Below, piece by piece: positions 1-64,000 of a stretch of DNA of 64,000 nucleotides (positions are counted from its first letter, which is position 1; each line of letters starts with the position of its first letter). The notes below the pieces were generated by a model that had not been told where the DNA came from, searched no databases, and saw only the letters and a list, made by a program, of their open reading frames with translations. Source of the DNA: Closterium sp. NIES-65 (taxonomy: Eukaryota; Streptophyta; Zygnematophyceae; Desmidiales; Closteriaceae). Location of the stretch: contig CANXME010000106.1 in the NCBI GenBank assembly GCA_948144175.1, positions 1,364,001 through 1,428,000 of the forward strand, written 5' to 3'. Position numbers and translations under genes: made by a program.

Positions 1-560
1 ATTCCCGCTTCCTCTTCTCCTCATATGCCCGTAGCCCTCGCTTCAGCGTCTGCACTAGGCGCTCGGTCAGCCCATCACTCTGTGGGTGATACCGAGAGGT
101 GCGCCTGTGGGTGATTCCCGCTTCCTCTAACAGCTCCCTGAACTCCCCTTGAAACTCTGTGCCTTGATCGGTGAGCACCTCTGCACACGCCCCAAATCTG
201 CATATTACTTGCTCCTTGAATGCTGCTGCCACATGTCTTGAGCTCTTGCTAGGGATAGCCCTCACCTCCAGCCACTTGCTCACGTGCTCCACCATGAGCA
301 CTATGTACCGTTTCCCCCCCCGGCTCAGCGGCAGTTCCCCCGCCAGGTCCAAGGACCATCTGAAGCCTAACCCACGGATGGGCAGGGACTGCAGCTCGGC
401 CTTGGCTTGGGTCAGGTTTGCTCGGCTCCTTTGGCAGGCCTCACATCCCTCCACCCACTTCTGCACCTGCCTGCGCATTCCCTCCCACCACCAGCCCGTC
501 TTCAGCAACTGCACTGTCCTCTCATGCCCGAAGTGCCCCAGCCTTGAGTGCACCTCCTTT
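1..560 (-). CDS. element A integrase domain (partial)
   Basis: Part of the gypsy polyprotein that joins the DNA copy into the host chromosome. Read on the minus strand, an HHCC zinc-binding region comes first (LGHFGHERTV, then GCEACQ near 430-445). The catalytic core follows: WSLDLAGELP carries the first Asp, VLTDQGTEFQGEF near 130-175 the second, and HPQSDGLTER near 50-85 the Glu region. The C-terminal part, and any chromodomain, lie beyond the left edge. Confidence 0.9.
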
Positions 561-849
561 ATCACTGCTTCCCTGTCACCTGGGGCCGGCACCAGCTTCC
601 ACCCACCCTCGGTCTGTATCTGCAACTGCTGTTGGTACCACCTGTAGTGGTGCCCCCTTGCTCTCACCCTCTCGCTCATCTCCTCGTCTGCCCCTGTCTC
701 TCCCTTCACCCATCTCACAGCCTGCTCATCCTCCCAGATATCAGCCGGCCCCTTGCTTCTCCTGGCCCCGCTCAGCTCCACCTGTCTGGCCAGCAGCGCA
801 AGGGTCACTGCTGGCTCTAGCGGTGGGGGGTTACGGGAGAGGCCGTCCA

Positions 850-2010
850 CATGCTGCAAGGTTTTTCCTGGCCTGTGCTTGATTTTGAAGTCATACTCCT
901 GCAGCTTCATTGCCCATCGTGCATTCCTGCCTGTTAACCCTGGTGTCGTCATCAGCCATGTCAGTGGCTGGTGGTCCGTCACCAGGGTGAACTCCCGCCC
1001 CTGCAAGTAGACCCTGAAGTGCCCCACAGCCCATACTGCCGCTAGTCCCTCCCCTGTGTACGAGCTGTACTGTGCCTCCGCCGAGTTGCAGCTCCTACTC
1101 GCGTAGGCCACCACCTTCTCATCCCCTTCCACCTCCTGGCAGAGTATCCCGCCCATCCCTTGGCTGCTCCAGTCGGTGTAGAGGGCGAAGGGTTGGTCCG
1201 CTGCTGGCAGCTGCAAGACGGTTGCCGTTTTCACCGCCGCCATCAGGTCCTGCAATGCCCCCTTCTGCGCTTCCTCCCACTCCCATGTCCTGTCCTCCCT
1301 TAACAGTCCGTTCAACACCGCTGCCCGCCTGCTGAAGTTGGGCACAAATCGCCGGTAGTAACTCAGAAACCCCAACACCGCTCTCAGCCCTGTCTTGTCC
1401 TTTGGTTCTCGCAGCCTATCCAGCACCTCCACCTTTGCTTGCTGGATCCCGATCTGCCCCCCCTTCACCTCGTAGCCCAGATACTGAACGGTCTGCTCAC
1501 CCCACCTACACTTCTTCGGGTGACACGTGAGTCCCGCTGCTTCTATTGCTGCCAGTGTCTTCTCCACATCTTGCAGGTGCTGCTGTTCGGAGGTGCTGAA
1601 GATCACCACGTCATCTATGTAGCACGCTGCACATTCTACGTCCCTCAGCACTGCATCCATGACTCTCTGAAACACTGCTGATGCGTTCCTCAGCCCGAAT
1701 GGCATGTAAAGCCACTCGTACAGCCGATCCGGCCCGTGAAATGCCGTCTTCCTAACGTCCTCCTCCCTGATTTCTATCTGATTGAACCCCTGCCGCAGGT
1801 CCAGCGTCGTGAAGAACACCCCCTCTGCTAACTTGTCAAATATCTCTTCCGCCATCGGCATTGGGTACCTGTCCGCCACGGTAATCTTGTTGAGCGCTCG
1901 GTAATCTCCGCACATCCTCCTGCTCAGGATCTCTCCTGTTAAGTCCTTCCTCGCTGCCACCACTGTTGGTGTGGCGTATTCTGATTCTGAGCGCCGGATC
2001 AGTCCGGCCG
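850..2010 (-). CDS. element A reverse transcriptase and RNase H
   Basis: Part of the gypsy polyprotein. The RT fingers/palm motif DYRALNKITVADRYPMP lies near 1861-1925, and the catalytic YIDDVVIFS near 1585-1620 supplies the metal-binding aspartates. RNase H follows toward lower coordinates with AYASRSCNSAEAQYS and TDHQPLTWL near 950-1110. The RT-RNase H-integrase order is diagnostic of Ty3/gypsy rather than Ty1/copia. Confidence 0.92.
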
Positions 2011-3689
2011 CCAACAGCTCCTTAATCTTCTCCTTGCATATCTCTTCATCTCCGTGCGGCATCTTCCTACGCCGTTGGAACACCGGCTCCGTGCTGCTCA
2101 GTTTCAGCTCCATCTCCTTCATTTTGCACCTTCCCAGTTCTTGCAGTGTGAAGGCAAAGCACTTCCTGTGCTTGGCCAGCAGTCCCCGCATAGCTTCTCT
2201 TCCCTCTTCACTCATCGCTTCCCCCACTGTCCACTTCTCTCCCTCCTCCTCCTGGCAGGTCCATGCTCCTTGTGGGGCTGCTGCTGCCGCCCCCTTATCT
2301 GCCTCTTGCCCCCCACCCAAGACCATCTCTCGCCACATCCTCTGCACCAGCCACCTCATCATGTAGCCATCCATGGCATTCCCCATTGCCCTCCTCCTGT
2401 CTTCCTTGCTCACCCCTGGTGCTGCCGTCACGTTTTCTCCATATCCCATAGCCAGCTCCCTCTCTAATGCCGTCGGTTCCTCCCATTGTCCCCGCTTGTG
2501 GTCATATATCAGCCCGGGTCCGGGCTCCCCCTTTTCCCACCTGTAGCCTGCTGCCTCTGCAAAAGCAACCAAGGTGGGCAGAGCCCTCCTGTCCTGCCCC
2601 ACCTGGTTGCACGGGTAGTGCCTGCTGTAACTTCTTTGACAAACTGGCGCGGGAGTCCGTCCCGGCTCCAGGATGTCCACCACCCTCCTCCCTGTAGCCC
2701 TCCTCATCCCCTCTGCTTCCTCCTGCAGATCCAGCACAGGAACCACGTTTTGCCAGTACATCCTGAGGCGGTGAGCGTACGACCCTGCCCTGGCTGCATC
2801 ACAGCTCATCCCCTTTCCCACGTGCCGGCCAATCCTCTCCCTCACCAGCCGAATCGGCTCTCTACAATCCCCTTCTAGATCCAGGTTCTCCAGCAAGTAG
2901 GCCACTCTGCCCTGCCTCTCCTGCAGCCACTCCAGGATGTCGAACAGGTTGTCCATCAGCTTCGTCCTCGGGTCCTCCCCTCCCTTCCCTTTTCCCGCCC
3001 ATGACACCCCTTGACACTCCCATCCTGCCACCAGCAGGTCCACCTGCCCCCAGCTGGCCACCTGCTCCTCTGTGATCTGACTCACATCGTGCACCGTACT
3101 GCTCATGGCTTCCTGAATTACTTTCTCACTCAGGAGATCCGGGAACTCAGCTCTCAGCTTCCGCGCGTGATGCTCAGCCATCCTTCTCACCTGTGGTGCC
3201 AGTTCCACATAGACCCACTGCTGCACCGCAATCCCACTCCTCACTGCTGCCGCCAGCCCTGCCCCGATTCCTCCGAACAACTCTACTAGCCGGATGGGCT
3301 GCTGCCAATCGCTATACTGCCCCGGCTTGTCCATTAGTTTCATCCTGGGCCCCTCCCTGGTCTGTGCTGCTCCTCTCTGCCCCTTTTGTGCCCCTCCTGC
3401 TCCGACCTGATAGGCCCGCTTCGGCTCCACCCTTACAAACTGCACTGGCAGCTGCCCCAATGGTCCCTCCTTCTTCCAGTATCTCGTTCGGAACTCCACC
3501 TTCTCCATCCAGGTACATATGCTCATGCCTACAGCGAACACCAATTCCGTCCCCATCAGCAGATCAAAGTCCTCGGACTCCGAGATTCCGCACTTCATCC
3601 TGATCCTTGTTTCATGCTCCCCTCCTGGCAGCAGTGTCAACTCTATGGGGGTCCGGGTGCACGGCATCCACTTTGGTTCCCCTCCCTCT

Positions 3690-6403
3690 GCTGTCATGAC
3701 TAACATCCCCTTCGCCACGTGCCTCTCAGGGGCCATCAGCCCCAACCGTTCGGCCATCCCCTTACCCAGCATCACGCTCTGTGCTCCTGTGTCAATGATC
3801 GCCGTTTTTACCTTCACCCCCCCCACTTCCACCGCTCCTGCTTCCACGAGCAGCACCGAGGTCTGGCACGCGAGTCTTTCCTGCGGGTGGCGGGCTGGGG
3901 TCTTCTCTCCTCCTGGCGCGTCTGGCCTGGACCCCTGCTCACGTGGCTTCCGGCTATGCTCCTGCCTGCCATCCTTCCCCCCGCTACGCAGCCCCACCTG
4001 TTCCCTGCCTCTCCAGGCCATGAGGGCACACTGCACGTCCGGCTCCACCCCTTCTCCCTCCTCGTCCCTGGCGTACATCCCCGCCTCCGCTCCCCACCCT
4101 GACCCCATGGCCTGCAGTTGAGACTGCAGCCTGCTGATCTGCCGCTGCAGCTCCTCTGGTTTCCTCCTTGTCCCTCCCTCCCGCTGGTAACACTCTTTGG
4201 CCTCGTGCCCCTTCTTCCCGCAGATTTCACACTTCGCCGCATCCGGACATTCTCGTTTCCGGTGCCCGGGCTTCCCACATCCATCACAGTTTTTGCACTC
4301 TCTGCGGAGGTGCCCCATCTGTCCACACCGGTAGCAGGTGCGCGCGTCGGCTCTCTCTTCCCCGTGTGGGTCCACCCTCCCCCGCTCCTCTGGTATCATA
4401 GCCGCCGCCCATGTCGGTCTGCGGCTCTTCTCTGTCGGCCTCGGCAGGTAGACCTCATACCTCCTTTGTGCCAGCTCCACCCTTTCCGCCAGGTCAAACA
4501 CCTCCTCTAGTGCCGCATCCGCCCCTAACTCGTACACCTTCATCCTCAGTCCTCCCCCCAGTGTTTCGTCCAGGCCTCCAAGAAACTTACTGATGAGGAG
4601 GCTGCTGTCCGAACATTTCACATCCTCCGCCAAGTTTATCAGTCGGTTGTAGTAGGTCAGTAGGGATTCTGTTCGTCCCCTCCTGAACTCCTGAAACTCC
4701 CTCACGCGCTCCGCCGTGTGTCCCGGGAATTGACGCTGAAGCGGCTCCAGAAATGCCTCGGTGGGATCCTCCCCGTACCTCCCTGCCCTCCACAGCAGCT
4801 CGTCCATCCTCATGCGGTACAGGGTCTCCGCCTCTCCCTCCAGAGTGTTGGGCAGGCTCAAGAAGAAGTCTATTGGGTCCATGCCTTGCCTGTCACAGCG
4901 GTATCTCACGTTCCCCACCTGCATCAAGTAATTCTTGAGGGCCGGCCCCACCCTTTGGTCCCCCGAGAACCTCGCCGGCACTTCCACCCGCGTTGCGCTG
5001 GCTGTACTTCCCCACCCTTCTCCTCGCGATTCCCTGGCCCCTTCCAGCCGCTCTTCCCCAATCCTTCTCTCCTTGGCCCTCTCCATGCCTTCCCTGGCCT
5101 CTCGGGCCCGCTCAGCGCCATATGCTAAGCTCCCCCCTCCAGCTCTGCTCTCCCGCCGATTCCAGCCCGAGTCACCGTGCCTTTCTCTCGGGCCCCTCTC
5201 CTCCCACGCACGCCCTCGCGTTCGTGCCGGCGAGACTCGTGTCTCTCTCCATCTCGCCGTGCTCGTCTCTCGCTGCCGCTGCTTCTCTGGCAACGGTTCC
5301 CATGCTTCTCCCCTTCCTTGCTGCCGACGATCTCCGGGCGAGCGCCTGTCTCCGCCGCCTTCTCTTCCCCGCTGCTGCCGGGCGAGAGGCGAGCGGAACC
5401 CGCTGCTCACCCTCCTTTCCCATTGCGCTTGCGGGCCTGACGTCCGTGCCTCCCCGCCGCGCCCTTCTTACCGCTGGCCGCGCCTCTCTGATGAGCTGGG
5501 CCCCTCCTCGCGTCCTTCTTCCCGCCGCCAGTGGTGGCTGGCTGCGCGTGGCTCGCCCTCCCATCCTCCCTTATGCATCAGCTGCCTGTCCGGCGATCGT
5601 TCGCCGTCTTCGCCCCGGCCCCCTTGAGCCTGGCGCCAGTCGAGTGCGCGGGGGTCAACAGAAGGCCGCTCCCGGCGCCGCGATCCTTCCCCTGATGCGC
5701 GCGGTCCCTCTTCCTCCCTTTTGCCGCGTTCTCCTTGCGTCACCACAGCGCCGGCATGCACGCCCCAGTCCCGCCGCTCCTGCTGATGTGACCTCTCCGC
5801 GTAATGCTCCTCCTGGCGGCTTGCGTCGTGGTCGCGTGATTCCGACCGTCCCGACCGCGATCCTTCTGCCCCTGCCTGGCTTGCGCCCCCGGCAACGTAC
5901 GCCCCTTCCGGCTCGGCGTTTCCGATCCCAGCCGCGGGTTCCTCGCCGTCATCTTCTCCGTCGGCGTCTTCGACCGCCCATTCCAGGTTCGCTGCGTCCT
6001 CCTCTGCCTCTTCCTCTTCTGCGGCCTCCCCTCCTCGGTTGGCGTCGAATCGCTCGACGCCAGGCCAACGGCCCCTCTCATCACGGCGGCGCCCGTGCTC
6101 TTCCGGCGAGCGGAACACTCCCACAGCGCGCCGGTCTCCGCTCCCGTATCCATCTCCGCGATCATGCCCTCTTCGCCACACGTTGCCGTCCGCGCTTGCG
6201 GCGTCTCCTTCTCCACCCGCTGCCACGCTAGGCCTCCCTTCCGCCCGTCGATCCCCAGCGACGGGGACTCTATCTGCGCGAAATGCCGGCCTTCGCGGCG
6301 AGCGCTCCAGAGATCGCCCGCGCTCGCGTGACGGCTCACCTCGTGCTCGTTCCTCCTCCCGGCGACTAAACACCCTACCCCAACGCAGCTCATATTTATC
6401 CAT
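3690..6403 (-). CDS. element A gag and protease
   Basis: The gag N-terminal part (about 5000-6403) is highly charged, rich in Arg, Glu and Gly. The capsid-like part lies at about 4350-5000. It is followed by three consecutive CCHC zinc knuckles at about 4205-4345: CYRCGQMGHLRREC, CDGCGKPGHRKREC and CEICGKKGHEAKEC. These bind the element's RNA during packaging. The pepsin-type protease has the active-site motif IIDTGAQSVML near 3775-3805. Three zinc knuckles is more than the usual one or two for gypsy gag. Confidence 0.85.
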
Positions 6404-6410
6404 GCCTGCG

Positions 6411-6550
6411 ACTCGATGCCTAATGTTCGGTATGTACGTAATCACTCCCCCACCGCACCGGTTCCTTCTTAGTGCTGTGCCACCGCGTGTAGTAGCTAGG
6501 ATAGCCGCTCTGCACTAGTATGAAAGAATACCGAACAATAGGCATCGAGT
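6411..6550. repeat. 140-bp element with 22-bp terminal inverted repeats
   Basis: 6411-6432 and 6529-6550 are inverted copies of one 22-base sequence (ACTCGATGCCTAATGTTCGG...) with one mismatch. The inner 96 bases are not symmetric. This looks like a tiny MITE or other foldback insertion just upstream of the gypsy gag start. I see no convincing target duplication, so a secondary-structure role in the gypsy leader is the alternative. Confidence 0.55.
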
Positions 6551-6560
6551 GAGTGGGCGT

Positions 6561-6642
6561 GGGTGACCTTACCCAACCTCGGCTTGCACATTTCCAATGT
6601 GCGGCTCGAGGTTGGGATTTGTTCGAATCCCACATTTCGCCC
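6561..6642 (+). other. strong two-stage hairpin with tRNA-like T-arm box
   Basis: Outer stem CCCAACCTCG (6572-6581) pairs with CGAGGTTGGG (6607-6616). Inner stem GCACAT (6586-6591) pairs with ATGTGC (6597-6602) over a five-base loop. Just downstream is TGTTCGAATCCC, like a tRNA B box, and GGGCG/CGCCC at the outer ends could close an acceptor-like stem. No good A box is visible, so I do not call a tRNA gene. It may be a SINE relic or part of the gypsy 5' region. 6643-6841 holds nothing else that I can name. Confidence 0.4.
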
Positions 6643-6841
6643 TTCGGTGCCTTTCCCCCTTCATCCCAACCGCTCCCACATATTTCCCCCTTTTTGCACC
6701 CCTTTGCAACCGACACTTCGCTACTGGCTACACCTCCTACACTACTTCTTATCTATCTACCTCAATGCATTCTTAGCTATTTGCTATACTGCTTCACAGC
6801 ACCACACTCTACTGTTATTGCATATGCATCCCTTGCATATG

Positions 6842-7873
6842 CGGTGACAAGATGCTAAGAGGGTATGCAAGGTCGGGTCGTGTGCAGGTCATCAGGTACA
6901 TGAGGCAGCCAACAAGCTCTAGGTATGGGCCACTCGACTCTACGGACTCATCCAAAGGCAGAGCTGAGAGCGAGTGGTGAGTAGACAGAGGAGTGGCCTG
7001 AGGCGAGGAGTACGTGAAGCCGAAGCGCTGAAGGACCTGCTCCACCATGTGTGACTGAGTCAGGGTAATGGTGCGCTGTGCTCTGTCCCGGGTGATCTGC
7101 AAGCCAAGGTAGCTGTGCAGTTCACCCAGGTCTGTGCACGTGTGTCTCTTCTGCAGCTCGGACTTCACGTGAGCGAGTCCAGCAGTGTCAGCAGTGGCAA
7201 AGACCAAGTCGTCGACATACACGAGGATGTAGAACGGCGACAGCATAGTGTCGGTGCGCAGAAACAGCGACGGGTCGGCTGTAGAAGGAGCAAACCCAAG
7301 AGCCGCAAGTGTAGTCCTCAGTCTGTCGTGCCACTCACGGGGCGCCTGACGGAGACCGTAGACTGGCCGCCGGAGGCTCCACTGGGTACCAGGAGGAAAC
7401 GACCCAGTGAAGCCAGGAGGGAGGCGCAGCCAGATCTCCTCGTGCAGGCTGCCCTGCAGGAAAGCTGTGCTGAAGTCAAGAGAGTGAAGCTCGTAGTCGC
7501 GCTGAGCGGCTATGTGCAGCAGCACCCGAAGAGTGGTCATCTTCGGGGTGGGAGAGAAGGTCTGAAAGTAGTCAACTCCCTGCCGCTGACTGAAGCCTCG
7601 AGCCACGTAACGCGCCTTGAAGACAGGCGGAGAGCCAGGCGGCCGCTTCACCCTGAAGATCCACATCCCACTGACGATGTTCGCCCCACGTGGGGGAACC
7701 TCGTCGACGTAGGTGCCTGCGGACTTCCAGGAAGCCATCTCTGCGTCCATGGCCGATTGCCACTGAGACGAGTAGGGACCCTTGATCGCCTCAGCGTACG
7801 ATCGAGGAGTCGGGATGTCTGGTGTATCCGGGTCTCCCTCAAGGGCAATCAGCGAGGACACGAGATGGGGCAA
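6842..7873 (-). CDS. element B reverse transcriptase region
   Basis: Copia RT (RVT_2 type). Visible motifs are GMWIFRVKRPPGSPPVFKAR, ARGFSQRQGVDYFQTFSPT, the acidic catalytic box YVDDLVFA near 7205-7230, and TCTRPDLAYPLSIL at the end. This part copies element RNA into DNA. It is a fossil piece whose RNase H end is not in view. Confidence 0.9.
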
Positions 7874-8924
7874 AGCAGCCGCAAAGCACTAGAACTCCTC
7901 TTGCCTGTCCTCAAGGACGTTCGTGCTAAAAGCAGACTCAACCCCGACGGACGGAGGACAGACAGATGCAGACGCAGCAACAAGACTGGCAGCGTAGTCT
8001 AGAAGACAGCGAGCAGCGAAGTCGACAAGCTCAGCAACTAGAGCAGACGCAGCAATGGACTCAAAGGTAGGGTCAGTGACAACAGTAGCAAGAAGGCGCG
8101 TGACCGAAGGACTAGCAGCACTAAGGGAGTCGGACTGAGGGTCCCCAAGCGAAGGAAGAGAGGACTTTGGAGGAGACGACAAAGGGACACGAAGAGGAGT
8201 AGTGGACGGACGCAGTGCCATCTGGTGTGTGCCGAGGACTGCAAGAGGACGCGGACGCGCAGTACGACCACTAGTGCGAGCAGCACGAACAAGCGACGCA
8301 GGACGAGACGCAGGCTCACGACGCTCAACAAGACCTCCAGTAGGACCAGTGTAGGGAGAAGGAGCAGGTAGCGGGGAGGCGGGCTTTAAGTGGGACTGCG
8401 ACTGGACAGGCTGCGGACACGCTAAGGGAGGAGTAGGACCAGTAGAGGGAGGGAGACCAAGAACCTGCTCCAAGAGGGGAACGAAGTACGGCCTCGGCCG
8501 CGCAGCGCATCCAAAACCAGCAAGGATGGCACCAGGACCCCCAGTGGCAGCACCAGCGCTTGCAGAACCTCCTGCTCCAACAACGCCAACTCCAGGACCC
8601 TCAGAAGCACAAGCGCCAGCAGCACCGCCAACGCCAACACCCTTAGCAGCTCCAACTCCAGTAGAAACGTCAGCACCAACTGCCTCAGCAGCACCCCCAG
8701 ACGCACCAGCACCAGTAGAAACACCAGCGCCAACACCCCCATCAGCTCCACCTCCAGCAGCACCAGCACCAACAGCAGCTCCAGTAGGACCAAGTCCAGT
8801 AGCTCCGTGGCACCCCCAGACTCAGCAGCATGTCTCCAGCGGCGGGCAAACCACACGCGCAGCTCCTGTGGAGAGAGCGGCTCCCCCCTTGACGAAGCAC
8901 CACCGGCGGCAACACGAGCAGACC

Positions 8925-9080
8925 CAGCAACCCCACGCTCAGCACCCCCAGGCTCAGCACCCCCACTCTCAGCACCCCCAGACTTAGCACCCCCAGGCTC
9001 AGCACCCCTAGTCTCAGCACCCCCAGTCTCAGCACCCCCAGTCTCAGCACCCGCAGACCCGGCACCCGAAGGCTCCGCAC
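8925..9080 (-). repeat. pentapeptide-coding 15-bp repeats in pol spacer (B)
   Basis: About ten tandem copies of a 15-base unit that reads G-G-A-E/K-x on the coding strand. They lie between integrase and RT. The same repeat sits at the same place in elements D, E and S with other copy numbers, so it is a family trait that expands and contracts. Confidence 0.8.
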
Positions 9081-9179
9081 CTCTAGCAGCACCAGAGTCC
9101 ACAGCTACCTCGATAGGCTTGACTCCGTCTACCTGGGACACACCTGAAGGGGCAGGACCCTGAGAAAGGAGTGGGTCTA

Positions 9180-10150
9180 CCTGAGCAGCCCCTGGCGCAA
9201 GGAAGAGCAGCGGCGGGGGGACGGGTGCAGTGCGGTAGGGGAAGAGACAGTAGTAAGGCACCGACTTATCAAAGGTGACGTCCTGGGAGGACAGAACACG
9301 GCGCGAGGTGGGGTGGTAAAACCGCCAGCTATACGCGTCGCGGGGGAAGCCAAGGAAGACGCAGGGAACAGCATGGGGGGACAGCTTGTCCGCAGACGAG
9401 TCGCGGACAAACGCCCGAGATCCCCAGACCCGAAACGCAGACGCATCGCCAACCTTCCCGGTCCATCGCAAGGCGAGGGGAGTCTCTGGCAAGGAGACAC
9501 GGGGCTGCAGGTTGAGCTGATGCGCGGCGTACTGAGCCGCAAACAGCCACAGAAAATGGGGGGCAGCCGCATGCATCATGGACGTACGAGCGACGTCCAT
9601 GACCATGCCAATGCGGCGCTCAGCAATCCCATTTTGCTGTGGAGAGGCCGGAAGCGTGAAGGTTTGGCGGATGCCCTGTGCACGACAGAAGGCTCCTAGA
9701 CGGGCAGAGGAAAACTCCCCGCCTCTGTCCGAGTGCAGACGCAGAACAGGAAAGTGCGAGTCGAAACTCTCTCGGAGCTGGAGAGGAGCTGCGGGGATCC
9801 AGTCGATCAACACCTCAGTGACGTCACCCTTGCTGCGCAAGGGGAAGACTGTGGTGTAACGCGAGTAGTCGTCAACCACAAGCAGAAAGTACTGCTCTCG
9901 TCCCTGCCCACTGACGCGGGCTGGGCCCCACACGTCCATGTGGAGAGTCTGTAGCGGAGCCTCTGTCGGAGGAAACTCGGAGGAGTGAGGGGCGGCGCGA
10001 TGTCGCCCCTCCACGCAGGGGACGCAGGTAGGGCCAGACCCCGGAGGAAGGGGAGGGAGAGACCGAGGAAGACCAGAGACAAGGACACGGGAGGCCATGC
10101 CTCTGAGACGAGGCAAGGAAGGGTGACCAAGGCGGTGGTGCCAAAGGAGA
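9180..10150 (-). CDS. element B integrase region
   Basis: Copia integrase core: HMDVWGPARVSGQG carries the first Asp, LHSDRGGEFSSARL the second, and PASPQQNGIAERRIGM the Glu. The conserved tail PCVFLGFPRDAYSW follows. The pre-integrase HHCC part is just upstream. Family assignment is firm from these motifs. Confidence 0.9.
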
Positions 10151-10355
10151 GTCTGGTGGGACAGCAGACAACACGAGCGGGGGAAGACTTAGGACCACAC
10201 CTGGACGCCGCAGCAAACACCTGACTTGACGCAGCTACCTGGGCAGACTCAGCAGGAGGAGGAGACGCAGTAGTAAGGGTGTACAGGCTCGACCATGGCG
10301 GACGGCTGAACGTGGACAGGTGTCGACCTGTCCGAGCACACGTGCAGTGGGTCAC

Positions 10356-12171
10356 TCAGTGACTCCCAGGAGTGAACTGGTTAACCCTTCGATCCTGTAG
10401 GTCCGCTCCACTCACCAAGTTCGTAGAGAATGAGGGGAGGTACGGACCAGACAGGGTGCGAGAGGGGGCTGCAGGGCAGGGAAGGACAGTGGAGAAGCTA
10501 GCAAGGACAAGACCCCAAGAGGGGTCTGCTAAGGAGACTTCAACCGGCCGACTAAGTGGCGTAAGAGTGGGGCGGTCTCGAAAAAAGGAGCGGGACGCAC
10601 CCGAGTCCAGGGTGAAGGTGAGGAGGGCCTGAGCCGAAGCACTACCTGAGAGAGCAAACTCACCAGCACCTGGGGCTGTAGACGCACTAGCACCAAGAGC
10701 AGCAGTCTCACCAGCACCTAGCGCAGCAGCCTCAATGCCCGCGTCATGCGGTACACACAGGTTACAGGCACCCTCAACACTATCAGCAGCAGAATACATG
10801 GCAGCAAGAATAGCATCAAAGTCAAGATCAAAGATAGCAACCCTAGCCTTGGCCAGATCTCCCCAGCGAGGGATCTCTCACGCGTCAGGGAACTTGCAAC
10901 GCCACGCGTCCATCAGGCAACCAAAGCAGCGCTGGGTGGAGTGCGGAGCTCCGCACTGCTCAACAGTGTGGTCGCCGGTACGGAGAACGTAGGAGCAGGG
11001 ACCAAAACCCCCACCTCGCTGGCGTGCAGTGTACCACTCACGAAGCTGCTGGGGGGACATGGTCACACCGCTCTGCTGCTGCTGCTGGCGTGGACCACCA
11101 CCTGAGCCACTCCTCGGTGCAGAGTCGCGACTCGCACCACCACCGCCGCCGCCGCCGCCGCCACCACCGCCGCCTTCGCCGCCTCCGCCGCCTCCTCCAC
11201 CTCCGCTTCCTCCACCACCTCCGCCGCCTCCGCTCCCTCCGCCACCTCCACCGCCTCCGCCGCCTCCACTACTGCCGCCGCCACCACCACCCCCGGTACC
11301 ACTCCCACCACCACCCCCACTCCCTCCAACGCCTCCACCACCACCTCCACCGCCCCCTCCACCCCCTCCAGAGCCCTTGCCCCCCTTGCCTCTGCCGGTG
11401 CGGCGTCTCCCACTCGAGGCAGACGCAGCGCCGACCGACTCGAAACCAACGAGGTCGGCCGCAGCAGCAGAGGCGACAGAGGGCAAGAAGGGGGAGGGAG
11501 AACACCCCTCAAAGACGGGGGTGCGAGGGTCACCACGAGAGGCTCCTACAGCGACTATGCTCTTCTCGATCGCTAGGAGGGCCTTCTCGAGGAGGTCAAC
11601 GGTGAGAGTGGTGGGGCAAAGAGAGAGGAAGTGGTCCTTGACTACGCGAAGAGAGTCAAGGAGCCGGGTGACTATGTAGTATAGGGTGATGTACATTGGG
11701 GGGGGGGGGGTTCTTGGCGCAGAAATCAGCAGGAAGCGCAGCGCGGTAGCGAGTGTCAAGAAGGCGGAGGTGCGTTATGAGGTCAGCGACTGTGGGAAAG
11801 GCAGCAAGGTCAGGGAAGAGGAAGGGAAGCATGAGGCGGCTCAGTGCAGCAGTGGCAGGGGAAGAGTAGCGTGCAACTACAGCGTCGTACAAGGTCTGAG
11901 CACTCTTGTACTGGCTAAAGTGCGCACGCTCAGTGGTCAGTGTGTGGCGGCGAACTGCAAGGCGAGCAGCAGCATCACGAGTGGCCCTGTGGGAGCGAAC
12001 AGTGGCGTCAGCATAAGCAGTAGGGGCAGGGGAGGCACCAGAAGTGAGGTCAAACAGGGAGAGGCCGTCTGCCCCATCGCACTGCAGAAAAAGCTGTAGA
12101 TCATCTACCCAGACCTCAAAGTCCACTGCCCGACTCTCAGCGTCAAAAGTGAGGACGCTAGGGAAAGCCAT
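10356..12171 (-). CDS. element B gag and protease region
   Basis: The gag opens with MAFPSVLTFDAESRAVDFEV at 12171 and continues with LFLQCDGADGLSLFDLTSG. Its C-terminal half carries a long glycine/serine tract (coding strand of 11130-11395) and then a Cys/His motif CSYVLRTGDHTVEQC..H....C. The protease shows FTLDSGASRSFF near 10570-10630. Gag should form the particle and bind RNA. This copy is a fossil. Confidence 0.85.
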
Positions 12172-12239
12172 AACAGCAGTAGGTAGGCAGTGAGCGCAGT
12201 GAGGCAGAGACTGAGCTCTTACCAGGTAGGTGGGGCGAT

Positions 12240-13400
12240 CGGGTTGCTCGGCGGCTCGGCTGTAGGGCGGCTCAGCTGCCGGGCGGCTCGGCTGCTCGGG
12301 CGGCTCGGCTGCTGGGCGGCGCGGCTGCTGGACGGCTCGGCTGCACGATGCTGGGCGGCTCGGCTGTCGGGCGGCTCGGCTGCTGGGCGGCTCGGCTGCC
12401 TGGCGGCTCGGTTGCTGGGCGACTCGGGCGGTTAGGACTGAGCCATAGTAGGGGCCTTATTGGGGCCGCAGGGGGGGGCCGAAGTGGGGCCGACGGGGCC
12501 TTAGCGCGGCCTTAGTGGGGCCGCAGTGGGGCCGAAGTGGGGCCGACAGGGCCTTAGTGGGGCCGTAGTGGGGCCGACGGGGCCGTAGCGGGGCTGTAGC
12601 GGGGCCAAAACGGGGCCTAAGAGGGGCAGACGGGGCCGAGGTGGGGCCGCAGCAGGGCCAACAGGGCCGACGGGGCCGTAGTGGGGCCGAAGTGGGGCCG
12701 ACGGGGCCGTAGCTGGGGCCGGAGCGGGGCCAACAGGGCCGTAGCGGGGCCGAAGCGGGGCCGTAACGGGGCCAAAGTGGAGGCCGACGGGGCCTAAGTG
12801 AGGCCGCAACGGGGCTGACGGGGCCGTAGCGAGGCTGCAACGGGGCCAAAGTGGGGGCCGACGGGGCCTAAGCGGGGCCGCAGCGGGGCCGACGGGGCCT
12901 AAGCGGGGCCGAAGGTGGGCTAAGCGGGGCCGACGGGGCCGTAGCGGGGCTGTAGCGGGGCCGCAACGAGGCCGAGGTGGGGCCGACGGGGCCTAAGCGG
13001 GGCCGCAACGGGGCCGACGGGGCGTAGGCGGGGCTATAGCGGGGCCGACGGGGCCTAAGCGGGGCCGACGGTGGGCTAAGCGGGGCCGGCGGGGCCGTAG
13101 CGGGGCTGTAGCGGGGCCGCATCGGGGCCGAAGTGGGGCCGACGGGGCCTAAGCAGGGGCCGCAACGGGGCCGACGGGGCCTAAGCAGGGCCAATCGGGG
13201 CCTTAGCGCGGCCTAAGCGGGGCTATAGCGGGGTTGACGAGGCCTAAGCGGGGCCAACGGTGAGCTAAGCAGGGCCGACGGGGCCGAAGTGAGGGGCCGA
13301 TGGGGCCTAAGCGGGGCCGCAACGAGGCCGTAGCGAGGCCTAAGCGGGGCCGACAGGGCCTAAGCAGGGCCAACGGGGCCGTAGCGGGGCCAACGGTGGG
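12240..13400. repeat. GC-rich minisatellite leader of element B
   Basis: Between the PBS and the gag start lies over 1.1 kb of short imperfect repeats. 12240-12430 has units near GCTCGGCTGCTGGGCGG. 12436-13400 has units near GGGGCCGACGGGGCCTAAGC. Open frames over this stretch on both strands come from the repeat and should not be read as genes. Confidence 0.85.
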
Positions 13401-13540
13401 CGGCTCGAGGGGCAGTAAGGGCGGCCAAAAGGCGTCTCGGGGCGCTACTCAGGTAGGAGGTAAGCGCGCTCCGGGCAGAGGAGAAAAAGTATGTGGTGGG
13501 CCCTAGGCAGTATTCCCACTTGGGAACCTGCTCGATACCA

Positions 13541-13670
13541 TGACGAGAAGTGAGAATGGATGATGAATTATGAAAGAGTTGGGTACAAGTACTAACCCGA
13601 ATTGGGTTGTACCTCATATGGGCTACCCCACTATAGCCTACACAAATGTATAAACTATAATGTTGAGACA
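13541..13670 (-). repeat. 5' LTR of element B (130 bp)
   Basis: On the minus strand it begins TGTCTCAACATTATAG and ends CTTCTCGTCA, so it has the TG...CA ends of an LTR. It holds the lineage core GTGGGGTAGCCCATATG. The PBS TGGTATCGAGCAGG abuts it at 13540 and resembles the 3' end of initiator tRNA-Met. Confidence 0.88.
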
Positions 13671-13927
13671 AGCAGCAGGCGTCTTCAGGCGGAAGCAGAC
13701 GGGGGCGAAGGGGCACGGAGCCATCAGCTGGGGGGTACAAAGGGGGGAGTGGGGGAGGGGGGTGAGGGGAGTAGCGGGGTAGCATGGTGACGTCCTTGCG
13801 ATATAAGGAGAGTGGCAGAGGTGTGTAAGAGGGTGTGTGAGGACGTGTGAAGAGTCCAAGGTGGTGTGTGAGACGGTGGCCCAGGTAGAGCATGCTGGCA
13901 ATGATGGCATACTGCACTCCCACTCAT

Positions 13928-14047
13928 TTAGAACCTCTCATCTTGCCGCACGGCCTCCTTGAACCTCTCAGCAAGTGCCACGTAGCGCCTGATGTATGCA
14001 CGAATGCCCTCCGCCCCATATGACCACAGCACCATTTACAGCTTTAG
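13928..14047 (-). pseudogene. relic exon of aromatic-L-amino-acid/tyrosine decarboxylase
   Basis: The minus strand reads KL, a stop codon, then MVLWSYGAEGIRAYIRR and YVALAERFKEAVRQDERF, then a stop at 13928-13930. This matches the segment of group II PLP-dependent decarboxylases after the PLP lysine (animal DOPA decarboxylase: [40 protein letters not shown]). The family removes the carboxyl group from DOPA, tyrosine or tryptophan. The in-frame stop replaces the Trp expected after KL. A GT eight bases before the final stop could be an old splice donor. I found no catalytic lysine or other exons nearby, so this is a host-gene fragment, not a working gene. The match is from memory of the family, not a search. 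Confidence 0.72.
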
Positions 14048-14049
14048 CA

Positions 14050-14384
14050 ACCTTCAAAAGAAAGGGGGGAGTCGTCGGTGGCGGTTGTGGTGTTGGCATG
14101 GCATGGGCATAAGTATGAGCATGGGCGTGCTGGTGGCAAATTGGCTAGAGTACGAGTAGGCCTTAATTTCATAGATTCTTATGCACCTTGAATTAGAAAC
14201 TCCATGAGTTTATGTGAAGATGGCATGAAACAAACCCACTGCATGCTATGCACCATGCCATGCACCATGCCAGGCATGGGCGGGGAGAGACTTTGTCCTT
14301 AACACATATCAAGTGGCGGCCGATTGGGATCTCCTAGTCCTTGTTATCCACCATTTATAGCCGCACCATGTAGCTCGATTTAAT
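14050..14384. other. unassigned AT-richer interval
   Basis: No reading frame or repeat family that I recognise. Low-complexity CATGC/CATGGG words are frequent near 14090-14130 and 14240-14285. Confidence 0.5.
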
Positions 14385-14850
14385 AGGTTTGAAGTGTGCG
14401 ATTAAATCTGCCCGAAACTGCGCCCACGTTCCTTCTCCGCGGCCCACGTCACTGTAGTACACCCATTCCAGTGCCGGGCCTCACAACATTGTCGCTGCGA
14501 GCCGAATCCTTGCTGCGTCATTTGTCTGGGTTGTATAGCGAATTGCCTCCAAATAAATTTCGAGTGTCGTCACGAATCGTTGGACGTCGGATCCCTTCGT
14601 GCTTGGATCGAACACTTCTAGGAGCCTCGAGCGAGCTGCTTTGAGGTACGGCGAAGCTAGTGCTCCTGCTGTATGAAATGCCGGTATCGCCGCTGCTGCT
14701 GCTACCGCCGCTTCTGCATTCGCTTCTGTTGTGGCGGCTTGCGGCTGGTTCGCGAGGAGTGCCTCTATTTGCTGAAGCGCCATTCGCGTCTGGTGTAGGT
14801 CGGTACGAAGCTGGCGATTTCTTGCATGAAGCTGTCGCCTTGCCCTTCCA
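14385..14850 (-). mobile_element. gag fragment of a Ty3/gypsy-like element (C)
   Basis: The minus strand reads a retrotransposon capsid region: an Ala-rich stretch, then FDPSTKGSDVQRFVTTLEIY, RLAATML and GPALEWVYYSDVG with TWAQFRADLIAHF. The pattern of a short helix, LEW-Y and TW..F...L is that of the retrotransposon gag domain. It is a broken fragment. An A14 run at about 14892 (+ strand) lies just beyond it. The likely 5' LTR lies at about 14990-15130. Confidence 0.65.
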
Positions 14851-14989
14851 TTCCTGCCGACATCACGTCCGATACCGAATCGAGGGGTACTTCAAAAAAA
14901 AAAAAAACGCGGAATTGGTTTTACGTACCTGAAATCGGTGTTTAGCGTTCGTCGCCCCTGCAGTTTTTCTAAGTCGGTTCTTAGTGGTC

Positions 14990-15130
14990 AAAAGAAAGAG
15001 GCGGGTAAACAAGCTGTGATAACCAAGTGTGAGGATCGAGGATCAGGTTCAGAAAATTAAGAATGAAATTGATTGATTCACATGAGTAGAGCACGAGGCT
15101 ATTTATAGTCTCGACACAAGGCCAGTTACG
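14990..15130 (-). promoter_or_regulatory. LTR-like promoter of fragment C with TATA box
   Basis: On the minus strand GAGACTATAAATAGCC (TATA box near 15097-15107) is followed by AT-rich leader sequence ending near TTGGTTATCACA. Position and strand suit the U3/R region of the LTR that once drove the gag fragment at 14385-14850. The LTR ends are not fixed. Confidence 0.45.
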
Positions 15131-15171
15131 CAGGTGTTACGCGAATGCTCTGATGTTGAGAAGCGTCCCAG

Positions 15172-15339
15172 TCATAACCTTCCGGAATTCAGTAGAAGGC
15201 AAGAGGAGAAAGGAGGGGAGATGGGGGGGAGGCGAGGGGAGGACACGGTGGACAGGGGAGGCCGAAGCTGAAAGATGGTTGCTGGAGACGCAATGCCAGA
15301 AAGAAGGGCAAAGGGGAGAAATAAAGGCCGCCAAAAGCG
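15172..15339 (-). pseudogene. candidate host ORF, 3' part, split by element E
   Basis: A minus-strand frame starting at the E target site reads RFWRPLFLPFALLSGIASP and so on to a stop at 15172. It is Ser/Pro/Leu rich, with no domain I recognise. The 5' part lies on the far side of E (28385-28578), and the two parts are in the same frame once E and one copy of the AAGCG target duplication are set aside. It may be a host gene cut by E, or only an open pyrimidine-rich stretch. Confidence 0.35.
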
Positions 15340-15470
15340 TGTCAAAATAACGAACAAGGACGAATGAACTAGCAGCAGCATGGGTACAAGTAGGAAACTC
15401 TAATTTGGTTTGTACCCCATATGGGCTACCCCACTGCAGCCTAAACAATAAGCAGCATATCTGTTCGACA
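15340..15470 (-). repeat. 3' LTR of element E (131 bp)
   Basis: On the minus strand it starts TGTCGAACAGATATGC and ends GTTATTTTGACA. A purine tract (RC of CACCCCCATAGG) abuts it at 15471. AAGCG at 15335-15339 is the target duplication. Confidence 0.92.
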
Positions 15471-15834
15471 CACCCCCATAGGCAAAGTGGGGGAGAACAA
15501 GGGGTTACAAGACCAGTCAAGAAAAGCAAAGCAAGCTCAGGGTGGATCACGAAGTCACCATGCATTCAGAGCACAAGCAAATGGCCACAAGGCCAGTTCA
15601 CATGTAGAGTTATATATATATATAAGGGAGAACAAGCAGAACAGTATTCACAACCTAGCAAGTGTAAGCATGCAGGTATAAGTATATAGATCACAGTACA
15701 AGCAAAGTCAAGAAATGAGCAAGTGAGGCCAAATAGGTACAAGGCCTAGAACAGTATAGAACCGCTGATGGTCACAAGGTTGAAGTGCCTTGGTGAAGAT
15801 ATCAGCAGTGTTGGCCTGAGAGGACACGTAAACA
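15471..15834 (-). other. polypurine tract and 3' UTR of element E
   Basis: CACCCCCATAGGCAAAGTGGGG at 15471-15492 reads on the minus strand as the polypurine tract, used to prime plus-strand DNA. The UTR that follows has a (TA)n run near 15610-15622. The end of the RNase H frame (near 15770-15834) is cut by element D. Confidence 0.8.
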
Positions 15835-16316
15835 TGTCATAACATATAGCTTATACATCTGTCAAGGCTGTAGTGGGGTAGCCCATAAGGGGTACAACCC
15901 AATTAGGATTAGTACTTGTACCCAACTGTTTCATAGTTCATTCATTCCCGTTCTAATTGTCACATGGTATAGAGCAGGTTCCCCCGTGGGAACTATTCCT
16001 AGGGCCCACCGACCTTTTTTTTCCTGCCCGGAGCACGCTTGGCCCCTGCCCGAGTCGCGACCCGTGTGACTTCCTGTCAGAACATTATAGCTTATACATT
16101 TGTGTGGGCTGTAGTGGGGTAGCCCATAAGGGGTACAACCCAATTAGGGTTAGGACTTTTACCCAACTGTTTCATAGTTCATTCATTCTCTCGTTCTAAT
16201 TATCACATGGTATCAGAGCTGGTTCCCTCGTGGGGACAGTTTCTAGGGCCCACCGACTTTTATTTCCTGCCCGGAGCACGCTTGGCCCCTGCCCGAGTCG
16301 CGCCCCGTGTCGTTCC
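15835..16316 (+). repeat. tandem duplication of LTR plus leader at 5' end of D
   Basis: Two units of about 240 bp: LTR 15835-15964 with PBS TGGTATAGAGCAGG and 110 bp of leader, then LTR 16075-16207 with PBS TGGTATCAGAGCTGG and the same leader. The outer LTR matches the 3' LTR in bounding the insertion, so the second LTR is internal. LTR-LTR recombination between tandem copies, or a reverse-transcription error, would give this. Confidence 0.85.
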
Positions 16317-16319
16317 CCC

Positions 16320-17165
16320 TCTAGCGGCCTCTAGCGGCCCCTTTTACGGCCCCTAACGGCCCCGTCGCGCCGCCCTTGCGGATCCGTCACGACGCCCTTC
16401 AAGCGGCACCGTTGCCGCCCCTTACTACGGTCCCGTCGCCGCCTTTTCAGTGGCCCCGTCGCCGCCCTTTCAGCGGCCCCGTCACCGCCCTTTCAGCGGC
16501 CCTGTCGCCGCCCTTCCACGGCCCCGTCAACGCCCTTCCACGGCCTCGCCGCCCGCCCTTACAGCGGCGCCGTCGCCGCCCTTCCCGGGGCCCAACACCG
16601 CCCTTCCGCGGCCCCGTCGCCGCCCTCCAGCGGCCACGTCGCCGCCCTTCAGCGGCCCCGTCGCCGCCTTTTCAGCGGCCCCGTCGCCGCCCTTTCAGCG
16701 GCCCTGTCGCCGCCCGCCCTTTCAGCGGCCCCATCGCCGCCCTTCCGCGGCCCAGCCACCGCCCTGCAGCGGCCCCGTCGCCCCCCCCCCCCCTTCCGCG
16801 GCCCAGTCACCGCCCTTCTAGCGGCTCGTCGCCGCCCTTTCAGTGGCCCGTCGCCGCCCTTTCAGCGGCCTGTCGCCGCCCTTTCAGCGGCCCCGTCGCC
16901 GCCCTTCCACGGCCCCATCGCCGCTCAGCCGCCCAGCGCCCGAGCTGCCGAGCAGCCCAGCCACCGAGCAGCCGAGCAGCCAAGCAGCTGAACCGCCGAG
17001 CAGCCGAGCCGCCCAACCGCCAAGCCGCCCTGCAGCCGAGCCGCCCGACCGCCGAGCCGCCCAGCAGCCGAGCCGCCCGACCACCAAGCCGCCCTGCAGC
17101 CGAGCCGCCCGACCGCCGAGACGCCCAGCAGCCGAGCCGCCGAGCCGCACCGCAGCCGAGGCGCT
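16320..17165. repeat. GC-rich minisatellite leader of element D
   Basis: 16320-16920 is built of imperfect units near CGGCCCCGTCGCCGCCCTT. 16920-17165 is built of units near GCCGAGCAGCCGAGCC. Open frames on both strands here are repeat artefacts. Confidence 0.85.
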
Positions 17166-17244
17166 GCCGCCTGTCGGCCTGCCCAGGACTGCCCCACTTG
17201 CCTCGTAAGAGCAGCGTCTCTGCCACTGCACTCCCCTGCCCCAC

Positions 17245-18190
17245 TGGAACTCCACCTGCTTGTCCTCAAGGACGTCGTGCTTAGAGCACACTCACCCCCG
17301 ACGGACGGAGCACAGACAGACTCTGACTCAGCAACGAGACTGGCAGCGTAGTCTAGACGATAGCGAGCAGGGAAGCCGACAAGCTCAGCATCTAGGGCAG
17401 ACGCAGCAGTGGACTCAAAGGAAGGGTTAGTGACAATAGTAGCAAGAAGGCGCGTGACCGAAGGACTAGCTGCACGAAGGGAGTCAGACTTCGGGTCAGC
17501 AAGAACAGGAAGAGAGGACTCTGCAGGAGCCGGCAACGGGACACGCAGAGGGGCACTGGAGGGACGCAGTGCCATCTGGTGTGTGCCGGGGACCGCAGGA
17601 GGACGCGGACGCGCAGCAAGACGACTAGATCGCGCAGCACGAATAGGCGACGCAGGACGAGACGCAGGCTCACGACGCTCAGCAAGACCTCCTGTAGGAA
17701 GAGTGTAGGGAGAAGGAGCAAATAGAGGGGAGGCGGGCTGTAATTGTTACTGCGACTGGACAGGCTGTGGACACTCAGAGGAAGGAGCAGAACTAGGAGA
17801 GGGCGGGAGACCAAGAACGTGCTCAAGGAGCGGAACGAAGTACGGGCTCGGCCGCTCACTGCCTCCAGAACTAGCAAGAACGGCACCAGTACCCCCAGCG
17901 GCAGCACCAGCGCCAGCAGCACCTCCAGCTCCACTAGCGCCAACTCCAGCACCTTCAGAAGCACCACCGCTAGCAGCACCACCAGCGCCAACACTCCCTG
18001 CAGCTCCAGCTCCACCAGCACCAGCTCTTGTAGGACCGTCAGCTCCAGCAGCCTCAACAGCACCCCCAAACGTACCAGTGCCAGTAGAAACACCAGCGAC
18101 AACACCCCTAGCAGTTCCGGCTCTAGTAGCACTAGTACCACCAGCAGCTCTAGCAGGACCAACTCCAGTAGCCCCAGCAGCAGAGTGGTG
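17245..18190 (-). mobile_element. inverted copia pol piece inside element D
   Basis: This stretch reads on the minus strand as the pol N-terminal region and spacer of the same lineage (GTHQMALRPSSAPLRVPLP, then the Gly/Ala-rich spacer), while its surroundings in D read on the plus strand. It occupies the place where sister copies carry the first part of gag. It could be a separate insertion or an internal inversion. Confidence 0.75.
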
Positions 18191-18218
18191 TGACCCTGTC
18201 CCCTTCGCAACTTCGTGA

Positions 18219-19964
18219 GTGGTACACTGCGCGTCAGCCAGTGGGGGATTTGGTCCCTGCACTTACGTCCTCCGTACCGGCGACCGAGCTGGTGAGCAAT
18301 GCGTAGCCCCGCACTCCACCCAGCGCTGTTTCAGTCGCCTGACGGACGCGTGGCGTCGCCAGTTCCCTGAGGCGTCAGTGATCCCTTGCTGGGGAGATCT
18401 GTCTAGGGCGGGGGGTGCCGTCTTTGATCTTGACTATGATGCTATCCCTGCTGCCATGTATTCCGTGACTACTTGTGTTGAGGGTGACTGCTACCTGTAT
18501 GTACCGCCTGACCCGGGCATTAAGGCCACTGCTCTAGGCGCTGGTGAGGCTGCTGCTCTAGGTGCTAGTGCGTCTGCTGCACCAGGTGCAAGTGCGTTTG
18601 CTGGCCCAGGTGCCAGTGCGTCCGCTGCCCCAGGTGCTGGTGAGTCTGCTCTCTCAGGTACTACGTCGGCTCAGGCCTTCCACACCTTCACCCTTGACTC
18701 GGGTGCGTCCCGCTCCTTTCAAGACCGCACCACTCTTACGCAGCTCAGTCACCCGGTTGCAGTCTCCCTGGCAGACCCCTCTGGGGGTCCTGTCCTTGCT
18801 AGCTTCTCCACTGTCTTACCGTGCCCGGCAGCCCCTTCTGGCACCCTGTCTGGTCCATACCTCCCCTCGTTCTCTACGAACTTGGTGAGTGGAGCGGACC
18901 TACAAGATAGGGGGGTTGACCAGTTCACTCTTGCGAGTCACCGAGTGACCCACTGTACGTGTGCTCGGACAGGCCGACACTTGGCCACGTTCACCCATCG
19001 GCCAGGGTCGAGCATGTACACCCTTAATAATGAGTCTCCTCCGGCTGTTGAGTCTGCCCAGGTAGCTGCATCGAGTCAGGTGTTTGCTGCAACGTCCAGG
19101 TCTGGTCCTGAGTCTGCTCCCTGCTCGTGTCGTCTACTATCCCACCAGAATCTCCTTTGGCACCACCGCCTTGGTCACCCCTCCTTGCCCCGTCTCCGAG
19201 GCATGGCCTTCCGTGTCCTTGTCCCTGATCTCCCTTGGTCTCTCCCTCCCCTTCCTCCGGGGCCTGGCCCTACCTACGTCCTCTCCGTCGAGGGGCGACA
19301 GCGCGCCGCCCCTCACTCCTCCGAGTTTCCTCTGAAAGAGGCTCCACTGCAGACTCTCCACATGGACGTATGGGGCCCAGCCTGCGTCAGTGGGCAGGGG
19401 CGCGAGCGGTACTTTCTGCTGGTGGTTGACGACTACTCGCGTTACACCACACTCTTCCCCTTGCGCAGTAAGGGTGACGTCTCTGAGGTGCTGATCGACT
19501 GGATCCGCGCAGCTCGTCTCCAGCTCAGAGAGAGTGTCGGCTCGGACTTTCATGTCCAGCGTCTGCACTCGGACAGAGGCGGGGAGTTTTCCTCTGACCG
19601 TCTGGGAGCTTTCTGTCGTGCACAGGGCATGCGCCAGACCTTCACGCTTCCAGCCTCTCCACAGCAAAATGGGATTGCTGAGTGCCGCATTGATATAGTC
19701 ATGGACGTCGCTCGTACGTTAATGATGCATGCGGCTGCCCCCTATTTTCTGTGGCCGTTTGCGGTTCAGTACGCCGCGCATCAGCTCAACCTTCAGCCGC
19801 GGGTCTCCTTGCTAGAGACCTCCCCCGCCTTGCGGTGGACCGGGAAGGTTGGCGATGCGTCTGCGTTTCGGGTCTGGGGATCTCAAGCGTTTGTCCGCGA
19901 CTTGTCTGCGGACAAGCTGTCCTCCCGTGCTATTCCTTGCGTCTTCCTTGGCTTCCCCCTTTGA
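18219..19964 (+). CDS. element D gag C-terminal part, protease and integrase
   Basis: A long plus-strand frame of 581 codons. In order: Cys/His motif CTYVLRTGDRAGEQC with H and C following (about residues 14-38); protease motif FTLDSGASRSF; pre-integrase zinc region WHHRLGHPSLPRL; integrase motifs HMDVWGPACVSGQG, LHSDRGGEFSSDRLG and PASPQQNGIAEC. The tail is PCVFLGFPL. It belongs to a broken element and is best read as a fossil polyprotein segment. Confidence 0.88.
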   Translation: MVHCASASGGFGPCTYVLRTGDRAGEQCVAPHSTQRCFSRLTDAWRRQFPEASVIPCWGDLSRAGGAVFDLDYDAIPAAMYSVTTCVEGDCYLYVPPDPGIKATALGAGEAAALGASASAAPGASAFAGPGASASAAPGAGESALSGTTSAQAFHTFTLDSGASRSFQDRTTLTQLSHPVAVSLADPSGGPVLASFSTVLPCPAAPSGTLSGPYLPSFSTNLVSGADLQDRGVDQFTLASHRVTHCTCARTGRHLATFTHRPGSSMYTLNNESPPAVESAQVAASSQVFAATSRSGPESAPCSCRLLSHQNLLWHHRLGHPSLPRLRGMAFRVLVPDLPWSLPPLPPGPGPTYVLSVEGRQRAAPHSSEFPLKEAPLQTLHMDVWGPACVSGQGRERYFLLVVDDYSRYTTLFPLRSKGDVSEVLIDWIRAARLQLRESVGSDFHVQRLHSDRGGEFSSDRLGAFCRAQGMRQTFTLPASPQQNGIAECRIDIVMDVARTLMMHAAAPYFLWPFAVQYAAHQLNLQPRVSLLETSPALRWTGKVGDASAFRVWGSQAFVRDLSADKLSSRAIPCVFLGFPL

Positions 19965-20224
19965 CGCGCCTGGGTGGCAGTTTTACCACCCCACCTCGCG
20001 CCGTGTTCTGTCCTCCCAGCACGTCACCTTTGACGAGTCGGTGCCTTACTACCGTCTTTTCCCCTACCGCACTACGCCTCTCCCCCCGCCGCTGCTCTTC
20101 CTTGCACTAGGTCCTCCCCTGGTAGACCCCCTCCCCCCTCAGGGTCCTGCCCCGTCAGGTGTGTCCCAGGTAGACGCAGTCGAGCCGGTCGAGGTAGCTA
20201 TTGATTCTGGTGCTAAAAAAGGTG

Positions 20225-20440
20225 CTAAGCCTACGGGTGCCGGGTCTGGGGGTGCTGAGACTAGGGGTGCTGAGACTGGGGGTGCTGAGTCTGGGGGTGC
20301 TGAGCCTGGGGGTGCTGAGTCTGGGGGTGCTGAACCTGGGGGTGCTGGGTCTGGGGGTGCAGAGCCTCGGGGTGCGGAGCTTGGAGGTGCGGAGCCTGGG
20401 GGTAGCGAGCCTGGGGGCGCTGGGTCTGCTCGTGTGGCCG
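20225..20440 (+). repeat. pentapeptide-coding 15-bp repeats in pol spacer (D)
   Basis: About 13 tandem 15-base units near GGTGCTGAGCCTGGG, reading A-E-x-G-G on the coding strand. They lie in the integrase-RT spacer. Mirror-sense frames over this block are shadows. Confidence 0.85.
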
Positions 20441-21209
20441 CCGGCTGTGCTTCGTCGAGGCGGGAGCGACTCTCTCCATAGGAGCTGCGCGAGTGGTTTG
20501 CTCGCCGCTGTAGACATGCTGCTACGATAGGGGGTCCTGCTGGAGCTGCTGGCGGTACTAGTGCTGCTGGAGCTGGAGCTGCTGGGGGTGTTGGCGCTAG
20601 TGTTTCTCCTGGCAGTGGTGCGTCTGGGGGTGCTGCTGAGGCTGCTGGAGCTGACGGTCCGACTGGAGCTGGAGCTGCTGGAGGTGGAGCTGCTTGGGGT
20701 GTTGGCGCTAGTGAAGCTGGAGGTGCTGGTGGCTCTGGTGCTGCCAGTGGGGGTACTGGTGCCGTCCTTGCTGGTTCTGGAGGCGCTGAGCGGCCGAGGC
20801 CGTACTTCGTTCCTCTCCTGGAGCAGGTTCTTGGTCTCCCGCCCTCTCCTGGTCCTGCTCCTTCCTCAGAGTGTCCACAGCCTGTCCAGTCGCAGTCATA
20901 GTTACAACCTATCTCCCCTCTACCCGCTCCTTCTCCCTACAACGGTTCTACTGGAGGTCTTGCTGAGCGTCGTGAGCCTGCGTCTCGTCCTGCGTCGCCT
21001 GTTCGTGCTGCTCGCACTAGTGTTTGTGCTGCGCGTCCGCGTTCTCCTGCGGTCCCCGGTACACACCAGATGGCACTGCGTCCTTCCACTGCCCCTCTGC
21101 GTGTCCTGTTGCCGTCTCCTCCTGAGTCCTCTCTTCCTACTCTTGCTGACCCGGAGTCGGACTCCCTTCGTGCTGCTAGTCCTTTGGTCACGCGTCTCCT
21201 TGCTACTGT

Positions 21210-21635
21210 TACACCTTCAGCCTTGGCTCTTGCTCTGTTTCGTGGCGGTCTACCCGCTCGTCTTCTGTTCTCGGCTCCAGCTGTGAGGCTGAGATCTATG
21301 CAGGGGCCATGGCTGCACAGGAGCTACGCTGGCTCACCTACTTGCTGACTAACCTAGGAGAGCCGCCTTGTTCTCCTCCAGTTCTGTACGTAGACAACAA
21401 GGCCATGCTGGCCTTGTGTCGGGAGCACAGACTTGAGCACAGAACGAAGCACATTGCTCTCCGCTACTTCCTGGCTCGTGAGCTGCAGCAGCGTGGTCAG
21501 CTCCGCCTCACCTACATTGCCTCTGAGGCCAACACTGCTGATATCTTCACCAAGGCCCTTCTGCCTTGTGATCATCAGCGCTTGTGTACTTTGCTAGGTC
21601 TTGTGCCTACCTGGCCTCACTTGCTCACTTCTTGA
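21210..21635 (+). CDS. element D RNase H tail
   Basis: C-terminal RNase H region of a copia polyprotein: MAAQELRWLTYLLTNLGEPP, LYVDNKAMLALCREHRLEHR, TKHIALRYFLARELQQRGQL, ANTADIFTKALLPCDHQR. The ADIFTKAL motif marks the end of copia pol. The 3' UTR (21636-21833) ends in a purine tract next to the LTR. Confidence 0.85.
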   Translation, partial: YTFSLGSCSVSWRSTRSSSVLGSSCEAEIYAGAMAAQELRWLTYLLTNLGEPPCSPPVLYVDNKAMLALCREHRLEHRTKHIALRYFLARELQQRGQLRLTYIASEANTADIFTKALLPCDHQRLCTLLGLVPTWPHLLTS

Positions 21636-21833
21636 TCTTGTTTGTACTGTACTCTTTCTATACCTGCACTTGCTTGTTTACCTTTATATATATGATCTTG
21701 CATGTAAACTGGCCTTGTGGCCTTGCTCTTGTTCTCGGACTGTGTGGTGACTTTGTGATCAACCTTGAGCTTGTTTTGCTTTGCTTCACTGGTCTTGTGA
21801 CCACTTTTTCTCCCCCACTTTGCCGATGGGGGT

Positions 21834-21964
21834 GTGTCAGAACATATAGCTTTTACATCTGTGTATGTTGTAGTGGGGTAGCCCATAAGGGGTACAACCC
21901 AATTAGGGTTAGTACTTGTACCCAACTGTTTCATAGTTCATTTATTCTCGTTCCAATTCCGACA
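21834..21964 (+). repeat. 3' LTR of element D (131 bp)
   Basis: Begins TGTCAGAACATATAGC, ends CAATTCCGACA, and holds the core GTAGTGGGGTAGCCCATAAG. The purine tract CGATGGGGGTG precedes it. TAACA follows. Confidence 0.9.
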
Positions 21965-23980
21965 TAACAAGACGAAGCTGACCACGCTGCAGCAAGTCTC
22001 GAGCAAGGAAGTAGTGCAGAGTGAGGTGCTTCGTCCTGTGCTCCACTCTGTGCTTCTGACACAAGGCAATCATGGCCCTGGAGGAGAACGAGGCGCCTCT
22101 CCCAAGTCGGTACGCAGGTAGGTGAGCTAGCGTAACTCCTGTGCAGCCATGGCCCCTGCATACATCTCAACCTCACAACTGGAGCTGAGAGCAGAAGACG
22201 AGCGGGTAGACCGCCACGAAACAGAGCTAGAGGAAAGGCTGAAGGTGTAACCCTGTGACGACCGCTGCAGAGCCTGGTCGTCAGCCCAAGAAGCGTCAGC
22301 GTGACGTGTGAGGACAACTAGACCCTGTCCTCCAAGCACAAGCCCCATGTCCGACATACTGCACAAGTAGCGCATCACCCTCTTTGCTGCAGCCATGTGC
22401 TCTAGTCGGTGTCTCCTGGGCGCAATGTAGCGTGCCAGGATGCTAAGAGGGTAAGCAAGGTCAGGTCGAGTGCATGTCATGAGGTACAAGAGGTAGCCCA
22501 CAAGCTCTGGATACTGGCCACTCGGCTCTACGGACTTATCTGAAGGCAGAGCGGAGAGTGAGTGACCAGTAGGCACAGGAATGGCCGTTGGCAAGGAGAA
22601 GTGGAAATCAAAGCGTTGAAGGACCCGCTGCATTATGTGTGGCTAAGTCAAGGTGATCGTGCGGCGTGCTCTATCCCGGGTGATCTGCAAGCCAAGATAG
22701 CTGCGCAGCTTACCTAGGTCTGTGCACGTGTGTCTCTTCTGCAACTCGGACTTCACGTGGGCCAATCCAGTAGTCTAAGCTGTGGCAAAGGCCAAGTCGT
22801 CGACGTACACGAGGATGTAGAACGGTGGCAGCGAAGTGTCGGTGCGTAGAAACAACGACGAGCCAGCAGTAGAAGGAGCAAACCCAAGAGCTGCAAGAGT
22901 CGTCCTGAATGTTTCGTGCCACTCGTGAGGCATCCGGCAGAGACCGTAGAGTGGCCGCCAAAGACTCCATTAGGTACCTGCAAGAAACAACCTAGTGAAG
23001 CCAGGCGGGCGGCGCAGCCAGATCTCGTGCAGGCTGCCCTGTAGGAAAGCAGTGCCGAAGTCAAGAGAGTGAAGCTCGTAGTCACGCTGAGTGGCAACGT
23101 GCAGCAGTACCCGAAGAGTGGTCATCTTTGGGGTATGGGAGAGGTCTGGAAGAATTCAACTCCCTATCGCTGACTGAGTCCTCGTGTAACGCGCCTTGAA
23201 GACAAGCGGAGAACCTGGCGGCCGCTTTACCCTGAAAATCCACATGCCACTGACGATGTTCGCCCCAGGTGGGGGAACCTCGTCGACGTAAGTGCCAGTG
23301 GACTTCCACGATTCCATCTCTGCGACCATGGCTGACAGCCAGTGAGAGGAGTAGGGTCCCTCTATCGCCTCTGCGTAAGAGCGCGGATCGGGATGTCTGG
23401 TGCATCCGGGATTCCCTCACATGCCATCCGCATGGACACGAGATGAGGTACAGCAGCTGCAAAGCACTCAAAGTCCTTCTGTCAGTCCTGAAGGACGTCC
23501 GTGCGAAGAGCACACTCACCCCCGACGGACGGAGGACAGACACAGTCTGACTCAACAAGAAGACTAGCGGCGTAGTCGAGACGACAGCGAGCAGCAAAGT
23601 CGACAAGCTCAGCAACTAAGGGAGGCGCAGCAGTGGACTCAAAGGAAGGGTTAGTGACAAGAGTAGCTAGCAGACGCATGACAGTAGAACTAGCAGCATG
23701 AAGGGAGTCAGACTCCGGGTCCGGACCGTCAGCAAGGGAGGACACAGGAGGAGAGGGCAGAGGGACGCAAAGTGGAACAGAGCAAGGACAAAGTACCATC
23801 TCGTGCATGCCGAGAACAGGAGGAGGACGCTGGCGTGGAACATGACGACCAGTGCAAACAGGGCGAACACGCAATGCAGGACGAGACGGAGGCTCACGAC
23901 GCTCTGAAAGACCTCCGGGCTGCTCAGTGTAGGGAGGACGCGCATGCAGTGGGGAGGCTGGCTGTAACTGTGGCTGGGAC
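21965..23980 (-). CDS. element E RT and RNase H region
   Basis: Copia RT and RNase H in pieces on the minus strand. RNase H motifs: HADASWADDQALQRSSQGYT and CEVEMYAGAMAAQELR (22127-22320). RT end: TCTRPDLAYPLSILARY near 22440-22480. The acidic YVDD box lies near 22795-22815. The broken frames make this a fossil. Confidence 0.82.
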
Positions 23981-24469
23981 TGGTCACGCGGTGGATACAG
24001 TAAATGAGTAGTAAGGTCAGTAGAGGGCGGTAGACCAAGAACCTCCTGAAGCAGGGGAACGAAGTACGGTCGCGGTCGCTCAGCGCCACCAGAACCAGCA
24101 CCGACAGCACCAGTACCTCCCGCAGCTCCAGCTCCTGTAGCACCTCCAGCTCCAGCTCCAGTAGCACCTCCAGCTCGAGCTGCACCGCTAGCAGCTCCAG
24201 CTCCAGCAGCACCTCCTGGTCTAGTAGCTCTAGCAGCTCCAGCTCCAGCAGCACCCCGAGAAGCTCAAGCAGCACCCTCAGCCCCAGCAGCACCAGTACC
24301 TCCGATAAGAGCACCTCCGGGACCAGGGACTCCAGCACCTCGTGCAGCTTCAGCTCCACCAGCACCACTCTGAAGGCTCCAGTGCCAAGAAAACCACTTG
24401 CGCAGCTGCAATGGAGAGAGCGTCTCCCGACAGGACAAGACACTCGGAGGACCTCCAGAAGACAAAGTA

Positions 24470-24605
24470 CCCCCAGACGTAGCATGCTCAGACTCAGCAC
24501 CCCCAGGCTCAGCACCCCCAGGCTCAACACCCCCAGGCTTCGCACGCTCAAGCTCAGCACTCCCACGCCCTTCACCAGCACGCGCAACACACCCAAACGC
24601 AGCAC
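24470..24605 (-). repeat. pentapeptide-coding repeats in pol spacer (E)
   Basis: A block of 15-base units reading G-G-A/V-E-P on the coding strand, in the integrase-RT spacer, homologous to the blocks in B, D and S. Confidence 0.7.
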
Positions 24606-24699
24606 CTGGAGCAGCACCAGAGTGGACAGCTACCTTGACAGGCTCGACTGGATCTACTTGGGACACACCTAAGGGAGCATGACCTTGAGAGGGGAGGGG

Positions 24700-25900
24700 G
24701 TCTACCGGAGGACGACCAGGTGCGAGGAAGAGCGGTAGGGGAGGGAGAGGGGCAGTGCGGTAGGGGAAGAGACGGTAAAAGGGAACCGGCTCGTCAAACG
24801 TGACGTCCTGAGAGCGCTAAACACGGCACAATGCGGGGTGGTAAAATTGCCAGCCAGGCGCATCAGGGACAAAGCCAAGGAATACACAGGGAACGGCGCG
24901 GGGGGAGAGCTTGCCCGCGGACGTATCGCGTACAAAGGCTCGACATCCCCAGACCCAGATCACCGACGCATCGCCAACCTTCCTGAGACGGTAAAAGGGA
25001 ATTGACTCGTCAAACGTGACGTCCTGAGAGGGCAGGACACGGCGCAAGGTGGGGTGGTAAAACTGCCAATCAGGCGCGTTAGGGACAAAGCCAAGGATGA
25101 CACAAGGAACGGCGCGGGAGGAGAGCTTGTCTGCGGACGTATTGCGGACAAAGGCTCGACATCCCAAGACCCGGAACATCAACGCATCTCCAACCTCCCC
25201 CATCCAACGCTGTGTGGGCGAGGTCTCCGGAAAGGAGACACGTGGCCAGAGGTTGAGCTGATGCGCAGCGTACTGGACTGCAAACGGCCACAGAAAATGG
25301 GAGCAGCCGCATGGATCATGGAGGTACGAACGACCTCCATGACTAAGCCAATGTGGCGCTCAGCAACCCCATTCTGCTGCGGAGAGGCAAGAAGCGTCAA
25401 CGTCTGGAGAATGCCCTCCGCACGACAAAAGGCCTTCAAGAGGTTGGAGGAAAACTCACCACCTCTTTTTGAGTGCAGACGCAGGACGGGAAGGTCCGTG
25501 TCGAACTGCTTACGGAGCTGGAGACAAACAGCGCGGATCCAAGGGATCCGAACATTAGGGGCCTCCCCCTTGTGGCGCAAGGGGAAGACCGTGGTAACGC
25601 GTGAAGTCATCGACAACCAGTAGAAAGTACCGCTCGTGGCCTTGTCCACGGACACGGGCTGGGCCGCGCACGTTGAGGTGGAGAGTCTGCAGGGGAGGCT
25701 CTATTCGGGGGAATGAGGAGGAGTGAGGAGTGCTGCCACCCCTCGACACAGGGAAGGCAAGGAGGGGCAGGAGAGGGTGGGAGGGGAGGCAGAGACCTGG
25801 GAAGACCAGAGACAAGGAGACGGGAGTGCATACCGCGGAGGCGTGCCACAGAGGGGTGACCAAGGCAGTGGTGCGAAAGGAGCATCTGGTGCGACAGGTT
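24700..25900 (-). CDS. element E integrase region with internal duplication
   Basis: Copia integrase motifs on the minus strand: LHSKRGGEFSSNLLK, ASPQQNGVAERHIGLV, then SADKLSSRAVPCVILGF and WQFYHPTLRRVLPSQDVTFD. A 216-base unit (72 codons) of the C-terminal part occurs twice in tandem, about 24771-24986 and 24987-25202. The copies have diverged, so the duplication is not recent. Confidence 0.82.
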
Positions 25901-26449
25901 GCGACACGAGTAGAGTGACGCAAGCTGACCTTACACAGACACATCTACCTGAGGAGGCGCAGTATTTAGTGTGTACAGACTCGACCCAGGCCAACGGGTG
26001 AACGTGGCCAGGTGGCGGCCGGTCCGGGAGCACGTACAAATCGCCACACGCTGTCGTCCAGGGGTGAAGGTGCCAACCCCCGCATCCTGGAGGACAGCAG
26101 TGCTCACCAATTTCGTAGAGAACGAGGGGAGGTGAAGACCTGACAGTGACCCACACGGGACTGCCGGACAAGGCAGAATAGTGGAGGAACGTGCAAGGAC
26201 TGGACCCCCAGAGGGGTCACCCAAAGAGACTGCATCACATGCAGAGAGCGGTGTGGCTGTGGTACTGTCGCGAAAGAAACAGCGGGAAGCACCTGAGTCA
26301 AGGGTGAAGGTGTGCAGAGCTGCAGCAGGCACAGTACTAAAGAGAGCAGAATCACCAGTACTTGAGAGAGCAGACTCACAAGCACCTAGAGCAGCAGCCT
26401 CTATACCTGGGTCGGGCGGCACACACAGGTAACAGTCACCCTCTGCACG

Positions 26450-26880
26450 TCTTTGAGACGCCCAACGCTGAGCAAACCACTCACGTAGCTGCTGGGGCAT
26501 AAGGGTCTCACGTGGACACCGCTGCAGCTGCACCGGGCCACCTCCAGAAACTCCCATCTGAGTAGCTGCACCGCGACTGCCTCTACGACCACTACGCTGA
26601 GATGCCCAACGCAAAGCAAACCACTCACGAAGCTGCTGGGGTATAAGGGTCTCACGTGGACGCCGCTGCAGCTGCATCTGGCCACTGCCAGAACCTCCCA
26701 ACTAAGTAGCTACACCGCGGTTGCCACTACAACCAGTACGCTGAAAATCCCAACGTTGAGCAAACCAATAACGAAGGTGCTGGGGTGTAAGGATCTCACG
26801 CGGACGCCGCTGCAGCTGCATCTGGCCACCGCCAGAAACTCCCCACCAAACAACTCCACAGCGACTGCTACGACGGCCGC
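26450..26880 (-). repeat. 144-bp tandem triplication in gag of element E
   Basis: Three units of 144 bp (48 codons), with anchors GCAAACC at 26472, 26616 and 26760. On the coding strand each unit reads LREWFAQRWASQR followed by a Gly-rich part and VQLQRCPRETLMPQQ. In sister elements the segment before the Cys/His motif occurs once. Confidence 0.85.
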
Positions 26881-27019
26881 CATCACTCCCACTGCTGTCG
26901 CCACCGTCGCCACCACTCCCACCGCTGCCGTGAAGAGGAGTCATGCGACCAGCAGGGCAGCACGTAGGGAAGGAAGGGCAGCGAGGAGGCACTAGGGTAG
27001 GTTGGGGCGGTGCACGGTC

Positions 27020-28140
27020 AAGGAAGGGCGGCGCGCGGCCGGAGGAGGGCTGAGTGCGGCAGAGCAGGGCGGCGCATGGCCAGAGCAGGGCGGCGCGCGG
27101 CTAGAGCAGGGCGGCGCGCGGCCAGAGCTGGGCGGCGTGCGGCTAGAGCAGGGCGGCGTGTGGCCAGAGCAGAGCGGCGCGCGGCTAGTAGCAGGTAGTA
27201 GCTCCTAGGGAAGAAGCACCAAGAGCTCTTTTTACATATATATATATATATTTATTTATATATTTATCTATTTATTTAATTTAGTGTTTAGCACGGCCCA
27301 CAGGGCGCTGCAAAGGCGGCTCGGGCAGGGCAGAGCAGGGCGCTAGCGCGCGCAGGGCAGGGCGCTGGCGGGTTGGCAGGGCAGGGCGCTTGCGTGGGCA
27401 GCAGCGCGCACGGGCAGGGTGGTGCTGGGCAGCGCGTGCAGGCCCACGGCGGGCGCAAAACGCAGGCACGGCGGGCGCAAGGGGCGGGCCCGCGGCGGGC
27501 GTAGCGGACAGGTGCGGCGGCACGAAGGCAGGGCCCGCGGCGGGCCTAACGGGCGGGTGCGGCAGCGGGCGTAACGGGCAGGCGCGGCGGGGCGAAGGGA
27601 GGGCCCGCGGCTGGCCTAATGGGCAGGCGGTAGGGCGCGACGCGCAGGGCAGCAAGGCGCTACGCGCGGGCTGGAGAAGAGCGCGACGCGCGGGGCAGCA
27701 AAGTGCGACGCGCGGGCTCCAGCAGGGCGCGACGCGCAGGGCAGCAGGGCACGGGGCAGGGCAGGGCGTGCGCGAGGCAGCGCGATGCGGGCCAGGGCAG
27801 GGCGTGCGCAATGCAGCCCGACGCGGGGCAGGGCTGGGCTTGCGTGATGCAGCGCAACACGGGGCAGGGCAGGGCGTGCGCGGGGCAGCGCGACGCGGGG
27901 CAGGGCAGGGCGTGCGCGGGGCAGCGCGACGCGGGGGAGGGCAGGGCGTGCGCGGGGCAGTGCGACGCGGGGCAGGGCAGGGCGTGCGCGGGGCAGCGCG
28001 ACGCGGGGCAGGGCAGGGCGTGCGCGAGGCAGCGTGACACGGGGCAGGGCAGGGCGTGCGCGAGGCAGCGCAACGCGGGGCAGGGCAGGGCGTGCACGGG
28101 CAGTGTGACGCAAGGCAGGGCAGGGCAAGGCGCGCACTCA
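27020..28140. repeat. minisatellite leader of element E
   Basis: 27020-27200: imperfect units of about 23 bp near AGAGCAGGGCGGCGCGCGGCT. 27229-27290: AT-rich (TA)n/TTTA run. 27760-28130: about ten units of 36 bp, each including GGGGCAGGGCAGGGCGTGCG. The 36-base period keeps all frames open on both strands, which explains the long Arg/Ala/Gly or Cys/Pro frames seen there. Confidence 0.88.
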
Positions 28141-28253
28141 CAGCGCAGCGTAGGACAGGGCGTGGGGTAACGGGGTAACCGCAGTCGGTAACTAAGTAAT
28201 GGTGGGCCCGAAAAAAAAAAAACGGTTCTAAACTAGGACCTGCTCTGAAACCA

Positions 28254-28384
28254 TGTCAAAATAACGAACAGGGATGAATGAATTAGCAGCAAGATGGGTA
28301 CAAGTAGGAAACCCTAATTTAGGTTGTACCCCATATGGGCTACCCCACTATAGCCTAAACAACAAGCAGCATATATGTTTGACA
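28254..28384 (-). repeat. 5' LTR of element E (131 bp)
   Basis: On the minus strand it starts TGTCAAACATATATGC and ends GTTATTTTGACA. The PBS TGGTTTCAGAGCAGG follows at 28253. AAGCG at 28385-28389 matches the duplication at 15335-15339. Confidence 0.92.
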
Positions 28385-28578
28385 AAGCGGGTCGCGGAAT
28401 GCGGAGACGAAGGGATGGGGATGAGGGGCAGCAATGGGAAGTGGGGAAACGGAGGTGAGAACCTGTGCGGGAAGGGGGTGAGATCAATTTGCGCGTGGAA
28501 TTTGCTAGATCTTTGAGAATTGAATAGAAGACTCTTCCGCGGAAGGGGGTCCGCCGTGTCTTCCACCACTTCCGCCAT
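28385..28578 (-). pseudogene. candidate host ORF, 5' part, split by element E
   Basis: Minus-strand frame beginning MAEVVEDTADPLPRKSLLF at 28578 in a fair start context (GGCGATGGCG) and open up to the E insertion site. It runs in the same frame as 15172-15339 on the other side of E. After 35 or so charged residues the sequence becomes Pro/Phe/Leu rich. I recognise no family. Element F begins only 18 bases upstream of the start codon, so any promoter is displaced. Confidence 0.38.
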
Positions 28579-28596
28579 CGCCGCGGGGGGCTCAGC

Positions 28597-29962
28597 TGTC
28601 AGAATATAATGCTTGTCTAGTCGGTAGTGGGGTACTCAATAGTAAGTATAACCCTTTTAGGGCTTGCTATTTGTACCTCCCTCCTTTCTAGTCAAAACGC
28701 TCTTCTCCTCTTTTGCCTATTCTCTCTTGTCTAGCTAGTTAAACCCTATCTATGGCTCCTTCATTCTAGCTACTGTGTCTGACATGCTATCAGAGCAAGT
28801 ACGCTCCTGGCCTATGGGCCCACTTGCTTCCGCTGCTATCCTGTCTGTCACGCGCCCTGTAGCATGCGACGTTTATTCTTCCCGCCACGCGCTCGGGGCG
28901 CATGGCGGTTCTCTGCCCGCCGCGTGCTCAGGGCGCGCGGCGGTTTTCTGCCCGCCGTGCGCCCCGTGGCGTGTGGCGGTTTACCGCCGCGCGTCCTTCC
29001 CCTTCGACCGTCGCGTCACCCCAGGGACCCGCGCGTCCCTCCTAGTCGACCAACGCGCCGCCCCCGGAGAACCGCGCTTCCCCCCCATCGACCATCGCTT
29101 CCTCCTAGGGACCCGCGCGCGACCCCCGCGATCCCGTCGCGTTGCCCTAGGGACCCGCGCGCGGCCCCCGCCATCCCGGCGCGCCACCCCGTGGGACCCG
29201 TGCGCCACCCCCGTGGACCCGCGCGTCGCTCTGCGGCCACCCCTCCCAGCACACCTGAGTTTGCTTACCGCACACCCGAGTTTGCTTCCCGCACGCTTGT
29301 GCACGCTTCGCGCACACCTGAGCTCGCTTACCGCACACTCAGGGTATGGGGGTGACGGGTATGGGGGTGGCGGGTGTGTGAGCCGTCCCCTGCTCCTCCT
29401 CCTTCTCCTCCGTCTTCCACTGCTGCAGCTGCCGCTGAGGGGGGTGGGTGTGTGGGAGCCGAGGGAGTGGTGCTAGGGGGATGACGTGGGAGTGGAGCTC
29501 GGGGTACAGCAGGGGGTGTGTGAAAAGGGGTGGGACAGTTCGGGGAGGTAGACGTCGTGTCGCCAGCAGCGCCAGTAGTCCGGAGGCTACAGTCTCCGGT
29601 AGTCGCCAGTCGCCCGTGGGTCAGTTGCTCCAGCCTTGGCGTAGTCCGAGCCATTTTCTTTGGTAGCCACTGAGCCAGCTGCTCCTGTGACAGCTTCCGC
29701 TGTCGCCTCCCATCTCCTCTCCTCTAACAGTCCCTCCTCCTCCTCACTTGCCCTTTGTGAATGCCTCTAGGTTCGCTTGTACTTGTGAACCTGCTCTGTG
29801 ACTACTTGCTGTGCTGATTATACCCCACTTTGACTATGGGGGCGTGTCAAAATATAATGTTTGTCTGGTCTATGGTGGGGTACTCAATAGTGAGTATAAC
29901 CCTTTTAGGGCTTGCTATTTGTACCTCCCTCCTTTCTAGTCAAAACCCTCTTCTCCTCTTTT
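28597..29962 (+). mobile_element. non-autonomous copia-type element F
   Basis: 5' LTR 28597-28784 (188 bp, TGTCAGAATATAATGC...GTGTCTGACA) is followed directly by PBS TGCTATCAGAGCAAG. The interior (28800-29844, about 1.05 kb) has no gag or pol that I recognise. It holds GC-rich imperfect repeats (about 28860-29240). A purine tract CTATGGGGGCG then meets a 3' LTR at 29845, of which about 118 bases remain before element H. With no coding capacity and complete priming sites, it reads as a small non-autonomous (LARD/TRIM-like) element. Confidence 0.72.
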
Positions 29963-31114
29963 GTTGTTCAAGATCCGTCACTTTGAGAGCTTACGACGAA
30001 CTCATTACTCAATTAAACGCAAATCCGCTCGGCAGGAAGTTGCGCCTTAAGCTTATCTACCATCTCCAAGTTGAATCAGTCATTAAGATGGTCTAGAGAG
30101 TGAGAACCATATGAAAACGTCCAGCAGCCGCATAACTAGTATGGTGGAGGAAGTACAAACATTAGGGCATAGGAAGTTGGAGTTGGGAACCTCCAAGAGA
30201 ACCATGAGAGGGAAGGGGTTCTTCAAGAGCTAGGGAAGGATGGTAGGAACCTTCCTAGCAGCAAGGATGCAACCCTCATCATGAGGTCCTTGAGGTGTCA
30301 CATGCAAAATCCAATCTAGTTGGATTTTGCCTAGGTGTTGCAACATTTGCAACCCATGCTAGAAACTTCTAGCCACCCCAATCCAAAAGTCAAAGTTGCC
30401 TTCCCTAACCACCCAACCAAAGATCCCTTTATAGTCATGTCCCAAGTAATCACCCAAATTAGATATATCCCCAAAAGGTAATAAGAAATCCAAGTCTTGG
30501 AAATCTTGTTACTTGAGCGATCTTGGTCGGAATAAGGTGATCTTGGTATCGTTGGAAAGCTCTGGATTTCTCCTGCACGATCAAGCATTTGAACATGGAG
30601 AAAAACACAGAGATGAAAATATCCAACAGCCATGCACAATGACATATGCTTATGCAAATCATGCAAGCACAAATAGCACGAGCACTCGGCAAGACGTTAG
30701 GATGACATGCACTCAGAATGACGTGCATCCAAAAAACTCCCCCTCAGACTAATGGACTGCATGCACACACACTCACACAAATGCAAACTCTCATGCACAC
30801 AATCACACATGCACTCACGACACTGCTGCCCACACTATTGCAATGCCATGCCACACATCTTAGCACACTTCCAATGTGCGCTCTCGGGAAGTCTCTTGGT
30901 GAGAAAATCTGCCGCCTGCTTGCTAGCCTTCACATGGTGAAGCTCAACAATCCTCTCCTTCACCATCTGCCTCACCCAGTACCACTTAATCTTCATGTGC
31001 TTGTTCAGCCCATTCAGGATAGGATTATTGGCCATGCCAATAGCAACCTCGCTGTGGGAGAAAAGTGGTGTAGGTCCCTCCTGTTCAGCTCCCATGTCCT
31101 CCAGCAGCTTCCTC
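29962..31114 (-). mobile_element. 3' end of a different copia element (H)
   Basis: 30835-31095 reads on the minus strand as the end of copia RNase H: SEVAIGMANNPILNGLNKHM, MKIKWYWVRQMVKERIVELH and ASKQAADFLTKRLPESAHW. A purine tract GAGGGGGAG lies near 30735-30748. The segment from about 29962 to 30727 has TG...CA ends and a minus-strand TATA-like box (CTATAAAGG near 30427-30436), so it is probably the 3' LTR. Element G cuts the 5' side at 31115. A broken fragment of another family. Confidence 0.68.
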
Positions 31115-31240
31115 TGTCAAACTCATATGCTATAGTCTGTGTAGGCTGTAGTGGGGTAGACAATATGGGGTACAACACTTTTAGGTTTTCCTACTTGTAA
31201 CCACCTGCTTGCTAGTTCATCCATTCCTCATTTCTTCACA
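31115..31240 (+). repeat. 5' LTR of element G (126 bp)
   Basis: Begins TGTCAAACTCATATGC and ends CATTTCTTCACA. It has the same length as the LTR of element I and is close to it in sequence, so the two belong to one subfamily. Confidence 0.88.
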
Positions 31241-31369
31241 TGGTATAGAGCAAGTTCCCTAGTGGGAACGCTTCTTAAGGCCCACCACTGAAATCGATTT
31301 TTTTTTATTTTTTTCCGACCGGAGCGCAAGTCGCCCCTGCCCAAGGCGCGCCCCGTGGGCCGCCCTCTC

Positions 31370-31740
31370 GTCGCGTCCCCTGCCCTTAGCGGCCTGTCGC
31401 GCCCTCCTAGAGGCCCCTCTCACGGCCCCTCGCGCCACCCTTAGCGGCCCCGTCACCACCCCTAGCGGCCCCCTCGCCACCCTATACGGCCCCGTTGCCG
31501 TCCTTTGCGGCCCCGTCACCGCCCTTCTAGACCCTTCGCGGCCCCTTTGCGGCCCCGTCGCCGCTCCTTTCCGACCCCGTTGCCGCCCTTCCAGGCCCCT
31601 TGCGGCCCCTTTGCGGCCCCGTCGCCGCCCCTATCAGCCCCGTAGCCGCCCTTCGCGGCCCCGTCGCCGCCCCTATTGGCCCCGTCGCCTCCCTTCGCAG
31701 CCCCGTCGACTCCCTTTGCCTCACCGCTTGCCGCCCCCTA
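31370..31740. repeat. minisatellite leader of element G
   Basis: Imperfect units near GCGGCCCCGTCGCCGCCC fill most of the leader, close to those of element D but with other lengths and order. Confidence 0.8.
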
Positions 31741-31813
31741 CCTACCAGCCTTGGTGAGAGCACTGCCGAGCCACGCCTGCTACTGCTGCCCCTAGCCTGC
31801 TGCCACTGCTGTC

Positions 31814-33060
31814 ATGGCTACCCCTAGTGTTCTAGTCTTTGATGCTGAGGGTCGGGCTGTTGACTTTGAGGTCTGGGTCGATGATCTACAGCTTTTCCTA
31901 CAGTGCGATAGGAAGGACGGTCTCTCCCTGTTCGATCTCACGTCTGGCGCCTCTACTGCCCCTCCTGCCGATGCTGATAGTACTGTTCGCTCACAGTGGG
32001 CCACACGCGATGCTGCTGCCCGTCTTGCTGTGCGTAGTCACTTGCCGTCCACTGAGCGCGCGCACTTTAGTCAGTACAAGAGTGCTAAGACCTTCTACGA
32101 CGCTGTAGTTGCACGCTACTCTTCCCCTGCCACTGCTGCCCTTATTAGCCTCATGCTGCCGTACCTTTTTCCTGACCTCGTCGCCTTTCCCACTGTCGCT
32201 GACCTCGTTACGCACCTTCGCACTAGTGACACCCACTACCGCGCTGCGCTTCCTTTTGAGTTCTGCGCCTAGAACCCCCCCCCCCCCCCCCGTACATCAC
32301 CCTCTACTACATAGTCACCCGGCTCCCTGACACCCTTCGCTCGGTCACGGACAACTTTCTCTCTGTTTGCCCCACCACACTCACCGTTGACCTCCTAGAG
32401 GAGCGCCTCCTGGCAGCTGAGAAGAGTATAGTCGCTGTAGGAGCCTCTAGAGGTGACCCTCGTGCCCCTGTCTTTGAGGGGTGCTCCCCCTCCCCCCTTT
32501 TGCCCTCTGTTGCCTATGCTGCGGCCGTCGACTTCGTTGGCACCGAGTCAGTCGGCGCTGCGTCTGCCCCTAGCGGGCGACGCCGCACCGGCAAGGGCAA
32601 GGGGGGCAAGGGCGCAGGAGGGGCTGGCGGGGGCGGTGAAGGTGGCGGTCGAGGAGGCAGAGGGAGTGGGGGTGGTGGTGGGGATGGTGGCGGGGGTGGG
32701 GGCTTCGGTGGCGGCGGTGGCGGCGGAGGCAGCGGCGGCGGTGGCAGTGGGAGCGGAGGAGGAGGCAGTGGCAGCGGTGGCGGCGGTGGCGGAGGTGGCG
32801 GCGGAGGAGGTGGAGCTAGTCAAGGTGGCTCTGCGCAGCGGGGCGGCTTCGGTGTTGGTCAGCGCCAGCACCAGCAGCGCACTCGTGAGACCCTGGCCCC
32901 CCAGCAGCATCGTGAGTGGTACACTTCGCGTCAGCTGGGTGGGGGTACTGGTCCCTATACCCACGTCCTGCGTACCGGCGACCGTACGGGTGAGCAGTGC
33001 GGGGGCCCGCACCCCACCCAGCGCTGCTTCAGCCGCCTGACGGATGCCTGGCGTCTCTAG
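31814..33060 (+). CDS. element G gag region
   Basis: The first frame starts MATPSVLVFDAEGRAVDFEV at 31814 and contains LFLQCDRKDGLSLFDLTSG and AVVARYSSPATAALISLML. The second part (from about 32290) continues with VTRLPDTLRSV, then a long Gly/Ser tract (about 32620-32815), LAPQQHREWYTSRQLGGGTG and HVLRTGDRTGEQC with H and C. A long C run (32275-32292) lies between the parts, at the same place as in B and S. Confidence 0.85.
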
Positions 33061-33156
33061 TTCCCTGACGCCACTGAGATCCCTCGCTAGGGAGAGCTGC
33101 AGAGGTTGGGGGTTGCTATCTTTGATCTTGATTATGATGCTTTTCTTGCTGCCATG

Positions 33157-33889
33157 TGTTAAAAACTAAGGACGGAGTCTATGAAGATTAGGTGCCCAAA
33201 TTTCTCAAAATCGTTGGTCTCAATTTCTGGACAGAAACGTCGACTTCACAAGAAACGTTGTTGACGAAAGGTGCACTGTTAGAATCCCAAGAAATTCGAA
33301 TGTGTTGTAGCCCTAGACCGTGGCTACATTTCCCAATTTGAATCGTATCAAAATATGAAGCATATCTCGAGTTATATTTTTCGGCGCACTAGGGGGCATG
33401 CTGCCACAAATAGTTAACTCAATCACAATTAACTCACAAGTCCCACAAAAGAACTTTAGAGTAACACTAAACCTGGTAGGAGGGGAAAAGGAGGACGAGA
33501 GGGAAGGTCCCAAGAGAGAGTCCCCAACCAAGGAAACCCCATGCCACACAATTCCCTTCCCCATAGGCAACAAACTTTGACCTTTGTCACTTTCCAACCC
33601 ATGCCATCCACCTCACCACAACTTGGCCACACTTACCAACCTGGTTTGGCTTCACCCAACCTCTTGGCAGCATCTACAGTGATGGGTTCGAGTTTCCCAA
33701 CCCCCACAAGTCTGTACCCCATATTGAGTCAATGCCACAACTTCCCAAAGTAGCTGCAACCAAAATATATAAGCATACGAACTCCAATGTTCGTAACTTT
33801 CTTGGTTGTGCTCCGATCACGACGATTCATGGTTCGTCGGAAAGATCTTGAGTAGAGGAATCACTTCAGATATCTTCTCAAGCCAAATA

Positions 33890-33954
<65 letters not shown>

Positions 33955-34068
33955 ATCCAAACCACACAAGACACAAATTTCTTGCACACGCTCACACCAC
34001 GCATGCAACGCACAAACACATCATGGGAGGCAGACAGACGTGAATGCATATGGTTGCATCACACAACA
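33157..34068. mobile_element. solo LTR, 912 bp, with TSD CCATG
   Basis: Starts TGTTAAAAACTAAGG and ends ATCACACAACA, so it has inverted TGTT/AACA ends. CCATG at 33152-33156 and 34069-34073 is a perfect 5-bp target duplication. It is less GC-rich than the surrounding gag and has no reading frame I recognise. An (AC)n microsatellite lies at 33894-33950. This is what LTR-LTR recombination leaves behind. It must come from a family with much longer LTRs than its host. Confidence 0.85.
33894..33950. repeat. (AC)n microsatellite
   Basis: About 28 uninterrupted AC units within the solo LTR. Confidence 0.97.
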
Positions 34069-34422
34069 CCATGTATGCTGTGTCTACTAGTGATTAGGGT
34101 GACTTTTACCTGTGTGTTCCGCCTGACTCGGGCATTGAGGCTGCTGCTCTAGGTGTTGGTGAAGCTGCTGCTCTAGGTGCTAGTGCGTCTGCTGCCCCAG
34201 GTGCTGGTGAGTCTGCTCTCTCAGGTACTACGTCGGCTAAGGCCTTACACACCTTCACCCTTGACTTAGGTGCTTCCCGCTCCTTCTTTCTAGACCGCAC
34301 CACGCTTACGCCGCTTCGTCGGCCGGTTGTGGTCTCCCTGGCGGACCCCTCTGGGGGTCCTGTCCTTGCTCACTTCTCCACTGTCTTACCGTGTCCAACA
34401 ACCCCCTCTGGCACCTTGTCAA

Positions 34423-34548
34423 TGTGAAGAATGAGGAAATGAATAAACTAGGAAAGAGGTGGGTACAAGTAGGAAAACCTAGAAATGTTGTACCCCATAT
34501 AATCTACCCCACTACAGCCTACGCAGAGTATAGCATATAAGATTGACA
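34423..34548 (-). repeat. 3' LTR of element I (126 bp)
   Basis: On the minus strand it starts TGTCAATCTTATATGC and ends TCATTCTTCACA. The purine tract (RC of CACCCCCATAGG) abuts it at 34549. Confidence 0.87.
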
Positions 34549-34749
34549 CACCCCCATAGGCAAAGTGGGGGAGAACAAGAGGTCACAAGACCAGTCAAGC
34601 AAAGCAAAGCAAGCTCAGGGTGTATCATAACGTCACCACACATTCCGAGCACAAGAGCAAGGCCACAAGACCATTTCACATGCAAGATCATATATATATA
34701 AAGGTAAACAAGCAAGTGCAGGTATAGAAAGATCACAGTACAAGCAAGG

Positions 34750-36270
34750 TCAAGAAGTGAGCAAGTGAGGCCAAGTAGGCACAAGACCTAGCATCGTACA
34801 GAAGCGCTGATGATCACTAGGCGGAAGTTCCTTGGTAAAGATATAAGCAGTGTTGGCCTCAGAGGCCACGTAAGCAAGGCGCAGCTGACCACGCTGCTGC
34901 AGCTCACGAGCAAGGAAGTAGCGGAGAGCAATGTGCTTCGTTCTGTGCTCCAGTCTGTGCTCCCGACACAAGGCTAGCATGGCCTTGTTGTCTACGTACA
35001 GAACTGGAGGAGAACGAGGCGGCTCTCCTAGGTCAGTCAATAGGTAGGTGAGCCAGCATAGCTCCCGTGCAGCAATGGCCCCCGCGTAGATCTCAGCCTC
35101 ACAGCTTGAACCAAGAACAGAAGACGAGCGGGTAGACCGCCACGAAACATAGCCAGAGCCAAGGCTGAAGGTGTAACCCTGTGACGACCGCTGCGTAGCC
35201 TGGTCGTAAGCCCAAGAAGCGTCTGCGTGACCTGTGAGGACCACTTGACGTCACCTTTCAAGCACTAGCTCCATGCTCGATGTACTGCACAAGTAGCGCA
35301 ACACCCTCTTCGATGCAGCCATGTGCTCTGGTCGGTGTCTCCCAAGCGCAACATAGCGTGCCAAGATGCTAAGAGGGTATGCAAGGTCAGGTCGTGTGCA
35401 GGTCATTAGGTACATGAGGCAGCCAACAAGCTCTGGGTACGGGCCACTCGGCTCTACGGACTCATTCAAAGGCAGAGCTGAGAGCGAGTGGCGAGTAGAC
35501 AGAGGAGTGGCCTGAGGCGAGGAGTACGTGAAGTCGAAGCGCTGAAGGACCTGCTGCACCATGTGTGACTGAGTCAGGGTAATGGTGCGCTATGCTCTGT
35601 CCCGCGTGATCTGCAAGCCAAAGTAGCTGCACAGCTCACCCAGGTCTGTGCACGTGTGTCTCTTTTGCAGCTCGAACTTCACGTGGGCGAGTCCAGCAAT
35701 GTCAGCAGTGGCAAAGACCAAGTCGTCTACGTACATAAGGATGTAGAACGGCGGCAAAGAGGTATCGGTGCGCAGAAAAAGCGACGGGTCGGATGTAGAA
35801 GGAGCAAACCCAAGAGCCGCAAGTGTAGTCCTCAGTGTGTCATGCCACTCACGGGGCGCCTGGCGGAGACCGTAGACTGGCCGCCGGAGGCTCCACTCGG
35901 TACCAGGAGGAAACGACCCAGTGAAGCCAGGTGGGCGGCGCAGCCACATCTCCTCGTGAAGGCTGCCCTGCAGGAAAGCTGTGCTGAAGTCAAGAGAGTG
36001 CAGCTCATAGTCGCGTTGAGCAGCTATGTGCAGCAGCACCCAAAGAGTGGTCATCTTCAGGGTGGGAGAGAATGTCTGAAAGTAGTGAACTCCCTGCCGT
36101 TGACTGAAGCCTCGAGCCACGTAACGCGCCTTGAAGACAGGCGGAGAATCCGGCGGCTACTTCACCCTGAAAATCCACATGCCACTGACGATGTTCGCCC
36201 CAGGTGGGGGAACCTCGTCGACGTAGGTGCCTGTGGACTTCCACAAAGCCATCTCTGTGTCCATGGCTGA
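34750..36270 (-). CDS. element I RT and RNase H region
   Basis: RT motifs on the minus strand: ARGFSQRQGVHYFQTFSPT (about 36060-36120), FSTAFLQGSLHEEMWLRRPP, YILMYVDDLVFATADIAG (about 35700-35750) and TCTRPDLAYPLSILARY. RNase H motifs: HADASWAYDQATQRSSQGYT, CEAEIYAGAIAARELCWLT and ANTAYIFTKELPPSDHQ. A fossil in several frames. Confidence 0.87.
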
Positions 36271-38013
36271 CTGCCACTAAGAGGAGTAGGGACCCTTGAT
36301 TGCCTCAGCGTACGATCGAGGAGTCGGGATATCTGGTGCATCCGGGTCTCCCTCAAGGGCAACCAGCGTGGACAGGAGATGAGGCAAAGCAGCAGCAAAA
36401 CATTGAAACTCCTCGTGCCTGTCCTCAAGGACGTCTGTGCTGAGAGCTCACTCACCTCCGACGGACGGAGGACAGACAGACTCAGACTCACCAACAAGAC
36501 TAGCAGCGTAGTCCAGACGTTAGCGAGCAGCAAAGTCGACAAGCTCAGCAACTAGGGCCGACGCAGCAGTGGACTCAAAGGAAGGGTCAGTGACAACAGT
36601 AGCCAGGAGACGCGTGAAAGTAGGACTGGAAGCAGGAAAAGAGTCAGACTCCGGGTCAGCAAGAACAGGAAGAGAGGACTCCGGAGGAGGCGGCAATGGG
36701 ACATGTAGAGGAGCTATGGAAGGACGCAGTGCCATCTGGTGTGTGCCTGGGACCGCAGGAGGACGCGGACGCGGAGCATGACCACTAGTGCGAGCAGCAC
36801 GAACAGGCAACGCAGGACAAGACGCAGGCTCACGACGCTCAATAAGACCTCCAGTAGGACTAGTGTAGGGAGGAGCCGGCAGGGGGGAGGCGGGCTGTAA
36901 CTGTGACCGCGACTGGGCACTCTAAGGGAGGAGCACGACCAGTAGAGGGCGGGAGACCAAGAACTTGCTCAAGGAGCGGAACGAAGTACGAACGCGGCCG
37001 CGTAGCGCCTCTAGAACCAACAGGGACAGCACCACTACCCCTAGCGGCAGCACCAGCGCCAGCAGTACCTCTAGCTCCAACAGCACCCTCAGAAGCCCGG
37101 ACCTCCATGTGCCATGCTAGTGCCCCTCAGTTCTTGTGGCCTCAGGCGGTCCGCTACGCCGCGCACTAGCTGAACCTGTGACCAAGTGACGCACGGCCAC
37201 GGGTGACGCTGGTCTCTCTCTGGTCAGGTGTACAGGGCGTAGCAGCTGACTTCCGCGTCTGAGGTTGTGTGGCTCACGTTCGCGCCCCTGGCGCGAACAA
37301 GTTGTCTCCGCGCACTCTTGCCTGCGTCTTTCTTGGCTTCCCGTTGGACGCCTCCGGCTGGGTGTTCTACGACCCGGTCACCTGCGGGTTCTTTGCTTCT
37401 CAGGACGTCACGTTCGACGAGTCTGTCTGTTACTACAGGAGTCGCCCCCACCGAGGTACTGAGGTCTTTTCCCCCCCGTTGTTCCTCACCCTTGAGCCCC
37501 CCCAAGTCGCCCCGGTAGCCCCCCCGCGCTTCGCGTCCTGCCCTGTCAGGTGTGTCGCACGTCACTCCGCAGTCGCCCCCCCCGCAGCGTCCAGTCCTTG
37601 TCGTGTCTGGGGGTGCGGGAGGTACAGTTGCGGAGGGTGAGGGTGCTGGGGCTGTAGGAGCTCGTGGTGTCGGTTCAGGGGGTGCAGTGGGTGTGGGCGT
37701 GAAGGTCACTCCTGTGGAGGACACGGCAGCCTCGAGTCGGCGGCCTCACCCCGCCTCACCCCCCGGCTTCCCGGTCGTCCCGCAGTTCCCTCCTCGTTCT
37801 CCTCTGCGGCCAGATGCTGCGGAGCTTGGGGGTGCTCATACGGGAGGTACTGGAGGCCCCGGGGTTGTCACTAGTGGAGGGGATGGTTCTGGGAGTGCAG
37901 GAGCTGGAGGCATTGGCACTGTGGCAGCTACACCTCGCACTGTACATTTCCAGACCCATGAGTTGCGTCTCCTCCGGTTGGAGAGGGAGGAGCATGAGCG
38001 GTTTGAGAGGGCA

Positions 38014-38017
<4 letters not shown>

Positions 38018-38048
<31 letters not shown>

Positions 38049-38110
38049 GCAGCAGCGGCAGCAGGAGCAGCAGCACCAGCAACACCAGCAGCTACAGCAG
38101 CGGGAGAGAG
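38018..38110 (+). repeat. CAG/CAA repeat coding poly-Gln (J)
   Basis: A near-continuous run of CAG with a few CAA, CGG and CAC codons, in frame with the pol spacer as a Gln-rich stretch. Confidence 0.9.
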
Positions 38111-38499
38111 TAGAGGAGGAGTCACAGCACCAGCACGAGAGAGTAGAGCAGGAGTCCTAGTCGCAGCAGCGCGTGCAGCTGCAGCCCCAGCAGGAGAGAG
38201 TACAGGAGGAGTCACAGCCGCAGTAGGAGAGGGTAGCGCCGGAGTCCCGCTCGCAGCAGCGGGTGCAGCTGTAGTCGCAGCAGGAGAGGGCAGAGGCGGA
38301 GCCACAGGAGCAGCAGCAGGGGCTGGTGCCGTTGCAGTAGACGCGAGAGGAGGCGGAGCAGCAGCGACTGCGACTACACGACCTCCCTGACCCAGCACCT
38401 GCACGCTTTGTTCGTGGTCCCCTACCGTCCCCTCCTGTTCCCCTTGTTGAATCCCTTTCCTCGTCCCAGTGGACTCGTCGTTCTCCCCTCAGTCGTGCT

Positions 38500-40386
38500 G
38501 TGTCCCCAGAGTGTCGTCGGTCCTGTTACCATGCAGACGGTCCGTTCCGCCTTGTTTTTCGCTCTCGTGTTCCACCTCCTCCTGTCCTTCCACAGCCCCC
38601 TGAGTCGTTCCTCTCTATGCTTCACGACCCGTTGTCCTACTACCTCCGTGCCTCCCGTCCTGTCGTCTTCTATGTTTTGTCTGCGTTGGTCACTCACCCG
38701 ACTGCACCTCTGACATCTGTTTCGGCACTTGTTACCATTGTCGCTGGCTCTGCCTCTTCCCACCGCCTTGACTACACCGCTCACTTGGTGAGTGGCCTTG
38801 CTCGTTCTCCGTTCTCTTGGGGTGCTCTTGTTTTTCCCCTAGAGGTCCTCGAGGACAGGCAGTTCAAGCTAGGTTTTCTTGCGGCCGCTGTTCCTCATCT
38901 CTGCGCCATGTTGCTTGCCCCTGAGAGGGATCCAGATGCTCTTGATTTCCCGATCCCTCACACTCACGCCGAGGCGGTTTTGGGACCCTGGGCTTCGTAC
39001 TGGATAGCAGCTGAGGAGGCAAAGATGGCATCTTATAGGTCCACAGGCACTTACGTCGACACAGTCCCACCACCTGGGACGAACGTCGTCAGTGGCCAAT
39101 GGCTCTACAAGGTGAAGCGGCCGCCTGGATCACCACCAGTGTTCAAGGCGCGCTATGTGGCGAGAGGCTTCAGTCAGCGAGAGGGGGTGGACTTCTTCCA
39201 GACCTTTGCTCCCACCCCAAAGATGAGTACTCTCCGGGTGTTGCTGCATATTGCAGCCCAGCGCGACTACGAGTTGCACTCCTTGGACTTCTCCACCGTG
39301 TTCCTTCAGGGGAGCCTGCACGAGCAGATCTGGCTGCGTCGCCCGCCTGACTTCACTCGCTCTTTCCCACCTGGGACTGAGTGGCAGCTGCGTCGACCAG
39401 TCTACGGCCTGCGTCAAGCTCCACGTGAGTGGCACGACACACTTCGCTCGACTCTTGCAGCGCTTGACTTCTTTCCGTCGTCCGCCGACCCGTCGCTGTT
39501 CGTTCGCCATGGCTCAACCCCGTTCTTTGTCTTGGTCTACGTCGACGACCTGGTGTTCGCCACTTCGGACCGATGTGCGCTGGCCTCTGTGAAGGAGGAA
39601 CTGCAGAGGAGACACACTTGCACTGACCTTGGTGAGCTACAGCACGACCTTGGCCTGCAGATCACCAGGGACAGGGCAGCTCGCACCATTACGCTGACTC
39701 AGTCGCATATGGTCGAGCAGATCCTCACGCGGTTTTGCTTCCCGTTCTCCAAGGTACAGCTCACCCCTCTTGGTGTGGATCATGGGCTCACGGCTCCACC
39801 TTCGAACGAGTCATTTGAGTCCAGTGGTCCATATCGTGAGCTGGTGGGTTGTCTCGTGTACGTGATGACCTGTACTCGCCCAGACCTAGCTTACCCTCTT
39901 AGCGTCCTTGCGCGCTTTGTTGCGCCTGGGAGACACCGACCGTCCCAATGGTACGCTGCTAAGAGGGTGACGAAGTATGTGGCCAGTACATCAGGCATGG
40001 GACTTGTCCTTGGAGGGAAGCAGCCAGTTACGCTCACATGTTACTCGGACTCGTCATGGGCCGACGACGCGGAGACGCGTCGGTCTACACAGGGGTACTC
40101 CTTTAGCCTCGGGGCAGGCAATGTTTTGTGGCGGTCGACTCGGGCGTCGTCTGTCGCTGGTTCCAGCTGTGAGGCAGAGGTGTACGCTGCGGCCATGGCC
40201 GCTCAGGAGTTCCGCTGGCTGTCCTTCCTTCTCATCGACCTTGGTGAGCGGCCTCGCTCTCCCCCAGTCTTGTTTGCCAACAACAGGTGTGCTGTCCTGT
40301 TGTGTGAGGAGCCCCGACTGGTTGGGAAGGCGAAGCACATCCAGCTTCGTTACTTCCTTCTGCATGAGTTGCAGCAGCGTGGCTAG
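38500..40386 (+). CDS. element J reverse transcriptase and RNase H
   Basis: A 628-codon frame. RT: GQWLYKVKRPPGSPPVFKAR, ARGFSQREGVDFFQTFAPT, FSTVFLQGSLHEQIWLRRPP, VYGLRQAPREWHDTL, and the catalytic box VLVYVDDLVFATSD. RNase H: CYSDSSWADDAETRRSTQGY, GSSCEAEVYAAAMAAQEFRW, AKHIQLRYFLLHELQQRG. The frame start at 38500 is only the first Met in an open stretch; in life this was part of a longer polyprotein. Confidence 0.9.
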   Translation: MSPECRRSCYHADGPFRLVFRSRVPPPPVLPQPPESFLSMLHDPLSYYLRASRPVVFYVLSALVTHPTAPLTSVSALVTIVAGSASSHRLDYTAHLVSGLARSPFSWGALVFPLEVLEDRQFKLGFLAAAVPHLCAMLLAPERDPDALDFPIPHTHAEAVLGPWASYWIAAEEAKMASYRSTGTYVDTVPPPGTNVVSGQWLYKVKRPPGSPPVFKARYVARGFSQREGVDFFQTFAPTPKMSTLRVLLHIAAQRDYELHSLDFSTVFLQGSLHEQIWLRRPPDFTRSFPPGTEWQLRRPVYGLRQAPREWHDTLRSTLAALDFFPSSADPSLFVRHGSTPFFVLVYVDDLVFATSDRCALASVKEELQRRHTCTDLGELQHDLGLQITRDRAARTITLTQSHMVEQILTRFCFPFSKVQLTPLGVDHGLTAPPSNESFESSGPYRELVGCLVYVMTCTRPDLAYPLSVLARFVAPGRHRPSQWYAAKRVTKYVASTSGMGLVLGGKQPVTLTCYSDSSWADDAETRRSTQGYSFSLGAGNVLWRSTRASSVAGSSCEAEVYAAAMAAQEFRWLSFLLIDLGERPRSPPVLFANNRCAVLLCEEPRLVGKAKHIQLRYFLLHELQQRG

Positions 40387-40810
40387 GCACTCGTAAGGTG
40401 TATGGTCTCCGAGGCCAACACGGCATATATCTTCACCAAGGCGTTGCCGCCTTTGGACCACCAGCGTTTCTGCACCCAGCTTGGCCTTGTGCCTGCCTGT
40501 CTTCACTTGCTTACGTAGAGATGCTTTGTCCTGCATATCTTGTACTCTTGCATCTCTTTATATTTGCTATATACCTGCATGTGGACTGGCCTTGTGGCCC
40601 CTTGCTTGCTCTCGGAGTGTGTGGTGACTTTGAGCTCCACCCTGAGATTTGTCTTGTTCTTGTGGCCTGGTCTTGTAACCCTTGCTTGTTCTTGCTGACT
40701 GGTCATGTGACCCTTGTTTGCTCTCAGAATGTGTGTGTCCTTGAGACCCACCCTGAGATTTGTGTTTCTTTCCACAGGACTACGGTACCGTCACCTAGAC
40801 TATGGGGGTG

Positions 40811-40939
40811 TGTCAACATATATTTTATCTGTTGTATTTGGTTTAGTCTAGGTGTTACTCTTTTGCACTACTTCTAGATTAGGGTTTCATACATATTGCT
40901 TGTATCTTTGTTATTCTAGTCAATTCTTAGATTGTGACA
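40811..40939 (+). repeat. 3' LTR of element J (about 129 bp)
   Basis: Begins TGTCAACATATATTTTATC and ends TTAGATTGTGACA. The last 15 bases are repeated once (to 40954), so the end could be either copy. It lacks the GTAGTGGGGTA core of the main subfamily. Confidence 0.75.
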
Positions 40940-40954
40940 TCTTAGATTGTGACA

Positions 40955-41410
40955 CGGCCTACATGGTAGGGCAACGAGGGCGTGGATAGGGCAGGCGCTC
41001 GAGGACGCAGGCAGGGCAGGCGCTCGAGGGAGCGGGTAGCAGGCGTCCAAGGGCGGCTTCGCGGGTGCAGAGCAGACCCGCGCGCGGCCTGCAGGGCAGT
41101 GCTTGAGGGCGCGGGTAGGTCAGGCGCTCGAGGGCGCAAGCAGGGTAGGCTCTCAAGGGCGCGGGTAGGTAGGCGCAAGGTGCGTGACGGGGCAGGCAGG
41201 CACGGCAGTACGCGTCGGGCAGGGCAGAAAAAAAGTTCGTGGTGGGCCCTAAAAAAAACGTTCCCACTAGGGAACCTGCTCTAAAACCGTGTTGAAGTTA
41301 GAACGAGAAATGACTAGAAACAGGACAGTACAAGGTTTGTATAGGCAAAACCTAAAAAATCTGTACCCCATAAGGAGTGCCCCACTACAGCCTACAATAT
41401 AGTTCTGACA
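40955..41410 (-). mobile_element. copia fragment K: 5' LTR plus leader only
   Basis: Minus-strand 5' LTR 41290-41410 (TGTCAGAACTATATTG...CTAACTTCAACA), followed by a PBS-like CGGTTTTAGAGCAGG and about 320 bp of leader made of units near GGGCAGGCGCTCGAGGGCGCGG (40980-41215). Nothing of gag or pol is left. The LTR matches that of element O (48217-48327), a third LTR subfamily with core GTAGTGGGGCACTCCTTATG. Confidence 0.8.
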
Positions 41411-41890
41411 GTATTTACTAAGGCGTGCAGATGGGTCGAGACTGATGCATTGGTTACTAACGAGTCGCGAAGATGTTCAAATGTCATTCCACTCGGGCCG
41501 GCCCCGACGCCTTTCTGGCATCGGCTGAGCATTTTCGAAAAGTCCGCGTAGGAAATTTCAACGTTCGGAGGCTCGGTGATGTCAGGCCAGGTCAGGGGTT
41601 TGGGGTCGGTTGTGGGATGCTTTTGGCAGAGTTCCTCCATAGTCTCTGGGCTGGGCGTACAAACTGGTGTTGGCAGCTTCAGCGCAAACACGGCTCGGCC
41701 CAAACTCCCTTTTTTTGCCAGGCCCTCCGCTCTGCTGATGGTCCCACGTCGACAGGCTGGTGACGTGGTGGGGGTGGTGTGCTGACAGCTTCAACCGCGT
41801 CCAAGTACAGCTGCTGCCACTCACCGCGTTGGAAAGCACAGAGCCATGCCTTGATGTTGGGCCAATCAGGTCATTTTGGCGAACCGTGTC
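41411..41890 (-). mobile_element. fragment of a non-LTR-like reverse transcriptase ORF
   Basis: The minus strand reads GRAVFALKLPTPVCTPSPE, WPDITEPPNVEISYADFSKM and then LSRCQKGVGAGPSGMTFEHL, followed by RDSLVTNASVSTHLHALVN. The pattern KG.GAGPSGMT..HLRD is the segment just before the RT palm in a widespread class of eukaryotic RTs (compare KGSAGGPSGL..QHL). Upstream, PNIKAWLCAFQRGEWQQLYL is also of this type. The catalytic YxDD part is missing where LTR K begins. I cannot name the clade. Confidence 0.6.
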
Positions 41891-42099
41891 GCAGTGTCAG
41901 GCGCGGGAGAAAATAAGAGTAAATTCCAGCCCGCAATGGAGTCTGGGTTTCGCGAGAGGTGCATGAGTGGTGTCAGCACTGCGAGCGAGAAGATCTTGCA
42001 CAAGTTTGGCGGTAGCCGTCATAACATAGTAAGTTGATGACTATCGCAAAGTGGCGAAATGTCCCACCCCGCCACCTCGGCGAATTTTTCCGTCTGTCT

Positions 42100-42520
42100 C
42101 GCCAGCTCCTCTGGCGAAAAAAAAAGCGTGAATTTTGGGACTGGCAAGCCGCATTTGCCAGACCCCTAGCGGTTTGATTTGTGCACCCGCGGCTCGAAGT
42201 ACGAGTTGAGGGCGGGGTTGGAATGGTGACCGTCGGATCCACATCATGTGGTCCCTGGGTGCCTCCTGCTTGCACCTCCGATCCTCTCTGGTTCCCTCTA
42301 CTTCGTCCCCTCCTTTGTTCTCTCTCATCCTCCTTGTCTTCCTCCTCGCTCGGCTCTTGTGCTTCCTCCCTATGAGAGGTGTCGTTCCGCTCCTGCGGAT
42401 CATTATTCTTGTGGAGTCGTATTTAAGCCCTTCGTGCCGCCGCCTGGAAAGCGTTCTTCGGTCCGCCTTCGATTCGCCGCCCTTCCCGGCGTTCTGCTCC
42501 TCGTCTCCTCCCGCCTCGCG
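42100..42520. promoter_or_regulatory. possible plus-strand promoter upstream of ORF L
   Basis: TCGTATTTAAGCCC at 42416-42429 is TATA-like and lies about 100 bases before the ATG at 42521, followed by GC-rich leader. No other motif is clear. Confidence 0.3.
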
Positions 42521-43915
42521 ATGGTGATTGCTTGGGAATCGTGGCCATTGCCAAAGCCCGCAACTGTTGCGTCAACGGTGAGCGGAAAGTCACCGCCGGC
42601 GTCTGCCTCGGGGAGTGCAGCATTGAAGCCGCCAGTCCCCCCTGCCCCGAAGCTTGTTCCCTCTGCCGGTGATATCTCTGCGAGTCCGACTCCGGCCCTT
42701 GTGTCGAGCGACTCTCCGACGTCCCCACTGCTTGCTCTGCCTGCCCCTGTTGCCAAGATGGGCCCTCCCGCTCCTGTCGTGAGTCCCGCGAGCCCCGCTC
42801 ATGGTCTGCCGGCTGTACCTGAGGCAACTGGTGTTGATCCACATGTTCCCGTCCCTGCCGCACCTGATGCACAGCCCGCTGCTGTCCCCGCCGTGTTGGT
42901 GCCTGCCGCTGCTTTGTCACCGCAGGCGGTGTCCGCCACCACTGGCATCCTGGCTCCGTTTGTCGTGCCCTTGGTGCCTGGTGTGATGCCGATGGCCCCG
43001 GCGGGTCACCGTTACGCCCCCCCTTGACTGACCCCCGCTTGTCTCGCCACGGAGCGTGAGTCGTTACGGCGCCGGCGTGATTCTCCTCGGCACTACCACC
43101 AGCACTCTGACTGGCTTGCTCACCCTGGTGGCGATGGGGGATGGAGGGGTAACAGCGGGCGTGGTGGTGGCGGGGCATACCTCCCGCGTGTGACAATGGC
43201 GGATCTTCAGCGGGATGTGTCGAGGGTAGTGTGCGAGGAGAGGGCAGTGCAGAGCCAGAGTAGTCCGCTGCGGGCCGCGCCGGCGCATGTGGCTCATCGT
43301 CAGGCTGTGCCTCCCATGGACCTTCCGCCAGGAGCTGCACTTCCTCCTCCTGTCCTTGGCCCATCGGCTCCGCCTCCTGCTGCCTCGGCAGCTGCTCCTG
43401 GGTCTCGTCTTTGCCTGCCGCCTCCGTCGGTGGCAGGTGTGGAGTTTGTTGCCGCTGGTGTAGCGGCGGGGGCACAGTACTCTCCTTGTCTCGCCGCGGA
43501 TGAGCCGCTTCCCTTATTGGCGGTGGCACTTCAGCCCCCGCAAACCTGTGTTCTTAAGGCGACGCTCGGCCAGTTGCACCGTCTTGCGAAGAGCCTTCAT
43601 GCACTGCTGCTGATTCAGGTGCTGGCCCATTCGTCCCTCCCTGCGATCCCTGCTGACTCGTTTCATGACCGGCCTCGCGAGATTTGCCTGGACGCGGCGG
43701 ACCAGCTCGCACAGTTGCTGGCGCCCACGTTGGCTGTGCTCGCAGAGGGTGGCGCTGCGGCTGTGGGACAGCTTGACGAGGCTGTCCGGGGCTTGAGGCG
43801 ACACTTGCGCGCAGGATGTGGAGCCATGGCGATCGGCGCAAGTACACTGGTGGTCCGTGAGCTGTGGCAGACGTTGACGGGCATTCTCCACGCACTCGAA
43901 GCTCACCGGATGTAG
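42521..43915 (+). pseudogene. unrecognised Ala/Pro-rich ORF L, interrupted once
   Basis: Starts MVIAWESWPLPKPATVAST. The first part (about 170 residues) is Pro/Ala/Val rich. A short basic stretch follows (ERESLRRRRDSPRHYHQH), then a Gly-rich RGG-like piece, a second Pro/Ala-rich part, and a C-terminal part predicted helical (LAQLLAPTLAVLAEGGAAAV, LDEAVRGLRRHLRAGCG). The frame stays the same throughout apart from one interruption. No family recognised; it could be a TE ORF1, an orphan gag or a host gene. A 368-codon minus-strand frame over 42423-43529 is Gln/Arg/Pro rich and looks like a shadow. Confidence 0.45.
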
Positions 43916-44263
43916 ATCCGGGCTCCGCTTGCAGTAAAGCCTGCAGCTTAAGTCACTAGTGAGCTCGTTCCTCTAGTCACCCATGAGTTAGTTTCTCTAT
44001 CCGTACAAGCGGAATGCTCCTGACATACGAGCTAGTTATTCCAGTGCCCTCAAGTAGCATGTAGACTAGCAGCTTCAATCGCCACCCATCTCTTCCTCTC
44101 CTCTCGATGGCCCTGGTATTTATAGGTCAAAAGGTACAAACATGCAAGTTTATAGGCAAGATGTGTTCAGCTAAACTAGCATACAAACTCATGCAGTGCA
44201 CCTGCATCCGTTATCGGAACTCAACAAGGGGCTCCAGACGCCTCTAAGGGGGATCTAGACGCC
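43916..44263. other. unassigned interval with a minus-strand TATA box
   Basis: CTATAAATACCAGGG on the minus strand (about 44116-44130) is a good TATA box, but no minus-strand gene follows within 500 bases. It may be an LTR remnant. Nothing else recognised. Confidence 0.35.
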
Positions 44264-46261
44264 CTTGACATCCCGAAACCCCGCACTCAAGCCGAGGCGG
44301 CCTCGAGACCCTGGGCTCCGTACTGGATAACAGCTGAGGAGGCTAAGATGGCATCTTATAGGTCCAAAGGCACCTACATTGATGTCGTCCCACCACCTAG
44401 AACAAACGTCGTCAGTGGAATGTGGCAGTACAAGGTGAAGCGCCTGCCTCGATCACCACCACTGTTCAAGGTGCGCTATGTGGCGAGAGGCTTCAGTCAA
44501 CGCGAAGGGGTAAACTTCTTCCAGGCCTTCGCTCCCACCCCGAAGATGACCACTCTTCGGGTGTTATTGCACATCGCAGCTCAGCGCAAGTATGAGTTAC
44601 ACTCTTTGGACTTCTCCGCAGCGTTCCTTCAGGGGAGCCTGCACGAACAGATCTGGCTGCGTTGTCCCCCTGGCTTCACTGGCTCTTTCCCTCTTGGGAC
44701 TCAGTGGTAGCTGCGTCGACCGGTCTACGGCCTGCTCCAGGCTCCTCGTGAGTGTCACGACACACTTTGCATGACTCTTGCAGCACTTGACTTCTTTCCA
44801 CCATCTGCGGACCCGTCACTCTTCGTCTGTCGTGGCTCGACTCGTTGTTCTGGTTTATGTCAATGACCTGGTGTTCGCCACTCCCAACAGATGCGCACTA
44901 GCCTCTGTGAAAAAGGAACTGCAGAGAAGACACACTTGCACTGACCTTGGTGAGCTGCAGCTCTACCTCGGGCTCCGGATAACCAAGGACAGGGTAGCTC
45001 GCACCATTACGCTGACGCAGTCGCATATGGTCGAGCAGATCCTCACGCAGTTTTGCTTCCGATTCTCCAAACTGCAGCCCACCCCTCTTGCTGTGGATCA
45101 TACGTTCACAACTCCACCTTCGGTCGAGCCATTTGTGTCCAGTGGTCCATATCCTGAGCTGGTGGGTTGCCTCATGTACTCGATGACCTGTACTCGCACA
45201 AACCTAGCTTACTCTCTTAGCGTCCTTGCGCGCTTTGTTGCACCTGGGAGACACCGACCTTTCCACTGGTACGCTGCTAAGAGGGTGGCGAAGTATATGG
45301 CGAGTACATCAGGCATGTGACTTGTCCTTGGAGGGAAGCAGCTAGTTACACTAACGGGTTTCTCACACTCGTCGTGGGCCGACGGCTCAGAGTCGCTGCG
45401 ATCTATACAGGGTTACTGTTTCAGCCTTGGGACTGGAGCTATTTCGTGGAGGTCGATTCGGGCGCCGTTCGTCTCTAGCTCCAGTGTCAGAGGTGTATGC
45501 TGCGGTCATGGCCACCCAGGAGCTTTGCTGACTGTCTTTAATTATCACCGACCTTGATGAGCGGCCTTTCTCTTCCCCAGTCTTGTCCGCCGACAAGATG
45601 TCTGCTGTCCTATTGTGCGAAGAGCCCCTACTGGATGGGAAGGCATAGCACATCCAGCTTCATTGCTTCCTTCTATGAGAGTTGCAGCAGCGTGCGACAT
45701 GTGATCTCTGTGGCCAACACTGTAGATATATTCACCAAGACGTTCCCGCCTTGTGACCACCTGCGTTTCTACACCCAGCTGGGCCTTGGATCTACAGGCC
45801 CTCACTTTCTTACCTGTACTCTTGCATCTCGTTATATTTGTTATATATTTGCTTGTGGACTGGCCTTGTGGGCCCTTGTTTCCTTTGATATGATTGTCTT
45901 GTACTCTTGCATCTTCTATAACCGCTATATCCTTGCATGGGGACTAGCCTTGTGGCCTCTTGCTTGTTTTCTGCCTTGTGTGGTGATCTTGAGATCCACC
46001 CCGAGGTTTGTTGTGTTCTTGTGAACTGGTCGTATGATCCTTGCTTGTTCTTGCTGACTGGTGATGTGACCCTTGCTGTGTGTTGCTTTCCACAGAACTA
46101 CCGTCACCTAGACGATGGGGGTGTGTCAAGCTATCTTTGTTAAAATTATATTTGTTAGTCGAGGTGCATTTTCTGTTAGTTATGGTTGGGGTTAGGTTTC
46201 ATATAAACTTGTTGTATTTTCCCCTTCTAGTCATTCATTCCATCATTTTTATCGTAACACA
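44264..46261 (+). mobile_element. copia fragment M (J subfamily, 3' part)
   Basis: Plus-strand RT about 44264-45320 (SGMWQYKVKRLPRSPPLFKV, FQAFAPTPKMTTLRVLLHIA, FSAAFLQGSLHEQIWLRCPP), decayed RNase H to about 45760, 3' UTR, purine tract GATGGGGGTG and 3' LTR 46124-46261. It starts abruptly with no 5' parts. Closest to J in protein and LTR. Broken, with many breaks. Confidence 0.85.
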
Positions 46262-48216
46262 CCTGAGTGGTGGCTGCCTGTCCTCTATCCGTTGGGGGTG
46301 AGTCTGCACTTGGCTGTGTCGTCCTAAAGGATAGGCATTTTGAGCTGGAGTTCCTAGCGGCCGCTTCTTCCCATCTCTATGCCATGCTGCTAGCCCCTGA
46401 GGGAGACCCCGACGCCCTTGACATACCGACTCCTCGCACACACCGTGAGGCAATGTTAGAGCCATGGGCCTCTCAGTAAATAGCGGCCATAGAATCAAAG
46501 ATGGCGTCTTTTAGATCCACATGCACTTATATCGACACAGTTCCCCGCCTAGGGCGAACGTAGTCAACGTGAAGCGACCGCTTGGATTGCCTCCTGTCTT
46601 CAAGGCGTACTACGTGGCTAGGGGATTCAGTCAGCATGAGGATGTTGACTTCTTCCAGACCTTTGACCCGACCTTGAAGATCACTACTCTTCGGGTGTTA
46701 CTTTACGTTGCAGCACGGCGAGAATACGAGCTGCATTCCCTCGACTTCTCCACTGCCTTTCTCCAGGGCTGCCTACACGAGGAGATATGGCTGCGCCTTC
46801 CTCCTGGCGTCACTAGCACTTTCCCACCTGGAACCTAGTGGAGCCTGGGACGTCCAATCTACCATCTCCACCAGGCGCCTCGTGAGTGGCATGACACTCT
46901 TCGCTCCACACTTGCTGACCTTGGTTTCGGACATTCTACTGCCAACTCATCGTTGTTCGTTCGTTCTAGGCCCACACCTTACGTCCTCATCTATGTCGAC
47001 GACTAGGTCTTTGCTACAGCGGATAGGGCTGCTCTAGCTAAGGTGAAGGTTGAACTGCAGAAGAGACACACATGCATTGACCTTGGTGAACGGTGCCGCT
47101 GCCTTGGCTTGCAGATCACCAGCTATAGAGCTGCTTGCACCATGACACTTACTCAGACACACATGGTACAGTAGGTCCTGCAGTGGTTCGAGCTTCAGAT
47201 CTCCTCCACACAGCCCTCTCTATCGTTGACCGCAGGCTCACCGCTCCTGTTCCTAACGAGCCCTGTAAGTCTTGTGGTCCCTACGCAGAGCTAGTGGGCT
47301 ACCTCATGTATTTGATGGCATATTCTCACCCAAACGTCACCTTTTCTTGCTCGCTTCGTTGCGACCACGAGATACCGTCTTGTCTAGTGGGCGGCAGCTG
47401 TTAGGGTATGGGGCTACATTAGGCATGGGGCTTGTGCTTGGAGAGAGACAGCAAGTTGTGTTGACCAGTCACTGCGACTCTTACTACGCCAACAACGTCG
47501 AGACCTAGAGGTATACTTAGGGGTATGCTTGGGCTCGGGTGTTCTGTCGTGGAGGTCTACTTGGTCATCGTCTGTGGCGCAGTCTAGTGGTGAGGCCGAG
47601 ATCTACGCCAATGCCATCGCTGTGTAGGAGCTTCGGTGGTTAACTTTCTTGCTCACCGACCTTGGTGAGCGGCTAAGCTCTGCTCTGACCTTGTACGCTG
47701 ACAAAAAGGCCATGATCCTCCCGTATTGAGTGCCTCAACTGGAGAGCAGAGTGAAGCACATCGACGTGAAACACTTCCTACTACAAGAGCCACAGCGATG
47801 TGGTTAGGTGCGTTTGGAATTTGTGGTCTCAGCGGCCAACACTGCAGACATCTTCACCAAGGCCCTTCCGCCTGGTGATCACTACAGGTTCTATCTACAG
47901 CAAGGCCTTCTTTAGGTAGGCCCCTCAGTTACTGTAGTCTTACCTCTTGTTTCTCGCTCTGCTTGTATATACAAATATATTTGTGAACTCTTGAACTGGC
48001 CTTGTGGCATCTTGCTCGTGCTCAGACTCTGAGGTGACCTTGTGATCCGCCCAGTGATTTGTGCTGTTGCGTCTCTTGACTGGTCTTGTGATGGCCCCCA
48101 CTTAGCCTATGGGAGTGTGTCAAACTATGTTTGTAGTTTTAGGTATTCTGTAGTGGGGCACATCTTATGGGGGACAAAAAACTTCTCCACACTCTTCTTG
48201 GTACAATCAGAAGGTA
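46262..48216 (+). mobile_element. copia fragment N (heavily decayed, 3' part)
   Basis: Plus strand. Pol N-terminal part from 46262 (DRHFELEFLAAASSHLYAML), RT remnants (ARGFSQHEDVDFFQTFDPTL, FSTAFLQGCLHEEIWLRLPP, VDD near 46996), RNase H remnants with ANTADIFTKALPPGDH near 47837-47885, 3' UTR and part of an LTR from 48118. Element O cuts the LTR near 48217. The many breaks make it the oldest-looking copia copy here. Confidence 0.8.
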
Positions 48217-49612
48217 TGAAACGAGAATGACTAGAAACAGGGCAGTACAAGGTTTGTATAGGCAAAACCTAACAATACTGTACCCCATAAGAAGTGCCCC
48301 ACTATAGCCTACAACATAGTTCTGACACACCCCCATAGGCAAAGTGGGGGATAAGCAAGAGAACAAGGCAAGGTCAAGCTCAAGGTGGATCACAACGTCA
48401 CCACGCATTCTCAGCACAAGTACAAGGCCACAAGGCCAGTTCACATCCAGGATAATAAATCAAGATGAACAAGCAAGACAGTGATCTCAACCTAGCAAGG
48501 GTAAAGGTGCAGGTATATATAGATCACAGTACACGCAAAAACAAGAGGTAAGCAAGTAAGGCCAGGGAGGCACAAGACCTAACATAGTACAAAAGAGCTG
48601 ATGATCACAAGGCTGAAGTGCCTTGGTAAAGATATCAGCAGTGTTGGGCCGAGTGGCCACGTAAGCAAGACAAAGCTGACCACGCTGCTGCAACTCTCGA
48701 GCAAGGAAGTAGCGCGGAGCAATATGCTTTGTTCAATGCTCCAGTCTGTGCTCCTAACACAAGGCCAGCATGGCCTTGTTGTCGACGTACAGAACTGGAG
48801 GAGAACGAGGCGCCTCTCCCAAGTCAGTCAGCAGGTAGGTGAGCCAACGTAACTCATGTGCACCCATGGCCCCAGCGAAGATCTTATCCTCACAAAGGGA
48901 GCTGAGAACTGAAGACGAGCGGGTAGACCGCCACAAAACAGAGCCGGAACCAAGGCTGAAGGTGTAACTTTGTGACAACCGCTGCGTAGCCAAGTCGTCA
49001 GCCCAAGAAGCGTCTGCGTAACCAGTGAGGACAACTCGAGCCCGACCTCCAAGCACAAGCCCCATGCACGACGTAGTGCACACGTAGCGCAACACCCTCT
49101 TAGCTGCATCCATGTGCTCTGGTCGGTGTCTCCTAAGAACAACATAGCGTGCCAAGATGCTAAAAGGGTATGCCAAGTCAAGTCGAGTGTAGGTCATCAG
49201 GTAGATGAGGCAGCCAACAAGCTCTGAGTACGGGCCACTCGGCTCTACGGACTCATCAAAAGGCAGAGGTGAGAGCGAGGAGCACGTGAAGTTGAAGCAC
49301 GGAAGGACCTGCTGCACCATGTGTGACTGAGTCAAGGTAATGGTGCGCCATGCTCTGTCCCAGGTGATCCGCAAGCCAAGATAGCTGCGCAGCTCACCCA
49401 GGTCTGTGCACGTTTGTCTCTTCTGCAGCTCCGACTTCACGTGGGCGAGTCCCTCAGTGTCACCAGTGGCAAAGACCAAGTCGTCGACGTACATGAGGAT
49501 GTAGAACGGCGGCAGCGAAGTGTCGGTGCGCAGAAACAGCGACGGGTCAGCAGTGGAAGGAGCAAACCCAAGAGCCGCAAGCATAGTCTTCAGTGTGTCG
49601 TGCCACCCTTCC
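48217..49612 (-). mobile_element. copia fragment O (3' part)
   Basis: Minus strand. 3' LTR 48217-48327 (111 bp, ends at TGACA next to CACCCCCATAGG), 3' UTR to about 48600, RNase H and RT to 49612 (YILMYVDDLVFATGDTEG, HMVQQVLPCFNFTC, LARYVVLRRHRPEHMDAAKR, ADASWADDLATQRLSQSYTF). The protein is of the main subfamily, while the LTR matches fragment K. The 5' side is missing. Confidence 0.85.
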
Positions 49613-49671
49613 ATACTCTAGTCATCAATCACCATTCCTTGTACCTTCCTAAGCTAGTTATATCTTAGGAA

Positions 49672-49945
49672 GGCATGCCAGCACCTCCACCTCTTCCACT
49701 ACCACGACCCCCCTTGCGCCTGCCACGCCCACCCGAGGCAGCAGCATCAGCTGCAACCTCTGTAATAGGAGCGGGCTTTGCAATAAAGGCAGGGGGAGCA
49801 GAGACAGGGATCCAGGGAGAGGCAGAGCGTTTGAAAATAGGGGGTACCACCTCACCAGTAGTCGCGGCTATGGTGCGGAGGCGGATCTCGATCTTAGTGA
49901 GACTGATCTTATGAAGATCGCGTCAGAGACCAGTAGGGTGCATAC
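49672..49945 (-). pseudogene. unrecognised ORF relic with RGG-rich C-terminus
   Basis: The minus strand reads RDLHKISLTKIEIRLRTIAA, TGEVVPPIFKRSASPWIPVS, an Ala/Pro part, then GGRGRRKGGRGSGRGGGAG and MPS before a TAA at about 49672. The RGG tail suggests RNA binding. Immediately beyond the TRIM array (50558-50610) the minus strand again reads plausible protein (TKYFVWSTVWAIFANG), so the array probably landed in this sequence. Interrupted at least once. Host gene or TE gag cannot be told apart here. Confidence 0.4.
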
Positions 49946-50557
49946 TATCAGAATCCCAACCACCAGACAATTGGGATAAAAGGGCTTGTTTCAGTAGCAG
50001 GTCAGTGCGCCCATAACCCCCAAGGCTAACATGCCTGTAACCTCCCCAAGGATCAATCGTGGATTTCACAGTGCAGCTCTACTGACACCCCCCCACACTG
50101 GGAGGCCCAAGACTGAGCACACTGGCAACGGCCTGCATGTGCATACACCGGGATTCGAACCCGAGACTGCTCTGATACCATGTCAAAATCCCAACCACTA
50201 GACCATTGGCATAAAAGGGCTTGTTTCAGTAGCGGGTCAGTGCGCCCATAACCCCCCAGGCTAACATGCCTGTAACCTCCCCAAGGATCAATCGGGGATT
50301 TGACAGTGCAGCTCTACTGACAACCCCCCACACTGGGAGGCCCAGGACTGAGCACAGTGGCAACGGCCTGCATGTGCATACACCGGGATTCGAACCCGAG
50401 ACTGCTCTGATACCATGTCAAAATCCCAACCACTAGACCATTGGCATAAAAGGGCTTGTTTCAGTAGCAGGTCAGTGCGCCCATAACCCCCCAGGCTAAC
50501 ATGCATGTAACCCCCCCAAGGATCAATCGGGGATCTCACAGGTGAGCTCTAGTGACA
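49946..50557 (-). mobile_element. tandem TRIM array: LTR-int-LTR-int-LTR
   Basis: Three 142-bp LTRs (49946-50087, 50181-50322, 50416-50557) are separated by two 93-bp interiors (50088-50180, 50323-50415), an exact 235-bp period. On the minus strand each LTR starts TGTCA and ends GATTTTGACA or a close variant. The PBS TGGTATCAGAGCAG abuts the upstream LTR, and a purine tract GTGTGGGGGG abuts the downstream one. CATAC at 49941-49945 and 50558-50562 is a perfect target duplication for the whole array. No coding capacity. LTR differences of roughly 5-8% suggest moderate age. The interior also holds GGGTTCGAATCCCGG, like a tRNA B box. Confidence 0.9.
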
Positions 50558-50603
50558 CATACCGTTTGCAAAGATGGCCCACACCGTGGACCAGACAAAG
50601 TAC

Positions 50604-51480
50604 TTGGTCTGGGTGTCGCGCGACGCAGCTGCACATCTCGCCCTTAGTCACCTCCTACCCCATGTCGAGCGCGTATACTAACACATGGGCTTACAGGTAC
50701 GCATCGTCCTGGCGCTAGCTATGTAGGTGAAGCTGAACGTCATTCTGCGAAATGTCAAAATCGATCGCCGGACCCTCTGCATCAATGCGAGGTACGAATG
50801 TAGAAGTACAAATTTAGAGAGATTAGTGGCGCAGCTACCGATTAGAGCGTGGTAGAGACTTGAGTCTAGGACGAGGCCCGTGTGAGGAGGGACTAGTGGC
50901 TAAGACTGTCACTAGCAGTTGTAGTTGTGGTAAGTGTAGTACTGGCTAGGGCTGGAAGGGGAGACAGAGTGGCAACTGTAAGAGAGGCATCTCTAGCAAG
51001 CGGTAGCTGGCTTAGGTAGCTACAGCGATGGCGCGTGTAGGGATCAAGTGGCAGCGGCGGGGTAGGGCGGCTGTAGCAGCGGGCGGCAAGCTGCAGCCGC
51101 AAGCAGCGAAAGGGCGGCAGGCTGCAGTAGCGGGTTGCGGGCTACAGCATCAAACAGCTCACAAGCTACTGATTGAATGAGCAATACAAACAGCGCAAGG
51201 GGCAGTGTTACTTTACATTCACTCTGAAAAGGTGTCAATAACAAATCCGTTGTGCATTTACTCGGCGATCAATCCTGAGCAAAGGTCCTGACTACCCCTA
51301 ATGCAGGGCCCAAAATTGGTTTAGGCCCACCCTGACCAATCAGGCCCTGACCCTTAAGGTAAATTTTTTCATACACTGCTGAAAACAGCCTAAAATTTCC
51401 CTTAGACTGATTATGGCAGTGTAACTTTGCATTTACACTGTTTGCACTACAGGTTTCCAAACTCATGAATATCACACTTA
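50604..51480. other. unassigned interval
   Basis: No gene or family recognised. 51055-51150 has short GC-rich repeats around GCGGGCGGCAAGCTGCAGCC. 51250-51480 is AT-richer and featureless. Confidence 0.5.
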
Positions 51481-51796
51481 GGGCGCATTCCGCTCAACAC
51501 ATGTCACAAAAGAAAGTGTCACAAACATATTTGTGACTAATTGTGACCTCCAAAGTCCTATTTCTGACTAATTGTGTATGGCCGAAAATCATGAATAGCA
51601 AGTTTCCAACCATTCCTGGTAAGACATCTGGCTCGATCGTGACTGTTCTTGGTTCAATGCATCACAATTTGTTACGGTTTTTCTCTCAGTGTATCACAAT
51701 TAGTCACGAACATTATTTTCAGAGTACCACGATTAGTCACAAATAATGTTTGTGACACTTTCTTTTGTGACATGTCCAGCTTATTGAATGTCCCCA
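51481..51796. mobile_element. MITE with long terminal inverted repeats
   Basis: 51499-51545 and 51728-51775 are inverted copies of about 47 bases (ACATGTCACAAAAGAAAGTG...), nearly identical. Weaker symmetry continues outward (GGGCGCATTC against GGGGACATTC on the other strand), giving ends near 51481 and 51796. The interior repeats the word TGTGACTAATTGTG and its complement at least four times and has no reading frame. A plain non-autonomous DNA transposon; superfamily and target duplication not clear. Confidence 0.78.
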
Positions 51797-51797
51797 T

Positions 51798-51915
51798 TGT
51801 TAGAATATAGAACTAGGCATCAGAGTGATACAAGTAGGAAACCCTAGCAATGTTGTACCCCCTGAGGCTAAACCCACTATAGCCTACACAATATAAACAT
51901 GTATCATGTTTGACA
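51798..51915 (-). repeat. 3' LTR of element R (118 bp)
   Basis: On the minus strand it starts TGTCAAACATGATACATG and ends GTTCTATATTCTAACA. The purine tract (RC of CACCCCCATAGG) abuts it. Confidence 0.85.
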
Positions 51916-52146
51916 CACCCCCATAGGCGAAGTGGGGGACAACCAAATGGTCACAAGACCAGTCAAAGCAAAGCAAAGCAAGCTCAGGGTGGATCTCAAG
52001 GAAACCACACAAATTCTGAGCACAAGCAAGCGGTCACAAGACCAGTTCACATGCAGTTTTATAATATAACAAGAGGTACACTGATCACAACCTAACAAGT
52101 GTAAGCATGCAGGTATATATATATAGAGATCATAGTACAAGCAGAG

Positions 52147-53762
52147 TCAAGAAGTAAGCAAGTAAGGTACAGTAGGCACAAAGCCGAGAACAGTACAGAA
52201 ACGCTGATGATCACAAGGCTGAAGCGCCTTGGTGAACACATCAGCAGTGTTGGTCCGAGTGGCCACGTAAGCAAGATGAAGCTGACCACGCTGCTGCGAC
52301 TCTTGAGCAAGGAAGTAGCGCAGAGCGATGTGATTCGTTCTGTGCTCCAGTCTGTGCTCCTCACACAAGGCAATGGCGGCCTTGCTGTCGACGTACAGCA
52401 CTGGAGGAGAACGAGGCCGCTCTCCCAGGTCGGTCAGCAGGTAGGTGAGCCAGCGTAACTCATGTGCACCCATGGCTGTGGCGTGGATCTCAGCCTCACA
52501 AGTGGAGCTGAGAACTGAAGACGAGCGTGAAGAACGCCAAGAAACTGAACCAGAGCCAAGGCTGAAGGTGTAACCCTGAGACGACCGCTGTGTAGCTTGG
52601 TCGTCAACCCAAGAAGCGTCTGAGTGCCCAGTGAGGACAACGTCACTCCGTCCTCCAAGCACTAGCCCCATGCCCGATGCACTGCACAAGTAGCGCAACA
52701 CCCTCTTAGCGGCATCCATGTGCTCCTTCCGGTGACGGCCAGGAGCGACATAGCGTGCTAGGATACTAAGAGGGTATGCAAGGTCAGGTCGAGTGCAGGT
52801 CATCAGGTACATGAGGCAGCCCACAAGCTCTGGATACGAGCCACTCGGCTCTACGGACTCATATGAAGGCAGAGCTAAGAGCGACTGACCGGTAGGCACA
52901 GGAGTGGACTGAGGAGAGGAGTACGTGAAGAGGAAGCGCTGAAGGACCTGTTGCACCATGTGTGACTGAGTCAAGGTGATGGTGCGCTGTGCTCTGTCCC
53001 GGGTGATCCGCAAGCCAAGATAGCTTGTCAGCTCACCCAGATCTGTGCACGTGTGCCTCTTCTGCAGCTCCGACTTCACGTGGGCGAGTCCCTCAGTGTC
53101 ACCAGTAGCAAAGACCAAGTTGTCTACGTACACGAGAATGTAGAACGGCGGCAGGGTGGTGTCGGTACGTAGAAACAGCGACGGGTCAGCAGTAGAAGGA
53201 GCAAACCCAAGAGCAGCAAGAGTAGTCCTCAGTGTGTCGTGCCATTCACGGGGTGCTTGGCAGAGACCGTAGACTGGCTCCACTGGGTACGAGCAGGAAA
53301 CGACCTAGTGAAGCTAGGTGGGCGACGCAGCCAGATCTCCTCGTGCAGGCTGCCCTGTAAGAAAGTTGTGTTGAACTCAAGAGAGTAGAGCTCACAGTTA
53401 CGCTGAGCAGCGACGTGCAGCAGAACCCGAAGAGTGGTCATCTTCGGGGTAGGGGAGAGGGTCCGGAAGAAGTCAACTCCCTCACGTTGACTGAAGCCTC
53501 GTGCAACGTAACGCGCCTTGAAGACAGGCAAAGAACCCGGCGACTGCTTCACCCTGAAAATCCACATGCCACTAACGATGTTCGCCCCAAGTGGAGGAAC
53601 GTCGTCGACGTAGGTGCCTGTGGACTTCCAAGAAGCCATCTCTGTGTCCATGGCTGCCTGCCACTGAGAGGAGTAGGGACCCTCTATCGCCTCTGCGTAA
53701 GAGCGCGGGGTCGGTGTGTCTGGTGCATCCGAGTCTCCCTCAGGGGCAACCAGCATGGACAC
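52147..53762 (-). CDS. element R reverse transcriptase and RNase H
   Basis: 52147-53283 is an open frame of 378 codons: VYGLCQAPREWHDTLRTTLA, YILVYVDNLVFATGDTEG, LTSYLGLRITRDRAQRTITL, TCTRPDLAYPLSILARYVAP, HSDASWVDDQATQRSSQGYT, CEAEIHATAMGAHELRWLTY, ANTADV-type end RTNTADVFTKALQPCDHQRF. The upstream RT half is in 53229-53762 (ARGFSQREGVDFFRTLSPTP). The catalytic box reads YVDN here instead of YVDD. Confidence 0.88.
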
Positions 53763-54725
53763 GAGATGAGGTAAAGCAGCAGCAAAGCACTCAAACTCCT
53801 CTTATTTGTCCTCAAGGACGTCAGTGCCAAGAGCACACTCACCCCCGACGGACGGAGGACAGACAGACTCAAACTCAGCAACAAGACTAGCAGCGTAGTC
53901 GAGACGACAGGCGGCAGAAAAGTCAACAAGCTCAGCTACCAGAGCAGACACAACAGTGGACTCAAAGGAAGGGTCAGTGACAACAGTGGCGAGGAGACGC
54001 ATGACAGTAGGACTGGAAGCACGAAGGGAGTCAGACTCCGGGTCAGCAAGAGCAGGAAGAGAGGACGTAGGAGGAGACGGAAGAGGGACACGTTGTGGAG
54101 TAGTAGAAGGACGCAGCGTCATATAGTGAGTGCCGGGGACAGGTGGAGGACGCTCACCCAGAACACGACAACCAGTGGGGACAGCACCAACAAGAGACTC
54201 TGGACAAGACTCAGGCGAAGAGGGACGAGACTCAGGCTCACGACTCTCCTTAAGACCTCCGGTCGGCCCAGCGTAAGGAGAAGGACTAGGTCGCGGAGAG
54301 GCAGGCTGTAACTGTGACTGCGACTGGACAGGCGGTGGACTCAGTAGGGGAGGAGTGGGACCAGTAGGGGGCAGGAGGCCAAGAACCTGCTGAAGGAGCG
54401 GAACGTAGTACGGGCGCGGCGGCGCAGCTCCTCCTGAGCCTAAAGAGACAGCACCAGTGCCCTCAGCTCCAGGGTCTCCAGCTACAACTCCCGCAGCATC
54501 ACAAGCAGCTCCAGCAGCTCCACAACCTCTAGCAGCTCCAGCACCAGCAGCACCTCAATCAGCTCCAGCACCAGTAGCACCTCCAGAAGCACCAACAGCA
54601 CCTCCAAAAGCTCTTGCACCTCCAGAAACTCCAGTACAAGCACCAACAGAATCTGCGGCTCCAGCAGCTCCAGTACCAGCAATACCTCCAGCAGCTCAAG
54701 CACCAAGAGCACCTCCAGCAGCACC

Positions 54726-54835
54726 TGTCAGAATCCTAGCACAAAGTTGGCTACAAGTAGGAAACCCTAGGAAACTGTACCTCATAGTGTCTACCCCACT
54801 ATAGCCTACACAAGCTATACAATATGAGTTTGACA
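54726..54835 (-). repeat. 3' LTR of element S (110 bp)
   Basis: On the minus strand it starts TGTCAAACTCATATTG and ends GTGCTAGGATTCTGACA. The flank GCACC (54721-54725) is the expected target duplication if S inserted in R. Confidence 0.85.
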
Positions 54836-55114
54836 CACCCCCATAGGCAAAGTGGGGGAGAACAAGAGGTCACAAGACCAGTCAAGCAAAAGCAAAGCAA
54901 GCTCAGGTTGGATCACAATGTCACCACACAATCCGAGAACAAGAGCAAGGCCAAAAGGCCAGTTCACATGCAAGATCATATATAAAGGCAAACAAGCAAG
55001 TGCAGGTATAGAAAGATCACAGTACAAGCAAGGTCAAGAAGTGAGCAAGTGAGGCCAAGTAGGCACAAGACCTAACATCGTACAGAAGCGCTGATGATCA
55101 CAAGGCGGAAGTGC

Positions 55115-57200
55115 CTAGGTAAAGATATCAGCAGTGTTGGCCTCAACGGCCACGAAAGCAAGGAGCAGCTGGCCACGCTGCTGCAGCTCACGAGCAAGGA
55201 AGTAGCAAAGAGCAATGTGCTTCGTTCTGTGCTCCAGTCTGTGCTCCCGACACAAGGCTAGCATGGCCTTGTTGTCTACGTACAGAAATGGAGGAGAACG
55301 AGGCGGCTCTCCTAGGTCAGTCAGCAGGTAGGTGAGCCAGCGTAGCTCCTGTGCAGTCATGGCCCCTGCGTAGATCTCATCCTCATAGCTGGAGCTGAGA
55401 ACAGAAGACGAGCGGGTAGATCGCAACGAAACAGAGCTGGAGACAAGGCTGAAGGTGTAGCCCTGTGACGACCGCTGCAGAGCCTGGTCGTCAGCCCAAG
55501 AAGCGTCACCGTGACCTCTGAGGACCACTCCACGTTGCCCTCCAAGCACTAGCCCCATGCCCGACGTACTGCACAAGTAGCGCAACACCCTCTTTGCTGC
55601 AGCCATGTGCTCTGGTCGGTGTCTCCCAGGATCAACATAGCGTGCCAAGATGCTAAGAGGGTATGCAAGGTCAGGTTGTGTGCAGGTCATCAGGTACATG
55701 AGGCAGCCAACAAGCTCTGGGTACGGGCCACTCGGCTCTACGGACTCATCCGAAGGCAAAGCTGAGAGCGAGTGGCGAGTAGACAGAGGAGTGGCCTGAG
55801 GCGAGGAGTACGTGAAGTCGAAGCGCTGAAGGACCTGCTGCACCATGTGTGACTGAGTCAAGGTGATGGTGTGCTGTGCTCTGTCTCGGGTGATCTGCAA
55901 GCCAAGGTAGCTGCGCAGTTCACTTAGGTCTGTGCACGTGTGTCTCTTCTGCAGCTCAGACTTCACGTGGGCAAGTCCAGCAGTGTCAGTTGTGGAAAAG
56001 ACCAAGTCGTCGACGTACACGAGGATGTAGAACGGCGGCAAAGAGGTGTCGGTGCGCAGAAACAACGACGATTGGCTGTAGAAGGAGCAAACCCAAAAGC
56101 CGCAAGTGTAGTCCTCAGTGTGTCGTGCCACTCACCGTGCGCCTGGCGGTGACCACAGACTGGCCGCCGGAGGCTCCAGTGGGTACCAGGAGGAAACGAC
56201 CAAGTGAAGCCAGGTGGGCGGCGCAGCCAGATCTCCTCGTGCAGGCTGCCCTGCAGGAAAGATGTGCTGAAGTCAAGAGAGTGAAGCTCGTGGTCGTGCT
56301 GAGCGGCTATGTGCAGTAGCACCCAAAGAGTGGTCATCTTCGGGGTTGGAGAGAAGGTCTGAAAGTAGTCAATCCCCTGCCGCTGACTGAAGCCTCGAGC
56401 CACGTAAGGTGCCTTGAAGACAGGCGGAGAACCCGGCGCCCGCTTCACCCTAAAAATCCACATGCCACTAACAATGTTCGCCCCAGGTGGGGGAACCTCG
56501 TCGACGTAGGTGCCTGTGGACTTCCAAGAAGCCATCTTTGCGTCCATGGCTGACTGGCACTGAGAGGAGTAAGGACCCTCGATCGCCTCAGCGTACGATC
56601 GAGGAGTCGGAATGTTTGGTGCATCCGGGTCTCCCTCAGGGGCAATCAGCGTAAACACCAGATGGGGCAAAGCAGCAACAAAGAATTGGAACTCCTCTGG
56701 CCTGTCCTCAAGGACGTCCGTGCTAAGAGCACACTCACCCCCAAAGTGTGGAGGATAGACAGACTGAGACTCAGCAACAATGCCAGCAGCGTAGTATAGA
56801 CGGCGACGAGCCGCGAAGTCGACAAGCTCAGAGACTAGAGCAGACGCAGCAGTGGACTCAAAGGAAGGGTCATTGACAACAGTGGCCAGGAGACGCGTGA
56901 TAGTAGGACTGGCAGCACAAAGAGAGTCAGACTCAGGGTCAGCAAGAAGAGGAAGAGAAGACTCTGGAGGAGACGGCAACGGAACATGCAGAGGAGCAGT
57001 GGAAGGACGCAGTGCCATCTGGTGTGTGCCTGGGACCGCAGGAGGACGCGGACGCGGAGCACGGCGACTAGTGCGAGCAGCACGAGCAGGCGACGCAGGA
57101 CGAGACGCAGGCTCACGACGCTCAGCAAGACCTCCAGTAGGACCTATGTAGGGAGAAGGAGCAAGTAGGGGGGAGGCGGGCTGTAACTGTGACCGCGACT
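55115..57200 (-). CDS. element S RT and RNase H region
   Basis: RT: ARGFSQRQGIDYFQTFSPTP, FSTSFLQGSLHEEIWLRRPP, YILVYVDDLVFSTTDTAG (about 55990-56040), TCTQPDLAYPLSILARYVDP. RNase H: HGDASWADDQALQRSSQGYT, YEDEIYAGAMTAQELRWLTY, ANTADIFT. The pol N-terminal part carries GTHQMALRPSTAPLHVPLPS. Fossil frames. Confidence 0.88.
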
Positions 57201-57724
57201 GGACAGGTTGTGGACACGCTAAGGGAGGAGCAGGACCAGTAGAGGGCGGGAGACCAAGAACCTGCAAGGAGCGTAACGAAGTACGGCTGCGGCCGCACAG
57301 CGCGTCCAGAACCAGCAGGGACAGCACCAGTACCTCCAGCGGCAGCACCAGTGCCAGTAGCACCTCCAGCTCCAACAGCGCCAACTCCACCACCCCCAGA
57401 CGCACCAGCGCCAGCAGAAACACCAGCGCCAACACCCCTTGCAGCTCGAGCTCCAGCAGCTTCAGCAGCACCAACTCCAGCAGGACCGGCAGCTTCAGTA
57501 CGAGCAGCAGCTCCACCAGGACCAACTCTAGCAGCCCCGGCAGCACCCCCAGTCCCAGCAGCTCCAGTACCGTCAGTACGAGCACCTCCAGGACCAGCAG
57601 CAGCAGTAGTACCTCCAGCTCCAGCAGCACGGCTCCAGCGGCGGGCAAACCAGTCGCGCAACTCCTGTGGAGAGAGTGGCTCCCGCCTTGAGGAAGCACC
57701 GCCGGCGGCCACAGGAGCAGACCC

Positions 57725-57880
57725 AGCGCCCCCAGACTCCGCACCCCGAGGTTCCGCACCCCCAGGCTCAGCACCTCCAGACCAAGCACCCCCAGGCTCA
57801 GCACCCCCAGACTTAGTACCCCCAGTTTCAGCACCCCCCGTCTCAGCACCCTCAGTCTCAGCACCTCTAGCACCACCAAA
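57725..57880 (-). repeat. pentapeptide-coding repeats in pol spacer (S)
   Basis: About ten 15-base units homologous to those of B, D and E, in the integrase-RT spacer. Confidence 0.8.
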
Positions 57881-57929
57881 GTCAACAGCTACCAGGACAG
57901 GCTCGATTGCGTCTACCTAGGACACACTT

Positions 57930-58900
57930 GACGGGGCGGGACCCTGAGGGAGGAGGGGGTCTACCGGGGGAAGACCCGGCGCAATGAAGAGCGGCGGCGG
58001 GGGGAGGGGCGCAGTGCGGTAGGGGAAGAGACGGTAGTAAGGCACCGACTCGTCAAAGGTGACAACCTGGGAGGACAGAACACGGCGTGAGGTGGGGTGG
58101 TTAAACTGCCTCCCAAGCACATTACGAAGGAAGCCAAGGAAGACGCAGGGAACAGCACGGGGGGACAGCTTGTCCGCAGACAACTGGCGGACAAACGCCC
58201 GAGATGCGCAGACCCGAAACGCAGAGGCATCGCCAACCTTCCCCATCCACCGCAAGGTGGGGGAGGTCTCTAGCAAGGAGACTCGGGGCTGAAGGCTGAG
58301 CTGATGCGCCGCGTACTGAACCGCAAACGGCCACAGAAAATGGGGGGCAGCCGCATGCATCATGGACCTATGAGCGACGTCCATGACCATGCCAATGCGG
58401 CGCTCAGCAATCCCATTTTGCTGTGGAGAGGCCGGAAGCGTGAAGGTCTAGCGGATGCCCTGTGCACAACAGAAGGCTCTCAGACGGGCAGAGGAAAACT
58501 CCCCGCCTCTGTCCCAGTGCACACGCACGACATGAAAGTCCGAGCCGAAACTCTCCCTGAGCTGGAGATGAGCTGCGTGGATCCAGTCCATCAACACCTC
58601 AGTGACATCACCCTTCCTGCGCAAGGGGAAGATTGTGGTGTAACACGAGTAGTCGTCAACCACCAACAGGAAGTAACGCTCGTGCTCCTGCCCACGGACG
58701 CAGGCGGGGCCCCACACGTCCATGTGGAGGGTCTGTAGCGGAGCCTCTGTCAGAAGAAACTCGGAGGAGTGAGGGGAGGCGCGCTGTCGCCCCTCGAGGC
58801 AGTGGACGTAGGTATGGCCAGGCCCCGGAGGTAGGGGAGGAAGAGACCGAGGGAGACCAGAAACAAGGACACGGGAGGCCATGACTTCGAGACGAGGCAA
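57930..58900 (-). CDS. element S integrase region
   Basis: HMDVWGPACVRGQEHERYFL, a second-Asp region in which the usual LHSDRGGEFSS is recognisable but varied, then MVMDVAHRSMMHAAAPHFLW and PRAVPCVFLGF. Copia integrase; fossil. Confidence 0.85.
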
Positions 58901-58924
58901 GGAGGGGTGACAAAGGCGGTGGTG

Positions 58925-60589
58925 CTAGACGAGAGTCTGGTGGGACACGAGACGACACGAGCAGGGAGCAGACTCAGGACCAGACCTGGACGCTGCAGAA
59001 AACACCTGACTTGACGCAGCTACCTGGCCAGACTCAGCAGCCGGAGGAGACTGAGTAGTAAGGGTGTACAGGCTCGACCCTGGCCGACGGGTGGACGTGG
59101 CCAAGTGTCGGCCTGTCTGAGCACACGTGTAGTAGGTCACTCGCTGACTCGCAGGAGTGAACTGGTCAACCCCCCTATCCTGTAGGTCCGCTCCACTCAC
59201 CAAGTTCGTAGAGAACGAGGAAAGGTAGAGACCTGACAGGGTGCCAGAGGGGGCTGCCGGGCACGATAAGACAGTGGAGAAGCTAGCAAGGAGAGGACCC
59301 CCATAGGAGTCCGCCGGGGAGACTGCAACCGGCCGACTGAGCGGCATAAGAGTGGTGCGGTCTCGAAACAAGGAGCGGGACGCACCCGAGTCAAGGGTGA
59401 AGGTGTGGAAGGCCTGAGCCGACGTAGTACCTGAGAGAGCAGACTCACCAGCACCTGGGGCAGCAGACGCACTAGCACCTGGGGCAGCAGACGCACTAGC
59501 ACCTAGAACAGCAGCCTCACCAGCACCTAGAGCAGTGGCCTCAATGCCTGGGTCAGGCGGTACACACAGGTAACAGTCACCCTCAACACTAGTAGTTACG
59601 GAATACATGGTAGCGAGGATAGCATCATAGTCAAGATCAAAGATGGCAACCCCCACCCTAGACAGATCTCCCCAGCGAGGGATCTCTGACGCGTCAGGGA
59701 ACTGGTGACGCCACGCGTCCGTCAGGCGGCCGAAGCAGCGCTGGGTGGAGTGTGGGCCCCCGCACTGCTCACCAGCTCGATCGCCGGTACGGAGGACGTA
59801 AGTGCACGGACTAGTACCCCCACCGCGCTGACGCGCAGCGTACCACTCACGAAGCTGCTGAGGGGACACGGTCACACCACGCTCCTGCTGCTGCCGTGGA
59901 CCACCACCTGACCCACTCCTCTGCGCAGAGTCGCGACCCGCTCCACCACCGCCGCCGCCGCCGCCTCCGCCGCCTCCTCCACCTCCGCCTCCTCCGCCAC
60001 CTCCGCCGCCTTCGCTCCCTCCGCCACCACCGCCGCCTCCTCCACCTTTACTGCTGCCGCCGCCGCCGCCATCCCCACCAGCACTCCCACCACCACCCCC
60101 ACCCCCTCCACTGCCTCCACCACCACCTCCACCGCCCCCGCCAGCCCCTCCAGCGCCCTTGGCCCCCTTGCCCTTGCCGGTGCGGCGTCTCCCGCTAGGG
60201 GCTGACACAGCGCCGACCCCGTAGAAACCAACGAGATCGGCAGAAGCAGCAGAAGCAAAAGAGGGCAAGAGGGGGGAGGGGGAACACCCCTCAAAGACGG
60301 GGGTGTGAGGGTCACCACGAGAGGCTCCTACAGCAACTATGCTCTTCTCTGCTGCTAGGAGGCCCTTCTCGAGGAGGTCAACGGTGAGAGTGGTGGAGCA
60401 AACTGAGAGGAAGTGGTCCCTGACTACGCGGAGAGAGTCAGGGAGCCCGGTGACTATGTAGTAGAGGGCAATGTGCATGGGGGGGGGGGGGGTTCTTGGC
60501 GCAGAACTCAGCAGAAAGCGCAGCGCGGTAGCGAGTGTCACTAGTGCGAAGGTGCGTAATGAGGTCAGCGACTGTGGGAAAGGCAGCAA
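58925..60589 (-). CDS. element S gag C-terminal part and protease
   Basis: An open minus-strand frame of 554 codons: ITLY-type segment MHIALYYIVTGLPDSLRVV, FEGCSPSPLLPSFASAASAD, a Gly tract of about 80 residues (coding strand of 59940-60165), VSPQQLREWYAARQRGGGTS, Cys/His motif CTYVLRTGDRAGEQC..H....C, a repeated SASAAPGA part, then protease FTLDSGASRSLFRD. Ends before the integrase core. Part of a broken element. Confidence 0.87.
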   Translation of the reverse strand: MLPFPQSLTSLRTFALVTLATALRFLLSSAPRTPPPPMHIALYYIVTGLPDSLRVVRDHFLSVCSTTLTVDLLEKGLLAAEKSIVAVGASRGDPHTPVFEGCSPSPLLPSFASAASADLVGFYGVGAVSAPSGRRRTGKGKGAKGAGGAGGGGGGGGGGSGGGGGGGGSAGGDGGGGGSSKGGGGGGGGGGSEGGGGGGGGGGGGGGGGGGGGGGGAGRDSAQRSGSGGGPRQQQERGVTVSPQQLREWYAARQRGGGTSPCTYVLRTGDRAGEQCGGPHSTQRCFGRLTDAWRHQFPDASEIPRWGDLSRVGVAIFDLDYDAILATMYSVTTSVEGDCYLCVPPDPGIEATALGAGEAAVLGASASAAPGASASAAPGAGESALSGTTSAQAFHTFTLDSGASRSLFRDRTTLMPLSRPVAVSPADSYGGPLLASFSTVLSCPAAPSGTLSGLYLSSFSTNLVSGADLQDRGVDQFTPASQRVTYYTCAQTGRHLATSTRRPGSSLYTLTTQSPPAAESGQVAASSQVFSAASRSGPESAPCSCRLVSHQTLV

Positions 60590-60733
60590 GGTCAGGAAAG
60601 AGGTACGGTAGCATGAGGCGGCTCATTGCAGCCGTGGCAGGGGAAGAGTAGCGTGCAACTACAGCGTCGTACAAGGTCTGAGCACTCTTGTACTGGCTAA
60701 AGTGTGCACGCTATGTGGTTGGTAAGTGGCGAC

Positions 60734-61243
60734 TGATGGAAAGCGAGAGAATCTGGAGAGCGTACAAGAGATTAAGTCCGCCGACTTCGACGGAACATTG
60801 CGTGCAGCTCACGTAACTTTAAACTATGAGCAGGTACACGTTAGAAAGGTCTTAATCTCTAATTTCCAGAATGGTAACGCACGCTTTCATCAAAGATCTA
60901 GGCCGATCGCTATCGCGATCTAAGTGCGACGGTGTATCCTGGCGGAATTACTAGGCAGCCATGGATTAGTTCAAGAAAGTGGCTTTAGCAAGAGTTCAGA
61001 TCTGAAAAGTGACGAGTTGTTCAAACCCTACCAACCCAACCCTCGCCCTACAACAATCCCCAACAACCCAAAGTGCTAAACTAGCAACACCAAAGGTGTT
61101 GTAGTGAATAGCAAAGGTTTGTTGGTGCTTGTTGGGTGCGAGATCAGTACCAGCCCGCAACAAGTCTAACCACCACATTTTGCCCAAACCCTTAGCCCAC
61201 AACCAGCTAGAGCGAAATACCACAACCACCTACACAATCAACA
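60734..61243 (-). repeat. probable 3' LTR of element T (about 510 bp)
   Basis: On the minus strand it starts TGTTGATTGTGTAGGTGG right after the purine tract AGCAAGGGGGAG and would end CGCTTTCCATCA at 60734, where gag of S resumes. GCGAC (60729-60733) is the predicted target duplication. The outer border is inferred from the loss of similarity to S. Confidence 0.7.
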
Positions 61244-61293
61244 CTCCCCCTTGCTCGTGCTGGAGGTGGCTGAACACCACTGGGCAAAATCCT

Positions 61294-64000
61294 TCACTTC
61301 ACTCCCCCTTGCCCAGGGAAGGGCGCCATCCACAGCATGAGGTCGTCAATGCAGAGAAGCACCAGTCCTCCCACATCCTGCTCAGGCACCATGCTGACAT
61401 GGAGCTGCATCCCCATCAAGGACATGCACACACCATGCCGCTCAAAAGAGAGGGGTTTGGTGAGTATATCTGCTGCTTGACGGTTGGTGGGGCACCACCA
61501 GAGGATCACCTCGCCGCATGCCACCATCTCCCTGATGAAATGCCACCGAACCTGCATGTGCTTGGTGCGGCCATGCAAGCATGCATTCTGTGCAAGGGCA
61601 ATGGCAGACTGATTGTCCACAAACATAGGCACACCACCAGCAAACTCATGCCCAAACTCCCCAAACAAACGCTTCAGCCACACACCCTCCTGAATGCACT
61701 GACACAGACTCATGTACTCACTCTCAGTGGTGGACAATGCAACCACCGGCTGCCTCTTGCTCTGCCAAGAGATGGCTGCACCATTGAGACAATATACATA
61801 GCCGGTGTGACTCTTGCGATCAGCTGAATCTCCAGCATAATCACCATCACTAAAGCCCACCAACTCGACCTGAGGCTTGCTGTGTGCGGGGTAGAAGATA
61901 CCTGACTTGACACAACCTTTCAAGTACCTTAGCACTCTCTTAGCAGCCTGCAGGTGAAATGCCTTGGGACAAGACACAACCTTGGACAGCTGTGACACTG
62001 CATAAGCAATCTGCGGCTGTGTGGTCGTGCTTGCATACATAAGAGACCCCACAATGCTTTGATAGAGCCGGACCAGCTCATCTCGCAGCAAGGGCTCCTC
62101 AGCATGTGCATGCACGTCGAACCCTGTAGGGAGAGGGGTACGCACGGGGTTAGCCTCAGAAAGGCCAAAGGACTCAAGCATGTTGAGAATATACCTCTCT
62201 TGATGAATCAGAATGCCACTCTCATCACGCTCAATCTGCACCCCCAAATAGTACTTGGCCTCCCCCAAGTCCTTCATGCGGAACCGAGAGGACAAGAGAC
62301 CCTTCACATCGTCCAGCAAGACCATGCTCGAAGACATGAGCAGAATGTCATCCACATAGAGGTAAAGGGACAGCCTGCCCTCATGCCTCACCAAGTGGTA
62401 CAAGGCGGGGTCACACTCCGACCTCTCAAACCCAAAATCCATCAGCGCCTCATCAAACTTGAGGTACCACTGCCTTGGAGCTTGCTTTAGCCCATAGATT
62501 GATTTCTTGAGTCGGCAAACTCTGCCGGACCCATCATCAAAACCAGGTGGCTGCCTCATGTAAAGCTCCTCCTTCAAGACCCCATGAAGATAGGCGGTGG
62601 TCACATCCATGTGATGGAGGTGAGACCCCGAGGATGCTGCCATCCCAAGGGAACCTCTTAGGGTGGTAGGTTTACCCACCGGGGTATATACCTGGTCATA
62701 GTGAACGCCTCGTGTTTGAGTGTTCCCCATGGCCACCAACCTGGACTTAGGCCTCTCAATACTCCCATCAGCCATGTGCTTATACTTCCACACCCACTGA
62801 CACCTCAAGACCTCCATTCCAGGTGGCACACAAGCTGGATCAACCAGCTCAAAAGACTCGTTCACCCTATGAGACTCAAGCTCCTCACGCATGGACTCGA
62901 CCCACTCAGGACGGGACAAGGCCTCCTTGACCGACTTGGGCTCATGCACCTGACCCATGAGACAGAAATCAAGCCCAAGCTCACCCCCCTCATCATCCAC
63001 AAGCATGCACTCCTCCATATCATGCACCTCATGATCATTCATGCAAGCATACTGTGCACTTGGTGTGAACCTTTCGGGTGGCCGGGAGATGCGTGTGGTG
63101 CGGCGCAGAGGTGATGCCTCCCCCTGCTCCAAACTTTGCAGCTTCTCCTTCCAAGTCACTCTCTTCATGGGGGACCGTGGTGACTTGGACAGCTGCTGCT
63201 GCAGTATTTGCTGCCACCTACCCGCAGGAACAGGTGGTGTATGATCCTGTGGTGGCTGCTGCTGCTGCCCTTGTGGCTGCTCCGGGTCATGGGCTGGTGC
63301 GTTAGGGTTAGGGGTAGAACCAGCAGTTGGTGACTCCTCATGGTGAGGTGCAGCTGCCTTTTTTTCCTCTTGCTGCTCCTCTACCTCCTCTTTAGGGTCC
63401 TCCCATGCCCCCTCAAAGATGGAAGAGGTGTAGGGATCCTGAAGGGAGTTCCCAACTGTACTAGCACCATGCTCTTTCCACCCCTTATAGCTCAGCCCCT
63501 CGTAGAAAACCACATCCCTACTTTCCACCACCCGCTGATCCGCCACACTCCACAACATCCAAGCTTTACTCCTCTCCGACACCCCAAGAAAAATGCCCCA
63601 TTGTGCCTTAGGATCCAGCTTCCCCCGTTGCTGGTCGGGCACTTTGTACTGCGCCATGCATCCCCACACTCGTGCCATGGACACACTAGGCACCTTCCTG
63701 GTCCACATGAAGTAAGGGCTCTTGCCCCCTAGCCCCTTGCTGCCCATTCTGTTCTTAACCCAGTTGGCATATTGCACTGCTGCCCCCCACCAAGTATGGT
63801 CCAGCTGCGCATGAGCAAGCATGGCTCGGGCAAGGTCAATGAGGGTCCGGTTTAGCCGCTCCGCTGCCCCATTTTGCTGCGGTGTGTAGGCGACTGAAAG
63901 CTGGTGGGTGATGCCCTTGTCTTCAAGGAAAGACTCCAGATCCTTCCCCATGTACTCCCCACCCCGATCAGACCTTAGTATCTTCACCTTCGCCCCGGCT
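61294..64000 (-). mobile_element. Ty1/copia retrotransposon T polyprotein, open at right edge
   Basis: A minus-strand frame open from the right edge to a stop at 61294, with no break seen. Integrase: ILRSDRGGEYMGKDLESFL, YTPQQNGAAERLNRTLIDLA, WGAAVQYANWVKNRM, and the tail WGIFLGVSERSKAWML. A Gln/Pro-rich spacer lies at about 63130-63400. RT: WVWKYKHMADGSIERPKSRL, VTTAYLHGVLKEELYMRQPP, SIYGLKQAPRQWYLKFD, catalytic LYLYVDDILLMSSS (about 62340-62375). RNase H: FSDGDYAGDSADRKSHTGYV, STTESEYMSLCQCIQEG, KHMQVRWHFIREMV, and ADILTKPLSF near the end. About 50 residues follow the usual copia end. Whole as far as seen, hence young, and of another copia lineage than B-S. Confidence 0.93.

Follow-up and report, generated by a model that had tools for sequence, protein, structure and literature searches.

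Organization of the tandem TRIM array

A tandem TRIM of type L3I2, an already known kind of array, occupies positions 49941-50562 of the window (the whole 64-kb stretch of DNA that was analyzed), and it probably keeps a record of its own growth in place. It consists of three LTRs of 142 bp that alternate with two interiors of 93 bp, and its sense strand is the minus strand. TRF reported a 235-bp period with 2.6 copies, 94% matches and 0% indels (one of 95 rows for the window). The numbers and lengths of the LTRs and interiors, as well as the exact period, were thus as originally predicted. The features of the array are listed below.

49941-49945, unstranded: left copy of the target duplication CATAC
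49946-50087, minus strand: LTR L1, the outer 3' LTR of the sense strand; its outer end is TATCA on the plus strand, where the inner LTRs have TGTCA
50088-50180, minus strand: interior 2, 93 bp; purine tract at 50088-50094, 7 G on the sense strand
50151-50161, minus strand: B box GGTTCGAATCC of unit 2
50169-50180, minus strand: PBS TGGTATCAGAGC of unit 2, with complementarity to plant initiator tRNA-Met at its 3' end
50181-50322, minus strand: LTR L2, the shared middle LTR; mosaic, with the break between 50257 and 50270
50185-50188, minus strand: TTTT between the A and B boxes of unit 2, a possible pol III stop
50195-50205, minus strand: A box TGGTCTAGTGG of unit 2
50323-50415, minus strand: interior 1, 93 bp; purine tract at 50324-50329, 6 G on the sense strand
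50386-50396, minus strand: B box GGTTCGAATCC of unit 1
50404-50415, minus strand: PBS TGGTATCAGAGC of unit 1, with the same complementarity to initiator tRNA-Met
50416-50557, minus strand: LTR L3, the 5' LTR of the sense strand
50420-50423, minus strand: TTTT between the A and B boxes of unit 1, a possible pol III stop
50430-50440, minus strand: A box TGGTCTAGTGG of unit 1
50558-50562, unstranded: right copy of CATAC

L1 and L2 differ at 9/142 positions, L2 and L3 at 9/142, and L1 and L3 at 14/142; the two interiors differ at 3/93. Eight frames of at least 50 amino acids overlap the array, and the longest stop-to-stop frames wholly within it are 86 amino acids long. Nothing suggests that the array has coding capacity, in keeping with the coding-free unit that had been proposed. 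BLASTN with a word size of 7 found no additional LTR or interior copies in the window, the leftover matches being at most 33 bases long with E values of at least 0.29. Scanning the array patterns against viral contigs and prokaryote genomes yielded 0 matches, as expected for a eukaryotic element.

On the sense strand the LTRs begin with TGTCA and end with TGACA, except that the outer 3' end is TGATA. Short LTRs with TG...CA termini around a non-coding interior, in less than 1 kb, are typical of a TRIM and are present here, apart from a TA in place of TG at the outer left border (plus strand). CATAC flanks the array once per side, where repeat homology stops. The plus strand of the 64-kb window holds 26 copies of this pentamer, which puts the probability of a chance match at a given position near 1 in 2500. 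The PBS TGGTATCAGAGC, complementary to plant-type initiator tRNA-Met at its 3' end, is present at 12/12 nt in both units directly after each inner LTR border. A primer of this type points to a green plant or a streptophyte alga. This 12-nt sequence occurs exactly three times on both strands of the 64 kb, in the two units and in one Copia element. Each interior closes with a G run, 6 long in one and 7 in the other, that either abuts the next TGTCA or stops one base short of it. This G tract follows GTGT, and a Copia element in the window has GATGGGGGTG at the equivalent place. The CATAC copies bounding the whole array and the primer site in each interior bore out the original prediction, and its identification of a tandem TRIM with one target duplication was structurally right. 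What it described as a purine tract is a run of only 6-7 G before the next LTR, weaker than had been implied. The exact 235-bp period would also fit a short stretch of satellite DNA; however, there are only 2.6 periods, and these start and stop at LTR borders with a target duplication, such that we give this explanation almost no credence.

The combination of three LTRs, two interiors and one duplication defines the L3I2 type. Tandem TRIMs are widespread in plants, where 35 of 43 genomes yielded a total of 129 subfamilies, and L3I2 was the commonest type in maize, accounting for 63 of 93 arrays (PMC4717578). Three LTRs were also reported for eight of 89 intact elements of Wukong in maize (PMC4528315). 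The likeness of our array to these maize elements that is noted here is one of anatomy; the maize examples in the figure legends of PMC4717578 have 5-bp duplications, as does our array. At 377 bp the unit is not the smallest LTR element, since PMC10886601 cites a length of 292 bp for SMART, another very small LTR element.

The middle LTR is a mosaic

Sixteen sites vary among the three LTRs. Seven are private to L1 (LTR positions 2, 6, 19, 24, 30, 77 and 115), seven are private to L3 (positions 90, 98, 120, 127, 128, 129 and 137) and two are private to L2. The left part of L2 tracks the right-hand LTR, while its right part tracks the left-hand LTR. Unequal recombination between two diverged LTRs, La and Lb, is predicted to produce La-interior-(left of Lb, right of La)-interior-Lb. 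One breakpoint between LTR positions 77 and 90 fits 13 of the 14 informative sites, and does so with the polarity that this model calls for (p 0.004 by permutation, or 0.008 when both polarities are allowed), the exception being site 115. When sites 127-129 were merged as one change, 11 of 12 sites fit (p 0.015; 0.030 for either polarity). This evidence comprises 14 sites at one locus, and gene conversion could imitate the pattern. The interiors differ less (3/93) than the outer LTRs (14/142). This is the direction expected if the interiors were duplicated later than the onset of LTR drift, although the difference by itself does not reach significance (Fisher p 0.07).

The discussion in PMC11899658 does not decide between recombination in place and integration of a ready-made array as the origin of tandem LTR elements, and both routes had been offered for this array by the original prediction. 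Integration of a ready-made concatemer, formed in the course of reverse transcription through template switching or read-through transcripts, is a route that was proposed for Cassandra (PMC7215508) and for rice tandems (PMC11899658), and it would account for the single duplication that bounds the entire array. However, LTRs made in this way should have been alike at insertion, with private changes scattered at random along their length, whereas the changes private to L1 and L3 lie in opposite parts; the smaller difference between the interiors (p 0.07) also speaks against it. We therefore consider a concatemer unlikely. As the middle LTR is a mosaic, the sequence comparison favors growth in place after insertion. 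A mosaic middle LTR is a simple sequence test that can be applied to every three-LTR array.

The account that we consider very likely to be correct as a whole is the following. A single 377-bp TRIM (LTR-interior-LTR, sense strand minus) would have inserted, probably by Copia-type machinery, generating the 5-bp duplication CATAC. Its two LTRs would then have diverged by drift. Later, an unequal LTR-LTR exchange between sister chromatids or homologues would have duplicated one LTR and one interior in place. The outcome would be LTR-interior-mosaic LTR-interior-LTR inside the original CATAC duplication. The identity of the helper, the mechanism of exchange and the time order of the steps are what we infer in this account; the anatomy, the duplication, the mosaic pattern and the TRIM-like signals were read directly from the sequence. 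LTR divergence gives no sign of a recent insertion, as the outer LTRs differ at 14/142 positions, or about 10%. No empty site was found in the window, where the joined flanks matched their own locus and gave one 22-nt flank match (E 0.003).

A tRNA-like sequence straddles the LTR-interior border

Comparison with the consensus sequences of the two boxes placed an A box, TGGTCTAGTGG, at LTR positions 118-128 and a B box, GGTTCGAATCC, at unit position 162. The boxes are 33 nt apart on the sense strand with the A box upstream. In 20000 dinucleotide shuffles of the unit, searched on both strands, the two boxes never occurred together at a distance of 25-60 nt; a B box occurred 20 times and an A box 1747 times. 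No further B box of the same form is present in the window.

The unit was aligned locally with tRNA sequences, and its scores were compared with those of 1066 tiles of the window. Animal tRNA-Glu gave a score of 38 and plant tRNA-Gly a score of 34; none of the tiles scored as high, their maxima being 23 and 28, respectively. Plant tRNA-Glu and tRNA-Asp gave 23 and 22, scores reached by 2 and 9 of the 1066 tiles. The LTR half and the interior half were also scored separately against 5724 tiles, with the PBS left out of both. For tRNA-Gly the LTR half (27) and the interior half (28) exceeded the best tile (26) narrowly, whereas for tRNA-Glu the margin was clear (33 and 29 versus 23). Decay is stronger in the outer 3' LTR, the one with no interior after it, which scores 17 for tRNA-Gly (reached by 143 tiles) and 26 for tRNA-Glu (reached by none). 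As both halves resemble tRNA-Glu and tRNA-Gly independently, a tRNA-derived sequence appears to straddle the LTR-interior border, the PBS occupying the position that the anticodon and variable region have in a tRNA. A B-box-like sequence in the interior had been noted before, as a feature that invites confusion with a tRNA-derived SINE. The sequence is indeed there, but the A box at tRNA spacing and the tRNA-derived appearance go beyond mere confusion.

A and B boxes at tRNA spacing are a feature of tRNA-derived SINEs and are present here. Tandem amplification of such a SINE, with an accidental resemblance to LTRs, would explain the box pair 33 nt apart, which none of 20000 shuffles contained, and the scores of the two halves above all 5724 tiles for tRNA-Glu and tRNA-Gly. 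It would leave unexplained the 142-bp direct terminal repeats with TG...CA ends, the PBS exactly at the border, the G tract and the 5-bp duplication on both sides. A SINE is not expected to start and stop at such LTR borders, and the unit does not end in a tRNA-like head and a 3' tail free of them. We regard this explanation as very improbable.

Other readings of the tRNA-like stretch were considered. A genuine tRNA gene at the border was rejected, as ARAGORN found no tRNA gene in the window and Rfam gave no matches in 49500-51000 at E values up to 10, neither 5S nor tRNA. The 77-nt segment does not fold as a tRNA, and its fold is no better than chance (z 0.96; equalled or bettered by 170 of 200 shuffles). 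A 26-nt piece forms a T-arm hairpin, yet it is matched by 37 of 200 shuffles and so does not exceed them. In a further reading, the B box would derive from the T arm of the primer tRNA, in antisense orientation. The interior beyond the PBS scored 15 against initiator tRNA, equalled by 751 of 3654 tiles, whereas it scored 28-29 against sense tRNA-Gly and tRNA-Glu, where 0 of 5724 tiles did as well; the antisense reading is thus disfavored.

Our tentative view, which we hold to be possible rather than probable, is that the element is a TRIM with a putative pol III promoter split by the LTR-interior border, the PBS lying between the A and B boxes. The boxes straddling the border may serve, or may once have served, as this promoter. 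TTTT is present between the boxes in both units, which counts against pol III transcription and a working promoter. Also against a working promoter are another TTTT a short way upstream of the A box (LTR positions 107-110), the lack of a tRNA fold and the negative ARAGORN and Rfam results. If the split promoter is real, a solo LTR would be promoterless while each LTR-interior junction of a tandem array would have a complete promoter, so that their number would rise as the array grows. Transcripts would then extend from just upstream of the A box to the TTTT near the next LTR end, with a short terminal repeat as in Cassandra. A working split tRNA-like promoter would be another way for a minimal LTR element to borrow a pol III promoter.

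Helenus, or TRIMp3, combines TRIM anatomy and a 5-bp duplication with A and B boxes of tRNA type; pol III transcription is a mark of TRIMp3. The only plant family that PMC10886601 reports is that of Selaginella. The 120-bp LTRs and 85-bp interior of the latter are close to the 142 and 93 bp found here. Our element also has the PBS and the 5-bp duplication of Helenus elements from fungi and plants, with the short G run at the place of their purine tract. However, in Helenus the tRNA-like sequence lies within the LTRs (PMC10886601), whereas our element has its A box in the LTR (positions 118-128) and its B box in the interior, the PBS separating the two. As only the first half of the tRNA-like sequence is in the LTR, we did not file the element as Helenus; by analogy it may work like Helenus. 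Cassandra is likewise a TRIM with a small-RNA promoter that occurs as tandem arrays (PMC7215508), but it carries 5S rRNA sequence, which Rfam did not find in our element, and the promoter here is putative. Among the papers listed on TRIMs with pol III promoters, PMC10886601 and PMC7215508 were by title the only ones bearing on such a border. The passages of PMC4717578 and PMC4528315 that describe the maize L3I2 elements and Wukong make no mention of a tRNA-like border.

Copia elements surrounding the array

The window is a nest of Copia elements, with long self-alignments throughout. Ten of the 107 listed frames were searched against Pfam; six matched RVT_2, or integrase with SH3-like and gag-pre-integrase domains, and four matched nothing. 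The TRIM array sits just past a Copia fragment whose similarity to the others stops near 49606. Five Copia-like LTRs were identified.

15835-15964: Copia-like LTR; the primer site after it lacks one base
16075-16207: Copia-like LTR, followed by an exact primer site
21835-21964: fifth Copia-like LTR
28254-28384, minus strand: Copia-like LTR, followed by a primer site with one mismatch
28597-28784: Copia-like LTR, followed by a primer site with one mismatch

All five start with TGTCA; two end with TGACA as in the TRIM, one with CGACA and two with TCACA. The minus-strand LTR at 28254-28384 and the TRIM both have ATTTTGACA just before the primer site, and the complete Copia element at 15835-21964 has GATGGGGGTG before its 3' LTR (TGTCAG). 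None of the five Copia LTRs resembled the TRIM LTR better than shuffles did (p 0.16-0.53). Two of four Copia leaders aligned with the TRIM interior (p 0.018 and 0.008, uncorrected for the nine comparisons made), and the alignment with p 0.008 spans most of the interior; this resemblance is suggestive only. The Copia elements of the window, which also have a G tract in common with the TRIM, are its plausible helpers, mainly because LTR ends, primer site and duplication length agree.

The Copia element at 15835-21964 is inserted in an older Copia element, with a near-duplication (AAACA/TAACA, 4/5). It has an extra 5' LTR, its order being LTR (15835-15964), a 110-bp leader with a primer site, LTR (16075-16207), leader, coding region and LTR (21835-21964). 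The first LTR-leader-LTR segment is 373 bp, the size of a TRIM, and is without a purine tract. A nested insertion followed by LTR recombination would explain the extra LTR.

Additional complementarity to initiator tRNA-Met

Each TRIM LTR contains a 14/15 match antisense to the anticodon arm of initiator tRNA-Met (50240-50254, 50005-50022 and 50475-50489). The match had a shuffle p of 0.005 in one of 8 comparisons. Among 3654 tiles, 12 scored at least 25 for it: five in the array, three at Copia primer sites and four elsewhere. Bipartite primer contact sites are described for Ty1 and Ty3 (PMC5371799); a second primer contact of this kind in the TRIM would be possible, but the match is weak once the several comparisons are taken into account.

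The segment 28785-28836, after the primer-site-like border of the Copia-like LTR at 28597-28784, is antisense on the sense strand to initiator tRNA-Met over the D arm (11/11) and over 11 consecutive nucleotides of the anticodon arm, past the normal extent of a PBS. Primer read-through or extended primer pairing is a possible explanation. The motif GGGCCCACC, complementary to the anticodon stem of the same tRNA, is found in leaders at 16002-16010, 16246-16254 and 28200-28209, 26-32 nt past the primer site; two of these leaders are copies of one, and the occurrences are not significant singly. GC-rich tandem repeats with short units are present at 12475-13396, 16393-17148, 27025-28126 and 31397-31716, and two of the four lie just downstream of the Copia primer sites at 16208 and 28253.
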